Part shown: positions 1-64,000 of the stretch, in pieces
Position numbering within the stretch: position 1 is the stretch's first letter
Layout of the letters: each line of letters starts with the position of its first letter
Source: Nitrospiria bacterium
GTDB lineage: Bacteria; Nitrospirota; Nitrospiria; DASWJH01
Direction: 5' to 3'
DNA: 64,000 nt
Assembly: GCA_036397255.1 (NCBI GenBank)
Contig: DASWJH010000087.1
Location: forward strand, 1-64,000
Notes under the pieces: model-generated
What the model saw: the letters and a program-made list of their open reading frames with translations, nothing else
What the model was told of the DNA's origin: nothing
Databases searched by the model: none
Made by a program: the position numbers and the translations under genes

Positions 1-123
1 GCCCATGAAAACGGGGAAAAGTCAACGAATGTTGATGAAGCGTACTCGAAGATGCGAAAACAGGCGGACATCTGCGCACCATGGCGGTTCCCTCTGTCCA
101 AGTTCAATCTAAATGCGCATTAA
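1..123 (+). CDS. possible C-terminal end of a truncated gene
   Basis: Frame 1 is open from the window edge for 40 codons to a TAA at 121-123. It holds a plausible, mixed composition (a run ending in KFNLNAH). A 40-codon open stretch is not rare by chance, and I recognise no family. It could be the tail of a gene that begins outside the window, cut off just before the 66-bp repeat at 144-209. Confidence 0.2.
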   Translation, partial: AHENGEKSTNVDEAYSKMRKQADICAPWRFPLSKFNLNAH

Positions 124-143
124 AATACAGACTCTAATTAATG

Positions 144-209
144 AAGTAGTTAAATTCTTGCCTGATTTTTTTGAAAATTGCTCAAAAATAGCCAAAAAGT
201 TGACTGCTG
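144..209. repeat. 66-bp dispersed repeat, left copy
   Basis: This 66-bp block recurs in the same orientation at 61997-62062 with a single difference (C versus T near base 14). Inside it is a short inverted repeat, TTTTTGA then 7 nt then TCAAAAA. It lies between genes and shows no convincing coding frame. Near-identity over 62 kb suggests a recently spread or recombining element, or a conserved structured RNA. Confidence 0.85.
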
Positions 210-276
210 CGTTTAAATTTTAAAATGAAAAAATGTTCGTGATTTGCGGGTGGATAAAATATTTTGACCGGCCGAA

Positions 277-687
277 TCATTCCCCATCCCCCAAAATGGT
301 GCAGACCACTTTCCTTTCTTTTCGTGGCCCGTCAAATTCACAGAAAAAAATCCCCTGCCATTGGGAAAGACCCAGAACCCCGTCGATTAAAGGGATGGTC
401 TCCGATGGACCCACCAACCCGGCTTTGATATGGGCATCCCCATTATTGTCCTGCTGGTCATGAAGCCATACACCCGGGGGAACCAATTTTTTAAGACATT
501 TAATCACATCGGTCGGAACGCTCTCGTCCCAATTCTCCTGAATCATAATCGCCGCCGTGGCCCCGTGGGCGTACAGTCCCAACAAGCCGTTCTGAATCCC
601 GCTCGCTTTAACGATCGACCTCACCTTTTCCGTAATGTCCACCAGTTCATTATGGTGGTGGGTTTTCAATTGAATGATCTGCCGCAT
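277..687 (-). CDS. yjbQ: YjbQ/UPF0047 family protein
   Basis: A 136-residue protein of the YjbQ (UPF0047) family, the same length as E. coli YjbQ. Family members have been reported to have weak thiamine-phosphate synthase activity, but their true role is unsettled. Typical marks are the histidine-containing 'YAHGATAAI' segment followed by 'ENWDESV' (usually HTTA...EN.D), a 'GNGDAH'-like loop (here NNGDAHIKAGLVGPS), and the end 'WQGIFFCEFDGPRKER'. The family's usual HTT is HGA here, so one conserved residue is substituted. It stands alone, with no overlap with the toxin-antitoxin genes. Confidence 0.88.
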   Translation of the reverse strand: MRQIIQLKTHHHNELVDITEKVRSIVKASGIQNGLLGLYAHGATAAIMIQENWDESVPTDVIKCLKKLVPPGVWLHDQQDNNGDAHIKAGLVGPSETIPLIDGVLGLSQWQGIFFCEFDGPRKERKVVCTILGDGE

Positions 688-865
688 CTTTCCATTCCAT
701 TTTTTCCGGGTTATTTCTGAAGATTTTTACTTCACATTGGTCTTGAAGCGAAACGCACCCGTTGTGTTCCAAATGATCTTGAATTTTCACGACCAATTCT
801 ATGTTTCCAACTAATGCAATTGGAAAAATCCAACATCAGACGGAAATCCTGTTATAACTTCAAAC

Positions 866-1054
866 TCACTTTATGGTCGGAATTCCTAAATCCTTACATA
901 TTTTCTTAGTAAGAAAGTCATTGATTTCACGATGGCGGGGTATCGTTGAAGTTTGGTGGGTCATTGGGTTTAAGTAAACGGAGTGTCTGCCTCCTTCCCT
1001 AACAAACACACAACCATGTTTGCTCAGAGGAGCCAGAAGTTCTTTTCTCTTCAT
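866..1054 (-). CDS. hicA: HicA-family mRNA interferase toxin
   Basis: A 62-residue protein with the HicA (YcfA) double-stranded-RNA-binding-like fold. It begins KRKELLAPLSKHGC and carries the 'EGGRHSVY' segment, whose histidine is the catalytic residue of HicA ribonucleases. The C-terminal 'LTKKICKDLGIP' helix is typical. HicA cleaves mRNA and is neutralised by HicB. It lies 6 nt downstream of the HicB gene, so the two are co-transcribed in hicB-hicA order, the reverse of the classic E. coli arrangement. All family residues appear intact, so the toxin is probably functional. Confidence 0.9.
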   Translation of the reverse strand: MKRKELLAPLSKHGCVFVREGGRHSVYLNPMTHQTSTIPRHREINDFLTKKICKDLGIPTIK

Positions 1055-1060
1055 TCAGAC

Positions 1061-1282
1061 TCAGAGATTGACGGCGATGGGTTCCTTTACCACCTTTTGT
1101 CCGGACAGGCGTTTTTCAGAAAGTTTACGGTTTGTTTTGAGAATGAGGGCTAACGCTTCTTTAAGGTTCTTCCGGGCCTCTGCCAGAGTGCGGCCCTGAG
1201 TATTGACACCCGGAACTTCTTCAACATACCCAATATACCATTTTCCATGCTTCTCAAACACCGCAGTGAACTCACCTTTCAT
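1061..1282 (-). CDS. hicB: HicB-family antitoxin
   Basis: A 73-residue HicB-like antitoxin. The partial RNase H-like fold is visible in 'FTAVFEKHGKWYIGYVEEVPGVNTQGRTLAEARKNLKEAL'-type spacing: edge strand, then 'PGV.TQGRTL.EA..NL.EAL'. It has no C-terminal DNA-binding domain, as in the short HicB class, so autoregulation would need a partner. A strong ribosome-binding site (AGAGGGG) lies 6 nt before the ATG. It is the first gene of the hicB-hicA pair. Confidence 0.88.
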   Translation of the reverse strand: MKGEFTAVFEKHGKWYIGYVEEVPGVNTQGRTLAEARKNLKEALALILKTNRKLSEKRLSGQKVVKEPIAVNL

Positions 1283-1372
1283 TCGTAATCCCCTCTATTG
1301 GAATTTAATATATCATGACACCGCTTAAGGTACAAGAAGCATTAAGTGGTCGGTAATCCTATGACTCATGTG

Positions 1373-1433
1373 AATCCCTCTTTTCCCGGACAAAGGCATT
1401 GGGTCCAACTCAGCAGTCGAGTCCAGCCCACTT
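1373..1433. repeat. dispersed repeat R3, copy 1 (diverged)
   Basis: This 61-bp segment matches 4639-4699 end to end without gaps but with several substitutions. Shared blocks include 'TTTCCCGGAC' and 'TCCAGCCCACTT'. It sits in the 244-bp gap between the hicBA pair and the DUF5615 gene. It is probably a fragment of a small mobile or repeat unit whose fuller form lies at 4441-4700. Confidence 0.6.
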
Positions 1434-1526
1434 GGGTTGTTCGCGGTAAGATAAGGAATGATAGGGACAAGGATTCGCAAATGAGTGATTGCAGGAAGCA
1501 ACCTTCAACTCACAATCCGCATTCAT

Positions 1527-1886
1527 CTAATTTCCAGGCGTGCCGCTAATTCGAATTCGCCCGGGCTGAATAACCACAAAACACCCAGGAAGTTTTGCTC
1601 CCCGCTGTTTCACTAGCGTGACAACCTCTTTAGCAATCTTAAGACGAGCTGAAGGCTGGTATCGGAGAAAAATCACACCATGTGTGTCCTTACCATGGGC
1701 AAACACAAGTTGGCCGAAGTCTTTATCTTCTGTAATGAGGATTCTTTCTTGTTGAGAGGCAAAATTGAGTATTTGAGCATCATCTGCTCGGGGGGAAATT
1801 TCGGAAACGGCCAAGACATCATGGCCTGCGTTTCGGAGAGCTCGAACCACCGCAAAGTCGCAGCTTTCGTCCGCAAGAAAACGCAC
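1527..1886 (-). CDS. DUF5615 PIN-like toxin
   Basis: A 119-residue PIN-like protein of the DUF5615 family, the putative nuclease partner of DUF433 antitoxins. It shows the early acidic residues 'FLADESCD', then 'GHDVLAVSE', 'ADDAQIL' and 'LITEDKDFGQLVF'; the Asp/Glu residues in these motifs build the PIN metal site. It starts 3 nt after the stop of the DUF433 gene, so the two are translationally linked. The family role as a toxin is inferred from its genetic pairing and PIN fold. Confidence 0.9.
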   Translation of the reverse strand: MRFLADESCDFAVVRALRNAGHDVLAVSEISPRADDAQILNFASQQERILITEDKDFGQLVFAHGKDTHGVIFLRYQPSARLKIAKEVVTLVKQRGAKLPGCFVVIQPGRIRISGTPGN

Positions 1887-1889
1887 AAT

Positions 1890-2141
1890 TTATTTCCTGA
1901 TCGACCTCTTCGTTGATTCCAAAATCACCGTCTCTTCGTGGGCCAAAGTATCCGCCGCGTATCCAATTGCAGCCTGAATATCCTCGCGTGTGAGTCTGGG
2001 ATAAGCATCAAGAAGATCTGTTAGGGTGGCTCCCTCGCTGAGCTTTCGTAGAATCAACTCCACCGTAATCCGTGTTCCCCGAATGACGGGCTTTCCCATC
2101 ATCACCTTAGGATTAACCTCGATTCGATCTGTGATGGTCAT
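1890..2141 (-). CDS. DUF433 antitoxin
   Basis: An 83-residue DUF433 protein. The hallmark 'NPKVMMGKPVIRGTRITVELIL' segment is followed by 'LTDLLDAYPRLTREDIQAAIGYA', a winged helix-like fold used as a DNA-binding antitoxin. It is the first gene of a two-gene cassette with the DUF5615 nuclease. A consensus-like promoter (2179-2207) and a GGAGG ribosome-binding site precede the ATG, so the cassette carries its own promoter. Confidence 0.9.
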   Translation of the reverse strand: MTITDRIEVNPKVMMGKPVIRGTRITVELILRKLSEGATLTDLLDAYPRLTREDIQAAIGYAADTLAHEETVILESTKRSIRK

Positions 2142-2178
2142 GCAAACCTCCGAAAAACTCTTTAATCGTAATGCTTTT

Positions 2179-2207
2179 AGAATACATTCTCATAAGGGTA
2201 TTTGCAA
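2179..2207 (-). promoter_or_regulatory. sigma70-type promoter of the DUF433/DUF5615 cassette
   Basis: On the minus strand TTGCAA (2207-2202) and TATTCT (2184-2179) are separated by exactly 17 nt. They sit 38 nt before the DUF433 start codon at 2141. Fit to the consensus is good. No start-site data are available. Confidence 0.6.
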
Positions 2208-2270
2208 GCCATTATCCTCCAAATACATTTAAGCACTTTCCAATGGCGCGCGCAGGGCAAGAGTTAGGGC

Positions 2271-2436
2271 GGTGTTGAGAAAATAAATCTGTCCCCGGAT
2301 TAAGAAGCGACCGTGATATATCCCACAGACGTGGAAGGTTTAGGAACAGGCAGGTTGTCTTCTCTAAGTCCTTCAATGTGAAGCATGATTGCCTTCTTCA
2401 TTCTCTTCATGGTTTCTGCTGGCGTCCGTCCTGTTG
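2271..2436. repeat. 166-bp direct repeat, copy 1
   Basis: Matches 3434-3599 over 166 bp with about two substitutions. It begins in the R1 motif (GGTGTTGAGAAAATAA) and runs through the 3' half of a hicB gene, ending abruptly at 'CCTGTTG'. After this point the two copies diverge completely. Copy 2 belongs to a complete hicB, so copy 1 is the derived duplicate. Confidence 0.9.
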
Positions 2437-2620
2437 GGATTTCAAGAAAACCAAGTACGGACAGCATAGCTGAAAGATAAGCTCGACCCGCCCCCCCCAG
2501 CCCAAAGGTCCATGTTCCATACTTTTCCTTTCCCGAACAGAGGATAGGATTCAACAAAGCAAGAAGGCAGGTACAGAATGGTACAGTCCCGGCAATTTTT
2601 CTATGATTACGACGATCCAC
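2300..2620 (-). pseudogene. truncated hicB remnant fused to unrelated sequence
   Basis: An open frame of 106 codons whose last 46 or so residues (from GRTPAETMKRMKK to GYITVAS) duplicate the C-terminal part of the complete HicB at 3463-3678. The first 60 residues match no HicB and are partly translation of repeat R2 (ending GAGRAYLS). The N-terminal strands needed for a HicB fold are absent, so this is a gene fragment left by the 166-bp duplication. Confidence 0.75.
2473..2519. repeat. dispersed repeat R2, copy 1
   Basis: A 47-bp segment starting GAAAGATAAGCTCGACCC matches 4445-4491 with a few substitutions. It contains a run of seven C. Its reverse complement translates to the same short tail (GRAYLS) in both copies, which is why small open frames appear over it. 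It is probably part of a non-autonomous repeat element. Confidence 0.75.
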
Positions 2621-2716
2621 AGAAGGAAATTTGATCTGATATCGGATGCGCTAAGACTGGTACTCTAGTTCAGAAAGGTGCCTTCAACCAATTTCGGCGT
2701 TCGAGGCGCAAAAGTC

Positions 2717-2737
2717 GGGCAGGTGTTGAGAAAATAA
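2717..2737. repeat. R1 short repeat
   Basis: The 21-mer GGGCAGGTGTTGAGAAAATAA occurs here and identically at 3429-3449. A copy lacking one base lies at 2267-2286. Each copy lies 13-33 bp beyond the stop codon of the last minus-strand gene in a cassette (or of a cassette remnant), so R1 marks cassette ends in this island. Confidence 0.75.
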
Positions 2738-2750
2738 GCTGGATTCAGGG

Positions 2751-3008
2751 TCAACGATAAACGTCCCTGCGGTGCCGGACACCCAGGATGCTGACAACGC
2801 CGGCCTTGCGATCCACGGTGTAGACAATTCGGTAATCCCCTTGACGCACGCGATAGAGATTCTCTTCACCGACCAGTTTTTTAACGCTCACAGGGTGCGG
2901 CTGGTGGGCCAACGATTGAATGGTTTTGTCGATTCTGACGAGATCTTTTTTGGGGATTCGGTCCAGATCCTTGAGCACCCGCTTTTCATAGCGGAGGACA
3001 TACCTCAT
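2751..3008 (-). CDS. RelE/ParE-family toxin
   Basis: An 85-residue toxin of the RelE superfamily. It shows 'YEKRVLKDLDRIPKKD' at the N-terminus, then 'HPVSVKKLVGEENLYRVRQGDYRIVYTVD' and the terminal 'VSILGVRHRRDVYR'. The 'LYRVRQGDYRIVY' core and the closing 'RHR..VY' carry the basic and tyrosine residues used for ribosome-dependent mRNA cleavage in RelE. Its start overlaps the upstream antitoxin stop by 4 nt, the usual coupling of relBE-type pairs. Confidence 0.93.
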   Translation of the reverse strand: MRYVLRYEKRVLKDLDRIPKKDLVRIDKTIQSLAHQPHPVSVKKLVGEENLYRVRQGDYRIVYTVDRKAGVVSILGVRHRRDVYR

Positions 3009-3265
3009 TTTTTTCCGAGGCGTCGTCGGATATAGCGGTCGTATTCCTCTCGCGAGATGAACTCGGCATCGGCCAATCGCTCATGGGCCATCGCAATGTC
3101 CTTGATCTCTTCCTCCATCTCACCCAATTTATCCTGAAGCGCACTTTTCACAAAATGGCTCATCTTTAGCCCATGCTCCAGGCAGAAACGATTCATGCGA
3201 TCTTTGAGTTCCTTTGGAATTCGGGCCCCGAGGGCCACTTTCCCTTCTTTTACCTTGGCCTTCAT
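3005..3265 (-). CDS. RelB/CopG-like antitoxin
   Basis: An 86-residue antitoxin paired with the RelE toxin by a 4-nt overlap. Residues 8-50 resemble a ribbon-helix-helix DNA-binding domain ('KVALGARIPKELKDRMNRFCLEHGLKMSHFVKSAL' spacing), and the charged C-terminal helix would wrap the toxin. A promoter with paired GATATC palindromes (3291-3320) lies just upstream, fitting autorepression by the complex. Confidence 0.82.
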   Translation of the reverse strand: MKAKVKEGKVALGARIPKELKDRMNRFCLEHGLKMSHFVKSALQDKLGEMEEEIKDIAMAHERLADAEFISREEYDRYIRRRLGKK

Positions 3266-3290
3266 CTCATTCTCTTCCGCTTAGAATCAA

Positions 3291-3320
3291 ACGATATCAC
3301 ATGATATCATTTGGTGTCAA
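3291..3320 (-). promoter_or_regulatory. promoter with twin-palindrome operator of the relBE-like pair
   Basis: On the minus strand TTGACA (3320-3315) is followed 18 nt later by TATCGT (3296-3291). Two GATATC palindromes at 3293-3298 and 3303-3308 lie 10 bp apart, one helical turn, between and over the promoter elements. This arrangement fits cooperative binding of a ribbon-helix-helix antitoxin that would block RNA polymerase. The operator role is inferred. Confidence 0.5.
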
Positions 3321-3433
3321 GTATATCCAGGACAATAAACTCATTCATACCCCCTTTAGGCTTACCCGCCGCGTTTATTCTCATTTCGACAGAGTCCCCC
3401 AACTCATGTCACGCACCTGGAAAGAACCGGGCA

Positions 3434-3599
3434 GGTGTTGAGAAAATAAATCTGTCCCCGGATTAAGAAGCGACCGTGATATATCCCACAGACGTGGAAG
3501 GTTTAGGAACAGGCAGGTGGTCTTCTCTAAGTCCTTCAATGTGAAGAATGATTGCCTTCTTCATTCTCTTCATGGTTTCTGCTGGCGTCCGTCCTGTTG
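3434..3599. repeat. 166-bp direct repeat, copy 2
   Basis: The parental copy of the duplication also found at 2271-2436. It covers the R1 motif, 13 bp of spacer beyond it, and codons 26-71 of the complete hicB gene. Confidence 0.9.
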
Positions 3600-3678
3600 C
3601 AACACAACCGGGAATATCCGGACTATAGGCTGAGTAATTCCCTTTAGCTTTTTCGATGACGATAGGGTACTTCATCAT
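3463..3678 (-). CDS. orphan HicB-family antitoxin
   Basis: A 71-residue HicB-like protein with the classic pattern 'YPIVIEKAKGNYSAYSPDIPGCVATGRTPAETMKRMKKAI..HIEGL' and the tail 'PVPKPSTSVGYITVAS'. No HicA gene lies on either side: upstream is the MNT/HEPN pair (25-nt gap), downstream are repeat R1 and the RelE cassette. It may act in trans on another HicA, or be the survivor of a lost pair. Its 3' half was duplicated to 2271-2436. Confidence 0.88.
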   Translation of the reverse strand: MMKYPIVIEKAKGNYSAYSPDIPGCVATGRTPAETMKRMKKAIILHIEGLREDHLPVPKPSTSVGYITVAS

Positions 3679-3703
3679 TTTCTCTCCTTCAACCCGGCTT
3701 GTT

Positions 3704-4044
3704 TTAAGATGCTGTTTTTTGTAAAAGTGTTTCGACAGCCTGTTTCAACTTAGGCAATCGATTTTCGATCACATCCCAGACAATGGGCAAATCCACACCA
3801 AGGTAATCGTGGATAAGTACATCCCTCATTCCTGCAATTTTCCCCCATTCTATTTCCGGATGCTGGGTACGTAGAGCGGAGGAGAGCCTCTTTACCGCTT
3901 CGCCGATAATTTCGAGATTTCGCAGGACAGCATCCTGAATGATGCGTTGACGGAAAAATGCCTCGCGGCCTCCTGTTGTATAGGATTGGATTTGCAGAAT
4001 GGCGTCAAGGATGTGCTGAAGGTAGACACACGGTCATCTTTCAT
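3704..4044 (-). pseudogene. hepT: HepT-type HEPN toxin, frameshifted near codon 5
   Basis: The ATG at 4044 overlaps the nucleotidyltransferase stop (ATGA) and gives MKDDRV, the usual HepT start. A GTGTGT tract (4026-4031) then shifts the frame. Removing one GT restores 'RVYLQHILDAI' and an open frame to the TAA at 3704. The restored protein keeps the HEPN ribonuclease motif R-x4-H (RDVLIH). As written, only about 10 residues would be made before an unrelated reading. It may be an inactivated toxin, a phase-variable tract, or a sequencing error. Confidence 0.8.
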
Positions 4045-4331
4045 AGAGGTACCGCATCGTGGAGAATCCGTTCCCGGAGGTAGGGGCTTAAGGCTCTTTC
4101 AGTAACAATATCGACCTTCCGAGCCAGCAACGTCTCCAATTCCTGCTTAAGGCCGATCAGATCAAGGAGATCCCTTCCGGGTTCAAATTCCACGAGCAGG
4201 TCCAGGTCACTTTTCTCAGTGGCCTTGCCATGAGCAAAAGAACCAAAGACCTTCAACCGCACCGCACCATTTTTACGCGCGATACGGTGTATCTCTTCTG
4301 CTTTCTCTCGTAGGAGATTGTTAGTATCCAT
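4041..4331 (-). CDS. mntA: MNT-type nucleotidyltransferase antitoxin
   Basis: A 96-residue minimal nucleotidyltransferase. It carries the GSx10DxD signature as 'GSFAHGKATEKSDLDLLV', with a further acidic residue in 'KVDIV'. Antitoxins of this class (MntA) AMPylate the HEPN toxin HepT on a tyrosine. The stop overlaps the hepT ATG by 4 nt. All catalytic residues are present, while its HepT partner is frameshifted, leaving an intact antitoxin beside a broken toxin. Confidence 0.92.
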   Translation of the reverse strand: MDTNNLLREKAEEIHRIARKNGAVRLKVFGSFAHGKATEKSDLDLLVEFEPGRDLLDLIGLKQELETLLARKVDIVTERALSPYLRERILHDAVPL

Positions 4332-4444
4332 GGTTACTCCTTGTTATTGTTTACTTTATCAGGAGACAGATTACCTTGCAAGAACTATCCTGGCACACCT
4401 CACCTCCAGGGTAGGTCTTCCAAATAATCTATATATAATCTTAT

Positions 4445-4491
4445 GAAAGATAAGCTCGACCCGACCCCCCAGCCCGAAGGTTGATGTTCCA
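4445..4491. repeat. dispersed repeat R2, copy 2
   Basis: A 47-bp match to 2473-2519 with a few substitutions, in the same orientation. Confidence 0.75.
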
Positions 4492-4638
4492 GGTAAGAAA
4501 TCCTGGGATCAGAGAAATCTCAAATCCCATGGAGACCATTCTGAAACAAAGTCTTAACATCCGAGCTAGGGCGGTGCCCATTGCTCTCGAAACTCGATTC
4601 AACAGCCAGGTCAATCGGTTAGTTCTATTGTTCATAGA

Positions 4639-4699
4639 AATCCCTCCTTTCCCGGACTGAGGAATCGGGTCCGACTCGGGGGTCGAATCCAGCCCACTT
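4639..4699. repeat. dispersed repeat R3, copy 2
   Basis: A 61-bp ungapped, diverged match to 1373-1433 in the same orientation. Confidence 0.6.
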
Positions 4700-4756
4700 C
4701 TTATTTATTTCATTTTGCTTGTTTACTCCAGTTGTTTTCGGTTAATTATGACCCTA

Positions 4757-5470
4757 TCAACTTTTGAGGACCTGCTGATTATCAATTGAAAACATAATTT
4801 GGTTTATAAGCATCATGATACACTCGATTTCATAAACCGGTCTATCGCGTAAATTATGCATTTCATCGTTGCGTGCCCAGGCATATAAACCCTTTGCAAT
4901 ATCGCGAAAACCCCCTTGCTTATCCTTTTCCGTGTGCACACGAATAAGCCCTGAGTTATTATCAAATAATTTCTGCATTAGATTTATACCGTCGATTTGG
5001 GAACCTTCAAGTAGTGGGAAACGACGTTTAGCAAGTTCACGGATTATTACAAAACCTTTCCGAATTACCGAATCAAATTCCCCAACGGCAATGAGATCTC
5101 CACACTCTTCTCTGAATCTCGGGTGAATAGATGGATTGGCCATTATATGATTTTTAAACTCATTCCGAATAATCGGTATATCAAACTCAACAATATCTCT
5201 AAGGTTATGAGGTACAAGCTTATGCCTGTCTGTACCGATATACCTCTTAACAAACCACAAATGACGATTGAAAGCTTCAACTCTTTCAATCACAGTTTTA
5301 TTTTGTGGAAAGTATTTAATTATTGGCAAAAAGGTCTTTTCCAATAGATCTATCTTAGGTATTGCATCATTGAATCGTTTCTTGCGCCTCTTTGTAATAT
5401 TTAAAAGCTCTTTTGCCAAGCCCCAACTATGTTCTAACGCGTCAAGTACTATGATTTCTGTATAAGTCAT
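4757..5470 (-). CDS. Ymh-like (TIGR02391-type) protein in the type I R-M operon
   Basis: A 237-residue soluble protein. The C-terminal third, with 'NNSGLIRVHTEKDKQGGFRDIAKGLYAWARNDEMHNL', resembles the Ymh/TIGR02391 domain found next to restriction and abortive-infection genes; the 'RN...H' portion is its conserved core. The N-terminal two thirds are helical and unrecognised. It follows hsdS by 74 bp on the same strand, so it is probably the last gene of the R-M operon. A defence-accessory role is inferred from context; no enzymatic function can be assigned. Confidence 0.6.
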   Translation of the reverse strand: MTYTEIIVLDALEHSWGLAKELLNITKRRKKRFNDAIPKIDLLEKTFLPIIKYFPQNKTVIERVEAFNRHLWFVKRYIGTDRHKLVPHNLRDIVEFDIPIIRNEFKNHIMANPSIHPRFREECGDLIAVGEFDSVIRKGFVIIRELAKRRFPLLEGSQIDGINLMQKLFDNNSGLIRVHTEKDKQGGFRDIAKGLYAWARNDEMHNLRDRPVYEIECIMMLINQIMFSIDNQQVLKS

Positions 5471-5544
5471 TGCAGGCTCCCAAAGGTATGGCTATCCCAA
5501 AAGTGTCTCTCTTAATCTACTAAATTTATTAATTTCGAGACTGG

Positions 5545-6645
5545 TCACATTACTAATTCCCCACTAAAGGCCTTTTGCATCATGGATTGGAAGAGGGTTT
5601 CCAATTCCTGTTCGCTCTGGCGCTGTGTTTCGCGGAGGGTTTCGATCTTTTCCATCATGGAAGCGAATTTTCGTTGTTCGGAAAGTGGAGGAACCAGTAT
5701 TTTTAAATCAAGAATATCATTGTCGCTCACAGCAGGATAACTGGCACCCTTTGCAATTTTCGATAATTTCTGAACAAAGAGATTGCTCTTACAAATTTCA
5801 GATAAATACTCCTTCACCGCGGCCTTTTTGTTCACACGAAGCACACAAAAGCCCGTGGACCCTATTGGGTTGTTTAATCCTGCAGGAACAATCGCAACCG
5901 CATTTAAATTCGGCCGCACTGTTGAAACGAGTATATCTCCCTCCTGGATTATCTGTCTTGCTCTACTCGGTATTTCGTTGCCGGAAAGCCTGCTCAAACG
6001 TTTTACTCTCTTATGGACATTATCGATTGAAGATATGTCAACATAAGTGATTTCTTTGGTAGGAAATGAACTTGAACTAATGTTTTGAACCTTTTCCACA
6101 ACGCTTCGGATTGTATCAACTCGCCACCCCTTTCGGTTCGTGACTAGCTCGCCGAACATTTGGAGGAAGGCGGCTTGGAGGAATTGGTCGGTGAGGCGGA
6201 GAGTTTCCCGGCGTTTGCGGCGGGCATGGTCTGCTTTTTCCAGAATGGCCGCGATTTCTTTTTGGGCCAATATCGGAGGGACAGGAACCTTTAAAGCTTT
6301 TAGTCGAGTTTGTGTAATTAGAGGTTGGGAGGTCCCTGATCTTAACAAATCAAAATTTACCGATCTTAAGTAGAACAGCAAATATTCCTGAGCAATTTGG
6401 GGATTTGGAGTAGCGATGAGTGCGTTATCAGTGATCCAGCTTTTGCCAGTGTAATAATTTATTGCGCCACAAGCGCCAACCCTACCAATGGTTATAACTG
6501 GCCCTTCATGGTTAAATTCATTTGTACGACCAATTTCTCCATTTGAACCTAATACAGGATATAGTCCATCTTTATTGAACCTCTGCTTCGGCAAAAATTC
6601 TCCACTCGAAAGAGACACTAATTCCTCTAAACGGGCAACATTCAC
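5545..6645 (-). CDS. hsdS: type I restriction-modification specificity subunit HsdS
   Basis: A 366-residue HsdS with two target-recognition domains. The first half shows 'ITDNALIATPN' and 'SQPLITQTRLKALKVPVPPILAQKEI', the end of a recognition domain and start of the conserved helix. The second shows 'KGASYPAVSDNDILDLKILVPPLSEQRKF' followed by the second helix. HsdS binds the bipartite DNA site and assembles with HsdM and HsdR. It overlaps the hsdM stop by 4 nt. The length is somewhat below the usual 400 or so, but both halves look complete. Confidence 0.93.
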   Translation of the reverse strand: MNVARLEELVSLSSGEFLPKQRFNKDGLYPVLGSNGEIGRTNEFNHEGPVITIGRVGACGAINYYTGKSWITDNALIATPNPQIAQEYLLFYLRSVNFDLLRSGTSQPLITQTRLKALKVPVPPILAQKEIAAILEKADHARRKRRETLRLTDQFLQAAFLQMFGELVTNRKGWRVDTIRSVVEKVQNISSSSFPTKEITYVDISSIDNVHKRVKRLSRLSGNEIPSRARQIIQEGDILVSTVRPNLNAVAIVPAGLNNPIGSTGFCVLRVNKKAAVKEYLSEICKSNLFVQKLSKIAKGASYPAVSDNDILDLKILVPPLSEQRKFASMMEKIETLRETQRQSEQELETLFQSMMQKAFSGELVM

Positions 6646-8252
6646 TCCACCATCCCCCGAATATCTTTAATATCCTTGGCAATCTCTTCCTCCAACTTCA
6701 ATATCCGGTCCATGATGACTTTGGGGTCTTCGTATTCCACTTCTTCATACTCAATCGGTTTGTAGCGGCTGATGGAGAGGTCGTGTTTGTTGGCGACGAT
6801 TTCTTTTTTATCCACCCATAACCATTTTGGTTTGTTGGAGGTCGGAGGTTTGAGGTTGGAGGTTTTAGACAAGTGGTCTTTCACTGATTTCTCATCAGAA
6901 GTTGAACCCTTAATACTGTATCTCCGGTTCCACGAATCGATAATGTCCGGGATGTCGTTTTCTTTGATCCGATTGCGTTTGTCGTCCAGGCTGAACCCGT
7001 CGGCGTCCATGTCATAAAACCAGACCTTATCCGTCTCCCCGCCTTTGGTGAAAACCATCACCGCCGTGGAAACCCCTGCATAGGGTTTGAACACCCCCGA
7101 AGGCATGGAGATCACTCCTTCGAGCTGGCATTCTTCGATGATTTTTTTCCTCACGGCCTGATGGGCGTTGCTCGTTCCAAAGAGGACCCCTTCGGGAACG
7201 ATGACCGCACACCGTCCCCCGTTGACCAAGAGCCGCATCATCTGGACCACAAAAAGCAGTTCGGTCTTGGTGGTCTTGACGATTCTCGTCAATGCCTCGT
7301 GGATATCTCCCTTGTCGATGCTTCCCTTGAACGGCGGATTGGCCAGGACGATATCGTATTTTTCGGACTCCTGATAACTTTTGGACAGGGTATCTTTATA
7401 TTCAATATTGGGGTGCTCGATTCCATGCAATACCATGTTCATGCATGCGATCCGCAGCATGGTGGTATCGAAGTCGAACCCATAGAACGTTCTCCTTTGC
7501 AAAAAATCCCAAACCTTCTCATCGGTGATCCGGTCCGCGACCAAACCGTGCTCGGTCCCGTCCTCTTCCACTTTGATATTTTCGGGGCTGGTGTGCTCCC
7601 GGAGGATATGCTGATAGGCACCGATTAAGAACCCTCCCGTACCGCAGGCGGGATCGCAGACGGTCTGGCCCAGCTTGGGGTTAACGAGGGCCACCATCAT
7701 TTTGATGATATGCCGGGGCGTTCGGAACTGTCCGTTCTTCCCGGAGGTCTGAAGTTCGGAGAGGAGATACTCATAGATATCCCCTTGGGTATCCATGTTC
7801 TGCTCCATAATCTTCAAACCGTCCAGAACCTCCACTGCTTCGACCAAGAGACTGGGTTTCGGAATGATAAAAACCGCGTCCTTCATCTGCTTGGCAAACG
7901 AGTGGGCCCCGTCCCCTTCCCCATTTCCCTTAAAATTCTGAATAAAGGGAAAGGCCTTATCCCCAACGTGCTTGAGCATCTCCCCCGCTTCAAAATGTTT
8001 CCAATGGGACCAGCGACAGTCCTCATGATCTTTGTAAATCGAAGTATAGGGTTTATTGAGCCATTCGGCATCGGCTTTCCGTTTCAGGTCCGCTTCATCC
8101 AAACGCTTCATGAAGATGAGATACGAAATCTGCTCAATGGCCGTTAAGGGGTTGGCGATTCCCCCGGACCAAAAAAGGTCCCAGAGTTTGTCGATTTTGG
8201 ATTTTAGTTCTTCAGCGAGCATGTCACCCTTTCTATTAATAGGGTAAATCAA
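6642..8252 (-). CDS. hsdM: type I restriction-modification DNA methyltransferase HsdM
   Basis: A 536-residue N6-adenine methyltransferase. An N-terminal HsdM helical domain (LKSKIDKLWDLFWSGG, residues 14-29) precedes the catalytic core. That core has the AdoMet-binding motif 'DPACGTGGFL' near residue 200 and the catalytic 'NPPF' near residue 304. It modifies the recognition site as an M2S complex. It is 7 nt downstream of hsdR and overlaps hsdS by 4 nt. An Ala/Ser-rich spacer with 'SNLKPPTSNKPK' near residue 465 looks like a linker. Confidence 0.96.
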   Translation of the reverse strand: MIYPINRKGDMLAEELKSKIDKLWDLFWSGGIANPLTAIEQISYLIFMKRLDEADLKRKADAEWLNKPYTSIYKDHEDCRWSHWKHFEAGEMLKHVGDKAFPFIQNFKGNGEGDGAHSFAKQMKDAVFIIPKPSLLVEAVEVLDGLKIMEQNMDTQGDIYEYLLSELQTSGKNGQFRTPRHIIKMMVALVNPKLGQTVCDPACGTGGFLIGAYQHILREHTSPENIKVEEDGTEHGLVADRITDEKVWDFLQRRTFYGFDFDTTMLRIACMNMVLHGIEHPNIEYKDTLSKSYQESEKYDIVLANPPFKGSIDKGDIHEALTRIVKTTKTELLFVVQMMRLLVNGGRCAVIVPEGVLFGTSNAHQAVRKKIIEECQLEGVISMPSGVFKPYAGVSTAVMVFTKGGETDKVWFYDMDADGFSLDDKRNRIKENDIPDIIDSWNRRYSIKGSTSDEKSVKDHLSKTSNLKPPTSNKPKWLWVDKKEIVANKHDLSISRYKPIEYEEVEYEDPKVIMDRILKLEEEIAKDIKDIRGMVE

Positions 8253-8259
8253 TTTCGTA

Positions 8260-11001
8260 TTACCCTATTTCTTCTATAAACTCAATAATTTCAGTTAGTT
8301 CAGAATTGCTGAACAGGCCCCGAATGCCTTTGGGATGTAAATTGGTAAAGGGCCGGTCAATCAGATTCTCCTTTTCGACCTTTCCCTGTTCCAGGATAAA
8401 GGTCTTCAAAATCTGCATAAATTGAATCTGATCGGCGGTATAGTCATTATGACGGGCGATGAACGTATCAAAGGACCGGGTAATCTGTTCCGTTCGGGTT
8501 TGAAGTTTTTGAAGCCCGAGAATGTGCCGGATGAAGTCGATAAACTTTGCCGTCCGGTTGTCATAGGCACTTTGTAAAAGCTCTTCCGTAATATAAGGAT
8601 CTTCACTTCGAAGGGCTTCGGTAAGGGAGAAAATGTCATAATCATCCAACGCTTCACCCTGTTTGATTTTTTGAAGCACCTCATTTTCCGCCAGAAGAGT
8701 CTTGATTTTCTCTTCAACCTTCCTCCGGTATTCAGCCACGGTGGCCCGTTCCATTTCCGGACCAAAATCGACCCACTCCTTGACCAGCGTGATGTCTTCA
8801 AGGTCGAGCTTTTCTATTGCACGGCTTTCTTTTCTGCGATGCTTCATCAAACCCCGCAGCTTCAACCGTAAATCCTCCAGGCTCTTATCGAAAATCGCGC
8901 TCCAAAACGGCTCTCCATTTACTTTGCGAATGAAGCGCTCTTGTGATCTGACCTGATTTAAGGTCAGAGGCAGCTCCCCGATTCTTTTTACAATCCGTTC
9001 CCGGCTGCGTTTCAGTGTCTGCTCGTCCTGGTCAAGAAGGGCCGTCTGAGCGACTACGATGTCAATATCGAAGCGAAGGGCGTCGAAATCCTCGGAGGAA
9101 CGGGTTCGCATCAAGGGAAGAATGCTTCTCCGCAAATGCTCGATCTCGCTTAAACCGGTATAATGCCAATAGGTCTCCTCCGCTACCATCGAAACGTCTT
9201 CGGCTTTTTCCTTCACATTCACCGTATTTTTCGGAAGGGCCGCGATATCCTCCCGAATGGCTTGGGTGATCTCCTTCAAAACCCTTTGATTTCCCACCGT
9301 CAAGGCGGCCGTGGCTTTATCCAACCGCACGCCAAAAAGTCGCTCGGGGACCGAAAGGGTCGGCGTGGGTTCTTTCCCCGGAGGGTCTATCTGAAAATAG
9401 GCGAAGTTTTTCCAATGATCGATGATCAGAAAATATTCTTTGTCTTTTCCCGGCCCAAACAGATCGGGACAGAGCCGTGTTCCTCTTCCGATCATCTGCC
9501 AAAATTTCGCGCGGGAAAAAACCGGCTTTGCAAACACCAAATTGACGATTTCCGGAACGTCTATTCCCGTATCCAGCATATCGATCGAAATCGCAACCTT
9601 GAGGGGATCTTTCGGGTCTTTGAACTGGTCCAGCAGTCCCCCTTCCGTCCCCGCACGGGGGTCATGGGAATCGATCACGCGCGCCAGACGGCCTTTATAC
9701 TCCGGATACAGTTCATCAAAATGCCGTTCAAGACGAAGGGCGTGTTTATGGGAAATGGCGAAGATAATGGATTTGCCCGGCCGCGTTCCCGTTTCATCCT
9801 TGATGCATTGCTCCATAAATTCCCGAACCATCAACTCATTGGTTCCCGAATTGGTCACCCTTTTTTCAAGATCGGTCCCCTCGAAATCAATCTCCTCGAT
9901 ATCCTTTCCTTCCTCGATGAGCTTTTTTTGAATGGGCAAGGGCAATTGGCCCGCCTTAATTCCCTCAAGTTGAAAGCGGGATTGGATCGAAAGAACTTTG
10001 AAATTGACCAGATAGAGGGGATTGCTTTGCACGGCTTCTTCCAGGGTGAAATTGTAGGTCGGGTTCCCCGTTTCGGTCTCGAATAACCGGAACGTATTCC
10101 GGTCGATATATTCGACGGGCGTTGCGGTGAGGCCTAACTGGTAGGCGTCGAAATGGTCCAGAATCTCTTTATATCTTTTATAAATGGAGCGGTGGGATTC
10201 ATCGGCAACGACCATGTCGAAAAATCCGGGCGAGATCGTCGGATAAAGCCCGTGCATGGCCGGGTAAGTGGCAAGGTAAACCCGTTTGTTATTCGGTCGG
10301 TCATTCCGGGTGATGCGAACCCAGGTGGCATTGGGTAAATGCTCTTTAAAGGCATCCCTCGCCTGTTTCAATAACTCATTCCGGTCGGCCAAAAATAAAA
10401 CCCGCTTTACCCAATTGCATCGCATCAGCACATCGATGAGTCCCACCGCAACGCGGGTTTTTCCCGTTCCCGTAGCCATGACCAACAAGGCTTTTCGATG
10501 CCTTCGGGTAAATGTTTCAAGGACCCTCCGAATCGCTTCAATCTGATAAGGCCGGCCGCATATTTTGGAATCGATGAGGGTCGTGGAAAGGAGTTTCCGT
10601 TCCTTATTCTGGAACCGCAGCCGTTCCAAATCGTCCTGACTGTAAAAACCGTAAATCTTTCTTGGAGGATAGCGGGTATCGTCCCAAAAGAAAATTTCAT
10701 AACCGTTGGTATAAAAAATAAAAGGTCTTTGAAAACCCATCCGCTCGATTCCGGCTGCATACTGCTTAGCCTGTTCCCGTCCGATCTCGGCTTCGACCGA
10801 TGTTTTCTTAGCTTCCACCACTGCTATGGGCGACCCGTCCTGTGCAAATAAAACATAATCCGAAAACCCGATTCCTGTCGAAGACCCTGTTTGGTGCAGA
10901 ATCGGATGCTCCGATGTAACCATGGAAGGATCGGACAGTCTCCATCCCGCCGACTCCAGTCGCTTATCGATGATTTCTTGGCGTGTTTGCTTTTCCGACA
11001 T
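8260..11001 (-). CDS. hsdR: type I restriction-modification endonuclease HsdR (EcoEI type)
   Basis: Motor and nuclease subunit of the type I system. It has an N-terminal nuclease domain with 'VVEAKKTSVEAEIGREQAKQY' (the E-x-K of the PD-(D/E)XK site). SF2 helicase motifs follow: Walker A 'ATGTGKT' near residue 180, 'DESHRS' near 266, 'GLTATP', and 'QMIGRGTRL'. A longer frame opens with GTG at 11025, but that codon lies inside the ilvD terminator hairpin. I therefore place the start at the ATG at 11001, giving 913 residues. It leads the hsdR-hsdM-hsdS operon. Confidence 0.94.
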   Translation of the reverse strand: MSEKQTRQEIIDKRLESAGWRLSDPSMVTSEHPILHQTGSSTGIGFSDYVLFAQDGSPIAVVEAKKTSVEAEIGREQAKQYAAGIERMGFQRPFIFYTNGYEIFFWDDTRYPPRKIYGFYSQDDLERLRFQNKERKLLSTTLIDSKICGRPYQIEAIRRVLETFTRRHRKALLVMATGTGKTRVAVGLIDVLMRCNWVKRVLFLADRNELLKQARDAFKEHLPNATWVRITRNDRPNNKRVYLATYPAMHGLYPTISPGFFDMVVADESHRSIYKRYKEILDHFDAYQLGLTATPVEYIDRNTFRLFETETGNPTYNFTLEEAVQSNPLYLVNFKVLSIQSRFQLEGIKAGQLPLPIQKKLIEEGKDIEEIDFEGTDLEKRVTNSGTNELMVREFMEQCIKDETGTRPGKSIIFAISHKHALRLERHFDELYPEYKGRLARVIDSHDPRAGTEGGLLDQFKDPKDPLKVAISIDMLDTGIDVPEIVNLVFAKPVFSRAKFWQMIGRGTRLCPDLFGPGKDKEYFLIIDHWKNFAYFQIDPPGKEPTPTLSVPERLFGVRLDKATAALTVGNQRVLKEITQAIREDIAALPKNTVNVKEKAEDVSMVAEETYWHYTGLSEIEHLRRSILPLMRTRSSEDFDALRFDIDIVVAQTALLDQDEQTLKRSRERIVKRIGELPLTLNQVRSQERFIRKVNGEPFWSAIFDKSLEDLRLKLRGLMKHRRKESRAIEKLDLEDITLVKEWVDFGPEMERATVAEYRRKVEEKIKTLLAENEVLQKIKQGEALDDYDIFSLTEALRSEDPYITEELLQSAYDNRTAKFIDFIRHILGLQKLQTRTEQITRSFDTFIARHNDYTADQIQFMQILKTFILEQGKVEKENLIDRPFTNLHPKGIRGLFSNSELTEIIEFIEEIG

Positions 11002-11012
11002 TGGACCAAACA

Positions 11013-11039
11013 AAAAGCCCTCCACAGTGGAGGGCTTTT
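11013..11039 (-). terminator. Rho-independent terminator of ilvD
   Basis: A perfect 12-bp stem with a 3-nt loop, AAAAGCCCTCCA / TGGAGGGCTTTT, is followed on the minus strand by further T residues. It lies about 100 nt past the ilvD stop and 11 nt before the hsdR ATG. It insulates the R-M operon from ilvD. Confidence 0.85.
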
Positions 11040-11137
11040 AAATCGATTATAAAGGATTTTTGGGGGTCATTTTGTGATCCCTATTTCCAGGTTTAATCAA
11101 ACTTTACTTTCATCCCAAAAAGGGATAACTCCTGCAC

Positions 11138-12811
11138 TCATCCGGTGATCGCCCCCTCGGATGCCGACGATACCAATTTGGCATATTTGGCCATCACGCC
11201 CCGGGTATACCGTGGGGCCGGGGGGGTCCACGTTTTAAACCGCTCGGCCATCTCTTCCTTGGATAATTTCACTTCCAATTGCCGGGATGGGATATCAAAC
11301 GCAATGGTATCTCCATTTTTGACAATGGCAATAGGGCCGCCTTTGGATGCTTCGGGGGCCACGTGGCCCGCCATTAAACCGTGGGTGGCTCCGGAAAAAC
11401 GGCCGTCGGTGATTAACGCCACCGAATCCCCAAGACCCGCCCCCACCAGGGCACTGGTCACACCCAGCATCTCCCGCATGCCGGGTCCGCCCACAGGCCC
11501 TTCATACCGGATGACGACCACATCCCCCGGCTGGATCGAACCATTTTGAACCGCTTGAAAAGCATCCTCTTCGCAATCGAAAACCTTTGCAGGGCCTTCG
11601 TGAGTCATCCGCTCGTGGCCGGCCACTTTGATCACACATCCCTCGGGGGCCAGGTTCCCCTTAAGGATGACCAACCCTCCCGTTTTTTTGATGGGGTTGG
11701 ATAAGGGCCGTAATACTTCCTGACCGGGGGTCTCAGTGGCACGGCTGGCTTCTTCACCGATACGCTTTCCGGTCACCGTCATTTCGTCTTTGTTCAAAAG
11801 GCCCGCATCTAAAAGTCTTTTCGCCACCAGGGTAATCCCTCCGGCACGGTAAAGGTCCGGTGCCACAAATCGTCCTCCGGGTTTTAAGTCCGCCAACAGG
11901 GGCGTTCGAGAGCTGATGGCATCGAAATCTTCGATCTTGAGTGGAATGCCGGCCTCACGGGCAATGGCCAAAAAATGAAGAACCCCGTTGGTGGATCCCC
12001 CCGTTGCGGCGATGGAGGCAATGGCGTTTTCAATAGCCCCTCGGGTGACAATCTGACTGGGTTTCAGACCGCGCTTGACCATTTCCATGACGATCAACCC
12101 GGCATTAAAGGCCACCTCATCCTTCTTGGGATCCATGGCGGGAACGGAACCGCTTCCCATTGGGGCCATCCCTAAAATCTCGATGGCGGTGGCCATGGTG
12201 TTGGCCGTGAACTGTCCACCACAGGCCCCCGCTCCCGGACAGGCTGCATCTTCAATGCCTTTAAATTGTGTATCGTCCATTTTACCCGCCCCATGGGCAC
12301 CCACTGCTTCGAATACGTCCTGAATGGTTAAATCCTTCTCCTGGTAATGCCCGGCCATGATGGATCCCCCATAAAGCATTAACGAGGGAACATTCAATCG
12401 GATCAGGGCCATGACCGTCCCGGGAATGGTTTTATCGCACCCCGATAAGGCCACCATGGCATCAAACATATTTCCCCGGCCCTCCAGCTCAATGGAATCC
12501 GCCACCACCTCCCGGCTGATCAGGGAGGTCTTCATGCCTTCGGTTCCCATGGTAATTCCATCGGAAATGGTCACGGTATTAAATTCCATGGGGGTTCCTC
12601 CCGCGGCACGAACCCCCTCTTTCACCTTTTCGGCCAGTCTCCTGAGGTGGAAATTACAAGGCCCCACCTCGGTCCAGGTATTGGCAATGCCCACGATGGG
12701 CTTTGAAAGATCTTTGTCGGTAAACCCCACGGCTTTCAACATGGCGCGAGCAGGTGCCCGGTCATCCCCTTCCATAATGACCCGGCTCCCCTTTTTGTTT
12801 GGCTTCATCAT
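11138..12811 (-). CDS. ilvD: dihydroxy-acid dehydratase
   Basis: Dehydrates 2,3-dihydroxy acids to 2-keto acids in valine, leucine and isoleucine synthesis. The protein is 557 residues, the usual length. The three Fe-S cluster cysteines are visible: C52 in 'VGPCNFH', C125 in 'SGCDKTIPG' and C197 in '[16 protein letters not shown]'. 'GRFSGATHG' near the C-terminus is also diagnostic. A longer frame begins with GTG at 12820, but the ATG at 12811 has a GGAAAGG ribosome-binding site 9 nt away and is preferred. It is monocistronic. Confidence 0.97.
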
Positions 12812-12976
12812 TGAAAACACCTTTCCTTTTGAAAATAAACGGGTAAACTCCTACCCCAAAATGAAAGAACATATTAACATGGAGCGAAAAGGGGATTCAA
12901 CTTCGATCAAACGTAGGGGATCAATAGAAATTTTTTAAAGAAGGCTTCATTCAGGCGGGGTTCCCCTCTCGCGGAG

Positions 12977-13273
12977 TCAGAGGAGCTTCTCGGACCAGAA
13001 AAATTGACACCCGTTCTCCCCCACCTTGGCGGAATGCTCCATATTTCCGGGAATCAACAACCGGTCACCGGGGGAACAGGAAAACCCCTCTCCCTGTATG
13101 TTCACTTCCATATTCCCGGAAAGGATGACCAACAGTTTCGTTTCACGGTGGGAATGGGGAGGATAGGTGGCACCTGGGGGATCTGAAATGAGATAGGGAT
13201 CAAACCCCTCTCTCTGGACCTCCGCGGCTATTTTTTTTCGGTCAATATCCTTATAAAATCCTGCCTCGTGCAT
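12977..13273 (-). CDS. small cupin-domain protein
   Basis: A 98-residue single-domain cupin. Motif 1 appears as 'PPHSHRETKLLVILSGNMEV', with two histidines and a glutamate as metal ligands. Motif 2 appears as 'SCSPGDRLLIPGNMEHSAKV', with the third histidine. Such proteins bind a divalent metal and serve as small isomerases, dioxygenases or sensors, so the substrate cannot be named. It lies alone between ilvD and the RND exporter. Confidence 0.85.
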   Translation of the reverse strand: MHEAGFYKDIDRKKIAAEVQREGFDPYLISDPPGATYPPHSHRETKLLVILSGNMEVNIQGEGFSCSPGDRLLIPGNMEHSAKVGENGCQFFWSEKLL

Positions 13274-13394
13274 GAAAAAGTTCTCCAGGTATCATTTCAA
13301 AACATGTGGGGGTTAACACCTTCAGGTCGAATGGACCGGGAGTGCATAGAAGAGCTTTTTTTATTCGAACCCCCGTTAGTGACCCATCACTCGT

Positions 13395-15911
13395 CTACCC
13401 CGGAATACCCTCCCGGCCAAAAGGCTTCAGCCAAACAATGAGCTGGGGTAACAGGGTCAAGGCAGAAATTAATGCAATGATCATTGCCAAACCGGTGAGG
13501 AGACCAAAATAAATGGTAGGAATAAAATTTGAAAAAATTAGAATTGAAAACCCAATGATGATGGTAATAGATGTATAAAACATGGCATAGCCGATACTCC
13601 CATGACATCGGTTCATGGTTTGTGAATAGTTTTTATCCTTTTGAAACTCTTTTCTGAATCGGTGAATATAATGAATGGTATCATCCACTGCAATGCCTAC
13701 GCTTATGGCGGCAATGGTAATCGTCATCATATCCAGGGGAATTTTCATCCACCCCATAAACCCTAAAACCACACCGATGGACAATACATTGGGGAAAATG
13801 GCAATCAATGAAAGGATAAAGGAACGGAATAGAATTAAAAACATGATCATCAAAGCGCCCAACGTGACACCCAGGGTAAGAATTTGAGAACCGAACAAAC
13901 TCTGGAGCATGTTATTGTACAAAACCAAGAGCCCTGCCAGGTGAACATTTTCTTTTTTTAAACCCAGATCTTCGGTCAAACCTTTTTCAATTTTTTTTAA
14001 AAACTCATTCCTGCGGAGATCTTTCTCCGAATCTTTAACACGGGTAAAAAACCGCAACTGGTTATATTCGACAGAAACATAAGGCGTCAAAATCAAATCA
14101 CGGTACCTCTCCGGCAGCTCATGGTAGACCAGTGCCAATTGAAAATTATCCAAAGGCTTCCCATCATTCAGGTTTTCTCCCACTTTGAGCATGGTACCCA
14201 GGGATAAAACTTTCCCCGTTTCGGGAATACTGTCCAAATAATTGTGAATGTTCATTACCTGTTCCATTTTATCGGAGGTAAACCAATATTTTGCTTCGTC
14301 CTTCACGGCTTCAAATTCTTCCTCAAATTCAGAAAACAGGTCATCCTCGATTCCATTGCCATTCATCTGCTGATGATCCGAAATTACCCCTGGAGATTCC
14401 CCTGGAGGTTTTTGCAAATCCACGACGACTTCTAACGGGGTGGTTCCTCCGAGCTGTTGATCGATTGTTTTTAACCCCTGAAAAATCTCTGTGGACTCTT
14501 TAAAATAATTAATAAAACTATTCTCTACAATGAGTCGCGAAATCCCAATCCCACTCAAAATTAAAGTTACCGCGCTGACCAAAAGGATAAGGGTTCCATG
14601 TTGCTGGGTGAATTGAGCAAGATAATTTGTTAGCCTGAAATGAGATTCAAAAGACACATTAGGGGTCCGTTTTTTAAGGAGCACCATCACGGTTGGAAAA
14701 ATTAGAAATGTTAATAAAAGGGAAATTGAAATTCCTGCACTCATCATCCACCCAAAGTTAATCACAGGGAGAATATCAGAAAAAATCAATGAACCAAAAC
14801 CAGCAATGGTGGTTAAAATTGCAAACGTACAAGGTTGTGCCATGGAACGGACTGTATCCAGGACCAATTGCTTCTGCTCCCAATCGGGATTTTTCTGGGC
14901 CAGTTCACGGTATCGAACAATTAGATGAATCGTTAACGCCATCGTTATTATGAGTTGCAAAGAAATAAAATTGGATGAAATCACGGTGACTTCCCAACCA
15001 AACAACCCCAGCAATCCAAGCATGGCCACCGCAGAGAATACCACACAGATTAGAGGTAAAAAGACCCACCGGATTTGTCCAAATATAATCATTAAGGTAA
15101 TGATAAGAAAAACCGTCACTCCAAACCCGAAAACCTTTAAATCATTCTTGACAAAGGAAATTAAATCATCCGCAATCATATTAACACCACCCAAAAACAA
15201 TTCCGCGTCTTCCCGATAACGATCCATAACCGATCGAGTGTTAAGAATCAATTGATGCTGTTGGACCCTATTCCGGGTTCGATGGTCCTTAAAATCCTGT
15301 AACACCTTTTGGTACGCCCTTTTTTCTTCTGTATTGAGGTTTTCTTTTTTCCTTTTTGCATTAAAATGATTCCGGCGGTCCAAAAGTTCGAAATAGACTT
15401 CATCCGTCGGTAAGTTCAAAAGAAGCGCAGAGGTTTTTAAATCAGGACTGACAATCAGGTTTCTGTATATAGGGCTCCTGGCCAATTCCTGACGAGCTAG
15501 GTCCTTATCCACCATGGGCGATTCTATGGTCTGAATATTCTTCACCAGTTCTTTCACCGGCCTGGGGGGGCTTTCAAGGAGAGGAACATCCAATAAAGAG
15601 GTAATGGATTCCACCCCATCCAGGTGAGTAAGGTCCTCTTTTAATTTTTTAAGGTTTTTAAGAGATTTCTCAGAAAGGAGATCATCCTTTGGCTGGTACG
15701 TCACAATAAGAAAATCACGGACCCCAAATCGGGAATAAACCAAACGGGTAAAATCCAGGTCTTTGTCACCCTCAAGCACTAAGGTTTCAGCAGACGCATC
15801 AATAATCAGGTTTTTGGCTTGAAAGCCTAGAAATAAAATGGAAAGGCAAATCAGAAGGAAGATTATTTTTGGATAGGCTAGGATGACCTTATCGTAAAAA
15901 CGGATCAGCAT
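13395..15911 (-). CDS. RND/MMPL-family exporter of an Mla-linked operon
   Basis: An 838-residue inner-membrane exporter with two repeats of one N-terminal membrane helix, a large periplasmic loop and a five- to six-helix bundle. The second bundle contains 'ISVGIAVDDTIHYIHRF', and the first its counterpart 'MALTIHLIVRY'. It resembles HpnN-type and other lipid-exporting RND proteins rather than drug pumps with AcrA partners. It follows mlaC by 6 nt, so MlaA, MlaC and this pump likely form one lipid-trafficking route. An acidic stretch near residues 517-530 (DDLFSEFEEEFE) echoes one in MlaA. Confidence 0.88.
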   Translation of the reverse strand: MLIRFYDKVILAYPKIIFLLICLSILFLGFQAKNLIIDASAETLVLEGDKDLDFTRLVYSRFGVRDFLIVTYQPKDDLLSEKSLKNLKKLKEDLTHLDGVESITSLLDVPLLESPPRPVKELVKNIQTIESPMVDKDLARQELARSPIYRNLIVSPDLKTSALLLNLPTDEVYFELLDRRNHFNAKRKKENLNTEEKRAYQKVLQDFKDHRTRNRVQQHQLILNTRSVMDRYREDAELFLGGVNMIADDLISFVKNDLKVFGFGVTVFLIITLMIIFGQIRWVFLPLICVVFSAVAMLGLLGLFGWEVTVISSNFISLQLIITMALTIHLIVRYRELAQKNPDWEQKQLVLDTVRSMAQPCTFAILTTIAGFGSLIFSDILPVINFGWMMSAGISISLLLTFLIFPTVMVLLKKRTPNVSFESHFRLTNYLAQFTQQHGTLILLVSAVTLILSGIGISRLIVENSFINYFKESTEIFQGLKTIDQQLGGTTPLEVVVDLQKPPGESPGVISDHQQMNGNGIEDDLFSEFEEEFEAVKDEAKYWFTSDKMEQVMNIHNYLDSIPETGKVLSLGTMLKVGENLNDGKPLDNFQLALVYHELPERYRDLILTPYVSVEYNQLRFFTRVKDSEKDLRRNEFLKKIEKGLTEDLGLKKENVHLAGLLVLYNNMLQSLFGSQILTLGVTLGALMIMFLILFRSFILSLIAIFPNVLSIGVVLGFMGWMKIPLDMMTITIAAISVGIAVDDTIHYIHRFRKEFQKDKNYSQTMNRCHGSIGYAMFYTSITIIIGFSILIFSNFIPTIYFGLLTGLAMIIALISALTLLPQLIVWLKPFGREGIPG

Positions 15912-15917
15912 CGATCA

Positions 15918-16544
15918 TCACTTTACCACATCCTCATTTTTTTTTACGGTATTAATACTAAATTCCTCAGGAGATTTTAACTTTTTAAGAAGATCTGCTA
16001 TGGTCCCTTTCCTCAGTTCCCCGTCAAATTGGGAACGATAGGTTTTAATGATACTGACCCCTTGGATTTCAATATCATATATTTTCCAGTTATTTTTTAA
16101 ATTGTGTAATTTGTAAAGCATGGAATACCGAGTATCTTTGGAAATCAAATAAGTGGGTAATTGACCCTTTTTACCCTTAAAAATCGCAGGCTCGTATTCC
16201 ACCTTTTCATCGGTGTAAAGGTCTAATTTATCCACATAAGATTTTTGCAATTGTTCCCTAAATAAATGGATAAATTCCTGCTGTTGATCCCGACTGAACC
16301 CCAACCAATACTTTTTCCCAAGACTCAATTTAGCCATCGATACAAAATCAAAGGTGGCGTTAACAATAGGAATGATTTTCTCATTCCGTTCCTGTTTCCC
16401 TAAGCTCTTGTCCCGTAAAATGGAAACCACTTGGTCCACCTTACCCTTGATCAACTGCTCAACCTCAGTTGCATCATCGGCCAAAGCGGAAACCCCTAAA
16501 AAAAGAAAAAAGATTAGGGGATAAACCCAGTATTTTAAGATCAT
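15918..16544 (-). CDS. mlaC: MlaC/Ttg2D-family periplasmic phospholipid-binding protein
   Basis: A 208-residue protein with a signal peptide (residues 1-22, ending ALADD). It has the MlaC fold: 'NATFDFVSMAKLSLGKKYWLGFSRDQQQEFIHLFREQLQKSYVDKL' spacing, then 'WKIYDIEIQGVSIIKTYRSQF'. MlaC ferries phospholipid across the periplasm. It overlaps mlaA by 4 nt and precedes the RND gene by 6 nt. No MlaFEDB ABC transporter is present nearby, so the RND pump may replace it here. Confidence 0.93.
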   Translation of the reverse strand: MILKYWVYPLIFFLFLGVSALADDATEVEQLIKGKVDQVVSILRDKSLGKQERNEKIIPIVNATFDFVSMAKLSLGKKYWLGFSRDQQQEFIHLFREQLQKSYVDKLDLYTDEKVEYEPAIFKGKKGQLPTYLISKDTRYSMLYKLHNLKNNWKIYDIEIQGVSIIKTYRSQFDGELRKGTIADLLKKLKSPEEFSINTVKKNEDVVK

Positions 16545-17485
16545 TCCTTTATCTCCTTTTCTCTCTTTTGTTCATAGGCATCTCTAATAAAAATATAGAG
16601 ATCCAAAGCATCTTTTTTAATACTTTCATATTCCCCTATATGAAGGGATGAATAATTGATGGTTTTATAAGACCGAATCCCTAAAACCACCTCCCAATAA
16701 CCCGCATAACAGGTGCCTATATAACAAACCGGATCTAAATAAAAATCCCCAATCAATCCAATAAAATCACGAAGATTGGAGGGACCCAGGATCGGAAGAA
16801 CCAGATGAAAACCCCCTCCAATACCATAAAAACCTAGAGTCTGGCCAAAATCTTCCGGATAGGGATTCAGATCAAACCAATGGTCTGCTGGGTCCCAAAA
16901 TCCGCCCACTCCAACCGTTGAATTTACCCCAAACCGTACTAATTCAACCCCGGCCTGTTTGAATTTTAATTGTAAAATATTATTTACAAAATGCATAGGA
17001 AATAGGAGGTTATTAAAAAACCGGCTGATGGATATCCTAAACATTTCCGGGAATACAAAACGGTAACCCCGGGCGATGGGTTTTAAAAGGTAAAAATAAA
17101 ACGTGTCATTGACCTGAGTCATAAAACGGTTATACCCACTGAGAGGATCAAAAGCCCCGGAATTGGCCCCAATTTCAAATTCTTTTTCAAACTCCGCGCC
17201 AAAATCCTCATCAAAGAAACCATCCTGATCTTCCTGACTAAAAGGAAGGTCACTCGACACAGGTGCTTCAGGATCCGAACCCACCTGAGCGGAAAGAGGA
17301 AACCTTCCAGGGGAAAGGTCGAGAAATTCAAAATCTTGCGGTTCCCTAAAATAGTGTAAAAATAAATTAGAAGGGGGGCCCAATTGATGATCACTAAAAC
17401 TCAGATGTACCCGTGCATCGGGGGCCGGAACCCAAATCCATTGAAGGCTTAAAATTAAAAAAAGGCATTGAACAATTTTTCTCAC
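16541..17485 (-). CDS. mlaA: MlaA/VacJ-family outer-membrane lipid protein
   Basis: A 314-residue MlaA homologue starting with GTG after a GGGGGGAG ribosome-binding site. The MlaA domain covers roughly residues 115-300, with 'DPLSGYNRFMTQVNDTFYFYLLKP', 'NNLLFPMHFVNNIL', 'FGVNSTVGVGGFWDPA' and 'DFGQTLGFYGIGGGFHLVLPILGPS'-type blocks. MlaA removes misplaced phospholipid from the outer leaflet. The signal peptide (about 1-24) has no lipobox cysteine, unlike E. coli MlaA. An acidic, unstructured insert (about residues 75-110) precedes the domain. It is first gene of the operon. Confidence 0.93.
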   Translation of the reverse strand: MRKIVQCLFLILSLQWIWVPAPDARVHLSFSDHQLGPPSNLFLHYFREPQDFEFLDLSPGRFPLSAQVGSDPEAPVSSDLPFSQEDQDGFFDEDFGAEFEKEFEIGANSGAFDPLSGYNRFMTQVNDTFYFYLLKPIARGYRFVFPEMFRISISRFFNNLLFPMHFVNNILQLKFKQAGVELVRFGVNSTVGVGGFWDPADHWFDLNPYPEDFGQTLGFYGIGGGFHLVLPILGPSNLRDFIGLIGDFYLDPVCYIGTCYAGYWEVVLGIRSYKTINYSSLHIGEYESIKKDALDLYIFIRDAYEQKREKEIKE

Positions 17486-17952
17486 AACATTTTTCTCCCC
17501 CCTTTACAGAAAACCGCAATGATCCGGGTCTCCTTACCAAAGCCAATTTTTAAGGTGGGTCGGATTTTGAAAAGTTTTTAAAAGAAACTTACTATCCCCT
17601 ATTTTCGCCCCGTTCCACTATCCCATTAACGCTTTAATAGATCCCTTCTTCTCTTAGAGGGATGGCCCCTGAGGGGGTTTCCCCCAGAAATTCCTTACCA
17701 TCAGTCGAAAAGAAAAATTTTTTTAAAGAAACTCCTTTTCATTTTACCACGTTCAATCAAAAGGGGCGATTTTCTTAAAAAAGAAAAAAACTAACCAGAA
17801 TTCCCACAACTTTTCCTCCCCTATAAAAAAGGGGCGGGGGCCGGCTAACTTTAAGTAAGGTCGAAGGTTAAATTGGATCAATCAAAAAGGAACTGGAAAG
17901 GTAATGAATCCATTTCAAGAAGGGTTTCAAAACAATAAGAGAAAAAGGGAAT
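17486..17952. other. gene-free segment upstream of mlaA
   Basis: No open frame or RNA gene is supported. It holds the mlaA ribosome-binding site and presumably its promoter. Two C-run/G-run hairpins are visible, one around 17665-17690 (CCCCTGAGGGG then GGGGGTTTCCCCC) and one around 17818-17835 (CCCC then GGGG around an A/T loop). Confidence 0.5.
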
Positions 17953-18028
17953 TGGTGGTCCCAACGGGGATCGAACCCGTGTTTCCGGCGTGAGAGGCCA
18001 GCGTCCTAGGCCGCTAGACGATGGGACC
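17953..18028 (-). tRNA. tRNA-Glu (CTC)
   Basis: A 76-nt cloverleaf on the minus strand. The 7-bp acceptor stem is GGTCCCA/TGGGACC, the anticodon loop CTCTCAC gives anticodon CTC for GAG, the T arm contains GTTCGATCC, and the discriminator A is followed by an encoded CCA. Confidence 0.95.
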
Positions 18029-18091
18029 CTTTTATTATTGATTTGCATTTCCAACTCTTTCTTCCATCATTTCAACCGTGGGAAGAAAGCG

Positions 18092-19000
18092 TTAAGTTAT
18101 TCCCCCCTCAAAAAATTCTTCCCGGCTTTGTAGATTAGAAAACATTTCAATGAGGTCGTTATTTTTCAAAATTTTTTGAAGCGTTCTCCGGAGAACCTCC
18201 TCTTCTTCCTGAACCAATTGTATCCGTTCAGGGCGGGAAATATCGAAATAGGTCATATCCCCGTGAGTCAACCGAGCCTTAAAATTCATCATCTCGAACG
18301 TTTTCTCCGTTAAAAGATCTCTTTCTTTTTTATCTTTTCCAAGAAAATGGGATAACCTTTGAGCCATCACCCGTGTAATTTTTCCCCTACTTGGTTTATA
18401 TAAAACCTCTAAAGCAATGGTAAAATAAATGACCCTGGAATCAACATTGGCACTGCGGTAACCTAGGTCAAAATAACGCAGCGTATTGAAAATTCGCCTG
18501 TACTTATATTCATTTTTCAGTAAATGGAGAAGTTTATTAAAAAACTCTTTTGCCGCAAAGATATCTTCTTCAACAAAACGGTGGATGGCTTTAGAGGTCC
18601 GAATCTGAAACCCTATCATCCGATACTCTGCAAAATCAAACGGAAATTTTTCTTTTAAAGAAGGGGTATGAAATATCATTTTAAAACCTGCACTACAAGA
18701 TTGAACCACTCGAAGGGCAATTAAAAAGGTAATGGCAGGATCCTCCGCTTTATAGATCATTTCCTGAATAGAACGAAACCCCTCGCCAGGCCAATCATAT
18801 CTCAAGCAATAGGCATCCTTTGCCTCCTTTATAAATTGGTCTCCATAATGGCGCTTGAAATAGCTATGTCCGAAGGTCCTATAATCCACATCAAATTTTT
18901 TAGGGAATTTGACAAGACTAAACCCCTCACCGAGTTCATATTCCTTCGAAAGTCGGTGGTTAAAGTTGACGATTGGAATATAAATAAGGTTATCTGCCAA
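18092..19000 (-). CDS. ApeA/HEPN-like protein, standalone
   Basis: A 302-residue soluble protein. The C-terminal half resembles Apea-type HEPN domains: 'YFTIALEVLYKPSRGKITRVMAQRLSHFLG', a following 'ERDLLTEKTFEMMNFKARLTHGD', with the basic-x-HG end where HEPN RNases keep R-x4-6-H. The ribonuclease motif is not clearly complete, since the spacing is shorter. The N-terminal half (IYIPIVNFNHRL and onward) is unrecognised and may sense a trigger. The start is TTG at 19000 with GGAG upstream. It is monocistronic next to tRNA-Glu. A role in RNA cleavage or phage defence is inference only. Confidence 0.55.
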   Translation of the reverse strand: MADNLIYIPIVNFNHRLSKEYELGEGFSLVKFPKKFDVDYRTFGHSYFKRHYGDQFIKEAKDAYCLRYDWPGEGFRSIQEMIYKAEDPAITFLIALRVVQSCSAGFKMIFHTPSLKEKFPFDFAEYRMIGFQIRTSKAIHRFVEEDIFAAKEFFNKLLHLLKNEYKYRRIFNTLRYFDLGYRSANVDSRVIYFTIALEVLYKPSRGKITRVMAQRLSHFLGKDKKERDLLTEKTFEMMNFKARLTHGDMTYFDISRPERIQLVQEEEEVLRRTLQKILKNNDLIEMFSNLQSREEFFEGGIT

Positions 19001-19454
19001 CCGATGACCACTCCATTCGGTTTAGGTCCTGCGGCTCTTTGGGGTTTACCCCAACAGGGAAAATCCCATGGGTCTTTCTGTTAAAGAGGAAAAGAGAAAA
19101 AACCATTGAGGGATCATCTCCCGTTAGGTGGGAAAACTTGATAAAAAAAGAAAGCCGAAAGAAAAAAATAAATTCCACACTGAACAAGCAATGAGAAGCC
19201 TATTTCATTTTTAAAAAAGGTTTTCTTTTTCACGATTGGAAATTCTAACCCGATCTTCCTCTCAACGAAAAAAGAAATGGATTAAAATAAAGACAGTATA
19301 CTATAACAAAGACGAGAGAGAAACTCAAAACAAAATTACCCGGCATTTTCTGATATCACTCTTCCAGGGGAAAAAGAAGCCCTTTTCAACCACCTTCAAA
19401 CCGTAGTATATTGCCTATTGAATCTAGAATTTAAAAGATTGAAAGTATTAACCG
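19001..19454. other. divergent intergenic region
   Basis: The gap lies between the minus-strand HEPN-like gene and plus-strand queG. I see no gene, RNA or strong repeat. It must contain both promoters, but none matches the consensus well. Confidence 0.5.
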
Positions 19455-20549
19455 ATGATTCCCTCTGAAAGCATAAAATTCCTCGGCTTGGAAACGGGTT
19501 TTGACCTGGTGGGAATAACCACTGCTGATCCCTTAGAAACCGATGAAAATTATTTGTTGAAATGGATTCAAAAGGGGTTCTCAGGGGATATGGCTTACAT
19601 GTCTCGGATCCCTCAAAAAAGGGCAAGGCCCACACAAATCCTCCCGTCAGCAAAAAGCACCATCGTATTGGGGTTAAACTATTATTCCTATTCGGAAAAA
19701 GAGCCGCCTCCTTCGCAGGAAAAATTGGACGGGTTGAAAGGACAGGTCTCAAGATACGCCTGGGGAAAGGATTATCACTTAATTTTTGAGGCCCGTCTAA
19801 AACAATTTGAGAGTTCCCTCCGAAAACAGTGGGGAAATGGATTGGAAACCCGATGGTATGTGGATTATGGGCCCGTTTTGGAAAAAGCGTTGGCTCAGAG
19901 GGCGGGATTGGGTTTTATCGGGAAAAATACTTTATTGATCTCAAACGCGTTTGGGTCATGGATCTTTTTGGCGGTACTCTTGACGAATCTCGAGATTGAA
20001 GACAATCAACCCGAGATTAATCGTTGCGGTAATTGCAGACTTTGCTTGGATGCTTGTCCCACGGGTGCCCTTGTAGCCCCTTACGCACTGGACGCCCGCC
20101 GATGTATTTCCTATCTGACCATTGAGAATAAGGGACTCATAGACCCAAATATTCGGCCTTATATGGAAAATTGGGTTTTTGGATGTGACATCTGTCAAGA
20201 GGTTTGCCCATTTAATTCCCAACCGGTTCAGACAAAAGAAAAAGCTTTTCAACCCTCCGAAGGGGTCGGACCCTTCTTATCCTTGAAGGCCCTTTTCTCC
20301 ATTAAAACAGAGGCCGACTTCAAAAAACAACTCCATCGGACCCCTTTACTACGGCCAAAACGCAAGGGATTGCTCCGAAATGGGGCAGTGGTTCTTCAAA
20401 ATCAACATGAGGCAGGAGGAGCCCATTCCTTTGCACAGGAAGCCTTAGAACAAGAATCCGATCCATTGGTCAAAGCGCATTTGCATTGGGCCAAGGACCC
20501 CATTGAAAAAACAATCAATCCCGTCTTCCAACAAGGAAAAAAGAAATGA
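19455..20549 (+). CDS. queG: epoxyqueuosine reductase
   Basis: Reduces epoxyqueuosine to queuosine in tRNA, the last step of Q34 synthesis. It uses cobalamin and two [4Fe-4S] clusters. The 364-residue protein shows 'CGNCRLCLDACPTGA' (from about residue 190) and 'GCDICQEVCPFN' (from about 242), the eight cluster cysteines. The N-terminal cobalamin region includes 'YVDYGPVLEKALAQRAGLGFIGKN', with the catalytic aspartate. C-terminal HEAT-like helices follow (LRNGAVVLQNQ). It overlaps polX by 4 nt. Confidence 0.96.
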   Translation: MIPSESIKFLGLETGFDLVGITTADPLETDENYLLKWIQKGFSGDMAYMSRIPQKRARPTQILPSAKSTIVLGLNYYSYSEKEPPPSQEKLDGLKGQVSRYAWGKDYHLIFEARLKQFESSLRKQWGNGLETRWYVDYGPVLEKALAQRAGLGFIGKNTLLISNAFGSWIFLAVLLTNLEIEDNQPEINRCGNCRLCLDACPTGALVAPYALDARRCISYLTIENKGLIDPNIRPYMENWVFGCDICQEVCPFNSQPVQTKEKAFQPSEGVGPFLSLKALFSIKTEADFKKQLHRTPLLRPKRKGLLRNGAVVLQNQHEAGGAHSFAQEALEQESDPLVKAHLHWAKDPIEKTINPVFQQGKKK

Positions 20550-22276
20550 CCCCAAAAGAAGTCGCGGAGGTACTAGAAGAAATTGCAATTCTCCTGGAGT
20601 TGAAAGGGGAGAATCCGTTTAAGTATAGAGCTTACCTCAATGCCGCCCGGACCATTGGTCTTTTAGGCGAAGACCTAAACGCTATGATCACACGTGGGGA
20701 GATTCAAAAAGTCAAGGGAATTGGAGAGGCATTGGCAAAAAAAATTACCGAATTGGTTCAAACGGGAAAACTTTCCTACTATGATGAACTGAAGAATTCA
20801 ATCCCGCACGGGCTTTTTGATATTCTTAAAATTCCAGGACTTGGTCCCAAAAAGGTGAAAACCTTTTACGAAAAATTGGGAATTAAAAACCTGGGAGAGC
20901 TGGAATACGCCTGTATTGAAAATCGATTGGTGGGTTTGGAGGGGTTTGGGAAAATAATGCAGGAAAAAATTAAAGACGGCATCCGATTCCTCCAAAAAAA
21001 TTTAGGCCAACACCTTTTTGCAGAGGCGGAGGCAGACGCCCTTGCCATTCTAGATGAAATGCAAAAACAAAAACATGTTCAGGAAATCAGTTTAGCCGGA
21101 AGTCTGAGGCGTAGGAAAGAAATCGTTAAAGATATTGATATTATCATCGGAACAGATCATTCCTCCCAGGTCATGGAATATTTCACCCATTTGCCCCAAG
21201 TGGAAAAAATCACTGCTCACGGAGAAACCAAATCCGTTGTTCAATTAAAGTCCGGAATTTCTGTGGATTGCAGGACAGTAAGCCTTTCCGAATTTCCCTT
21301 TGCGCTTCACCATTCCACCGGAAGTAAGGAACACAATACTGCTCTCCGGGGGAGGGCAAAAAGCATGGGCATTCTAATGAATGAATATGGCCTCTTTAGA
21401 AACGAAACCAAAATCGAATGTAAAGATGAGCCTTCCATTTTCTCGGCATTGGGACTCCCTTTTATTCCCCCGGAACTTCGAGAGGGAATGGGAGAAATTG
21501 AAGCCGCGGCTTCGGGAACCCTTCCTAAACTGGTCCAGGTACGAGATATCCGAGGAATTTTTCACAATCATACCAGGGAAAGTGATGGCAGCGGATCACT
21601 TCGCGAGATGGTAGAGGGAGCTCAAGCTTTGGGATATGAGTATATTGGGATTTCCGATCACAGCCGTACAGCATTTTATGCTCATGGGCTGGAAATTGAA
21701 AGAATCAAAAGGCAACACCAGGAAATTGAAGCGCTACAACAAAAAGTACGTGGAATTCGAATTTTTAAAGGAATTGAATCAGACATTTTACCCGATGGCT
21801 CACTGGATTATCCCGATGAAGTCTTGGAAACCTTCGATTTTGTTATTGGCTCCGTCCACAGCCGTTTCAATATGAACGAATCAGAAATGACTGCCCGGGT
21901 TCTAAGGGGAATGCAAAATCCATATATCACTATCCTGGGTCACCCCACCGGTCGATTGCTTTTATCCCGGAACCCTTTTCCCCTCAATATGAATAAGATC
22001 TTAGACGCCGCGAATGAATATGGGGTTGCCATTGAAATGAATGCGAATCCTCACCGCCTGGACTTGGATTGGCGTTTTGGGAGGCAGGTCAAACAAAAAG
22101 GAGTTCAAATTTGTATTAACCCCGATGCTCATAGCTTGGAGGGATTAAAAGTGATTCCCATCGGGGTGGGAATTGCAAGGAAGGGATGGCTTTCCAAAGA
22201 AAATGTCTTGAACACCCGATCCAAAACTCAAATGGAACGATACCTCAATGAAAGAAAAAAAAGGGAAAGGGTTTAA
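20546..22276 (+). CDS. polX: family X DNA polymerase/3'-5' exonuclease with PHP domain
   Basis: A 576-residue bacterial PolX for base-excision repair and gap filling. Helix-hairpin-helix elements ('VKGIGEALAKKI', 'IPGLGPKKVKTFY') lead. The nucleotidyltransferase palm follows with 'GSLRRRKEIVKDIDIII' (the DxD pair) and 'SVDCR' (third Asp). From about residue 339 comes the PHP exonuclease domain: 'FHNHTRESDGSGSL', 'GISDHS', 'GIESDIL', 'SVHSRF', 'GHPTGR' and 'NPDAHS' supply the metal ligands. It is translationally coupled to queG by ATGA. Confidence 0.96.
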   Translation: MTPKEVAEVLEEIAILLELKGENPFKYRAYLNAARTIGLLGEDLNAMITRGEIQKVKGIGEALAKKITELVQTGKLSYYDELKNSIPHGLFDILKIPGLGPKKVKTFYEKLGIKNLGELEYACIENRLVGLEGFGKIMQEKIKDGIRFLQKNLGQHLFAEAEADALAILDEMQKQKHVQEISLAGSLRRRKEIVKDIDIIIGTDHSSQVMEYFTHLPQVEKITAHGETKSVVQLKSGISVDCRTVSLSEFPFALHHSTGSKEHNTALRGRAKSMGILMNEYGLFRNETKIECKDEPSIFSALGLPFIPPELREGMGEIEAAASGTLPKLVQVRDIRGIFHNHTRESDGSGSLREMVEGAQALGYEYIGISDHSRTAFYAHGLEIERIKRQHQEIEALQQKVRGIRIFKGIESDILPDGSLDYPDEVLETFDFVIGSVHSRFNMNESEMTARVLRGMQNPYITILGHPTGRLLLSRNPFPLNMNKILDAANEYGVAIEMNANPHRLDLDWRFGRQVKQKGVQICINPDAHSLEGLKVIPIGVGIARKGWLSKENVLNTRSKTQMERYLNERKKRERV

Positions 22277-22348
22277 AAAAAACTGAAATTTAAATTTAAG
22301 CAAAATCCAAGACAACCCCGGGTCCTTCTCAAACCAATATTTTCACGC

Positions 22349-23008
22349 TCAAAGGTTTTTTAAACTCGATGGAAGGTTTTTCACGCGGGAAACCGTCGCC
22401 TCAAATAAAAAATGATAAACCTCCGCATGACGCTTGGCTTCCCAAATATTGTCTCCCCATATATAAGCCCCATGATCTCTTACCAAAATGGCAAAAATAT
22501 CTTGGTAAGCTTCATTTTTTAAAATGTCATGAATCTGTTGGAGGAGCTCGGATTCTTGGGGGGTGTTAAAAATGACTGGAACCAAATGTTTGTCATGGTT
22601 GTTGACCCCTTTAATTCCCTTTAACATTTCAAACCCTTCTATCACCACGTGAGCATTTCCCAAAGCCAAATCCCCGGCTAGAACAGCAGATAATGCATGG
22701 CTATGCATAACAGAACCGGCATTCCGATTTTTGACCAAAGAACAGAAGATGGGACTACATTCAGATAATCTCAGGGATTTGTCTTTTGGAAAACGAAGAA
22801 TATCTCCACTGGAAGGATGCACCGTAAAAAGGTGGTGAGGTTCCACACGTTCCTTGTGGACACCCGTTGGGGCCATTATAATTTCTCCTCCCTTTCCAAC
22901 AGTGCAAATGCCTCCCCCCGTTCCCGAAACCCACCCTTTTTCGTAAAACAGGCGGAGAAACTCGCAAAGGAGTTTTCTTTGATTGGGTTGAGAAGATAAT
23001 TTCCCCAC
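22349..23008 (-). CDS. mtnB: methylthioribulose-1-phosphate dehydratase-like class II aldolase
   Basis: A 219-residue class II aldolase/adducin-fold protein matching MtnB of the methionine salvage pathway. MtnB dehydrates methylthioribulose-1-phosphate. Zinc ligands are visible as H102 and H104 in 'VMHSHALSAV' and H179 in 'VRDHGAYIWG'. 'GFEMLKGI' and 'AEVYHFLFE' are typical of MtnB. No other salvage genes (mtnA, mtnC) are in the window, so the assignment rests on sequence alone; another sugar-phosphate aldolase is possible. It converges with polX. Confidence 0.85.
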   Translation of the reverse strand: MGKLSSQPNQRKLLCEFLRLFYEKGWVSGTGGGICTVGKGGEIIMAPTGVHKERVEPHHLFTVHPSSGDILRFPKDKSLRLSECSPIFCSLVKNRNAGSVMHSHALSAVLAGDLALGNAHVVIEGFEMLKGIKGVNNHDKHLVPVIFNTPQESELLQQIHDILKNEAYQDIFAILVRDHGAYIWGDNIWEAKRHAEVYHFLFEATVSRVKNLPSSLKNL

Positions 23009-23060
23009 GAAACATCACCATGATATAAATTTGGAAAAGAAAAATCCAAATAGAAGGTTT

Positions 23061-23555
23061 TTAACCTGAATGACCAATTTCAATGGATCGGATTTGGTTT
23101 TTAGAAACCGCCATAAAATTATATCTTTCACTGGTTCCTTTAATGGATGCATTTTTTACATTCAGAAAATAGGGGGTTAGGCTCAAAAATTCAGCAGGGT
23201 CCTCCCCGATAATATGGGCGGGCAAGAAAACCTCTCCGCCTATTTGATATTCAACAGCACGGACTTTGACCCCAACAAACCGGCCGGTGTGAACGACGCT
23301 ATAATTTCGCTTAAATTCTTCCATTGCCTGGACATAAGAAATAAGGTTTTTATTAATAACCAACAAGGCCCCTTTTTCAATGGGTTCCATGGAATCTACT
23401 TCCAAAAGTGTCATAAATTGTTTCTTTTCGTTTAATACATCGGATATCCGGGTTTTGGGTGAGTAAACCCGAACGTAACCAACATAACGACTTCCAGAAA
23501 GATTGACACGCACCTTAACTTTTTTATAAGAAGTTTGCTCTTCTTGAATTTCCAT
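23061..23555 (-). CDS. unrecognised small protein after the GspE-like gene
   Basis: A predicted 164-residue soluble protein with beta-rich segments ('VKVRVNLSGSRYVGYVRVYSP', 'GRFVGVKVRAVEYQIGGEVFLP'). It resembles proteins of the DUF6812 type, though I am not certain. An upstream in-frame start at 23651 would overlap the GspE-like gene by 64 nt. The ATG at 23555 (MEIQEEQTSYKK) leaves a 32-nt gap and is preferred. Being directly downstream of a secretion/pilus ATPase, it may assist that machine, but no function can be stated. Confidence 0.65.
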   Translation of the reverse strand: MEIQEEQTSYKKVKVRVNLSGSRYVGYVRVYSPKTRISDVLNEKKQFMTLLEVDSMEPIEKGALLVINKNLISYVQAMEEFKRNYSVVHTGRFVGVKVRAVEYQIGGEVFLPAHIIGEDPAEFLSLTPYFLNVKNASIKGTSERYNFMAVSKNQIRSIEIGHSG

Positions 23556-23587
23556 TCTCGTCCTCCATCGAATTGCTTGACCGGTTC

Positions 23588-25468
23588 TTACCCTGGTTGA
23601 CCGGAACAGTATGGGCAGATCTTCCAATGACTTCGCAATGTTTTTCCACAAATCCTACAACTAAAATTTAAAGAGAGACCACACAAAGGGCAGGAACGAA
23701 AATGAGAAGACAACGTCTCCCCACAACCTTGGCAATAAACCGGCATATGATTTTCAACATCAATCACACGGTAAAGCTCGGACAACGAGGTTTGACCGGT
23801 CTTTACTTTTTTTAAACCCTCTTCCCCCAAGTTGGACATGCCTTGTGAGATGGCTTCCTCCCGAAGTTCTACACCCGAACATCCTTTCAGGATCAAATCC
23901 CTAATCCTTGGGCCAAGTTCCATGATTTCAAACAAACCCAAGCGTCCTTTATATCCCTGTTCTCCGCACCCTTGACATCCCTGGCCCCTATAAAAAGAAT
24001 AATTCTCAAGGTTTTTTTCCTGAAGACCGAGCCTCAGTAATAATGATGGACCGGGAACATCCTCAATTCGACAAAAAGAACATAAAGAGCGAACCAAGCG
24101 TTGGGCAATGACTCCCACCAGAAGGCTTGAAACCAAATAAGGAGGAACTCCCAAATCGATCAAGCGGATGACCGATGAAGCCGCATCCCGAGTGTGTAGA
24201 GTAGAAAGAACCAAATGCCCGGTCATCGCTGCCCGGAACGCAACTTCGGCGGTTTCTAAATCTCGAATTTCCCCTAACAAAATAATATTAGGATCTTGCC
24301 GAAGGATAGAACGAAGGCAGGTGGCAAAACTGAGACCAATTTCAGGATTCACCTGGGTTTGATTGATCCCCTCAAAACAATACTCAATAGGGTCCTCTAC
24401 GGTAACAATGTTATTGGATTCATCCCGCAAAGCGTTGATCATGGCATACAACGTTGTGGTTTTACCACAGCCAGTAGGCCCGGTAACCAAAATGATTCCA
24501 CTTCTATGGCTTAATTGGCGTTTAATTTTTTCCAATGCATTATCGGAAAAACCCAACCCATCAAGAGAAGGAGAAGATTGAGATGAATCCAGGATTCTCA
24601 TTACCACCTTTTCTCCATACTGTGTGGGAAGGGTCGCCACCCGAATATCGATTCCTTGCCCTTTTAAAGGTACACGGAATGTTCCATCCTGTGGCAGTCT
24701 CTTTTCAGCAATATCCAGCTTGGACAAGACCTTAATCCGAGAGGTGAGGGGTCCATGAGACCATTTGGGGAGAGTGATCACACGTTGGAGCAAACCATCT
24801 ACTCGAAACCGAACCACCATATGTTGGTCACGGGGCTCTAAATGAATATCACTGGCTTTGGAATGGATCGCCCGGTCCAAAATTCCGTTAACCATTCGGA
24901 CCACCGGGGCATGTTGAATAGACCTGGCGAGTTCATCCGCTTGGTTATTATCCAGTCTGTTCGGGGAATCAAAACCAAACTCCCCTTCTCTCTGAATTTT
25001 GGCGATGTCATCTGAAAAACCCTCAACATGATAAAATCGATTAATGGTCCGAAGAATATCTCGCGGGGTAGAAATCACAGGACGAACCGAATACCCGCAA
25101 CAGAAAACCAAATCATTGATGGCTTCGTAAGACAGGGGATCCACCATGGCAACGGTTAAATGTTTTCGTTCCACCTGAACGGGAACCACCAGGTATTTCC
25201 TAGCTAGAGATTCGGGAACCAGGAGTAAAGCCTCCGGAGAAATCTCGGTTTGGTCCAAATTTAAAAAAGGAAACCCTAATTGGGATGACAACCCCTGTGC
25301 CAATTCGCTTTCGGAAAGAAAATTCAAGATGACCATCGTTTCCCCAATCCGTTTTCCTGTTCGCTTTTGTTCGCCTAGGGCTCTTTCTAATTCCGTGCTC
25401 CCGATGATCCCTTGATCTGCCAAAAGCTCTCCAATTCTCCGCTTTCGAATGAATCCCTGGGGTTGCAT
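23588..25468 (-). CDS. GspE/PilB-type ATPase with C-terminal zinc ribbons
   Basis: A 626-residue type II secretion/type IV pilus assembly ATPase. An MshEN N-terminal domain (RRIGELLADQGIIGSTELERAL) is followed by the ATPase core, with Walker A 'GPTGCGKTTT' near residue 330, an Asp box, and 'ILLGEIRDLETAE' (Walker B). The C4 zinc motif is 'CSFC...GCQGCGEQGYKGR'. Unusually, the last 50 residues hold two further CxxC pairs arranged as tandem zinc ribbons (CQGCGETL...CPLCG, CRICGKTL...CPYC). No pilin or GspF gene is adjacent. Confidence 0.9.
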   Translation of the reverse strand: MQPQGFIRKRRIGELLADQGIIGSTELERALGEQKRTGKRIGETMVILNFLSESELAQGLSSQLGFPFLNLDQTEISPEALLLVPESLARKYLVVPVQVERKHLTVAMVDPLSYEAINDLVFCCGYSVRPVISTPRDILRTINRFYHVEGFSDDIAKIQREGEFGFDSPNRLDNNQADELARSIQHAPVVRMVNGILDRAIHSKASDIHLEPRDQHMVVRFRVDGLLQRVITLPKWSHGPLTSRIKVLSKLDIAEKRLPQDGTFRVPLKGQGIDIRVATLPTQYGEKVVMRILDSSQSSPSLDGLGFSDNALEKIKRQLSHRSGIILVTGPTGCGKTTTLYAMINALRDESNNIVTVEDPIEYCFEGINQTQVNPEIGLSFATCLRSILRQDPNIILLGEIRDLETAEVAFRAAMTGHLVLSTLHTRDAASSVIRLIDLGVPPYLVSSLLVGVIAQRLVRSLCSFCRIEDVPGPSLLLRLGLQEKNLENYSFYRGQGCQGCGEQGYKGRLGLFEIMELGPRIRDLILKGCSGVELREEAISQGMSNLGEEGLKKVKTGQTSLSELYRVIDVENHMPVYCQGCGETLSSHFRSCPLCGLSLNFSCRICGKTLRSHWKICPYCSGQPG

Positions 25469-25800
25469 GGTTCCTCCTCGGCCACACTATAATCATCCCC
25501 CCTAAAGTTGTCAAGAAAACAGAAACCCGAATTAAAACATAAAAAACATTATGAACCTCATGAGAAACAGAGAGGGGAATATTGTACAAGGTTATTTTGA
25601 CGCCCTCATTAATAATCCAACCCTCTTACACGAGGACAAACCGTTAAGGGGTCAGACCCCTCTGAAACCCTTTAAATATCACACTTGATTGATACTTTGG
25701 AGGGGAAGACTTTCCGGGGGGGGGGAAATTTTGATGAATCAAACACATCTTTGGAACCCGTGATGGCCCATCAGGGTTTGGAAAAAGAAGGGGACTATCC
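25469..25800. other. gene-free segment with a GGGGTC-GACCCC palindrome
   Basis: Nothing coding is supported. At about 25648-25660 there is a short palindrome (GGGGTCAGACCCC) of the intergenic type. At about 25718-25727 is a run of ten G. The segment separates the GspE-like gene from the end of the aldolase/dehydrogenase gene. Confidence 0.5.
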
Positions 25801-27870
25801 CTACCGGGGAAAAGCCTCTTTCACACCCCCATCCACTGGGAAAATAGTCCCTGTGGTTTTGGACGCACGTTTGGAGGCTAAAAATAAGACGGCCTCGGCC
25901 ACATCCCGAGGGAAAACTTTTTCTTTTAGGAGATTGCGTTTGGCATAAAAATTTTCCACCTCCGAAAGAGAAATGCCGTGGGCTCGGGCACGCTCTTTTC
26001 GAATCGCTTGATTCCAAAGACCTGAGTCTAAAAATACTCCATCGGGATTGATCATATTTACCCGGACTCCAAACTCCCCGTTTTCAATTGCCAGAATTCG
26101 GGCCAATTGGGCCTCCGCGGCTTTTGAAGCGGAATAGGCGCCAAAATCTTTTCCAGGAGCCAAAACATTTTTCGTTGAAATAAAAACAATATTACCCCCA
26201 ATCCCTTGTGCTTTAAAAATACGAACCGCTTGTTGGGCTACCAAAAAATGACCGGTGGCATTGACTTCGAGGCTCAATTCCCAATCCTCCAGCGAAAGTC
26301 GGTCGATGGGACAGGATCGGGCAATCCCTGCATTGGAAACCAAAAGGTCGATTCCCCCGTAGGCTTGAATGATTTTTTCAAAACCCCCTTGGACATCCTT
26401 TGGTTCGGTGACATCCATTTTAAGGGCCAACACTTGGGACCGGCCAAACCGGGAGGAAAACTCCTCATCTGCCTGTTTTAACCGGCGGGCATCTAAATCG
26501 GTCAGGGCCACCACGGCCCCTTCCTCAAGAAGCCGTTCGGCAATTACTTTTCCAATTCCTCGGGCCGCCCCCGTGACCATGGCCACTTGACGTGAAAACG
26601 CTTTTTCAGGAGGCAATAGGGTTAATTTAAAATTCTCCATGGGCCAATACTCAAAATCACAAATTTCCCTAGGCGTTATTGAGACAAAACTGTCCAAAGC
26701 AGTTGCCGCTTTAATGACCCCTATGGTATGAAGATATATATCCCGAGTAATGGTTGCAGACTTAGGGTCTTTCCCAATGCTGGCCATTCCAACCCCAGGA
26801 ATTAAAATCACCCGTGGGTTTGGGTCCAACATGGTAACCCCAGGACTCCTGTACCGCTGGAAATAGGCTTCATAACTTTTTCGATATTGGGAAAGGGCAC
26901 GTCGAAGAAGTGTACGGAAACGATTATAATTTTTGGAGTTGGGCACCTCGGAAAGGTCCAAAAAAAGGGGCTTGGGTTTAATATGCATCAAGTGATCCGG
27001 CGTAAAAGGACCAATTTGAGACAACTGCTTAGAATGCTTTGAATTGACAAATTCCATCACTGAAGGGGAATGGTCCCAAAAAAGAATCATTCGTTGGTTG
27101 TGACTGATTTCTCCTCGAATTGTTGGGGCCAGAGCAACCACCGCTTCGGAACGCTGAGCGGAAGAAACACTCTTGAATTTACTTCCCCAAAAAGAACTTT
27201 TACGTTTTTGCCGGCCCTGGATGAACCTTTCGGCCCTTGTCACCAAATGGATTGTGCCCAAATAGGCTTCCTTGGCAGTATCTCCCCAGGTAATGAGGCC
27301 ATGCTTATCCAGAATAAGCCCCTCCAGGTGAGGGTTGGATTGAACCGCTTGGCCAACCCACTTGGATAGGCTAAATCCTGGCCGAATATAACGAACCATT
27401 CCCACCCTATCGCCGAAAACTTTTTTAATCATTTCTCGACTCTTGGGTGTATCCGTCAGAGAACAAATGGCATCTGCATGGGTATGATAAATATGAGGTG
27501 AAGGAATAAAGGCATGAAGCAAGGTTTCAATGGAAGCCTTTGGAGCCGTGGGATCCAAGGAACACTTGGCTTGATAGGCCACCATTTCCTCATCGGAAAG
27601 GTGATCCAAACGCATCAAAGGGAGCAATTCATCCAAACGAAGGGGAGCAAACTGCTTTGCGGTCATGCTTTTCATATCAGACCCACTCCCTTTGATCCAA
27701 AGAATTCGCAGAGAACGGCCTGTGTGGTCCTTGCCCGTCACCTTCATGGATGAATTTCCTCCACCCCACACCACGAGGTTTGTGTTTTTTCCAATTAACC
27801 GCGTAGTATACAATAGTAGATCTAAACCCTTCAGGCGGTTTGCTTCTTTATCCGACCAGAAACTTTTCAT
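25801..27870 (-). CDS. bifunctional class II aldolase/short-chain dehydrogenase
   Basis: A 689-residue fusion. The N-terminal class II aldolase domain has 'GGGNSSMKV' and the metal histidines in 'YHTHADAI'. The C-terminal Rossmann domain has 'TGAARGIGKVIAERL' near residue 432, 'NAGIA', and the catalytic 'YSASKAA' near 580. The architecture matches YuxG/RhaD-like enzymes that process a sugar or lactaldehyde. The substrate is unknown. It lies 33 nt after the YHS-like gene and may be co-transcribed with uvrA's operon. Confidence 0.9.
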   Translation of the reverse strand: MKSFWSDKEANRLKGLDLLLYTTRLIGKNTNLVVWGGGNSSMKVTGKDHTGRSLRILWIKGSGSDMKSMTAKQFAPLRLDELLPLMRLDHLSDEEMVAYQAKCSLDPTAPKASIETLLHAFIPSPHIYHTHADAICSLTDTPKSREMIKKVFGDRVGMVRYIRPGFSLSKWVGQAVQSNPHLEGLILDKHGLITWGDTAKEAYLGTIHLVTRAERFIQGRQKRKSSFWGSKFKSVSSAQRSEAVVALAPTIRGEISHNQRMILFWDHSPSVMEFVNSKHSKQLSQIGPFTPDHLMHIKPKPLFLDLSEVPNSKNYNRFRTLLRRALSQYRKSYEAYFQRYRSPGVTMLDPNPRVILIPGVGMASIGKDPKSATITRDIYLHTIGVIKAATALDSFVSITPREICDFEYWPMENFKLTLLPPEKAFSRQVAMVTGAARGIGKVIAERLLEEGAVVALTDLDARRLKQADEEFSSRFGRSQVLALKMDVTEPKDVQGGFEKIIQAYGGIDLLVSNAGIARSCPIDRLSLEDWELSLEVNATGHFLVAQQAVRIFKAQGIGGNIVFISTKNVLAPGKDFGAYSASKAAEAQLARILAIENGEFGVRVNMINPDGVFLDSGLWNQAIRKERARAHGISLSEVENFYAKRNLLKEKVFPRDVAEAVLFLASKRASKTTGTIFPVDGGVKEAFPR

Positions 27871-27903
27871 TCCACCTCCTTATAAAAATTTTAAAACCCC
27901 TTC

Positions 27904-28173
27904 TTATTTTTTTTGTTTTTCACGGAACTGTTTCAAACATTCCTGACCGCAAAAATAATAATCTTCTTTTCCAAGGCTTTCATGAATAGCCCGCTCTTTC
28001 GGAAGGTAGGTTTGGCATACCGGATCTAACACCATATCAGATCCCTTAATTTGGCTAACATCCTTTTTCCTTTGATGGGAAGTCTTTAGAGACGAAAACA
28101 AAACTCGCCATATTCCCCACAAAATGAGGAATCCTAAAGAGAAGATAATGGGAATGATCAAAAAACGGATCAT
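27904..28173 (-). CDS. YHS/PP0621-like small membrane-anchored protein
   Basis: An 89-residue protein. Residues 4-24 form a single membrane helix. A metal-binding-type C-terminus follows, with 'MVLDPVCQTYLPKERAIHES' and 'YYFCGQECLKQF', resembling PP0621/YHS proteins. The conserved cysteines (C in DPVC, CxxxC in FCGQEC) suggest metal binding. It is 10 nt after the TPR gene in the uvrA transcription unit. Role unknown. Confidence 0.8.
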   Translation of the reverse strand: MIRFLIIPIIFSLGFLILWGIWRVLFSSLKTSHQRKKDVSQIKGSDMVLDPVCQTYLPKERAIHESLGKEDYYFCGQECLKQFREKQKK

Positions 28174-28183
28174 TAGAATATCT

Positions 28184-28834
28184 TTATGGACTTTCCTTTT
28201 TTAGCTGGTTGATTTTTTGGTTTAGCCCTGCACTCATTGCACTTTGAGGATATTCCCGGGCAAAAGCTTCCCAAAATCGAATGGCTTCCGTGGGATCTTT
28301 TTTATCATTAAGAAAAATAACCCCCAAATTATAAAGCGCAGTTGCGTGAGAAGGCTCAATTTCAATCACTTTCATTAATTCACGGATGGCTCGATCACTC
28401 TCTCCAAGGTTGCGAAAACAACTGGCCAAATCGGTTCGCACATGCGCGTTATTTGGATCCACTTCCAGGGCTTTCAAATACAGATCCCTGGCCTGATCAA
28501 ACCGTTGAATATCAAAATTGGCATTTCCAAGATAAACCAATGCCTCTAGATCTTTTGGGTCCTTCCTAAAACGCTTCCGCATGTCATCAATTTGGCCCAC
28601 AAGAAGGGATGTTCCTTTTGAATGAACCGGGGAAGTGGAATGGGGGGATAGATTTCTAAATTCTGGAGAGGTGTGCGTATCCCTATCCTGACGTTGATAT
28701 GGAACCACCTTACTTTCAAGCCCGGTGGGGACCTCTGCCTGAAAACAAAACCAAAGAATTACTCCTCCTAAAACCAAAGATAAGAGGTGTCCTAGGATTA
28801 AAATCCGCAATTTTTCTCCCCTGGCAAAATTCAT
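28184..28834 (-). CDS. TPR-repeat protein, membrane anchored
   Basis: A 216-residue protein with an N-terminal membrane helix (about residues 8-29). At least three tetratricopeptide repeats follow from about residue 95: '[34 protein letters not shown]', '[30 protein letters not shown]', '[25 protein letters not shown]' (given as blocks). It overlaps uvrA by ATGA. A protein-protein scaffold at the membrane is inferred; partners unknown. Confidence 0.88.
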
Positions 28835-31689
28835 CCCGATGCCACCTGGGCTTTTAAGCGTTCGGATTCCTGATACATCTTCCGCAAAAATTGCCCCGTG
28901 TAGGAATGGTTCATGCGGCTGATCGCTTCCGGGGTACCCTGTGCAATCACTTCTCCTCCCCGCTCACCTCCCTCTGGCCCCAAATCAATAATGTAATCCG
29001 CATTTTTTATTACATCCAGATTGTGTTCAATCACCACCACCGTATTACCTGCTTCCACCAAGCGGTTGAGAACATCCAACAACTTTTGAATATCCGCAAA
29101 ATGTAATCCCGTGGTTGGCTCATCCAAAATGTAAAGGGTCATGCCGGTTTCACGTTTTGAAAGCTCTTTGGCGAGTTTGACCCGTTGGGCTTCCCCCCCT
29201 GATAAGGTGGTTGCGGACTGTCCCAACGTGATATACCCCAAACCAACCTCCCAAAGGGTATCCAATTTGTTTCGGATCATTGGAATGTGTTGGAAAAAAA
29301 ATCGGTTTTGATCAACCGTCATCTCCAAAACCTCAGCAATATTCTTACCTTTATATCGAATATCCAACGTTTCACGGTTATACCGCTTTCCTTTACACAC
29401 TTCACAGGTTACATAAAGATCAGGCAAAAAATGCATTTCAATTTTAATGAGCCCATCCCCCTGACAAGCCTCACACCGCCCTCCTTTAACATTAAAACTG
29501 TAACGCCCAGGAAGGTAGCCACGCATTTTCGATTCTTGAAGTTGAGAAAAAAGATCCCGGATATGGTTAAATAAACCTGTATAAGTGGCAGGATTGGATC
29601 GCGGGGTCCGTCCGAGAGGGGATTGATCAATATTAATGACCTTATCAATTTCCTCAATACCTTGAATCTCCCTGCACTCTCCGGGTTTATCAGAGGACCG
29701 ATAGAATTTTTGCGCTAAATGTTTGTAAAGAACCTCAAAAATTAACGTACTTTTCCCAGACCCCGAAACCCCCGTGACCGTTGTTAATAGACCCAATGGG
29801 ATTTTGACATCGATATTTTTCAAGTTATTCTCTCGAGCCCCCAGGAGGTTAAGAAAACGCCTTGGGGACCGATGCCGTTTCGGTACCGAAATAACCAATT
29901 CCCTACGAAGGTATTTTCCCGTTAAGGACTTTGGATTCGCCATAATCTCTGAGGGCTTCCCTTGGGCCACGATTTGTCCCCCATGAATTCCGGCACCAGG
30001 CCCCATATCAATCACGTAATCGCAGGATTGAATGGTTTCTTCATCATGTTCCACCACCAAAACCGTATTCCCCAAATCCTGGAGTTTTTTCAAAGTTTTC
30101 AAAAGTCGAACATTATCCCTTTGATGGAGCCCAATGCTGGGTTCATCTAATATATAAAGCACTCCAACCAGGCTGGATCCGATCTGTGTGGCCAAACGAA
30201 TCCGTTGACCTTCACCCCCAGAAAGCGTTGCTGCGGTCCGATCCAGTGTCAAATATTCCAGTCCCACATTTTTTAAAAAACCCAAACGCTCTTTAATTTC
30301 TTTTAGGATAGGAGAGGCAATCACCCTTTCCCTCTCATTTAAATTAAGATCCAGAAAAAAGACATGGGCTTCTTGAATCGATAAGCGGGAAACCTCTGCA
30401 ATGGATTTCCCGGAAATTTTTACCGAAAGACTTTCTTTTTTGAGTCGATTTCCGTGGCAATGAGGACAGGGATGGCGACCCATAAATTCAGAAATTTCTT
30501 CGCGGATATAGGCCGAATCCGTTTCCCGGTACCGGCGGGCAAGGTTTCCGATAATGCCTTCAAAAGGTTTGTTGTAGAAATGTCGTCGTCCTTCCCGCTC
30601 ATAATAAAATTTAATTTCCTCCTTTCCAGATCCAAAAAGCAGGACTTGGCGATGCTCCTCCGTCAGCCGGTTAAAGGGGACCTTTAAATCAAACCCATAA
30701 TGCTGGGCAAGCGATTCTAACATTTGATAGTAAAAGACCGAACTTCTTTTTTCCCAGGGACGAATAGCCCCTTCACGAATGGAGAGATCGGGGTTGGAAA
30801 CGATTAATCCGGGATCCAAATCCATTTTAGTTCCCAAACCATCACACTCCGGACAGGCCCCATGAGGGCTATTAAAAGAAAAGATCCTGGGGGTTAATTC
30901 CGGGTAGCTGACCCCGCAATCAATGCAGGCCAAACGCTCGCTGTAAAGGGAATCCCCAACCCCTTCCTGGTTGATCAGAACCACCCCTTGGGTAAGCTTC
31001 AGAGCCAGTTCCAGGGAATCCGCCAAGCGTTTTTCCACTCCATCTTTAATCGTTAAGCGGTCCACAATTATTTCAATGGTGTGTTTTTTATTTTTTTGAA
31101 GTTGAATTTCCTGGGATAGGTCATAAAGGGTTCCGTCAATCCGGGCTCGGATAAACCCGCTTTTTTGCATCTGTTGGAGCTCTTTTTTATATTCCCCCTT
31201 TCTTCCCCTAACAATGGGGGCCATAATTTGAATTCGAATTCCCGGTTTTAAAAGCATTAATGAATCCACCATTTGCTCAATGGTTTGGGCCGTAATTTCT
31301 TTTCCACAGGTATAGCAGTAAGGTCTCCCCACTCTTGCAAAAAGGAGTCTAAGATAATCATAAACTTCGGTAACGGTTCCCACTGTTGACCGGGGATTTT
31401 TACTGGTGGTTTTCTGTTCGATGGAAATTGCAGGTGAAAGGCCTTCGATGGAATCCACATCCGGTTTATCCATCTGCTCGAGGAATTGCCGGGCATAAGC
31501 GGAAAGGGATTCTACATACCGTCTCTGCCCCTCCGCATAAATCGTGTCAAAAGCTAAGGAAGATTTTCCCGAACCGCTCATTCCGGTAATTACCACGAAT
31601 TGGTTTCGGGGAATCTCTACATCAAGATTTTTTAGATTATGTTCTCGGGCCCCTTTAACCAGGATGGTTTTTTTTTCCATATCATTCAC
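28831..31689 (-). CDS. uvrA: excinuclease ABC subunit A
   Basis: Damage-recognition ATPase of nucleotide excision repair. The 952-residue length is typical. Two ABC modules are present: Walker A '[20 protein letters not shown]' near residue 40 and '[11 protein letters not shown]' near 650. Signature sequences read '[12 protein letters not shown]' and '[12 protein letters not shown]'. Zinc cysteines lie in '[11 protein letters not shown]...CPECDG' and '[11 protein letters not shown]...CEVCKG'. Start GTG at 31689, 7 nt after AAGGTG. It is head of a possible uvrA-TPR-YHS-aldolase unit. Confidence 0.98.
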
Positions 31690-32007
31690 AAAAAAACACC
31701 TTAAATGCTTCCCATTTTAATAGGTAAACGAGAAGCATAACATGCAATAGAGAATACAGTAAAGGAGATTGTCGTTCCGAAAGTGAGGGTAAAGGAAACC
31801 CCTAAGACCTATATACTCAACTTTTCAAAGAAGTTTTAAATGCTCCAAAAAGACAAAACAAAAAAGGAAACATCTCCGCTGACAACATCACCGGAAACCC
31901 AAATGGAAAAGGAGGGTCAATCCAAAATCAGAAAATGCTCAAAAGAAAAAAAGGGGGGGTAAAACAAAGACGGGACCTTTCAACAATACAATCTGGGTTG
32001 AAACAGT
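31690..32007. other. intergenic region upstream of uvrA
   Basis: Contains the uvrA ribosome-binding site and presumably its promoter. I could not recognise a LexA box by eye. No gene or repeat is evident; it is purine rich and includes a run of seven G. Confidence 0.5.
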
Positions 32008-32391
32008 TCAGAAGGGTAAGGGATCCAGATTCTCCCCTTCAACAATAACGACACCCTTCATGCCGTGTTGTTGAAAATGGAAAAAACACTGAAAGGGAAA
32101 TTTCCCAGGCCGCAAGAAAGTGTGCTGGGTCATATCTCCCGGTTCAAGGGTTTTGGACCCGATTTCGGGTTGGGTTCCGGGGATGGAAAGAAAATCATCA
32201 ATGAGAAAATGGACTTCAACCTTATCCCCATTAACCCACTCAACGGTTTCACCTGTTTGGATGCGAATAGAATCCGGTGAAAATTGAAAGCTTCCAGGTT
32301 GAATTCGGATGGTATGAACTTTTTGGGACTCTCCATGGACCACACCCAGAAAAACCCCAAAAAAGAAAAGGAAGAGCAGGCTAACTTTCAT
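32008..32391 (-). CDS. secreted cupredoxin-domain protein
   Basis: A 127-residue periplasmic blue-copper-type protein. The signal peptide covers residues 1-19 or so. The copper ligands are probably H61 (VEVHFLI), C102, H105 and M111 in 'FQCFFHFQQHGMKG'. The usual C-x2-H-x-x-M spacing is lengthened by two residues. An upstream ATG-less extension to 32454 is discounted because the promoter (32426-32454) lies in it. It may shuttle electrons or bind copper; partner unknown. Confidence 0.85.
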   Translation of the reverse strand: MKVSLLFLFFFGVFLGVVHGESQKVHTIRIQPGSFQFSPDSIRIQTGETVEWVNGDKVEVHFLIDDFLSIPGTQPEIGSKTLEPGDMTQHTFLRPGKFPFQCFFHFQQHGMKGVVIVEGENLDPLPF

Positions 32392-32425
32392 GATTAAAAT
32401 TGAGGTGTTAAGCATAATCACTAAA

Positions 32426-32454
32426 AAAATACACCTCCCAATTAACGTTGTCAA
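32426..32454 (-). promoter_or_regulatory. consensus sigma70 promoter of the cupredoxin gene
   Basis: On the minus strand TTGACA (32454-32449) and TATTTT (32431-32426) are spaced by exactly 17 nt, 35 nt before the ATG at 32391. It confirms the shorter start. Confidence 0.7.
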
Positions 32455-32774
32455 GACCGAGACTTTTAACTTTTTTTGCGCCTTCTAGGCTAAGGGAGAG
32501 GGATTGGAATGCAAGAATATAAAGACATTTTTCAAGATTTTACAAAAAAAAACCCTAACAATAACATTAAGTTACTAAATTCCCCCTGCATTATTTCAAA
32601 TTTAAACAATCCCCTTAAAAAGGTTTATCAAACCTTTATCATTTCTTTAAATGGGTCACTTAATGTCATCGGTAAGAAAAAGACAATTTGTGAGATCTGG
32701 CCTTCAATTCAATTCCTGGAATTTTTTTCAAATCCTAAATTAAGTTTAACGTGTAAATTAAGGAGGGCAGGGCA

Positions 32775-33179
32775 ATGAATGGGTTGAATGATACAAAAAA
32801 TCAAATTTTGTTGGTCATGCTTTCCTTTATGACGATGTTTGCATTGATTGTTGGTGTTGCAAAAAACGCTCATCCTGCCTCAGGTTGCACTGGAAAAATA
32901 ACCTGGATTTTTGCAGATATTGATGGAAAACAGATTTTCACTCTTAAACCAAACGGCCCCTGTTCCTGCCAATTTAACTTCTTAGGAGATAAAGGTTTTA
33001 TTAACCCTCCGGCAAATGAGCACCACCAACAAAATTATACCCAAGCAGTGGAAGCGCTTTTGTCTGGCAAAATGGTTACCGTTTGGCATGAAAAATCTAA
33101 TTCAAAAAAAAATCCACGATATTGTAAAATTTCTGGTATTGGACCTGAATCCTTTACTGAAGCCAAACTTGATCATTAA
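32775..33179 (+). CDS. secreted hypothetical protein
   Basis: A 134-residue protein with a signal peptide (residues 10-35, ending at A-x-A before SGC). A strong ribosome-binding site (AAGGAGGG) lies 8 nt before the ATG. The mature part has four cysteines (SGC, PCSC, RYC) and no recognised domain. It is the only plus-strand gene between the cupredoxin and the subtilase. Confidence 0.75.
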   Translation: MNGLNDTKNQILLVMLSFMTMFALIVGVAKNAHPASGCTGKITWIFADIDGKQIFTLKPNGPCSCQFNFLGDKGFINPPANEHHQQNYTQAVEALLSGKMVTVWHEKSNSKKNPRYCKISGIGPESFTEAKLDH

Positions 33180-33297
33180 AATTCACTAAACTAAATTTGT
33201 AAAATAACCCCAATTAAGCGGAAACCTCCAAAGCCTGCTTTTCTTTTCCCCCTATTTATTTAATGGGGGAGTAAGAAGGACTTCAAAAAATCTCTTC

Positions 33298-36200
33298 TTA
33301 TGGAGTTATCTCAATCGTTGTCCCCGCCAAGGCGTTATTGGTCTCATCACTCTCAGGCTGACGATTATCAAAATCGGCAATCGCCCCGATATAGTACGTT
33401 CCCGGAGCCATATTCGTCGGGATCGTCATCGTGCTATTCCCGCTGCTGCTAACCCCGGCGGCTAAACCACCGATATAACGAGTATTGAGCCGTGTATCAG
33501 CCGTGGTAATCATCGCATCCGCAGATAAATACAGACCAACATAAAAAATGCTGGATGTGGTAGTCGTCCCCTGATTCTTGACCGTATCGGCTAAGGTAAA
33601 ACTCCCCCCGATCGGTACACTCGTTGTACTGGTACTCACACCCGTCATCACTAAATCAGGACCGGTAATCGTCACCTGGCTTGCTGCCGTCAGGCAGTTA
33701 TTGGTTTTTTTGGTTTCTACATCCGGGGAATCGGCACATGCCCCAAAATAGTAGGTTCCCATAGGAACTGTTGTGGGAACCGTAACGGTAGTTGTTCCAG
33801 TACTGGTTTGGCCTGCTGGAAGAATGGAAACCGTTCGATTTCCGGATAAGAGGATATCCGAGGCGGTAATGCCTGGATCTGAAGAAGGAACAATTTCAGA
33901 ATCTGGGGAGAGATAGAATTGGATGGTAATATTGTTTCCAGGCCCATCTCCTTGATTTGCCACTGTATCCATAACCGAAAAGTTTCCACCAATAGGAACG
34001 GAAACAGGCGGGTTACTAATACTGGTCTCCACCAGGTCAGGCTGGGTGATTTGGATGGTCCCTGAGGCCACCCGGCAATTGTTCGTCTCATCCGATTCTG
34101 TAACCGTATTACCAATATCTGTACACACCCCAAAGTAATAGGTCCCAAAAGCAACCGTAGCGGGGACAGTTAATGAATCCGATCCCGTATGGCCTTCATC
34201 GGGTAAAAGGCCATAAATGGTTCTTGACCCAATTGAAATATCACCGATCGAAATGATTGGATCCGTAGAAAGGAAATACCCCACCGTGAAAATACCTGTT
34301 GGTTCCGTTCCCTGATTGGTTGTTGTGGATGATGCTACAAAACTAGCCCCCGCATTGACAGAGGCCGGAGGATCACTTAAATCCGGAACAACAAGATCCG
34401 GGCCATTCCTGACGATCACCGTTACCGGAAGACTGGTTCCTACATTGCCTGCCCCATCATACGCTTTTGCCGTCAACGCAAATGAACCGTTTGAACCCGT
34501 TGTCGTATTCCAATCCCAAGTTAGGGGTGATACGTAAACCGTCGACTGGAGAACATCATCCAAATAAAACTCCAACTTTGAAACGCCCACATTGTCACTT
34601 GCTGTCGCTGATACCGTAACGGTTGAAAAAACGGTATCCCCATTATTGGGTGAAGTAATACTCACGGTAGGAGGAGTGATGTCCCCGGTGGGAGCAACGG
34701 TCACTTGACGAACCCGGCTGTTTTCGGTATCAGCAATCAAGAACCCGTTTCCTGTAATGGCGACCCCTCTTGGAAGGTTGATTTGCGCCTGTGTGGCATC
34801 CCCTCCATCCCCGCTGAATCCTGGAACTCCGTTTCCAGCCACCGTAGAGATGTTTCCCGAAAGGTCCACCAACCGGATTCTATTATTTTGACGGTCCCCA
34901 ATAAGGATTTCCCCCGAGATAAGGCTGGCGACGCCACGAGGTTGATGAAGTTGGGCTAAAATTGCGGGTCCACCGTCCCCGCTGAAACCCGAATTTCCAG
35001 TCCCAGCATAGGTATCAATGATTCCTGAACTGCTCACGATTCGGATCCGGTCGTTGTTTGAATCCGCAATATAAAGATTTCCAAGGGAATCCAAGGATAC
35101 ACCACGCGGGTTATTTAATCTTGCGTTGGTTGCAGGGCCACCGTCTCCACTGAAACCTCTATTCCCAATCCCCGCAATGGTGGAAATGGTCCCAGATGAG
35201 TCCACCCTTCTAATCCGTTGGTTTCCGGTATCCGCAATATAAACATTCCCGCTACCATCCACAAACACATCGTTGGGTTCATCCAGTCTTGCGGAAGTGG
35301 CCGGTCCTCCATCCCCATTAAAACCCCCACTGCCGGTTCCAGCTATCGTACTAATGATTCCCTCTGTATCGACCTTTCGAATTCGATGGTTTCCCGTATC
35401 TGCGATATAAAGATTCCCAGCTATATCCACCGCCACTCCTGAGGGAAAACGCAACCGGGCTAAATCTGCGGGACCCCCGTCTCCGCTATAACCCCGATTC
35501 CCGTTTCCAGCATAGGTCGTAATGGTTCCATCGGTATCTACCTTTCTTATTCGATGATTTCTGGAATCGGCAATATAAACGTTTCCTTCATAATCCATGG
35601 CAACCCCCTCAGGCTGTCTTAAACAGGCTAAGGGTGCCAAATCTCCATCTCCGCAGAAACTGTTTATACCATTTCCTGCCAATGTTGAAATATTTCCGGT
35701 TCCGGGGCTTCCTTGATTGGAAATGGTAACGGTAACGGGAAGGGAAACGGCGGTATTTCCTGCTAGATCAAAGGTTTTCGCTGCAAGGGTGTGGACCCCA
35801 TCCAAAAATGTTGAAGTATCCCATGAGCATTCAAATGGTGAACTGGTATCGACACATTGGGAATTTGTATCAATAAAAAACTGAACGGAACCTATTCCAT
35901 TGGAATCATTTGCGCTGGCGGTGATGAGAACAAAACCGCTGTGAGTTGATCCCTCGGAAGGAAAAGAAATAGAAACGGTTGGAGGAGTGTTGTCTACTCT
36001 AACCGTGATCAAATTGCTGGTCCCTATATTGTTGGAGGTATCTTTTGCCACAGCCTGTAAGGTATAAAGACCATCTGACAATAATGTCGTATCCAAAGAG
36101 CATTGATAAGGAGAAGCGTTGTCAATGCATAGCAGGAAATTGTTTGAATCTGGATCAAGGTAAAATTCGACCTGGCCGACGGCAACATTATCAGAAGCGG

Positions 36201-37668
36201 AAGCTTCAAGGGTTGCCGTTCCTCGGATTAAATCTCCATCTATCGGTTGAGTAATAGCCACCGTTGGAGGTGTAAAATCCAGAGAACGGATGGCCTTGTC
36301 CACATTGAGACGTCCCCCAGTGACTGTCCGCCCAGCCATTGAAGGGATTAGGTCAACATGATTGAAAAGGGCCGACCTAACTTGATCAACGGTTAAAGAA
36401 GGCGAATGGGAAAGAAGAAGGGCTGCGGCTCCTGCCACATGAGGGGTTGCCATGGAGGTCCCGCTAAAAACTGAGTAGGTATTATTGGGAGTAGTGCTCA
36501 AGGTATTCACCCCCGGGGCCCCTAAATCAACCGTGGTGGCTCCATAGTTTGAAAAACCTGCCTTTTGGTCATTATGGTCTGTTGCAGCAACACAAATGAC
36601 ATTGGGTTGGTTTGCAGTACAGGGATAGAAGATGGTTCCATCGTTATTATTGTTTGAATTCCCAGCAGCAACAATAAAAAGCATTCCCTTGGTATTGGCG
36701 TAGGCAATTGCATCTTCAACGACTTGGGAGAAGCACCCCGAGCTAGGTCCACAACCCCAGCTGTTACTGGAAATATGAGCCCCCATGTCTGCAGCATATA
36801 TAATTGCAGCGGCTCCCGCGGCAAAAGTTCCGCCTCCACTGGCATTTAAAAACTTTACAGGCATGATTTGAGCATTCCATGTTACACCCGCAACACCAAT
36901 CCCATTATTACCAACAGCTGCAACGGTCCCTGAAGTGTGAGTTCCATGTCCATGATCATCCATCGGATTATTATCATTACTCACAAAATCCCAACCCCTG
37001 TAATCATCTACAAACCCATTCCCATCGTCATCAATCCCATTGTTTGGAATCTCTCCTGAATTGGTCCACATATTCGCAGCCAAATCGGAATGATTGTAAT
37101 CCACTCCAGTGTCAATATCGGCCACAATAATTGTTCCCGTCCCTGTTTGAATGTCCCATGCTTCTGGGGTGTCAATGTCCGCATCCACTGTTCCCCCTGT
37201 CTGCCCAGTATTATGCATCCCATATAACTCAGAAAACCGAGTATCATTAGGGGTTAATTGAATTTGAAATAAACCGTTGGGTTCAACATATTCCACAAAG
37301 GGGTTTTGCCTGTACCGGTTCATTAATTCCTCTACGGTCTCTCCCTTTTTGGAGCGAACTCTTTCAACTTTCAATCCCGAAATAGTAGAGAGGACCTCTG
37401 TATCGGCCTCATCATGGAATTGCCTTTTCTCAACTACTGAAAGATTTTTCTCCTCCTTAAATTTGACGAGAACCTCATTAGGTAAATAGTTATCCACCAA
37501 TTGAATGTTTTCCGCTCTCCCTTGGGACCCATTTCCAGAACCGGTCTGGTCCATCATTGCATAGGTTTTTGACGAGGAGGTAACCAACAGAAGGTTTAAA
37601 AAAATTAAGATCAATCCCATTGTAAAGCCCGACTTTATGAAACGGTCTTTATGAATAAAGATTTTCAT
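33298..37668 (-). CDS. secreted subtilisin-like protease with Ig, NHL and CARDB domains
   Basis: A 1456-residue S8 peptidase. Signal peptide (about 1-37) and an I9-like propeptide (55-130) precede the catalytic domain. The triad is visible as Asp near 181 (VADIDTGVDY), His near 237 (HGHGTHTSG) and Ser near 402 (GTSMATPHVAG). Then come two Ig-like modules (about 470-650), six NHL repeats ('GDGGPA...A.L..P.GVAVD', about 660-985), one more Ig-like module, and three CARDB modules to the end. It is extracellular, probably autoprocessed. Its PrcB-like neighbour lies upstream. Confidence 0.92.
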   Translation of the reverse strand: MKIFIHKDRFIKSGFTMGLILIFLNLLLVTSSSKTYAMMDQTGSGNGSQGRAENIQLVDNYLPNEVLVKFKEEKNLSVVEKRQFHDEADTEVLSTISGLKVERVRSKKGETVEELMNRYRQNPFVEYVEPNGLFQIQLTPNDTRFSELYGMHNTGQTGGTVDADIDTPEAWDIQTGTGTIIVADIDTGVDYNHSDLAANMWTNSGEIPNNGIDDDGNGFVDDYRGWDFVSNDNNPMDDHGHGTHTSGTVAAVGNNGIGVAGVTWNAQIMPVKFLNASGGGTFAAGAAAIIYAADMGAHISSNSWGCGPSSGCFSQVVEDAIAYANTKGMLFIVAAGNSNNNNDGTIFYPCTANQPNVICVAATDHNDQKAGFSNYGATTVDLGAPGVNTLSTTPNNTYSVFSGTSMATPHVAGAAALLLSHSPSLTVDQVRSALFNHVDLIPSMAGRTVTGGRLNVDKAIRSLDFTPPTVAITQPIDGDLIRGTATLEASASDNVAVGQVEFYLDPDSNNFLLCIDNASPYQCSLDTTLLSDGLYTLQAVAKDTSNNIGTSNLITVRVDNTPPTVSISFPSEGSTHSGFVLITASANDSNGIGSVQFFIDTNSQCVDTSSPFECSWDTSTFLDGVHTLAAKTFDLAGNTAVSLPVTVTISNQGSPGTGNISTLAGNGINSFCGDGDLAPLACLRQPEGVAMDYEGNVYIADSRNHRIRKVDTDGTITTYAGNGNRGYSGDGGPADLARLRFPSGVAVDIAGNLYIADTGNHRIRKVDTEGIISTIAGTGSGGFNGDGGPATSARLDEPNDVFVDGSGNVYIADTGNQRIRRVDSSGTISTIAGIGNRGFSGDGGPATNARLNNPRGVSLDSLGNLYIADSNNDRIRIVSSSGIIDTYAGTGNSGFSGDGGPAILAQLHQPRGVASLISGEILIGDRQNNRIRLVDLSGNISTVAGNGVPGFSGDGGDATQAQINLPRGVAITGNGFLIADTENSRVRQVTVAPTGDITPPTVSITSPNNGDTVFSTVTVSATASDNVGVSKLEFYLDDVLQSTVYVSPLTWDWNTTTGSNGSFALTAKAYDGAGNVGTSLPVTVIVRNGPDLVVPDLSDPPASVNAGASFVASSTTTNQGTEPTGIFTVGYFLSTDPIISIGDISIGSRTIYGLLPDEGHTGSDSLTVPATVAFGTYYFGVCTDIGNTVTESDETNNCRVASGTIQITQPDLVETSISNPPVSVPIGGNFSVMDTVANQGDGPGNNITIQFYLSPDSEIVPSSDPGITASDILLSGNRTVSILPAGQTSTGTTTVTVPTTVPMGTYYFGACADSPDVETKKTNNCLTAASQVTITGPDLVMTGVSTSTTSVPIGGSFTLADTVKNQGTTTTSSIFYVGLYLSADAMITTADTRLNTRYIGGLAAGVSSSGNSTMTIPTNMAPGTYYIGAIADFDNRQPESDETNNALAGTTIEITP

Positions 37669-37719
37669 TTGAAAAGCCCTCCCAAAATTTTAGGGGCCCG
37701 AAAAATGTTTTTTTTAAAA

Positions 37720-38193
37720 TTAATTGCCTCGACAATCTTGAATTTTCTCCCTTCCAAGGAAAACCGATTCTTTTTCTGATGCTGAAATTCTAACCATATG
37801 AAATGGCGAAGTGATTACTTGAGCAACCATACAGTTTGGATCGGGTTTTAATTCCTCAAAATAAATCTTAAGTTCTCTTCCATGCTCTTCAACTTTGTAA
37901 ATCTCAACCGAATATCCGGCTGAACCTTTAATCCCTAAAAAAACAACCACTACCCCTTCTTTCTGAAAATCAACAACAGGAAGTGAAAGTTCGGAATGCT
38001 GATGTTCTTTCCAAAGCGCCTTCCATTCTATTGAATTTTGAATGACCCCCCTCCGATAAGTAGTTATTTTTGAATCGATCCCTTGATCAATGGTTTCAAA
38101 TTCAAATTCTTTTTCTTTAGCATCTAAAGTTGTTCCAATGGGTCCAAATAAAATTAGAAAAAAAAGAAGGATATAACTTTTTTTCTTCAACAT
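37720..38193 (-). CDS. PrcB-domain secreted protein
   Basis: A 157-residue protein with a signal peptide (residues 5-25). It shows the PrcB/protease-complex pattern 'SIEWKALWKEHQ', 'PVVDFQKEGVVVVFLGIKGSAGYSVEIYKVEE' and a terminal 'PFHMVRI'. The domain is named after a subunit of the Treponema dentilisin protease complex, so location 50 nt upstream of the subtilase on the same strand is suggestive. The two are probably co-transcribed. Confidence 0.85.
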   Translation of the reverse strand: MLKKKSYILLFFLILFGPIGTTLDAKEKEFEFETIDQGIDSKITTYRRGVIQNSIEWKALWKEHQHSELSLPVVDFQKEGVVVVFLGIKGSAGYSVEIYKVEEHGRELKIYFEELKPDPNCMVAQVITSPFHMVRISASEKESVFLGREKIQDCRGN

Positions 38194-38589
38194 TCTGGAC
38201 CGAACTAAGAAATGGTTAGAAAAGATCGCTTTAAAAATTATTTAGAGGTTGCTCCTTCCTTAATAATTTTTCAAAGAAAAACATCTCCCAAAAATTGATA
38301 TGTCATGCCTAAAGTTGCCTTTTTCTATCTTTCCTTGACACTCAACACTTCTGGCACTAATTTCAAGGGCTCGTAATCCAACTTCCTTCACAAAAATTAA
38401 AAACCCGGATCTCAAATCTCAAAGAAACAGGCTCTTTGAAATTTGACCGTCCAAATACCCCAAAAAAGGTTCTTAGAAGAGAAAAACCTCAAATAGGGTT
38501 CCTTGACACCTAGTAATTATCGGGTATTCTTTAAATGTATAAATTTCTTTCTAACCGCTTAATTTAACTATTAAAAAAAGGAAATTCCT
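38194..38589. other. divergent intergenic region with the HEAT-gene promoter
   Basis: Separates the minus-strand PrcB gene from the plus-strand HEAT gene. It holds a good promoter at 38503-38530. No gene or repeat is supported. Confidence 0.55.
38503..38530 (+). promoter_or_regulatory. sigma70-type promoter of the HEAT/HD-GYP operon
   Basis: TTGACA (38503-38508) and TATTCT (38525-38530) with a 16-nt spacer, 60 nt before the HEAT gene start. Confidence 0.6.
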
Positions 38590-40722
38590 TTGGAATCCCC
38601 AGGCCAAACAACCGCTTTAATCAACCCTAACCATCTGATCAATACATTGATTGATCTTCAGGTTGGAATCAGAAAGGTTTCTTTTTATTCTTCGTCACAC
38701 CCCATTATCCCAAAACTGGTCAAAAATTTGGATTGTCAATTTCAAAATCTTTTGTTGGAGGCTGAGTCAATTGCCATTGGGATTGCAAGAGACGAACTGC
38801 TTCATCAGGGAAATCTGATTGCGAAAAATAATCCGGTCATTAGAGAACTCGCCCGAATGCTTAATCAACTCAACTTAATCAGCGTAATCTTTCACAAAGG
38901 GGTTACGGAGGATGTTATTTTCCGTTTTCTGAAGTTGGTGGCCGAGTGTCGATCTATAACCCTTCCTGAAAGGGAGGAGGCCTTAAAAGCTTTTCATGAG
39001 GATACAAACTTAATCTCTCTGAAACATATCAGTTTTGGCCAAGCCGTCAAAGAAACTAAGAATGAAAATCCCCTAAATCAAGACTCGGATGGAAGAAGGG
39101 AAGGTCTCTGGAAAGGGTTGATTAAAAATTTAAGTGAAACGGGATCCCTATCCCCGGAGGAAGCACCCCTTTTAGAGGAGAAGGAATTTCATGCAGACTC
39201 AGCCAAAATGGCCAATTTGATTCAAATGCTTTGCAAAAAAAATAAAAATGAATCGCAAACCTATGAACGGGTTATTGCAAGATTCATTCAGGAACAAGGA
39301 AAACAACACCAATTGGATAAAAAAAGTGAAGCCGAAGTAAAAAAAGATATCAGAACCTTCATGACCAATCTTCCAACGGAAATTAGAGAAAATATTTTTC
39401 GTTTTTGCATAGAAAACATCCACAACAACAATACAGGGCTTGAGAATTTAATAGAGGATATGCCCCCCGCCCAAATGGGAGAGGTCATGAACCAAATCCA
39501 TCTTTCAAATCAAAAGGTTTCTTCCCCTATTCTGGGCCTCCTCAAAAAATTAACCACCCTTTCCGAAGGAAACAATCAACTCAAGGATCAACTAACAACA
39601 AAACTGGAAGGACACCAAGATTTGATGGAAGAACTGTTCACCAGTCATGCAGATCGGGAATTTTATCCCAAATCCTATAGGGCTTTACTGGATGAGGAGT
39701 TGGCAATGGGTTCCATTGAGGGAAAAGGGGATCAGCCTTCCGATGAAGATTTCCTTGATGAAACCAACAACAATCGGCATCTCGCCTTCATTCTACTAGA
39801 AATGCTGGAGGGACCCATCCGCCACGAAGAAAGTTACGAAAAATGTGTAGACTATTTAAACAGACTTCTCAAGGAAGGCGTTGGCCCATCCCGCCAAAAA
39901 ATTCTACCTGAAACACTGCATATCCTTTTAGATCAACACCGAAATGGCCCGGAGACCCACCGGAGTTTAATGCAACGGCAAATAAAAAAATTTCTTAACC
40001 CGGAACTGATGAGTCAAATCCTTCAAACCAGTTCCGGACCGGAGGACAGAAAAAACGACAACCTGCTCAGTGAAATCCTTGCCATTGCAGGGGATGAAAT
40101 TATTCCCACTCTCTTGGATCTGCTGGAGGTAGAGGAAACGCTTACGGTCAGAAAACGGCTGCTTCAAATCATAACCCATTGCGGGAAAAAAGTAATTCCC
40201 ATTGTGGTAAAAAGGCTAGAAAACGAAAAATGGTATGTCGTCCGCAATATGCTTGTTCTTCTCAGAGAGTTAAAAGCAAAAGAAGCTCTTCCTCAAATGG
40301 TTGGATGCATGAAAAACCCTTTCTCAAACGTAAAAGTGGCCGCTCTGCAGGCATTGGGAGAAGTGGGACGCGATACTGAATATTTTTTTCAGGGACTGGC
40401 CCAATCCTTAAAAGATGAAGACTATAAAGTCTTCATGGCGGGAACCTCTATTTTATTAATGAGTAAACACACCCGGTCCATGGACATGGTGATGAACTAT
40501 CTTAAAACCACCAAATGGGGGGGTGATTCTTTCGGTCGAAAACAGGCTATTTTAAAAACCATCGGAAAAAATGGGGGTGGGGAATGGATCCCGATTTTAC
40601 AATCCTTCAAACAACAGCTTGCTTTGCGGTTTTGGAACTGGAGACGTCAACGTGCACTCCGAAAGGAACTGGCCAAAACGCTCTCAGATTTAAATGACAG
40701 GGGTGTTCAAACAACTCGTTAA
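38590..40722 (+). CDS. HEAT-repeat protein
   Basis: A 710-residue soluble protein with a TTG start and AAGGA nearby. The first 150 residues share pattern and order with the start of the HD-GYP protein that follows. The middle is helical and unrecognised. The last 200 residues have HEAT repeats: 'LLEVEETLTVRKRLLQIITHCGKKVIPIVVKRL', 'NEKWYVVRNMLVLLRELKAKEALPQMVGCMKNPFSNVKVAALQALGEVG' spacing (given as landmarks). It likely acts as a scaffold for the phosphodiesterase downstream (36-nt gap). Confidence 0.83.
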   Translation: MESPGQTTALINPNHLINTLIDLQVGIRKVSFYSSSHPIIPKLVKNLDCQFQNLLLEAESIAIGIARDELLHQGNLIAKNNPVIRELARMLNQLNLISVIFHKGVTEDVIFRFLKLVAECRSITLPEREEALKAFHEDTNLISLKHISFGQAVKETKNENPLNQDSDGRREGLWKGLIKNLSETGSLSPEEAPLLEEKEFHADSAKMANLIQMLCKKNKNESQTYERVIARFIQEQGKQHQLDKKSEAEVKKDIRTFMTNLPTEIRENIFRFCIENIHNNNTGLENLIEDMPPAQMGEVMNQIHLSNQKVSSPILGLLKKLTTLSEGNNQLKDQLTTKLEGHQDLMEELFTSHADREFYPKSYRALLDEELAMGSIEGKGDQPSDEDFLDETNNNRHLAFILLEMLEGPIRHEESYEKCVDYLNRLLKEGVGPSRQKILPETLHILLDQHRNGPETHRSLMQRQIKKFLNPELMSQILQTSSGPEDRKNDNLLSEILAIAGDEIIPTLLDLLEVEETLTVRKRLLQIITHCGKKVIPIVVKRLENEKWYVVRNMLVLLRELKAKEALPQMVGCMKNPFSNVKVAALQALGEVGRDTEYFFQGLAQSLKDEDYKVFMAGTSILLMSKHTRSMDMVMNYLKTTKWGGDSFGRKQAILKTIGKNGGGEWIPILQSFKQQLALRFWNWRRQRALRKELAKTLSDLNDRGVQTTR

Positions 40723-40758
40723 TTCATTTTTCTAAAAAAGGAAGGAGGTCCTCAAGTC

Positions 40759-41937
40759 TTGAGCGCTGCAAACCCAACAGACGGGTTGAAACTTGCCGAA
40801 CATTTCCTGAGAATGTTGACCAAAACCCTCCGTGATCGGACCTTGTATCCTAAGAACCATCCCCAGCTGATTAAAACCATGGAACAACTCGGAGAGGTTT
40901 TACCAGCCCTTTTTCAAGAATGTGACAAGAGAACCTTTGCTTTTATTGAGGACCAGATTTACATTGATGATTGCTTAATGACCACCCTAGACCAAGGCCC
41001 CTCTGATATCATCCGGATATTCCATGACCGTTTAATCGAAATTCTCATCCTTCGCGAGGGGCTAACCTTGCCAGAGATTTCATCCCTGGTGGATTTTCTA
41101 TCTTCCCCTTTCAATCCGGAAGAGGGAACATTTTCTTTTCAATCCTTGCATATTGAACTCGGCAAGTTGGGTTTGGATCAAAGCAAAGAAAACACACAAA
41201 CGCCTTTGACGAAAGATCTGGAATTTGCGATTTCAAAAAGCGTTCTGAATACCTCAAAATTTTCAGAAGAATCCAGAGCCCTGAGGGATATCTATATGGA
41301 TTGGAACACCGCTCAGGATGTCTTGATGGACAATGTCAATGGAATTATGCAGGGCCTCGAAAGGGCCCTGTTTAACAATTTTAACTCTTTCATTCCGTTT
41401 ATAGAGCTCAAATCCTATGATGAATATACCCATGTTCATGCCATCAACCTTTCTATCCTAACAATGGCTCAAGCTCAGTCTTTGGGTTTTTCGAAGGAAG
41501 CGATCCACGCATTTGGAATGGGGGCTTTACTTCATGATGTTGGAAAAACCCAAGTCTCTGTGAAGGTTCTTCATAAAGATGGGAAACTGACCGATGAGGA
41601 ATTTGCGGAAATGCAAAGACACCCCCTTGAAGGGGCAATGTTATTGCTTCAATACCCTGAAGTTCCAAAAATCGCCGCCATTGTGGCTTATGAACACCAT
41701 TTGAAATACAACTGCAAAGGGTACCCAACCATGAAACAGGAACGACCGCAGCATATTGCAAGTCGACTGACCGCCATATCAGATCAATTTGATGCCATGA
41801 GGAGCAATCGCCCCTATCGCGCGGCCATGGAAGCTGAAAAAATAATCGGTATAATGCAGGAAAATAAAGGAACTGATCTTGATCCGATTCTCGTGGATCA
41901 TTTTATCGGATTCATCAAATCTCGAAGGGTCATGTAA
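40759..41937 (+). CDS. HD-GYP-domain c-di-GMP phosphodiesterase
   Basis: A 392-residue protein. The start is TTG, 10 nt after GGAGG. The C-terminal domain shows HD-GYP landmarks: 'THVHAINLSILTM', 'LLHDVGKTQVS' (HD pair), 'HPLEGAMLL', 'YEHHLKYNCKGYP' (HH and GYP) and 'AISDQFDAMRSNRPYR'. Such enzymes hydrolyse c-di-GMP to GMP or pGpG. The N-terminal 150 residues match the HEAT protein's N-terminal region, suggesting a common sensing or docking domain. Confidence 0.93.
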   Translation: MSAANPTDGLKLAEHFLRMLTKTLRDRTLYPKNHPQLIKTMEQLGEVLPALFQECDKRTFAFIEDQIYIDDCLMTTLDQGPSDIIRIFHDRLIEILILREGLTLPEISSLVDFLSSPFNPEEGTFSFQSLHIELGKLGLDQSKENTQTPLTKDLEFAISKSVLNTSKFSEESRALRDIYMDWNTAQDVLMDNVNGIMQGLERALFNNFNSFIPFIELKSYDEYTHVHAINLSILTMAQAQSLGFSKEAIHAFGMGALLHDVGKTQVSVKVLHKDGKLTDEEFAEMQRHPLEGAMLLLQYPEVPKIAAIVAYEHHLKYNCKGYPTMKQERPQHIASRLTAISDQFDAMRSNRPYRAAMEAEKIIGIMQENKGTDLDPILVDHFIGFIKSRRVM

Positions 41938-42012
41938 ATTCGTAAAAAACCCCCTCTTAGGAAGCAAATCAACCCAGCCCTAAAATATATTTTCATTTCC
42001 CTCAAGAAACAA

Positions 42013-42782
42013 TTAACCTTTAGGTCCACCACATAGGGGACAGGTTTGACTCACCGTATTTTCCGTTGGGGCCTGGATATTTTTTTTTGTATTTTCAGGA
42101 ACTCTTTTGCTGGGATCCCCCTGTAACAGCCTTGCCCACCAGGAAGACCGATGGCTTTTAATCAGTTTTGGAAGAAAAAGAAAGAGGATTACGAAAACCC
42201 CTCCCAATAAAACCACAGGCCAATCAGCCATGACAATGCTTTTCCCAAAATAGGTCAGGGCAAACGTTGGGGGAATCATTCCCAAAAGGGTCGCCAATGC
42301 AAACCACTTGAGGGACATACCGGTTAAACCCGCTCCATAACTAATCAGGTCAAAGGAGAAAATCGGAAACAAGCGGCTTATCAGGACCAAGACCCCTAAA
42401 TGGCGATCAGAGCATTTCTCACAAAAAACCACTGCAATCCCAAAAAGCTTTGATACCATCTCACGGCCCAGAGCTCTTCCGATTAGGAAACTGCAAACTG
42501 CCCCAGTTCCGCCCCACTGACTGCATAGAGTGTTCCCAAAAAGGGCCCGAAAAAAACTCCTGCCGCAAAATCAAGGGGCAAACTTGGGATAGGACTGATC
42601 ACAACCGCAACAGCCATCAAAAGGGTAAAAACCACGGGAGCAAAAGGGCCCAGAAATTCTAAAAAATTTATAATGCGGTCCTGGCTAAGATAAAAACCTA
42701 AATCAGTGGATTGAAGTAAAAGGAAAGCCACCCACAGGAAAGCAAGGAAACCACACAGCTTTAACAGGTGAGAAAGGTTCAT
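42013..42782 (-). pseudogene. TVP38/TMEM64-family membrane protein, frameshifted
   Basis: The N-terminal part (42483-42782) ends '...GPFLGTLYAVSGAELGQFAVS' and stops. Adding one T to the TTT tract at 42488-42490 (minus strand) rejoins it to 'FLIGRALGREMVSKLFG' and the C-terminal half (to 42013). The rejoined protein of about 256 residues is normal for this DedA-like family. A C-terminal 'CPLCGG' is present. A partner MerA-like gene lies 1 kb away. The break may be a real mutation or a homopolymer sequencing error. Confidence 0.83.
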
Positions 42783-42952
42783 CTTATTGTTAACCCAAAG
42801 AAAAATGGTAAAGTACTGGGCTAAAAAATATTAATTCGGTACAATTCAATGATTCTTCTTTGTCTATTTTTTTAAAAATATCCCAGGGAAAGGAGGTAAC
42901 CCCCACAGAGCTTTTTCCTGGTAATTTAAAATTAATCAATTTTTTCAGTAAG

Positions 42953-42981
42953 TTGACGTGTTATGGGTTCACGGCTAAAAT
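42953..42981 (+). promoter_or_regulatory. sigma70-type promoter of the response-regulator gene
   Basis: TTGACG (42953-42958) and TAAAAT (42976-42981), spacer exactly 17 nt, about 55 nt before the start. Confidence 0.65.
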
Positions 42982-43036
42982 TGGTATGTAAACAACTGAA
43001 ACCAGATTTGAAAAAGAAAAATAACTTAAAAACCCA

Positions 43037-43456
43037 GTGAGTGACCCATGTATTCTCATTGTAGATGATCTTCCCAATTTAAGAGTAAGCCTGAGAACCA
43101 TTCTGCGGCACTTAAACTATACTAATGTGAATGAAGCATCCAACGGTGAGGAGGCGCTTGAACAGTTTGAGCGAATAAGGCCTGATATTGTTTTCATTGA
43201 TATTAAAATGCCTGTTTTACACGGTTTGGATGCAATAAAAGGAATCACAGCATTAGACCCTCAGGCCTTCATTGTCATCGTGACGGGATACAGCACCGAA
43301 GAAAATGTGAAAGAAGCGATGCAAAGCGGTGTCAAAGGTTTCTTAGTCAAACCTTTTAGCCAACAACAGATTCAAGAAATTATTACCCGATTTGAAATTG
43401 AAAACGGGAAAACCGGAACCACCCAAAAAACCTCTAAAAAACAAATGGAACAATAA
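43037..43456 (+). CDS. CheY-like single-domain response regulator
   Basis: A 139-residue receiver domain with GTG start. It has acidic pocket residues DD in 'ILIVDDLPN', the phosphoacceptor Asp in 'DIVFIDIKMPVLHG', a Thr in 'VIVTGYS' and Lys in 'FLVKPFS'. No output domain and no kinase is adjacent. The tail after the receiver is Lys/Thr-rich. It probably relays phosphate to another protein. Three palindromes (43551-43716) follow the gene. Confidence 0.92.
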   Translation: MSDPCILIVDDLPNLRVSLRTILRHLNYTNVNEASNGEEALEQFERIRPDIVFIDIKMPVLHGLDAIKGITALDPQAFIVIVTGYSTEENVKEAMQSGVKGFLVKPFSQQQIQEIITRFEIENGKTGTTQKTSKKQMEQ

Positions 43457-43550
43457 AAACCTTGGAGGTAAACCCAGTGCTTGTCATCCAAGATAAAGTA
43501 GGACTTAAATATTTTTGGTTAGAAAACACCCAAGGTTTTTACATGAAGCT

Positions 43551-43716
43551 CCCCGCGGCAAGACCGCGGGGTATCAAAAAACCCCCCACCTTCCCTCCCC
43601 CCTCGATGGGGGGAGGGAAGGTGGGGGGTGGAGATGGTTTTGGGAAGCCCATCCTGAGATAAGTCGAAGGGCCCGCTACAACAGATCTACTGCGTCCCAC
43701 GCCGCAAGCGGCGTGG
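43551..43716. repeat. cluster of three palindromes (REP/BIME-like)
   Basis: Hairpin 1 (43551-43571): CCCCGCGG, 5-nt loop, CCGCGGGG. Hairpin 2 (43581-43629): a perfect 22-bp stem of C/T- and G/A-rich arms around the loop TCGAT. Hairpin 3 (43697-43716): CCACGCCGC and GCGGCGTGG with a 2-nt centre. All are near-perfect. They could form strong cruciforms or block RNA decay, and resemble repetitive extragenic elements. Confidence 0.85.
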
Positions 43717-43796
43717 AATTGCCAGTTAAAAAAATTTTTACAGGAATTTTAATTTTTGCTTTCCCCCAGAATTATTTCTTTTCTCCCCTTTATTGC

Positions 43797-45317
43797 TCAA
43801 CGGGTCCAGGAAAACATTCTCTTAAGAAATTTCTTTTTCCCTTGGGTGAATGTGCTCTTCCGCCATAAATTAGCGACTTTTTTAATCACCTCGGCTTGGG
43901 TAGGATAGGGGTAAATGGTTCCACCAATGGTTGCAAGGCCTACCCCCGCTTTCATGGCAAGGGTAATTTCATTGATCATATCCCCTGCATGGGAGGCGAC
44001 AATCGTAGCACCCACAATTTTATCCGTCCCCTTTTTTACATGAACCCGTGCAAACCCATCCTCTTCTCCATCTAAAATTGCACGGTCCACCTCCTCTAAA
44101 CCAAACGTAAAGGTTTCCACATCAATCCCTTTTCCCTCTGCTTCTCCCTGGTAGAGGCCCACATGAGCAATCTCCGGTTCAGTAAATGTACACCAAGGAA
44201 TAATTAGGGAATGAGTGGACGCATACCCCAAACCCAAAGGATGTGGAAAAAGTGCGTTTTGGATTACAATTTGGGCCAAAGCATCGGCCGTGTGAGTAAA
44301 TTTATAGGGAAAACAGATATCCCCAGCTGCATAAATTCGCGGGTGGGTGGTTTTGAGTTTATCGTTTACCTTTACCCCTTTTCTTAAATCATATTCCACC
44401 CCTGCCTTTTCAAGGCCCAAGCCTTCCACATTGGGCGTCCTTCCAATGCCCACTAAAATTTCATCCACCACCAATTCTTTTTGATTTCCATGAACCTCGT
44501 ATTGCACCACTTTTTCTTTCCCCCGAGCCTCAATCCGAATCACCTTGGATCGAAAAATTAAACAAACCCCATCGAGCTTCATTTGTTCTTGGACCCATTG
44601 GGCAGCCTCCGCATCCTCCCGAGGGAGGATATGATCCGTCAATTCAAAAAGGCTAACCTGACTTCCAAAACGACAAAAAGATTGTGCCATTTCACACCCA
44701 ATGGGACCCGCCCCAATGACGGCCATGCGGGCAGGAAGCTCCGTTAGATTAAAAATAGTTTCATTGGTTAAGTATCCCGCCTCAGAAAGGCCGGGAATGG
44801 GAGGGGCAGCCGCTCGAGCCCCTGTGCAGATGGCTGCCCGTGAAAATTTCAAAACTTTTCCCTCCACCTCCACCGTTTCAGGTCCTGAAAATCGCCCTTC
44901 CCCAATAAACACATCCACCCCCATGTTTTGATACCGTTGAGCAGAATCCCCATGGCTGATTCGGGATCGCAATCGTCTCATCCTATCCATAGCCTTTCCA
45001 AAATCGTATTTCACCCCATCAGGGATATTCACACCAAATTGATCAGAATTCTTTACATCCGTCCAAACCCTTGCTGCACGGATTACCCCTTTTGAGGGTA
45101 CACACCCCACATTGAGACAATCCCCTCCCATCAAATGCCTCTCAATTAAAGCCACCTTCGCTCCCAACCCTGCCGAAATCGCTGCGGTGACCAAACCCGC
45201 GGTTCCCGCACCGATGACGACCATGTTATATTTTCCAGATGGGGTTGGATTGACCCATCCAGAAGGGTGAACATTGTTCATTAAAATTTGATTATACTCA
45301 TCATTTGGAAAGATCAT
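43797..45317 (-). CDS. MerA-like FAD-dependent disulphide oxidoreductase
   Basis: A 506-residue flavoprotein of the pyridine-nucleotide disulphide family. FAD motif 'VVIGAGTAGLVTA' is followed by the redox pair 'GGDCLNVGCVPSK'. The NAD(P)H motif is 'AVIGAGPIGCEMAQSF'; C-terminal dimer motif includes 'IGGTIYPYPTQAE'. It resembles mercuric-reductase-like and dihydrolipoyl dehydrogenase-like enzymes without an HMA domain or the C-terminal Cys pair of MerA, so mercury reduction is not supported. Such genes often adjoin TVP38/TMEM64 genes, as here. Confidence 0.88.
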   Translation of the reverse strand: MIFPNDEYNQILMNNVHPSGWVNPTPSGKYNMVVIGAGTAGLVTAAISAGLGAKVALIERHLMGGDCLNVGCVPSKGVIRAARVWTDVKNSDQFGVNIPDGVKYDFGKAMDRMRRLRSRISHGDSAQRYQNMGVDVFIGEGRFSGPETVEVEGKVLKFSRAAICTGARAAAPPIPGLSEAGYLTNETIFNLTELPARMAVIGAGPIGCEMAQSFCRFGSQVSLFELTDHILPREDAEAAQWVQEQMKLDGVCLIFRSKVIRIEARGKEKVVQYEVHGNQKELVVDEILVGIGRTPNVEGLGLEKAGVEYDLRKGVKVNDKLKTTHPRIYAAGDICFPYKFTHTADALAQIVIQNALFPHPLGLGYASTHSLIIPWCTFTEPEIAHVGLYQGEAEGKGIDVETFTFGLEEVDRAILDGEEDGFARVHVKKGTDKIVGATIVASHAGDMINEITLAMKAGVGLATIGGTIYPYPTQAEVIKKVANLWRKSTFTQGKKKFLKRMFSWTR

Positions 45318-45768
45318 GGGGATTCCCTTTTTTTTTCCTTTGGATAGTTTTCATGGTTTAGTCCTTTTCAAAGATGAAACTGAATAACACAGACATAAGC
45401 TTTGATATTCAGGGTGATAGTTCTTTTCTGATGTTCTATCCTTTGGGGTCGGCTTTATTTTAAAATGGACCGATGTTCCCCTTTCAAGAAAGGGGTGGAT
45501 CCATAGGGTGGGGGAAAATAGATAAAACAATTAAGAATAGATACAAAGAACCCCTTGCTCCCCTAGGAAAAATGAAGCCGCGGTGGGTGGCCGGAAAAGT
45601 ACCCACCTGATAGCCAAGATCAATACCACTGGATATTAGGCTTTTTAAAAAACCAGTTCAATGAAAAAGGAAAACAAGATTTGAACTCAATGATTTGGGT
45701 TGTTTTTTTTTTGCAATCATTTCTTGTTGACTCGATTTAAAAATTGAAGGTGGCATGTTTTTCTTCAA
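45318..45768. other. gene-free intergenic region
   Basis: Divergent region between the MerA-like gene and the PAP2 gene. No gene, RNA or repeat could be supported. Confidence 0.5.
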
Positions 45769-46640
45769 ATGGCTTTTTTTTTAAAAAAAAATAAACCCAG
45801 AAAAGAGATAATCATCCGCACGAGCAATAAAAAACTGAATCTCCACATCTGGGGGCACACCTCACTTATCATCTGTCTCATCCTTCTCACGGTCCATCCT
45901 TGTTTTGCAAAAGACCGAAGTTTTTCCCGGTTTGACATTTTTTTAACCGACTTAAACACATCACCCCGTTTATGGACCCATGGGTTTAAAAATCTTAAAG
46001 GCCGGAAAGAGTTATTCATATTGGGAACAGGGGCAGCCGCTACATTGATTTCATGGCAATGGCATGATGACATTCAAAAGGAAATTGAACGTCACCCCAT
46101 CCATAAAAATATTTCATCTGTTGGAGATGTCTATGCTATGGTTTTACGGTCAGCAGCGGCCTCCCCCAATTGGGAATATATTTTTTGGGACTGGGAACGG
46201 AAAATAGAAATTTACGTAAGTTCGGTTTTGTAACCACGAACGCTGCTTTTTCCAGTGGGGTAGCAACGGTGGCTTTAAAACTCATCTTAAATGTCAAACG
46301 CCCGGATGGAAACAAGCGAAGCCGTTTCGATTCAAGCTTCCCTTCAGGCCATGCAATGGGAACGGCTGCCTTAGCCGGAACCGTTCATCAGCAGTATGGA
46401 TTTAAATACGCGGTACCTTTTCAACTCGCCAGCCTATTTTCCGGGCTTACCCGTCTTTTTGATCATCAACACCGGCCTTCAGAGGTGTTTGCGGGATGGG
46501 GTTTGGGATATGCCATTGGATATGGCGTAGGGCGGGCCTGGGAAAATTTAAGTCAACAAAAAACCAGGTTTTCAATTACTCCCTGGAGAGGCTTCGTGGA
46601 TAGGAGGGGAACAGGGACCCAGATTATCCTGCCCCTCTAA
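45769..46640 (+). pseudogene. PAP2-family phosphatase, frameshifted
   Basis: An N-terminal signal/membrane segment and first part (45769 to about 46165), then the PAP2 core in another frame (from about 46168). The core has the signature K-x6-RP (KLILNVKRP), 'SFPSGHA' and 'H...P' (DHQHRPSEVFAG, in which the usual Asp is Glu). One more C in the CCCCC run at 46163-46167 restores 'SAAASPQLGIYFLG'. The protein would be about 290 residues. The cause may be mutation or a sequencing error. Confidence 0.83.
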
Positions 46641-46783
46641 ATCAAAAAAGGCTACCCGAGGAAATCCACACATCTTTTCGAGGGCCACTTACAAACGTTT
46701 TTCCTTTTTTTTTAAAAAAACCCGGGTTAGGACCTCTCCTCGGAAGAACCCACAATTGAAAACAGATTTTCAATAATTCGAAC

Positions 46784-48463
46784 TCAAAAAAATTCCCCTA
46801 AAGAAACCTCAAAAGCGGAACAGGGAGTGAGAATCCCCCAACGATCCAACACCTCGGGATGAATTTCTCCGAGGAACCCCACCCCTTTACCCTCGATCCG
46901 GATCCGGCCCACACGACCCTCTAAGAAGGAAGGATGGGAAATGGGTTCCAAATCATACACGCAATTCATATAATAAAACAACATTTCCAAATAAGTATGG
47001 GTTTCCGAAAAATTGGCTCCAGGGTGAGCCACCAAAGCACCTAAATTGACCTGGGTTACCGGGTCATCCTCTGGGTGTGTTTTTCGTACCACCTCCCCAA
47101 CCTCAAAAATCTGATGGGGATAGAAAGCTTTGGAGCTTGCTGCTTCCACTTTAAGCAATGAAGGCAGAAGAGAATCCCTTAACACTGCGTAGGTTTCAGA
47201 CATGATATTGTCCACTTCAACCACGCCGCCCCCATCGAGTTGCATCCGTTCGACAATCTCCTCCCGAGAACAAAGAATATTAGAATTCATCTCTTGAAAC
47301 CCCATCCCAATTAAAAAAGTTCGAACCCAATCGGAACACTTTTCCTCCTTGGAAAGATCCCCTACCGTAAAATGAGGGGGCAATTCGGGTTTAAACTGAT
47401 CATACCCCCGGCTAATAGCCACCTCCTCGATCACATCAACGGGATGCATCAAATCATCCCGATAGGGAGGAGCGGTCACTTCCAATTTTTTACCCTTCAG
47501 CTTTACCAAATGCCCAAACCCCTTCAAAAGGCCCATCACTTCTTTGGTTTGAAACCTTTCGGCAAATGCTTTATCAATGTCGGTTAAGGACACACAAAGA
47601 GGTTTTGAAAAGGAAAAAGGCATCCTGACTTTTTTTCCAAAAACGGTTTTCTCAGGGTAGACCACTTCTACAGACTCGATGGAAGCCCCACGGTCAGACA
47701 AGTTAGCTGCCCAAATATTAATGGTAAGGGCCACCATCCGAAGGTCCGTTCCGGTGACCTCCACCAAAAGGTTTTGATCTCCCGCTTTGACCTCCCCCAG
47801 GTCACGGCTATTGATAATGGGGGGAAAAGAAAGGACCTGCTGCTTTTGGTCAATCAGAAGAGGATACCGGTGAGTTCCTTCAAGGATAAACCCATACTCC
47901 TGTCCCTTGGGGTGATTTTTTAAAATTTCCGCCAGCGTCATTTTAAAATCGCAATTTAAAGGAATAAAGGAAACCTGAGAGGGTTCTGCCACTGTATAGG
48001 TTACCGGAAAAGAAATTTTCTCCAAACGGTACAACCCGATTGAAACACTTTCCCTTTTGCGCCCATAAAGATCGGCTAACTTTTCTTGGGTTTGAATGAA
48101 CTGAAGAAGAAGTTGGTCGTCCACCAATAGCCCTTTGGCCACACACCCTCCGATATAAGGCCTGATCGCTTTTGTTCCTGGTTCAACCAGGATTTGAAAA
48201 GGGGCTTTACTTTTTTTCTTTAAAGAAAAAGAGTTCCGGACCTGGGGTGTCAGCTTATACCGGATTTGCCGTGCGATCCCCTCAACACACCAAAGATCAG
48301 GCCGATTGGTATCATTTAATTCCACCCGAAGTTCATCCGTCTCCTCTTGGTAATCTTTAATCTCACCTTTTACCCAAGCCAGGTATTTCTCGATTTTTGG
48401 AACACTCATGGACCTGCCTAAAAGTGCTTCCAGATCTTTTTTGGGAAATTGAATTGTGGGCAT
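46784..48463 (-). CDS. pheT: phenylalanyl-tRNA synthetase beta subunit, archaeal/eukaryal type
   Basis: A 559-residue protein far shorter than the about 800-residue bacterial PheT, with no tRNA-binding or B3/B4-like bacterial layout at the N-terminus. 'VELNDTNRPDLWCVEGIARQIR', 'DLGEVKAGDQNLLVEVTGTD' and 'YRDDLMHPVDVIEEVAISRGY' are the archaeal/eukaryal pattern. It pairs with pheS, 10 nt downstream of it. Together they charge tRNA-Phe as a heterotetramer. Confidence 0.9.
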   Translation of the reverse strand: MPTIQFPKKDLEALLGRSMSVPKIEKYLAWVKGEIKDYQEETDELRVELNDTNRPDLWCVEGIARQIRYKLTPQVRNSFSLKKKSKAPFQILVEPGTKAIRPYIGGCVAKGLLVDDQLLLQFIQTQEKLADLYGRKRESVSIGLYRLEKISFPVTYTVAEPSQVSFIPLNCDFKMTLAEILKNHPKGQEYGFILEGTHRYPLLIDQKQQVLSFPPIINSRDLGEVKAGDQNLLVEVTGTDLRMVALTINIWAANLSDRGASIESVEVVYPEKTVFGKKVRMPFSFSKPLCVSLTDIDKAFAERFQTKEVMGLLKGFGHLVKLKGKKLEVTAPPYRDDLMHPVDVIEEVAISRGYDQFKPELPPHFTVGDLSKEEKCSDWVRTFLIGMGFQEMNSNILCSREEIVERMQLDGGGVVEVDNIMSETYAVLRDSLLPSLLKVEAASSKAFYPHQIFEVGEVVRKTHPEDDPVTQVNLGALVAHPGANFSETHTYLEMLFYYMNCVYDLEPISHPSFLEGRVGRIRIEGKGVGFLGEIHPEVLDRWGILTPCSAFEVSLGEFF

Positions 48464-48473
48464 GAGGTTTTAC

Positions 48474-50045
48474 CTAACCATTCAATTTTTTTGTCCGGAT
48501 AAAATCTAGGTCTACTGAAAAGAGATCCCGTATATCATTAATTTCCAACGCCATCATGGCCATCCGATCCAGACCCAACCCCCATGCAATCACGGGAACG
48601 GAAACACCCAAAGGTAAGGTTACCTCTGGCCGGAAAAGCCCCGCCCCCCCTAACTCCATCCAACCCAGCTGGGGGTGTTTTGCATGGATTTCGACCGATG
48701 GTTCCGTATATGGAAAATAGGCGGGAAGAAATTTTATTTCTTTGGCTCTCGCCATTTCAACCGCAAACAGCTTTAATAGGCCTAATAAGGTCCTAAAATG
48801 GATCCCCTCTCCCAGGACGATCCCTTCCACCTGGTAAAAGTCAGGTGCATGAGTTGCATCCACCTTATCGTACCGAAAACAGCGGGCCAAAGAAAAATAT
48901 TTTCCTGGAATATTGGGCCCGGATGCAAGGGTTCGCGCTGAAACGGCTGTCCCTTGACTCCTTAAAACTAGCCTTTTGGCTCGGTCGTTTTTGAAAGAAT
49001 ATCTCCACCCGGTGGATCCGGTTTTCCCTCCAGTCTCATGTGTTTTTGCCACTTTTTCCAAAATATCCTTTGGAAGTCTTCTGGAGTTTTTGGGATCACG
49101 AACAAAATAGACGTCGTGAATGGCCCGCGCCGGATGAAACTGTGGCATAAACAGAGCATCACTATTCCAAAATTCGCTCTCCACCAACCCTCCTCTCATT
49201 TCCTGAAAACCCATCCCCACCAATTTCATTTTAATGGTGTCCAAAAATTCTCGGTAGGGATGCTTTCGGCCCATGGCTGCCCTGGAAGGTTTCAGCGTAA
49301 TATTATAATGACGAAAAGTCTTATTTCTCCAACTCCCCTCCTTCAGCATTTCAGGGGTAAGCTGGGTAATTTCCTCCTGTGCAAAACGATCGAGGTCCAG
49401 TTCACCAATGATCTTTTTCCCAAAAACCGTTAAATGGTAGGATTTGTGACGTTTCTCCTGAAGGCTAAAAATCCCTTTTTTCCCTCGCCCACTGCCGTGT
49501 AAGTTGATAATATTCTTCTCCTGGGAAGAACATGTCTCCAAAACAACACTTTCTTTTTCACTGATATTCTCAACGATTTTTTTTAAATTCTGCCAACGTC
49601 CAACAACTTTTGAATGGTCAATATCCAAACGTTTGAGTTCCAGAACACCTCCCGCTGCAATTTGGATAGACTGATCATTTTTAAGCTCCCCAATGGCTTT
49701 ACTCACATCCAAAGGATCCATTTCACGGCGAAGGCCAGAGATATCCATGGGATTACCGCTTTTCAGTTTTTGAACGATGGTGAGGATTGGAAACCCCTGA
49801 GAGAGGTACTGTCGACCTAATTCTGAAATGGTAACGGTTGTAGTAGACCCAGCGGCTTCGGCAGTCAGGAGATTTTTGGTTAATAACCAACCCATGGCCA
49901 TGGTAAACCGTGATTCATCTAATTGACTGGCTTGCAAGAGGGCTTCCTCTGCAAAAGGGCCGGGACCCCCGAGTTTTATAGCGGACAACAATTTTCCTTC
50001 GAGCGGGTGAAAACTGGCCAGAATATTTTCAATATTTTCTGTCAT
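48474..50045 (-). CDS. pheS: phenylalanyl-tRNA synthetase alpha subunit, archaeal/eukaryal type
   Basis: A 523-residue catalytic subunit, much longer than the about 330-residue bacterial PheS. N-terminal winged-helix domains (about 1-200) precede the class II core, with 'EMRGGLVESEFWNSDALFMPQFHPARAIHDVYFV' landmarks (given in part), 'GMGFQEM', and 'GGAGLFRPEV', 'GLGLDRMAM' (motif 3). A longer frame begins TTG at 50093, but ATG at 50045 is preferred. Confidence 0.92.
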   Translation of the reverse strand: MTENIENILASFHPLEGKLLSAIKLGGPGPFAEEALLQASQLDESRFTMAMGWLLTKNLLTAEAAGSTTTVTISELGRQYLSQGFPILTIVQKLKSGNPMDISGLRREMDPLDVSKAIGELKNDQSIQIAAGGVLELKRLDIDHSKVVGRWQNLKKIVENISEKESVVLETCSSQEKNIINLHGSGRGKKGIFSLQEKRHKSYHLTVFGKKIIGELDLDRFAQEEITQLTPEMLKEGSWRNKTFRHYNITLKPSRAAMGRKHPYREFLDTIKMKLVGMGFQEMRGGLVESEFWNSDALFMPQFHPARAIHDVYFVRDPKNSRRLPKDILEKVAKTHETGGKTGSTGWRYSFKNDRAKRLVLRSQGTAVSARTLASGPNIPGKYFSLARCFRYDKVDATHAPDFYQVEGIVLGEGIHFRTLLGLLKLFAVEMARAKEIKFLPAYFPYTEPSVEIHAKHPQLGWMELGGAGLFRPEVTLPLGVSVPVIAWGLGLDRMAMMALEINDIRDLFSVDLDFIRTKKLNG

Positions 50046-50238
50046 AAAAAAAAACGAACCCCTTAAAATACTCGCCTGTGAAGGGGTACCCAAGTCTAAA
50101 AATCGCCGAAATATATTTGAAGCGGAAAAATACGATAACGGGTTTAGAGACGACTGTCAAGAAAAAGTCCCAATAAAAAAGGGTGCCGGGAGGATCTCGA
50201 AAAAAAAATTGGGAGAGCGAGAAGGGGTGTTCAGGAAA

Positions 50239-50787
50239 TTACAGGGGACCTGGATTTCCTTTAAAGTAAGCTTCCTCATCGTCCGTCAACGTTCGATCCT
50301 TTGGAAAAGGAGGGGGTGATGGGTATGATTCCATTTTCCTTGTCCACTGAGGTTGAATGAATAAACCGCTTTCACCACCAACCGCAAGGTACATAAAAGT
50401 GAAAAATTCCGGCGATAAGGTTAATACCTTCAAATGTTTTTCAAAACTGGGAGGGACCTGTGGGATCACCAATAACAGGCGGGGGTTCAACGTAGGAATC
50501 AAGAGGCTTTGGGGAATCAACTGGCTGATGAGGGGAAGATGGTTGGATAGCCAATCCAAATGTTCTAAAGCCTGAAACAAAATTTTTTCATCGGAAACAA
50601 TATCATATTCAATCATTACGGCTCGGCCTGTTCCATCCCGTGCAAGAAAAAACGAAGCGGAAGAAGATGGAGGAAGAATAGAGGAGTGAACCGGTTTTAG
50701 CCCGGGTTCAATCATATCTAGGTGTTGTAGGAGAAGCCTTTCTAACGATTGCCGTTCGGCTAGGGGAACCCTCTGAAATTTCAGCAT
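50239..50787 (-). CDS. small protein of the ParA cluster, decayed nuclease-like fold
   Basis: A 182-residue protein. The segment 'HLDMIEPGLKPV', a hydrophobic strand 'ASFFLARDGTGRAVMIEYDI' and 'KILFQALEHLDWLSNHL' resemble the core of NucS/PD-(D/E)XK-type nucleases. Where the active site should be, the first Asp is absent and E-x-K reads E-Y-D, so activity is unlikely. It overlaps the preceding gene by 7 nt. The fold assignment is tentative. The role in the cluster is unknown. Confidence 0.55.
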   Translation of the reverse strand: MLKFQRVPLAERQSLERLLLQHLDMIEPGLKPVHSSILPPSSSASFFLARDGTGRAVMIEYDIVSDEKILFQALEHLDWLSNHLPLISQLIPQSLLIPTLNPRLLLVIPQVPPSFEKHLKVLTLSPEFFTFMYLAVGGESGLFIQPQWTRKMESYPSPPPFPKDRTLTDDEEAYFKGNPGPL

Positions 50788-51710
50788 GATTTTACCAATG
50801 TTTGGCTAAACACCTTTTCAAAAAAAGGAGTGGACGCCCCGAAGGGATTAAACCCTTCCCCTTTGATAATCCGTTCACCTAACTGAAACAGGGAATCCGG
50901 TATTGAATCCCAAGGTTTTTTTTCGGACAATCCCCCCGTTTCCTTGGACTTCTGACGGATGATCTGGTGCAAAGGAGGGAGAACTCCCAGGTAACTCATA
51001 CTGGCGCCTAAAAACTTTTTTGTGGCACCGGTCAGTTGTTTGAATGCCTCAACGGTATTTTCCCCTTGATTGGGTTCTGAATATAAAACACCTATATGAA
51101 GGTTTTCATTGGCCTGAAGAACTTGTTTGATCACCCGGTAGGTATCTAACATATAATTTGGGTTGGGAGAGGTAAAAAGCAATAAATCATGCACTAAACT
51201 CGCCCCTAAAAACTGACCTTTGGTCTTTTGAATAGGAACATGGACCAGAAGATACTCAGAGGCAAATTCCTCATCAAGAAGGCCCTGCAGAAAAATTTCC
51301 CGTTCATGGTAGGGAAGGCTATGGAGATCTGACTCTTTCAAGTGGAAGGCCAGCAGATTGATCTGGGATGAAAACTGAACCCTAAAGGGACGCTCCTTTT
51401 CTCCCAAATAATCCTGAATGGAAGAAGCGAGCTTTGGGAAACCCAAAAGGGTTCCCAAATCCGGGGCCTGACCTTTGAAATCCACCATCAACACCTTGGC
51501 CCGATGAAATGCGAGGGAAATGGCTAAAGAAACCAGAAAGGGCCCCGGGGGATACGGAATCAAACTCAACACGGCGAAACTTCTGGGAATTCTTACCATG
51601 CAATGGGGTGCCGCGTAAGGAATCCCCCCACTTTTTTTCTCCTCCTTTTGGGAAATAAAAAGGTGTGAAATTTCATTTAGACCTCGACCCAACCGTTTTT
51701 TATCATCCAC
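50781..51710 (-). CDS. MinD/ParA-fold pseudo-ATPase with ParB-like N-terminus
   Basis: A 309-residue protein. It begins MDDKKRLGRGLNEISHLF; 'KKRLGRGL' is the ParA-contacting N-terminal box known from ParB. From residue 40 a MinD/FlhG-like fold follows: 'SLAISLAFHRAKVLMVDFKGQAPDLGTLLG'-type strands. The P-loop reads 'IPYPPGPFLVSL', with no Lys or Thr, so nucleotide binding is unlikely. It follows the ParA gene by 6 nt. It may be the ParA partner. Inference. Confidence 0.65.
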   Translation of the reverse strand: MDDKKRLGRGLNEISHLFISQKEEKKSGGIPYAAPHCMVRIPRSFAVLSLIPYPPGPFLVSLAISLAFHRAKVLMVDFKGQAPDLGTLLGFPKLASSIQDYLGEKERPFRVQFSSQINLLAFHLKESDLHSLPYHEREIFLQGLLDEEFASEYLLVHVPIQKTKGQFLGASLVHDLLLFTSPNPNYMLDTYRVIKQVLQANENLHIGVLYSEPNQGENTVEAFKQLTGATKKFLGASMSYLGVLPPLHQIIRQKSKETGGLSEKKPWDSIPDSLFQLGERIIKGEGFNPFGASTPFFEKVFSQTLVKSC

Positions 51711-51716
51711 GAATTT

Positions 51717-52796
51717 CTACTCTACCGTTAGGAGGGAATTATATCCTCCTTGATAGTTCTCAACAATTTCTGGGTTGGTGGGATCCTCCCGCCATTGACC
51801 ATCCACAACCAAACGATATTGGTAACGTCCGGGGGATAAATGAAGGATTTTTCTCCAAATCCCCTCTTCCTCCTTAATGGAAAAAACTTTCCGGTCGGGA
51901 ATCCACTCGTTAAAATCCCCCGCAATTCTGACATCTTTGGCTTCGGGTTCCTTAATGGCAATGAGGACGTCACCCTCCCGGCGCATGGGACTGGACAAGG
52001 AGGCCACTTCCTCAGCGGAATCCCTCATCTCATAATGTTGCTCTTCCACCTCCAACACTTCCTTCGCCAGGGCTGAATAATCCTCGTGACCGATGGATTT
52101 GGGGTCGTACTGAGCAATGGGTTGTCCAAAACTGGCCGCCTCCCTCAACCGGATATTGTTACGAATAACGGTTGAGAAAATACGCTTTGGAAAAAATTTC
52201 TCAATCTCCCTTTGAATCTCACGTGAAAAACGGGTTCGGTGATCATTCATTGTTAAAAGGATTTTGATATCCAAAAAATGACTACAGGTGGATTGGACCA
52301 TATCAATGGTTTCGGTCAACTTTCCAAGCCCGTGGAGAGAAAAGAAACTGGTTTCGACAGGAACGATGGCCTCATCAGAAGCCCTTAACGCATTGATGGT
52401 AAGAAGCCCCAAACTGGGAGGGCAGTCAATTAGAATGTAATCATAGGAACGGTCCAGGTCAGCCAACTGTTTTAATAGTTGTTTTTCTCGGGCCTCTGTT
52501 CCAGCAAGAAGTTGTTCGGCAGCACTGAGTAAAAGATTGGAGGGAGCAATACTTAAATAAGGTTGAACATCATGGAGAAGAATTTCATTAATCTGAGCAG
52601 ATCCACATAGAACATCATACATGCTGGATGCACTTTCATCAGGTTTTTGATTTAAACCCAATGTGGCGTGGCCTTGTGGATCTAAATCCAGCAAGAGCAC
52701 GCTGTGCTTTTTAAACGCCAAACAAGCGGCTAAATTGATGGCCGTGGTTGTCTTTCCGCATCCACCCTTTTGGTTTACGATAGAGATAATTCGCAT
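51717..52796 (-). CDS. ParA-family ATPase with C-terminal CBM48/AMPK glycogen-binding domain
   Basis: A 359-residue fusion. Residues 1-255 are a ParA/Soj ATPase: deviant Walker A 'KGGCGKTT', Walker A' 'LLLDLDPQG', Walker B '[11 protein letters not shown]'. Residues about 275-359 are an isoamylase-N/AMPK-beta-like domain: '[17 protein letters not shown]', '[31 protein letters not shown]' landmarks. ParA proteins position DNA or large complexes on the nucleoid; the added domain binds alpha-glucans in other proteins. The ribosome-binding site is AAGGAGGT. Confidence 0.88.
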
Positions 52797-52920
52797 AGTA
52801 CCTCCTTCTAAAGGGCATGGTTATCACCTCCCCATGCGCGTTCAGAGGAAGAATAAAGTCTTCCCCCCTGCTTAGGTAATCTATGGTCTCTTGAGTTAGG
52901 ATTGCGGGTAAAAAATAAAT

Positions 52921-53436
52921 TTAAAGGGATTTAATCCAATCGCGGTTGCGTTTTTCACTCACAACCTTTTTTTTACTTCCCTCCTTTCTCAATAACAAAT
53001 TACGTTTTTTCCTAAAAAGTTTTAGCTTTTGGGATCGCTCAACCCAATTTTCCACATCTCGTTTTAGATCAGAGAGATGAATAATCCATTCTTGCCCGGA
53101 AATAGCCTCAAACAAGGTATTTTCATACAAAACCAGGATCACTTCACCCGAGGCCACCAAGGTCAGTTCAGAAAGTGGAGATTTTATTTTTGGGAGGAAA
53201 GACTGAAGGTTGGCAAGACTCTTTCGGATCCTCTGAAGGGAGATACCAGAATCCAGTAATTTTTTAGCAGTCTTATAGGCAATGAGGTCTTCAAATGAAT
53301 ACCGGGTGTGGCCCCCTCTCGTTTTGAACCGGGAAAGAAATAAACCGCTGGTTCCCCAATACTGAATTTGGCGTTGACTAATTCCAACAATTTCGCAGAC
53401 CTCAGCCTGGGTAAAAAACCTTTTCTCAATTCCCAT
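52921..53436 (-). CDS. MerR-family transcriptional regulator
   Basis: A 171-residue protein. The N-terminal winged helix reads 'FFTQAEVCEIVGISQRQIQYWGTSGLF', followed by 'GGHTRYSFEDLIAYKTAKKLLDSGISLQRIRKSL'. The C-terminal part (about 85-171) is a predicted strand-rich stretch then a basic tail (KKRNLLLRKEGSKKK) that replaces the usual coiled coil. It is 124 bp before the ParA gene on the same strand and may control the cluster. Confidence 0.88.
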   Translation of the reverse strand: MGIEKRFFTQAEVCEIVGISQRQIQYWGTSGLFLSRFKTRGGHTRYSFEDLIAYKTAKKLLDSGISLQRIRKSLANLQSFLPKIKSPLSELTLVASGEVILVLYENTLFEAISGQEWIIHLSDLKRDVENWVERSQKLKLFRKKRNLLLRKEGSKKKVVSEKRNRDWIKSL

Positions 53437-53719
53437 CTTCTGGCCTCTGGAGAACCACTAGCGTATTAAAATACCTTGATTGAAAAAACATGTCAAGGAA
53501 ATTAATACAAATTCTAATAAATATTGTTGTTTTTTTTCTCCAAGGCATTCATTTAATGGATAGATTTTAGGTGCTAAATGAATACAACAAACAACCGTGA
53601 TTGATAAAATTTAAGGCATTTCATCGAGGGAAGGATTTCTCCATAAATGAATGAAATACGTGCTTTTTATTTCTATTAAGGGAGAAAGACCGTTTCCTGG
53701 CTTGAAAAATTCAAATAGG

Positions 53720-54130
53720 TTATTGAATCGAAAAAGGGATGGAGGCCAATACCGTTCCATCTTCTGCGGTAACCTCCACTTTCCATTCCCCTGTCCATTC
53801 GGGAAGAATAATTTTACTGCTATACGTTCTCCAACTCTTGGATCGCACAGGCAATTTGATTTCGGCCCGTAGTTGATCGCCATGAAACCACTTGTGTATG
53901 ACAAGCGTTTCACCCTCAGATCCTTGAATTCGGGAAAAAGCATACAAGGTTCCTACGCCAGGAGAAAAGGTTTTGGCTATCCCCTGGGGAACAAGGTTCT
54001 CAACCCCTGCTGCAATCACGCCATCAGAAACCTGCTGCTGAACCATTGTCTCTTCTTGCGCATTGAGATTTGGGGAAACTGAAAAAACCAAAAGACATGA
54101 AAGGGCCAAAGCCCATTGTTGTGCACGCAT
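53720..54130 (-). CDS. DUF2914 secreted protein
   Basis: A 136-residue protein with a signal peptide (1-24). The DUF2914 pattern is 'FSRIQG.EG.TLVIHKWFHGDQLRAEIKLPV' then 'SWRTYSSKIILPEWTGEWKVEVTAEDGTVLA'. Function of the family is unknown. It is often secreted or envelope-bound. Confidence 0.85.
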   Translation of the reverse strand: MRAQQWALALSCLLVFSVSPNLNAQEETMVQQQVSDGVIAAGVENLVPQGIAKTFSPGVGTLYAFSRIQGSEGETLVIHKWFHGDQLRAEIKLPVRSKSWRTYSSKIILPEWTGEWKVEVTAEDGTVLASIPFSIQ

Positions 54131-54321
54131 TTTTTTCTCCTATTGGTGGTTAAATCAGATAAGACCCATCAGGGAATCTTTAAAGTGAGAGTGCCGGATT
54201 CCATTTAGAAAAATCCCTTTAAAAAGATACCACAGAAAAACATTTATTTAAAGAACCTCAAACAGTGGATTTTAATCCATCCATTCTTGTAGTCCTTGGC
54301 AAACCCTTATACAATAGGACA

Positions 54322-55257
54322 ATGGATCCGGTGACCCATACACTCATCGGGGTCGGCCTAGGCAACGCTTTTTTCCGAAAAACCGTGGGGCCCCACGCCA
54401 TTCCGATCATGGTCATTGCATCAAATCTGCCTGATGTGGATGCCCTGGTTCATCTGACCGGAAGCCCCGAAGCCATTCTGGCCCGTCGAACCTTCGGGCA
54501 TTCCGTTCTAATCCTCCCCTTTTTAGCATTTTTGGCCAGCCTGATTTTAAAACGGTTCTGGCCCCATGAAAATATTTCCCGCATTTATGCAATGCTCCTA
54601 TTGGGAGCCCTGGTCCATCTATTTTTCGATTTAGTCAATTCCTTTGGAGTGGTTCCTCTATGGCCGATGAGCCCCTGGCGGCCCGAATGGGGAATTATCT
54701 TTATTATCGATTTGGTTTTAACCGGCTTGTTAGCCCTTCCTCTCCTTCTCAGCTTTCCAAAAAGAATGCGTCCCTGGCTGGTTCCTTTAACCAAGGGCGC
54801 ACTGGCCTTGGTTTTTCTTTATACTCTGTTTTGCGGGATAAACCGGAATTTGGCTTTAAATATCCTTTTGGAAAAGGGAGACCAATCTCTTTCCTCTGGA
54901 TTCCAGTACGTTTTCCCAGAACCACTGGGCCCTCACCGATGGCGAGGCGTTACAAGGACCGGTGAAATGTATAAGGTTTTTCTAATCCATTCCCTGCGAG
55001 GGGAGATTGAGTTGATTGAAACCGTTTCCACAAACGTCAAAAACCCCATGGTGAAACAGGTCCGCAAAACCCCCTTGGCACAAAAAATCCAATGGTTTTT
55101 TAAGGCCCCTGTTTGGGAAGTCAATGAAAACCGCAAAGGGCAAACCCCATCCGTCCGCGTTTACGATCTCCGATTTAAATCCTTGATCATCGAAAGGCCT
55201 ATTCCTTTTGTTTTCCAATTTTCGGTTCTCTCTAATGGAACCGTGGGGGCTCCCTAA
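54322..55257 (+). CDS. YdjM/DUF457-family membrane-bound metal-dependent hydrolase
   Basis: A 311-residue membrane protein. It starts 'MDPVTHTLIGVGLGN', typical of the YdjM/DUF457 family, and has 'SNLPDVDAL', 'RRTFGHSVLILPFL' and 'VHLFFDLVNSFGV', the metal-ligand His/Asp residues. Several membrane helices lie between residues 80 and 190. A longer frame starts at 54265; the ATG at 54322 is preferred by family length. Substrate unknown. Confidence 0.85.
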   Translation: MDPVTHTLIGVGLGNAFFRKTVGPHAIPIMVIASNLPDVDALVHLTGSPEAILARRTFGHSVLILPFLAFLASLILKRFWPHENISRIYAMLLLGALVHLFFDLVNSFGVVPLWPMSPWRPEWGIIFIIDLVLTGLLALPLLLSFPKRMRPWLVPLTKGALALVFLYTLFCGINRNLALNILLEKGDQSLSSGFQYVFPEPLGPHRWRGVTRTGEMYKVFLIHSLRGEIELIETVSTNVKNPMVKQVRKTPLAQKIQWFFKAPVWEVNENRKGQTPSVRVYDLRFKSLIIERPIPFVFQFSVLSNGTVGAP

Positions 55258-55318
55258 GGCCGGGGTGCTTCCCCTTTGGCTCTTAAACCCATTAAGAAAG
55301 GGATTTACAGATAATCCT

Positions 55319-55394
55319 TGGCGCGCCTGGCAGGAATCGAACCTGCAACCCACAGCTTAGAAGGCTGTTGCTCTATCCTTTGAGCTACAGGCGC
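55319..55394 (-). tRNA. tRNA-Arg (TCT)
   Basis: A 76-nt cloverleaf on the minus strand. The acceptor stem is GCGCCTG/CAGGCGC, anticodon loop CTTCTAA gives TCT for AGA, T loop TTCGATT, discriminator G, CCA encoded. Confidence 0.95.
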
Positions 55395-55427
55395 GTGAGA
55401 GAAAAAAATGGAAGGAAAAACAAAACA

Positions 55428-55450
55428 GTGGTCGGGGCAAGAGGATTTGA
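55428..55450 (-). repeat. tRNA-Pro 3'-part remnant, piece 1
   Basis: These 23 bp match 62173-62195, the end of the intact tRNA-Pro, with one mismatch. Piece 2 (55543-55565) continues the match. The two pieces are parted by 92 bp. Confidence 0.85.
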
Positions 55451-55542
55451 TCACGCAGTAATTTGTGGGCAGAGCCCATAAATCATATAATGGTCTTCAA
55501 AGAAAAAACATTACGGGACGAGCTGCTGATTTTTGCTGCTCC

Positions 55543-55565
55543 ACCTCCGACTTCCTGCTCCCAAA
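55543..55565 (-). repeat. tRNA-Pro 3'-part remnant, piece 2
   Basis: Identical to 62196-62218, the T-arm to anticodon part of tRNA-Pro, adjoining in the intact gene the sequence of piece 1. With piece 1 it forms a 46-nt copy of the tRNA's 3' part, probably an old attachment site later interrupted. Confidence 0.85.
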
Positions 55566-55867
55566 ATAGTTTTCAGGTAAATTTTAACTTTTTATAAGTG
55601 CCTGATTTTCTGTCTGATATGGCTGCTAGGCCTTAAACTACAATTAGTTATAACCATTTGTCAAGTCTGGCTATTACTGCTGATTCCTTATGAACCCGCT
55701 GGGGTTGGCTACAATTTGGCTACAGTGTTGGGGGGGGGTGAAAATTTTGGATTGAATTTACTGAAAGATTATTTCTAGTTTTTCTCAAGAAAAAATGAAC
55801 TTTAATTCAGGAAGGAAATGGGCCTCAAAAATTTATGGTTTCACAAGTGGATGGCTAAAAACCACTT
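55566..55867. other. gene-free segment at the island edge
   Basis: No gene supported. A direct repeat TTGGCTACA occurs at 55705-55713 and 55716-55724, and a run of nine or ten G follows. I see no integrase remnant. Confidence 0.5.
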
Positions 55868-58800
55868 TTAATTCAAGGTTGCAGGTCTAACCCTTATGAT
55901 ATGAAGGACCCCTTGCAGCCTTTGAATAGAATATAAACTACCCTGAGAATCCGAAGCCAGCGCCACTGTCCCTTGGGCAATTTTTACCTTTGTACCGGTT
56001 ATCGAATCAACCCAGAAAATCTCACCGGTTACCTTATTTAATATAAACAAGGAATCATCCAGGGTAACGGCAATGGCGGTTTGAAACGGCGTGGAAAAAC
56101 CCGATGACAATGAGGTCAAAGAACCCCCCGATGGGATTTTATATAAAATTCCATCAAGCGTACCTGACGTGTAAACATTCGACGCGGTATCCGTTGCAAT
56201 TCCGTTAAAATCGATTCCATTTACAAGAGTCGAAACAGTTCCTTGTGAGTCAATCTGATACACAAAGTCAGCATCGTTTGCCGTATCTCCGCTTGGTGCA
56301 TAGAGGAACCCTGCAGGATCAAAAGCAAGTTGTGTGATGGTCCGAGAAGTATTGGGAAAATCTTCTGCGGGAACAAACACGGTGGCGGTTTCATCCGGGG
56401 TGACTTTAATAATCTTGCTATGGATGCTCGGTACAGAATCGCCCACAAAAAGATTCCCCGCAGGATCAAAAACCAGGGAACGGGCATCAGGAACACTTGA
56501 AAAAGGTGTTATAAACCCACCAGGAGTCACTTTATACACTCCACCATCACCGGTTGTGCCAATGTCCTCCACCGAAGAAACAAAGAAATCCCCTGAAGGA
56601 CTAACGGTCAATCCTAAAACAAGTTCCGGAACTCCGACCAACTCAATTGCTTTAACAAATTCCGCCTTCAGGTTATCAAAATGGGCTTCAATAGGCTGTC
56701 CAGATCTCCGATTAAAGGTCGAAATTTCAATAAATAAGGGGTCCGTTGAAATTCCTGAAATTCCCAGGTAGACCCATTCATTTATGGAACTGTCAAAATA
56801 ATAACCCCAAATTCGATCCTTAGCTCTTTGTAATCTTAATTTACCATTGGAATCGGAAACACCCGAAGCAAGGACAGGGGTGATTGGAGTTCCCCCGAAC
56901 ACACCGCTCAGTTGGTATCCATCTGAGGTTGCATCTTTTATTCTATCGATATAGGTCTCATTTCCCTGTAAGTCTGTCACACCAAACCCAGCCGTCATAA
57001 AGGTTTCTTGCCCAGAAGCTGAAACAGTGGGGAAAATGATCAAATCAAAATCTATAGTAACATCAAAATCCCCCACGAGAATGGCTTGAGAGGAGCGGAT
57101 TTTGGCATGAATTCCTCCTGGAAAACTGGGGGAGACGGAGTTGGATAGTTTCAATACCCCGTCTTCTGAAATTGCACCGCCGTTTCCAATGTCCCCTCCC
57201 AAACTGTCTACGGTTCCGGTAAAATCCACTTGAGTTAAATTAGGAGCCAAACTAGGGTCAGAAAAATCAAATTCAATATAAACGAATTCAATGATCAGGA
57301 CCCCAACCGATACGGTTCCGTATGGAATGGGGGTCACAGGAGCGGAGGTAGCCTGAAAGACCTCACCATTTTGATTCGTGTAACTGGCCATAACGGTAAC
57401 AGACCCTTGGATGGTTGGAACATCCATGATCTGAAAAGTGCCATCGGTTATGGTAAGGGCGGTTTGACCGAAATTGGTGGTGACCGTCGCACCGGAAACA
57501 GGAAAACCTCCATTATCCAATACCCTTCCCGTTACCGTGGTGTTAGGGTCAGGAATGACATTGATTACGACATCGGACGCAACGCCGACATTTCCGGCAA
57601 GATCTATCGCCGTTGCCCCTAATGTGAGGGTACTTGCCCCAACAGGGACCGAAACGTCAAATTCATAGGGCGGGTTCGGATCTGTGAAAACCGTTTGTCC
57701 ATCCACGATAAAGTTTACCGAGACCACTTGGATATAATCCGTTGCCTGTACCGTCAAAGGGAATGAGGTTCCCTCTATGAAGCTGTCCCCCGATGGTGGA
57801 GAAGTAATGGTTACGGTGGGAGCAGTAGAATCCTCAATAAAAAAGATGGTTACAGGCGTAGGAATTCCAAAAGGATAACTGGTGGTATTGGTTCCATTTC
57901 CCAATTGGCCGTTAGCGTTACTCCCCCAGCATTTCGCTGTTCCATTCGACAAAATTGCACAGGAATGTTCTCCCCCCGTTGCTATGATGACTGCGGTGGA
58001 TATTCCGGTAACAGAGACTGGTGTTTTTGCACAATTGTTTGAAAAACAAACCTCGGGGCCTTGCAGGGAACCTGTCCCAATCTGGCCATGATTATTAAGC
58101 CCCCAACACTTTATGGTTTGATCGGCTAAAAGGGCACAGGTATTAGCGCTCCCCGAACTGGAAAGTGCTACCCCTGTAGAGAATCCAATAACCGATCCGG
58201 GATTGAATATGTAATCAGGCGCACCGATATCCCCTGCAAAGGTCCCATTACCCAGTTGCGACCCATTTGATCCCCAACATTTCGCTATTCCATTGGATAA
58301 AAGGGCACAGGTATGGCCATATCCTGCTCCCATAGAAACAACATCAGAAATTCCAGAAACTGAAACAGGCGTTGTACTGCAGGTATAAATTTGACAGGTT
58401 TCAGGCCCGGTATTTATTCCATTGCCAAGTTGCCCCCATTGATTCCAACCCCAACACTTTACTGTTCCATCCTCCAAAATTGCACAAGAATGATTGCCCC
58501 CGGCTACCACCTCAACCGCTGAATTTATTCCCGTTACAGTGACGGGTACATTTGAGGATGTAACCGTTCCGTTTCCAAGAGGCCCAAAATCATTTCTTCC
58601 CCAACACTTCACCGTTCCATCAGAGAGAGCCGCACAAGAGTGATATTCCCCGGCAGCAATATCGATGGCATTGTTTATTCCTATTGCATATGAAGGTAAG
58701 TAGGTTGTGGTATTGTTACCGTTTCCAAGAGTCCCCAGGCCATTGTATCCCCAGCAAAGGACTCTCCCATCTGCTATTATTACACAGCTATGGGAGCTTC

Positions 58801-59779
58801 CCACCGCAATTTTTATCGCTGTTGAAATATTAGGAACCATTAATGGTGTTGATTCAATCCATGGATAATCCCAGTATTTCCCCACCTGACATTGACCGTT
58901 ATATCCCCAGCACTTAACTGTCCCATTGGAAAGTACGGCACACGTGTGGTTTCCTCCAGCCGCTATATCTCGGATATGGCCTACGTTGATGGTCGCAGTG
59001 GTGGTCTCTGAACTGGTCACAACCAGTGTTGTTTCTCCTGGGTTTACTCCTGTGATGGTCACTACCTCCGAAGCACCGGGTTGTAGTTCAATTTGCGTGG
59101 GGGAAACGGTTGCAATAACGGAATTCCCGGTCGATACCGTAAGCTGGGTTGGAAAACCGTCATCGTTTTCAAGGCTTATTGTTGCCGTAGCAGTTCCCCC
59201 ATTAGCCGCCACAAAGATAAGAGAGGGGATAATCACAGTGGTTGGGGCAAGTGGAATAACGGTAAAGTTGAAATTTGCTGTTCCAATCCCGTTATCCACC
59301 TGGACCAATGTCGTCCCGATGGTCGCGGTATCGGAAATCACAAATCGTGCGGTAATGGTTGTGGAATCCTCGATGAGGGGATCGGTGACCGTTATGCCGG
59401 GATTACCTGTTGTTAATGTTGACGCATCGAGATTGGTCCCTATAATTGTCACATCCACCTCGGTTCCCTGCCGCCCGTAATCCGGAGTGATGGAAGCAAG
59501 TGTCGGAGACAAAGATGTCGTGGTCTCCCGTGTGATTTCCAACAAATTTCCAACAGGATCATAATGATAGGTCCCCACATTGCCTGAACCGTCGATGACA
59601 CGGAACAAGCGGCCGAGTTCATCGTAGACATATTGCGCTTGTTCTGCCTGACCAACAACAGGATAGCAGAGGGATAAAAGTAGAAGCAAAAAACTTCCAA
59701 AAAGTTTTAATTTTAAATTTCTATTATGATTGCTATTCGGCAACATTTTTATCTTTTTAAATTGACTTTTAAAACCCAT
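55868..59779 (-). CDS. secreted chimeric giant protein with YD, IPT/TIG, RCC1 and beta-propeller parts
   Basis: A 1303-residue surface protein. After a signal peptide (about 25-45) come two YD repeats ('YVYDELGRLFRVIDGSGNVGTYHYDPVGNLL' type), one IPT/TIG and one Ig-like module, then about seven RCC1 repeats (pattern 'AAG..HTCAVLSNGTVKCWG.N..GQLGNGT', about 270-660), Ig/carboxypeptidase-regulatory modules, and a C-terminal NHL/SMP-like propeller ('KVTPGG', 'FDPAGNLFVGDS'). The YD start suggests recombination with an RHS gene. It follows the immunity-like gene by 10 nt. Confidence 0.82.
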   Translation of the reverse strand: MGFKSQFKKIKMLPNSNHNRNLKLKLFGSFLLLLLSLCYPVVGQAEQAQYVYDELGRLFRVIDGSGNVGTYHYDPVGNLLEITRETTTSLSPTLASITPDYGRQGTEVDVTIIGTNLDASTLTTGNPGITVTDPLIEDSTTITARFVISDTATIGTTLVQVDNGIGTANFNFTVIPLAPTTVIIPSLIFVAANGGTATATISLENDDGFPTQLTVSTGNSVIATVSPTQIELQPGASEVVTITGVNPGETTLVVTSSETTTATINVGHIRDIAAGGNHTCAVLSNGTVKCWGYNGQCQVGKYWDYPWIESTPLMVPNISTAIKIAVGSSHSCVIIADGRVLCWGYNGLGTLGNGNNTTTYLPSYAIGINNAIDIAAGEYHSCAALSDGTVKCWGRNDFGPLGNGTVTSSNVPVTVTGINSAVEVVAGGNHSCAILEDGTVKCWGWNQWGQLGNGINTGPETCQIYTCSTTPVSVSGISDVVSMGAGYGHTCALLSNGIAKCWGSNGSQLGNGTFAGDIGAPDYIFNPGSVIGFSTGVALSSSGSANTCALLADQTIKCWGLNNHGQIGTGSLQGPEVCFSNNCAKTPVSVTGISTAVIIATGGEHSCAILSNGTAKCWGSNANGQLGNGTNTTSYPFGIPTPVTIFFIEDSTAPTVTITSPPSGDSFIEGTSFPLTVQATDYIQVVSVNFIVDGQTVFTDPNPPYEFDVSVPVGASTLTLGATAIDLAGNVGVASDVVINVIPDPNTTVTGRVLDNGGFPVSGATVTTNFGQTALTITDGTFQIMDVPTIQGSVTVMASYTNQNGEVFQATSAPVTPIPYGTVSVGVLIIEFVYIEFDFSDPSLAPNLTQVDFTGTVDSLGGDIGNGGAISEDGVLKLSNSVSPSFPGGIHAKIRSSQAILVGDFDVTIDFDLIIFPTVSASGQETFMTAGFGVTDLQGNETYIDRIKDATSDGYQLSGVFGGTPITPVLASGVSDSNGKLRLQRAKDRIWGYYFDSSINEWVYLGISGISTDPLFIEISTFNRRSGQPIEAHFDNLKAEFVKAIELVGVPELVLGLTVSPSGDFFVSSVEDIGTTGDGGVYKVTPGGFITPFSSVPDARSLVFDPAGNLFVGDSVPSIHSKIIKVTPDETATVFVPAEDFPNTSRTITQLAFDPAGFLYAPSGDTANDADFVYQIDSQGTVSTLVNGIDFNGIATDTASNVYTSGTLDGILYKIPSGGSLTSLSSGFSTPFQTAIAVTLDDSLFILNKVTGEIFWVDSITGTKVKIAQGTVALASDSQGSLYSIQRLQGVLHIIRVRPATLN

Positions 59780-59789
59780 ATATTTCCTG

Positions 59790-60086
59790 CTAATTTCTTT
59801 CTAAAAAAAAATTCCACCCCCATCTCCCAATTAATCCAATTGTTCCGTAAACCAAAACATTAACTCCAATGGACAAAACCCAAACAAAAAAATCTCCAGG
59901 CCAGAAATTTTCTCCTGGTAGGTTGGTTAGATGCAACCAAAAAGAAGACGGCCATAAATATCGCCAAATTAAAAAGGTTTTGGGGACATCTCCAGGATTT
60001 GAATACATTTCAAATCGAATAGCCAAAATAAGTAAGATGGGAACGATAAAGCCTATTCCTCCGAATACCATTAAAACCTTCTTCAT
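59790..60086 (-). CDS. small membrane protein, likely RHS immunity protein
   Basis: A 98-residue protein with about three membrane helices (residues 3-22, 40-54, 66-88). No family recognised. It overlaps the RHS gene stop by ATGA, the position typical of immunity genes next to polymorphic toxins. Immunity function is inferred only from this. Confidence 0.6.
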   Translation of the reverse strand: MKKVLMVFGGIGFIVPILLILAIRFEMYSNPGDVPKTFLIWRYLWPSSFWLHLTNLPGENFWPGDFFVWVLSIGVNVLVYGTIGLIGRWGWNFFLERN

Positions 60087-61630
60087 GTTTTTTTCCTCAG
60101 AATCTCTTCCAATTCAAATATAAACAAACCTGGATCAATTGTATTAGGAGCTTTTAATCCACCCGCTTTCAAAACGTCCGAAGCAAAGGTTGCACAGTTC
60201 CGACCATACAGTTTATATTTTCCAGGGTTCACCAAGCGATTAAAAATTACTGCTTCCATTGCTTTATCTTGTTTAGGAGATGTTTTAATCGTAATTATTT
60301 TTGTAGGTTTACCTATGTCAAATTTCAACTCACCTGAAGTTTCAAAACCTCCAAAAACCCATAATCTTGTTAATAAGTCTTGTTTTTGTGGATAAAACCC
60401 AACGGTTCCCTTGCTATTTACACCAACCCCTATATGTGTAGCAAAAGTAGGATAATATGCAAGAGTCACATCTAGACCAAAAGGGTCGATATATTTTACG
60501 GGGTTATTCAAAACATACGCATATAAATTTATATCCCCTCCAGCAAAACCAATTGGATCTTTTGAAATGAACCTGTGGAATGTCGTGCCGTAGTATCTGG
60601 TGCGGTGATAATACGTTCCGGCGCCATCATTCTCCCTTCCCGCATATTGAAAAGGATTCAGGGAAGTACCGTTTATCGTCGTTTTTCCAAACGCCTCATA
60701 TTCATAAGTTGTATCTATTAACCCAGAGGAATCTGAAAGCACCAAGCTGCTTCCTAAAACATCAGTATGGTAAAACTCATTCTCTCCTGCCTGCCGAACA
60801 AATGGTTCATCAATATTAAGACTCCTAAGGTATGTCACATCGATCGAGCTTCCTCCAGCCTCAGCCACAATATCATTCCCGTCATATTGAAAATCCGTCA
60901 CCACTCCGTTAATGGTTTTACTGATTCTCCTCCCCAAAGCATCATATACAAAACTCGCACTCACCCCAGGGCCACTGATTGCAACAAGCCTATTTCTAGC
61001 ATCCCACATGTACGTTGTCGTTCCACTTGCATCAGTCTGGGAAATTAGATTCCAACTGGCATCATAGGTCAGATTCGGTGTTGGATTATTAAATTGGATC
61101 TGCTCATTTGCCGCATCGTAAGCAGCCTGGACTGCATCGGGAAGTAACGTTGCCGTTCCATTTGTTCGGGTAAAGGAGATCCGATTTCCGGCGGCATCGT
61201 AGGTATAATTTAATCGTTCAATAAGTTGTTGAGTTGATGTGTTTAAGTGTTCAATTTGTAATATACGGGATGCTTGATCATAGGAGTAAGAGGTTTCAAC
61301 ACCGTTGGGGTAACTTAGAGAAGTCCGACGCCCCGCCGCATCATATCCAAGTCCCACAACCTGAGTTCCCTGGGTCACTTGAGTCAGGCGCGAGGCAGAA
61401 TCGTATTGATAAGAGACAGGTGTTTGGCCGTTGACAATCATATTAGTTCGCCTGCCAATGGTGTCGTATAGGTATTCTACAGTTCCTTGAGGGGTTAACT
61501 CTTGAGTCAGACGGTCAAGACCGTCATACCCAAACTCTATTCTCCCGGAAGTGGAATCCCCAGCGGCGGTCAACCTCCCCGCGGTATCATAAGTGAATGA
61601 AGTGGGACTTCCGTCATCGTACTGAGACAA
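60083..61630 (-). CDS. orphan RHS/YD-repeat protein with C-terminal toxin-like domain
   Basis: A 515-residue RHS-type fragment with a TTG start. YD repeats fill residues 1-340. The RHS core end 'RFISKDPIGFAGGDINLYAY' and 'NPVKYIDPFGLD' lead to a C-terminal domain (about 390-515). This has a His in 'FATHIGVGV' (near 398) and a Cys in 'YGRNCATFASDVLKAGG' (near 476), resembling the Cys/His pair of NlpC/P60- or LRAT-like enzymes. In-frame YD sequence continues upstream to 61726, where a TGA stops it, so the RHS body is missing. Confidence 0.8.
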   Translation of the reverse strand: MSQYDDGSPTSFTYDTAGRLTAAGDSTSGRIEFGYDGLDRLTQELTPQGTVEYLYDTIGRRTNMIVNGQTPVSYQYDSASRLTQVTQGTQVVGLGYDAAGRRTSLSYPNGVETSYSYDQASRILQIEHLNTSTQQLIERLNYTYDAAGNRISFTRTNGTATLLPDAVQAAYDAANEQIQFNNPTPNLTYDASWNLISQTDASGTTTYMWDARNRLVAISGPGVSASFVYDALGRRISKTINGVVTDFQYDGNDIVAEAGGSSIDVTYLRSLNIDEPFVRQAGENEFYHTDVLGSSLVLSDSSGLIDTTYEYEAFGKTTINGTSLNPFQYAGRENDGAGTYYHRTRYYGTTFHRFISKDPIGFAGGDINLYAYVLNNPVKYIDPFGLDVTLAYYPTFATHIGVGVNSKGTVGFYPQKQDLLTRLWVFGGFETSGELKFDIGKPTKIITIKTSPKQDKAMEAVIFNRLVNPGKYKLYGRNCATFASDVLKAGGLKAPNTIDPGLFIFELEEILRKKT

Positions 61631-61726
61631 AATCCTTCGATCTAACGCATCATAGGTAAACGTGCTGACCTGTAATTTGCGGTCGGTGAAGTGAAGGGGT
61701 CTGAAGGGGTCAAATCTGCTCTTGGC

Positions 61727-62173
61727 TCATCTTCGAATTTTTTCTCTAACTTCCTAGCCACTCTTCTAACAAGGAGGGCTAGTTGAACTAATCCCCTCCA
61801 ATCATCAGGGCACCCGCTGCCTTGATGAAACAATGCAGCCTACCAAAATTCCAAAGATGAATAAAGAGGTGAGAAGAAATTTTCATCGGGCAAGCAATTT
61901 TTTATGTCAATAAAAGACAAAGAGAAGGTCGGAAAATTTTTGAAAAAAAAATAACATTGGTTAAAAACTTAGCCGATTAAATGTATAAAAATAATAAAGT
62001 AGTTAAATTTTTGCCTGATTTTTTTGAAAATTGCTCAAAAATAGCCAAAAAGTTGACTGCTGGTGTGCAGGAAAAAACAAAATTGATGTAAAGGCGTTCT
62101 AAAAACAGAGCCGGCACAAGGAAAGAATCTTATTCTTGGGGAGGGTTGGGTTTACTCCTACCCTATTGAAAAG
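61727..62173. other. gene-free segment before tRNA-Pro
   Basis: Contains the 66-bp repeat copy at 61997-62062 and no supported gene. A 63-codon frame at 61642-61833 partly overlaps the RHS end and is not convincing. Confidence 0.5.
61997..62062. repeat. 66-bp dispersed repeat, right copy
   Basis: Matches 144-209 with a single substitution in the same orientation. Confidence 0.85.
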
Positions 62174-62250
<77 letters not shown>

Positions 62251-62293
62251 ATTTTTATAGACTGTATAGTAAAACCTATTTAAATCGTTAAAA

Positions 62294-62884
62294 TCAAATG
62301 CTAAGAAGAATTTCCCTAACCTTTTCCAAAGCCCTCGCACGGTGACTAAATTTATTTTTTTCAGCGGGGTTCATTTCCGCAAAGGTTTTATTGAGCTCGG
62401 GAAGGAAAAACAGGGGATCGTACCCAAACCCTTGTTCTCCACGGGGGTCCATGGAAATTCTCCCAGAAACTTTTCCTTCAACCACATGGGTTTTGCCCGT
62501 TGGTTCGGCTAAGGCCATCACGCAATAAAAATTGGCTTTTCTCTTCTCCTCTGGAACATCCTTTAAAAGCCCCAGCAACTTATCATTATTCTCTTTAAAG
62601 GTAACCCCCTCACCCGCAAAACGTGCTGAGTAAAGCCCGGGTTGACCCCCAATGGCCTCCACCTCCAAGCCAGTATCATCCCCCAAGGCCCAGCACCCGG
62701 TCATGTTCGATACTTGAACGGCCTTTAATAAGGCATTTTCTTGGTAGGTGTTTCCGGTTTCTTCAATTTCTGGAACATTGGGATATTTCTCTAAAGAGAA
62801 AATAGAAAAAGGAATCCCCTTCAGCAAAGCCTTGATCTCTCCAACTTTGTGGGAATTTCCACTAGCAACAATTAAATCACGCAC
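62294..62884 (-). CDS. rdgB: dITP/XTP pyrophosphatase (RdgB/HAM1)
   Basis: Hydrolyses dITP, XTP and other non-canonical purine triphosphates to keep them out of DNA. Landmarks: 'VASGNSHKVGEIKALL', 'ENALLKAVQVS', 'GDDTGLEVEAIGGQPGLYSARFAG' and 'GFGYDPLFFLPE...TFAEM'. About 196 residues. A TTG at 62902 would overlap rph by 17 nt; GTG at 62884 lies just after the rph stop with GGAG upstream and is preferred. Confidence 0.95.
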   Translation of the reverse strand: MRDLIVASGNSHKVGEIKALLKGIPFSIFSLEKYPNVPEIEETGNTYQENALLKAVQVSNMTGCWALGDDTGLEVEAIGGQPGLYSARFAGEGVTFKENNDKLLGLLKDVPEEKRKANFYCVMALAEPTGKTHVVEGKVSGRISMDPRGEQGFGYDPLFFLPELNKTFAEMNPAEKNKFSHRARALEKVREILLSI

Positions 62885-62885
62885 T

Positions 62886-63608
62886 TTAAAAAAGATCTCC
62901 AATGAGTTTCTTTTCCAATTGAATCAGCTTTTTAATACCCTGTTGGGCCACACTGATAAACCGATTCAATTCTTCCCGTTTAAAAGGATCGGTCTCTGCG
63001 GTCCCTTGAATCTCGACAAATTTCCCCTTTCCGGTCATTACAAAGTTCATATCTACTTCCGCCCGGGAATCCTCCCCATAGGTCAAATCCAGCAGAATCT
63101 CACCTTCGATTTTTCCAACACTGATGGCCGCCAAATAATCCTTGAGTGGGTTCTTTTTAATCAGGTCTTTTTTTTTGGCAAAGGACAGCGCATCGGATAA
63201 AGCGATAAACGCTCCTGTAATGGAGGCGGTTCTGGTTCCTCCGTCCGCTTGAATCACATCACAGTCGATCCAAACGGTGCGCTCCCCCAATTCTTCAAGA
63301 TCCATAACCGCGCGAAGGGACCGGCCGATGAGGCGTTGAATTTCATGGGTTCTTCCCCCGATTTTTCCTCTGGCCGATTCCCTAGCCATCCGTTCATGGG
63401 TGGAACGGGGAAGCATGGCATATTCCGCGGTGACCCACCCTTTTCCTTTCCCTTTCAGGAAGGATGGCACCCGATCTTCAAGAGAAGCGTTGCAGATGAC
63501 TTTGGTTTCCCCCATTTCAATGAGGACGGAACCTTCAGCATGCTTAATAAAACCCCGGGAAATTTTAACTGGGCGAAGCTGCTTCTTTTTCCTGCCATCT
63601 TGCCTCAT
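62886..63608 (-). CDS. rph: ribonuclease PH
   Basis: A 240-residue phosphorolytic 3'-5' exoribonuclease that trims tRNA 3' ends. Signatures: '[20 protein letters not shown]', '[21 protein letters not shown]', '[17 protein letters not shown]', '[20 protein letters not shown]' and '[20 protein letters not shown]'. It precedes rdgB directly; the rph-rdgB order is common. Confidence 0.97.
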
Positions 63609-63750
63609 CTAGGGTCTCCAGAAAATTTGAAATGATTGGAAATTTGGAAAAAAGTGAAAGGGGGAAGTATATCCTAGGAACAAACAAAGTTCAACTTTGC
63701 AAAGTGATTCAAGGAATGGATTGAGAATGGTAAGGTCTTTAGGGAAATGA

Positions 63751-64000
63751 TCAGGGGGTTTGAACCCGGTCCCCTTTAATGACCGCTTCGTTTGCTTGAA
63801 GAATCCTGGCGGTAGCGGTCGATTCCTGGGTTCCAATGACCTCCAGCTGGCCAATCACATAACCGGGAAGTTGGACCCCCTTGCCCGGAGAAAAACGGGA
63901 GGTTTTCTTTCCGGACCGGGTCACATTAAACCGGTCTCCAGGGGAAACACCCTGCTGCCTTCCCATATCCAGGTAGACCACATCATGTTGCCCGTTGAGG
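63751..64000 (-). CDS. C-terminal end of an envelope-type protein (partial)
   Basis: The frame is open to the window edge, 82 codons. It ends with 'DVVYLDMGRQQGVSPGDRFNV' then a hydrophilic strand and 'ATARILQANEAVIKGDRVQTP', like the C-terminal beta domain that follows LysM or TPR parts in envelope proteins (FlgT-C-like). Family not certain. Confidence 0.6.
   Translation of the reverse strand, partial: LNGQHDVVYLDMGRQQGVSPGDRFNVTRSGKKTSRFSPGKGVQLPGYVIGQLEVIGTQESTATARILQANEAVIKGDRVQTP

What the first reader, a model, noticed from the sequence alone, without database searches (positions are those of the whole stretch)
50239..53436. Candidate uncharacterised ParA-type positioning system with a carbohydrate-binding ATPase
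Seen: a ParA ATPase (51717-52796) with intact Walker motifs fused to a CBM48/AMPK-type glycogen-binding domain. It is followed by a MinD-fold protein with no P-loop lysine but starting with a ParB-like 'KKRLGRGL' box, then by a small decayed-nuclease-like protein, all after a MerR regulator on one strand. Known: ParB N-termini with this box stimulate ParA, and ParA/McdA systems place plasmids, carboxysomes and other cargo. Inference: the fusion ties glycogen or another alpha-glucan granule to nucleoid-based placement, with the pseudo-ATPase as activator. An alternative is a metabolite-sensing chromosome partition system.
Basis: partly seen in the sequence, partly recalled or inferred. Interest (0 to 1): 0.85.

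Follow-up and report, generated by a model that had tools for sequence, protein, structure and literature searches.

The report
ParA motor fused to glycogen-binding domain
A bacterial DNA-surfing ATPase of the kind that positions cell cargo is fused to a glycogen-binding domain and encoded with two dead-enzyme partners, a set kept intact in distantly related bacteria and in some of them placed beside a glycogen-branching enzyme gene, so it may be an undescribed system that places or senses the cell's sugar stores.

Summary
The window encodes, on one strand, a MerR-type regulator, a ParA ATPase ending in an AMPK-type glycogen-binding module, a MinD-fold pseudo-ATPase starting with a ParB-like 'KKRLGRGL' box, and a small decayed nuclease. 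ParA, pseudo-ATPase and small protein overlap or abut. The pseudo-ATPase is FlhG/FleN-like without a P-loop; the small protein is NucS/EndoMS-like without its active site. I found the pseudo-ATPase in 24 genomes: Nitrospiria-like relatives, Omnitrophota, Zixibacteria-labelled MAGs and two related MAGs. The small protein always follows; ParA immediately precedes in 23. MerR belongs only in eight. ParA carries the CBM in 13 of 23 loci (and in 3 genomes without the pseudo-ATPase), and the two key glucan-stacking tryptophans are invariant in all 16 CBMs. Best reading: a ParA-type positioning (or sensing) system tied to alpha-glucan, activated by the pseudo-ATPase's N-terminus. Glucan cargo is inferred: ten loci lack the CBM, and this genome lacks GH57 and DUF4912. 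I found no description in the papers searched.

The parts
52921..53436 (-). MerR-type regulator with a conserved C-terminal domain (P0004); accessory, present in own, f5 and f8 genomes only
   Evidence: Pfam MerR_1 49.6 bits; 49-53% identity to seven homologues at the same place; absent upstream in f4, Omnitrophota, Zixibacteria-labelled, G507 and G843 loci
51717..52796 (-). ParA-type ATPase with C-terminal AMPK-type glycogen-binding module (P0001)
   Evidence: AAA_31 187 bits, AMPK1_CBM 44.9 bits; full-length relatives about 43-54% identical in f6, Zixibacteria-labelled, Omnitrophota and G507/G843 genomes; one clade apart from canonical ParA, 100/100
51717..51944 (-). The CBM (residues ~285-359); glucan-stacking Trp298 and Trp335 kept in all 16 ParA-CBMs
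   Evidence: Closest solved relatives are AMPK beta-2 and beta-1 glycogen-binding domains, E 8e-9; residue table
50781..51710 (-). MinD-fold (FlhG/FleN-like) pseudo-ATPase without P-loop (P0002)
   Evidence: Profile hit 4rz2 FlhG 3e-28; AF2/Foldseek FlhG 1.4e-14; 24 loci
51648..51710 (-). N-terminal ParB-like box KKRLGRGLNEISHLFIS, predicted disordered; putative ParA-activating peptide
   Evidence: I14, S15, F18, L19 and S20 invariant or nearly so in 17 sequences; pLDDT 43-45 over residues 1-20; own ParB begins MQRKPLGKGIGALF
50239..50787 (-). NucS/EndoMS-like pseudonuclease (P0003), overlapping the end of P0002
   Evidence: AF2/Foldseek EndoMS 3.5e-4; profile hit NucS 0.0035; follows the pseudo-ATPase in 24 of 24 loci
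53468..53496 (-). Sigma-70-like promoter TTGACA-N17-TATTTT upstream of merR, likely start of the transcript
   Evidence: Consensus scan, 10 of 12 (about 5 such sites expected by chance in the region); a TTGACt-N17-TATTAT promoter sits at the same place in f5 loci

Best explanation
This is a ParA/MinD-class positioning system tied to intracellular alpha-glucan. The ParA dimerises on ATP and binds the nucleoid; its C-terminal CBM binds glycogen or a glycogen-making complex. The pseudo-MinD protein, bound to the pseudo-nuclease, reaches ParA with its disordered basic N-terminal 'KKRLGRGL..ISHLF' peptide and triggers ATP hydrolysis, releasing ParA from DNA, so that glucan particles or the synthetic complex are kept spread over the nucleoid or shared at division. 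In some Omnitrophota a second box-bearing protein (DUF4912), encoded beside the GH57 branching enzyme, is the activator on the glucan-synthesis side. Shown here: gene order, domain identities, lost and kept motifs, genomic linkage to branching enzyme. Inferred: DNA binding, glucan binding, peptide activation, cargo.
For: Three-gene core conserved across distant lineages. ParAs form one clade apart from canonical ParA (100/100), with CBM gain and loss needing 3 changes, e.g. one gain and two losses. CBM nearest to AMPK beta; both stacking Trp invariant in 16/16, K/R and mostly N kept. ParB-like box at the pseudo-MinD N-terminus, disordered in the model; partner proteins of ParA/MinD ATPases generally use a charged disordered N-terminus (PMC10241942), and ParB's N-terminal motif of hydrophobics around one basic residue is needed and sufficient to bind ParA (PMC12462528). 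GH57 branching enzyme (PF03065 + BE_C) downstream in 8/8 assessable Omnitrophota and about 120 bp after the small gene in G503. DUF4912 proteins beside GH57 bear the same box in 5 of 8 Omnitrophota. GlgA and GlgC present in this genome. The genome has a separate canonical ParAB, so this is not the chromosome-segregation ParA.
Against: No biochemistry. In f4, f5 and f8 loci ParA lacks a CBM, and those genomes that were scanned have no AMPK-type CBM at all, so glucan cannot reach ParA this way there. This genome has no GH57 or DUF4912; GlgB and GlgP were not found in the 40% of it that I could read. Synteny among Omnitrophota is partly shared ancestry. In known systems the cargo adaptor is the partner, not ParA, so a CBM on ParA is unusual. 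f6 genomes have ParA-CBM without the pseudo-MinD.
Confidence: 0.47

Rival explanations
1. Glucan-sensing switch, not a transporter: the CBM reports the glycogen store (as in AMPK) and gates the ParA ATPase or its partner, which then controls gene expression (through MerR in Nitrospiria) or enzyme activity.
For: AMPK-type CBM; the pseudo-MinD is closest to FleN/FlhG, which in solved complexes acts on the transcription factor FleQ; MerR co-encoded in own, f5 and f8 genomes.
Against: ParB-like activating box and ParA-type ATPase fit a nucleoid ratchet better; MerR absent in most CBM-bearing loci; the CBM is absent where MerR is commonest (f5).
Confidence: 0.23
2. A ParA positioning system for another cargo (for example a pilus, polar or envelope complex); the CBM is a protein-protein module or a dispensable add-on.
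For: 10 of 23 trio ParAs lack the CBM; Omnitrophota loci have a pilin-like gene just upstream; f6 ParA-CBM sits by a patatin-like gene.
Against: Both glucan-stacking Trp invariant in 16/16 CBMs; GH57 and box-bearing DUF4912 linkage; the pilin link is confined to Omnitrophota.
Confidence: 0.18
3. A chromosome or plasmid partition (ParABS-like) variant whose centromere binder is MerR or the NucS-like protein.
For: ParA plus ParB-like box; MerR as DNA binder in eight loci; NucS-type fold in P0003.
Against: Canonical ParAB already present; no ParB/Srx domain in P0002; no plasmid record with a credible P0002 relative; loci sit among chromosomal housekeeping genes; MerR not in the core.
Confidence: 0.08

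Closest known systems
ParA/MinD cargo-positioning systems (ParABS, McdAB for carboxysomes, PpfA/TlpT, PomXYZ)
   Same: Deviant Walker ATPase plus a co-encoded partner with a short basic hydrophobic N-terminal peptide; two box-bearing partners in some Omnitrophota recall PomX/PomY as two activators (PMC13170346, abstract only)
   Different: ATPase fused to a glycogen-binding module; partner is a degenerate FlhG/MinD fold; third protein is a NucS-like pseudonuclease; no ParB/Srx domain or McdB-like partner seen
FlhG/FleN (MinD-like ATPase)
   Same: Fold of P0002 and closest solved sequence relatives
   Different: P0002 has no P-loop and has a ParB-like N-terminal box; not in a flagellar gene context, unlike the FlhG-type hit in L201
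AMPK beta-subunit glycogen-binding domain (PF16561)
   Same: C-terminal module of P0001, both stacking Trp, Lys/Arg and Asn kept in this protein
   Different: Fused to ParA, not to a kinase complex; the L144 and T146 positions vary
NucS/EndoMS endonuclease C-terminal domain
   Same: Fold of P0003
   Different: Catalytic D...E-x-K not kept in any of 17 sequences; N-terminal domain absent

Membership tests
ParA/MinD deviant-Walker ATPases | Deviant Walker A (KGGxxK[T/S]) with signature lysine, and the DxDPQ and Walker B motifs | tested here: met
   [31 protein letters not shown]_31 187 bits
ParA/MinD deviant-Walker ATPases | ATP-dependent dimer that binds DNA (ParA) or membrane (MinD) | not testable with these tools
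   C-terminus is a CBM, with no room for a terminal MinD membrane helix (inference); DNA binding needs biochemistry
ParABS partition | ParB partner with ParB/Srx CTPase fold and DNA-binding domain | tested here: not met
   P0002 has no Pfam domain and a MinD/FlhG fold
ParABS partition | Partner with N-terminal ParA-binding motif (hydrophobics around a central K/R) | tested here: met
   KKRLGRGLNEISHLF compared with own ParB RKPLGKGIGALF (motif described in PMC12462528); activity untested
ParABS partition | parS centromere sites | not tested
   No search for binding sites beyond inverted repeats near merR
AMPK-type CBM (CBM48 clan) | Score above Pfam cut-off | tested here: met
   PF16561 44.9 against 26.8; 50-60 bits in three other lineages
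AMPK-type CBM (CBM48 clan) | Glucan-contact residues W, K, W, L, T, N of AMPK beta | tested here: inconclusive
   W and W 16/16, K or R 16/16, N 13/16; L and T positions vary. Binding itself not testable
FlhG/MinD ATPases (for P0002) | Functional P-loop | tested here: not met
   No GKT in any of 17 sequences
NucS/EndoMS nucleases (for P0003) | Catalytic D...E-x-K | tested here: not met
   E-x-K replaced in all 17 sequences

The most novel reading that the evidence does not exclude
A previously undescribed class of ParA system whose cargo is a storage polysaccharide: glycogen (or the branching-enzyme/DUF4912 glucan-synthesis complex) is tethered directly to a nucleoid-surfing ATPase through a glycogen-binding domain, with hydrolysis triggered by a ParB-like peptide carried by a dead MinD/FlhG paralogue and, in some Omnitrophota, also by the glucan-synthesis protein DUF4912.
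Probability: 0.37. Interest if true: 0.9.

Novelty: new variant of a known kind. Interest (0 to 1): 0.75.

Why it matters
How bacteria place and share out storage granules is poorly known, and the ParA/MinD-glycogen combination gave no relevant paper in the library searched. A ParA carrying its own glucan-binding domain would extend ParA cargo from DNA, protein organelles and machines to a carbohydrate polymer. It gives DUF4912, found beside the branching enzyme in several lineages, a first functional lead, and shows a pseudo-ATPase carrying a ParB-like peptide, a new partner architecture. Each step can be tested with purified proteins.

Tried and rejected
Weak P0002 hits (75-130 bits) looked like wide spread but nearly all lack the N-terminal box; the one examined (L201) sits among flagellar genes, so they are FlhG-type and not counted. 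Plasmid partition: no credible plasmid relatives. Being the chromosomal ParA: rejected, canonical ParAB is on another contig. MerR as a core part: rejected, absent outside own, f5 and f8. GH57 in this genome: none. DUF4912 box in Nitrospiria and Zixibacteria-labelled genomes: absent. Inverted repeats in this window near merR and parA: weak. Paper searches for ParA with glycogen, CBM48 or storage granules gave nothing relevant.

Full report
Observation. The four minus-strand genes are at 53436-52921 (MerR-type), 52796-51717 (ParA), 51710-50781 (pseudo-ATPase, GTG start) and 50787-50239 (small protein). ParA and the pseudo-ATPase are 6 bp apart; the pseudo-ATPase and the small gene overlap by 7 bp. 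ParA has intact motifs and an AMPK-type glycogen-binding module, AMPK1_CBM 44.9 bits against a cut-off of 26.8; its closest solved relatives are the AMPK beta-2 and beta-1 domains, E 8e-9.

The two partners. P0002 has no Pfam match, but a profile of its family finds FlhG (3e-28), FleN and MinD, and the AF2 model matches FlhG (Foldseek 1.4e-14). The P-loop is missing in every member. Residues 1-37 are low-confidence, hence probably disordered, and start KKRLGRGLNEISHLF. The genome's own ParB starts MQRKPLGKGIGALF. ParB's N-terminal peptide, hydrophobics around one basic residue, is what binds ParA and triggers hydrolysis (PMC12462528), and partners of ParA/MinD ATPases in general act through a charged disordered N-terminus (PMC10241942). 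P0003 has the fold of the NucS/EndoMS nuclease domain without its catalytic residues.

Distribution. Among 270 genomes of the class, true P0002 relatives (over 300 bits) occur in 11 including this one (families f1, f4, f5, f8), against FlhG-type hits below about 110 bits; none appeared outside the class in 396 genomes drawn from the phylum. A scan of one genome per GTDB species, which used a single conserved box pattern and so is a lower bound, added two MAGs labelled Zixibacteria, three Omnitrophota and one labelled Pseudomonadota; Omnitrophota gave 9 of 334, and a relative of the last MAG one more. In total 24 loci. The small gene follows in 24 of 24, ParA precedes in 23; in G751 a pilin gene lies where ParA would be. 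MerR is present in 8 loci, all Nitrospiria-like.

The CBM. ParA-CBM is found in this genome, 2 Zixibacteria-labelled MAGs, 8 Omnitrophota, G507 and G843, and also in three f6 genomes without the pseudo-ATPase. These and the CBM-less trio ParAs form one clade apart from canonical ParAs (100/100), with CBM gain and loss needing three changes, for example one gain and two losses. Both stacking tryptophans are invariant in 16 of 16, the lysine position is K or R in all, the asparagine in 13.

Glucan context. In the eight Omnitrophota loci long enough, the order is pilin, ParA-CBM, pseudo-MinD, small gene, YfiH-like, DUF4912, then GH57 branching enzyme (with two extra genes before GH57 in G673); in G503 the GH57 gene follows the small gene by about 120 bp. 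DUF4912 of five Omnitrophota carries the same 'KLGKGLxDISxLF' box in a basic N-terminus. Elsewhere DUF4912 sits next to GH57 and often GlgA but without the box. Glycogen synthase is present in 19 of 20 system genomes (only weakly in G507), but also in 12 of 14 controls, so this is a consistency check only. This genome has GlgA and GlgC but no GH57 or DUF4912.

Reading. Sequence and context favour a ParA-class system linked to alpha-glucan, with the pseudo-MinD as activator. Steps shown: domains, motifs, gene order, linkage. Steps inferred: nucleoid binding, glucan binding, activation, cargo. The absence of the CBM in ten loci means the core may serve another function, or lost its glucan tether, in those lineages; a sensor role remains open.

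Novelty. The ATPase class, the CBM and both partner folds are known; their combination, a pseudo-ATPase bearing a ParB-like peptide, and a ParA bearing a glycogen-binding domain were not found in the papers searched, though the library is incomplete. All genomes named are MAGs, so tests need heterologous expression.

Noticed in passing
window 46784-48463 and 48474-50093 (-): Phenylalanine-tRNA ligase of the archaeal type: pheT_arch TIGR00471 499.9 bits and PRK04172 545.9 bits, in a bacterial genome.
   Followed up: no
L039-L044 upstream of merR: f5 loci share a GCACATcTT-N6-AAxATGTGC type palindrome just upstream of a TTGACt-N17-TATTAT promoter; a likely operator, absent in this window.
   Followed up: partly
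L084, L085, L086: ParA-CBM without the pseudo-MinD and small gene, followed by a patatin-like phospholipase gene.
   Followed up: partly
G004:C34, G011:C117, G005:C17, G019:C50, G503:C56, G507:C227: DUF4912 protein encoded next to a GH57 branching enzyme in several lineages, often with GlgA, suggesting that DUF4912 works in alpha-glucan synthesis.
   Followed up: partly
L246 3562-3909 and L250 7872-8351: Stand-alone AMPK-type CBM proteins about 2 kb upstream of ParA-CBM in G843 and G507.
   Followed up: no
L187 (G751): Pseudo-MinD and small gene without ParA; a pilin gene sits where ParA would be. The contig is only 3 kb, so ParA may be elsewhere.
   Followed up: no
window 60083-61630 (-): YD-repeat/RHS-core protein; the large ORF 55868-59779 next to it matches no NCBIfam model.
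   Followed up: no
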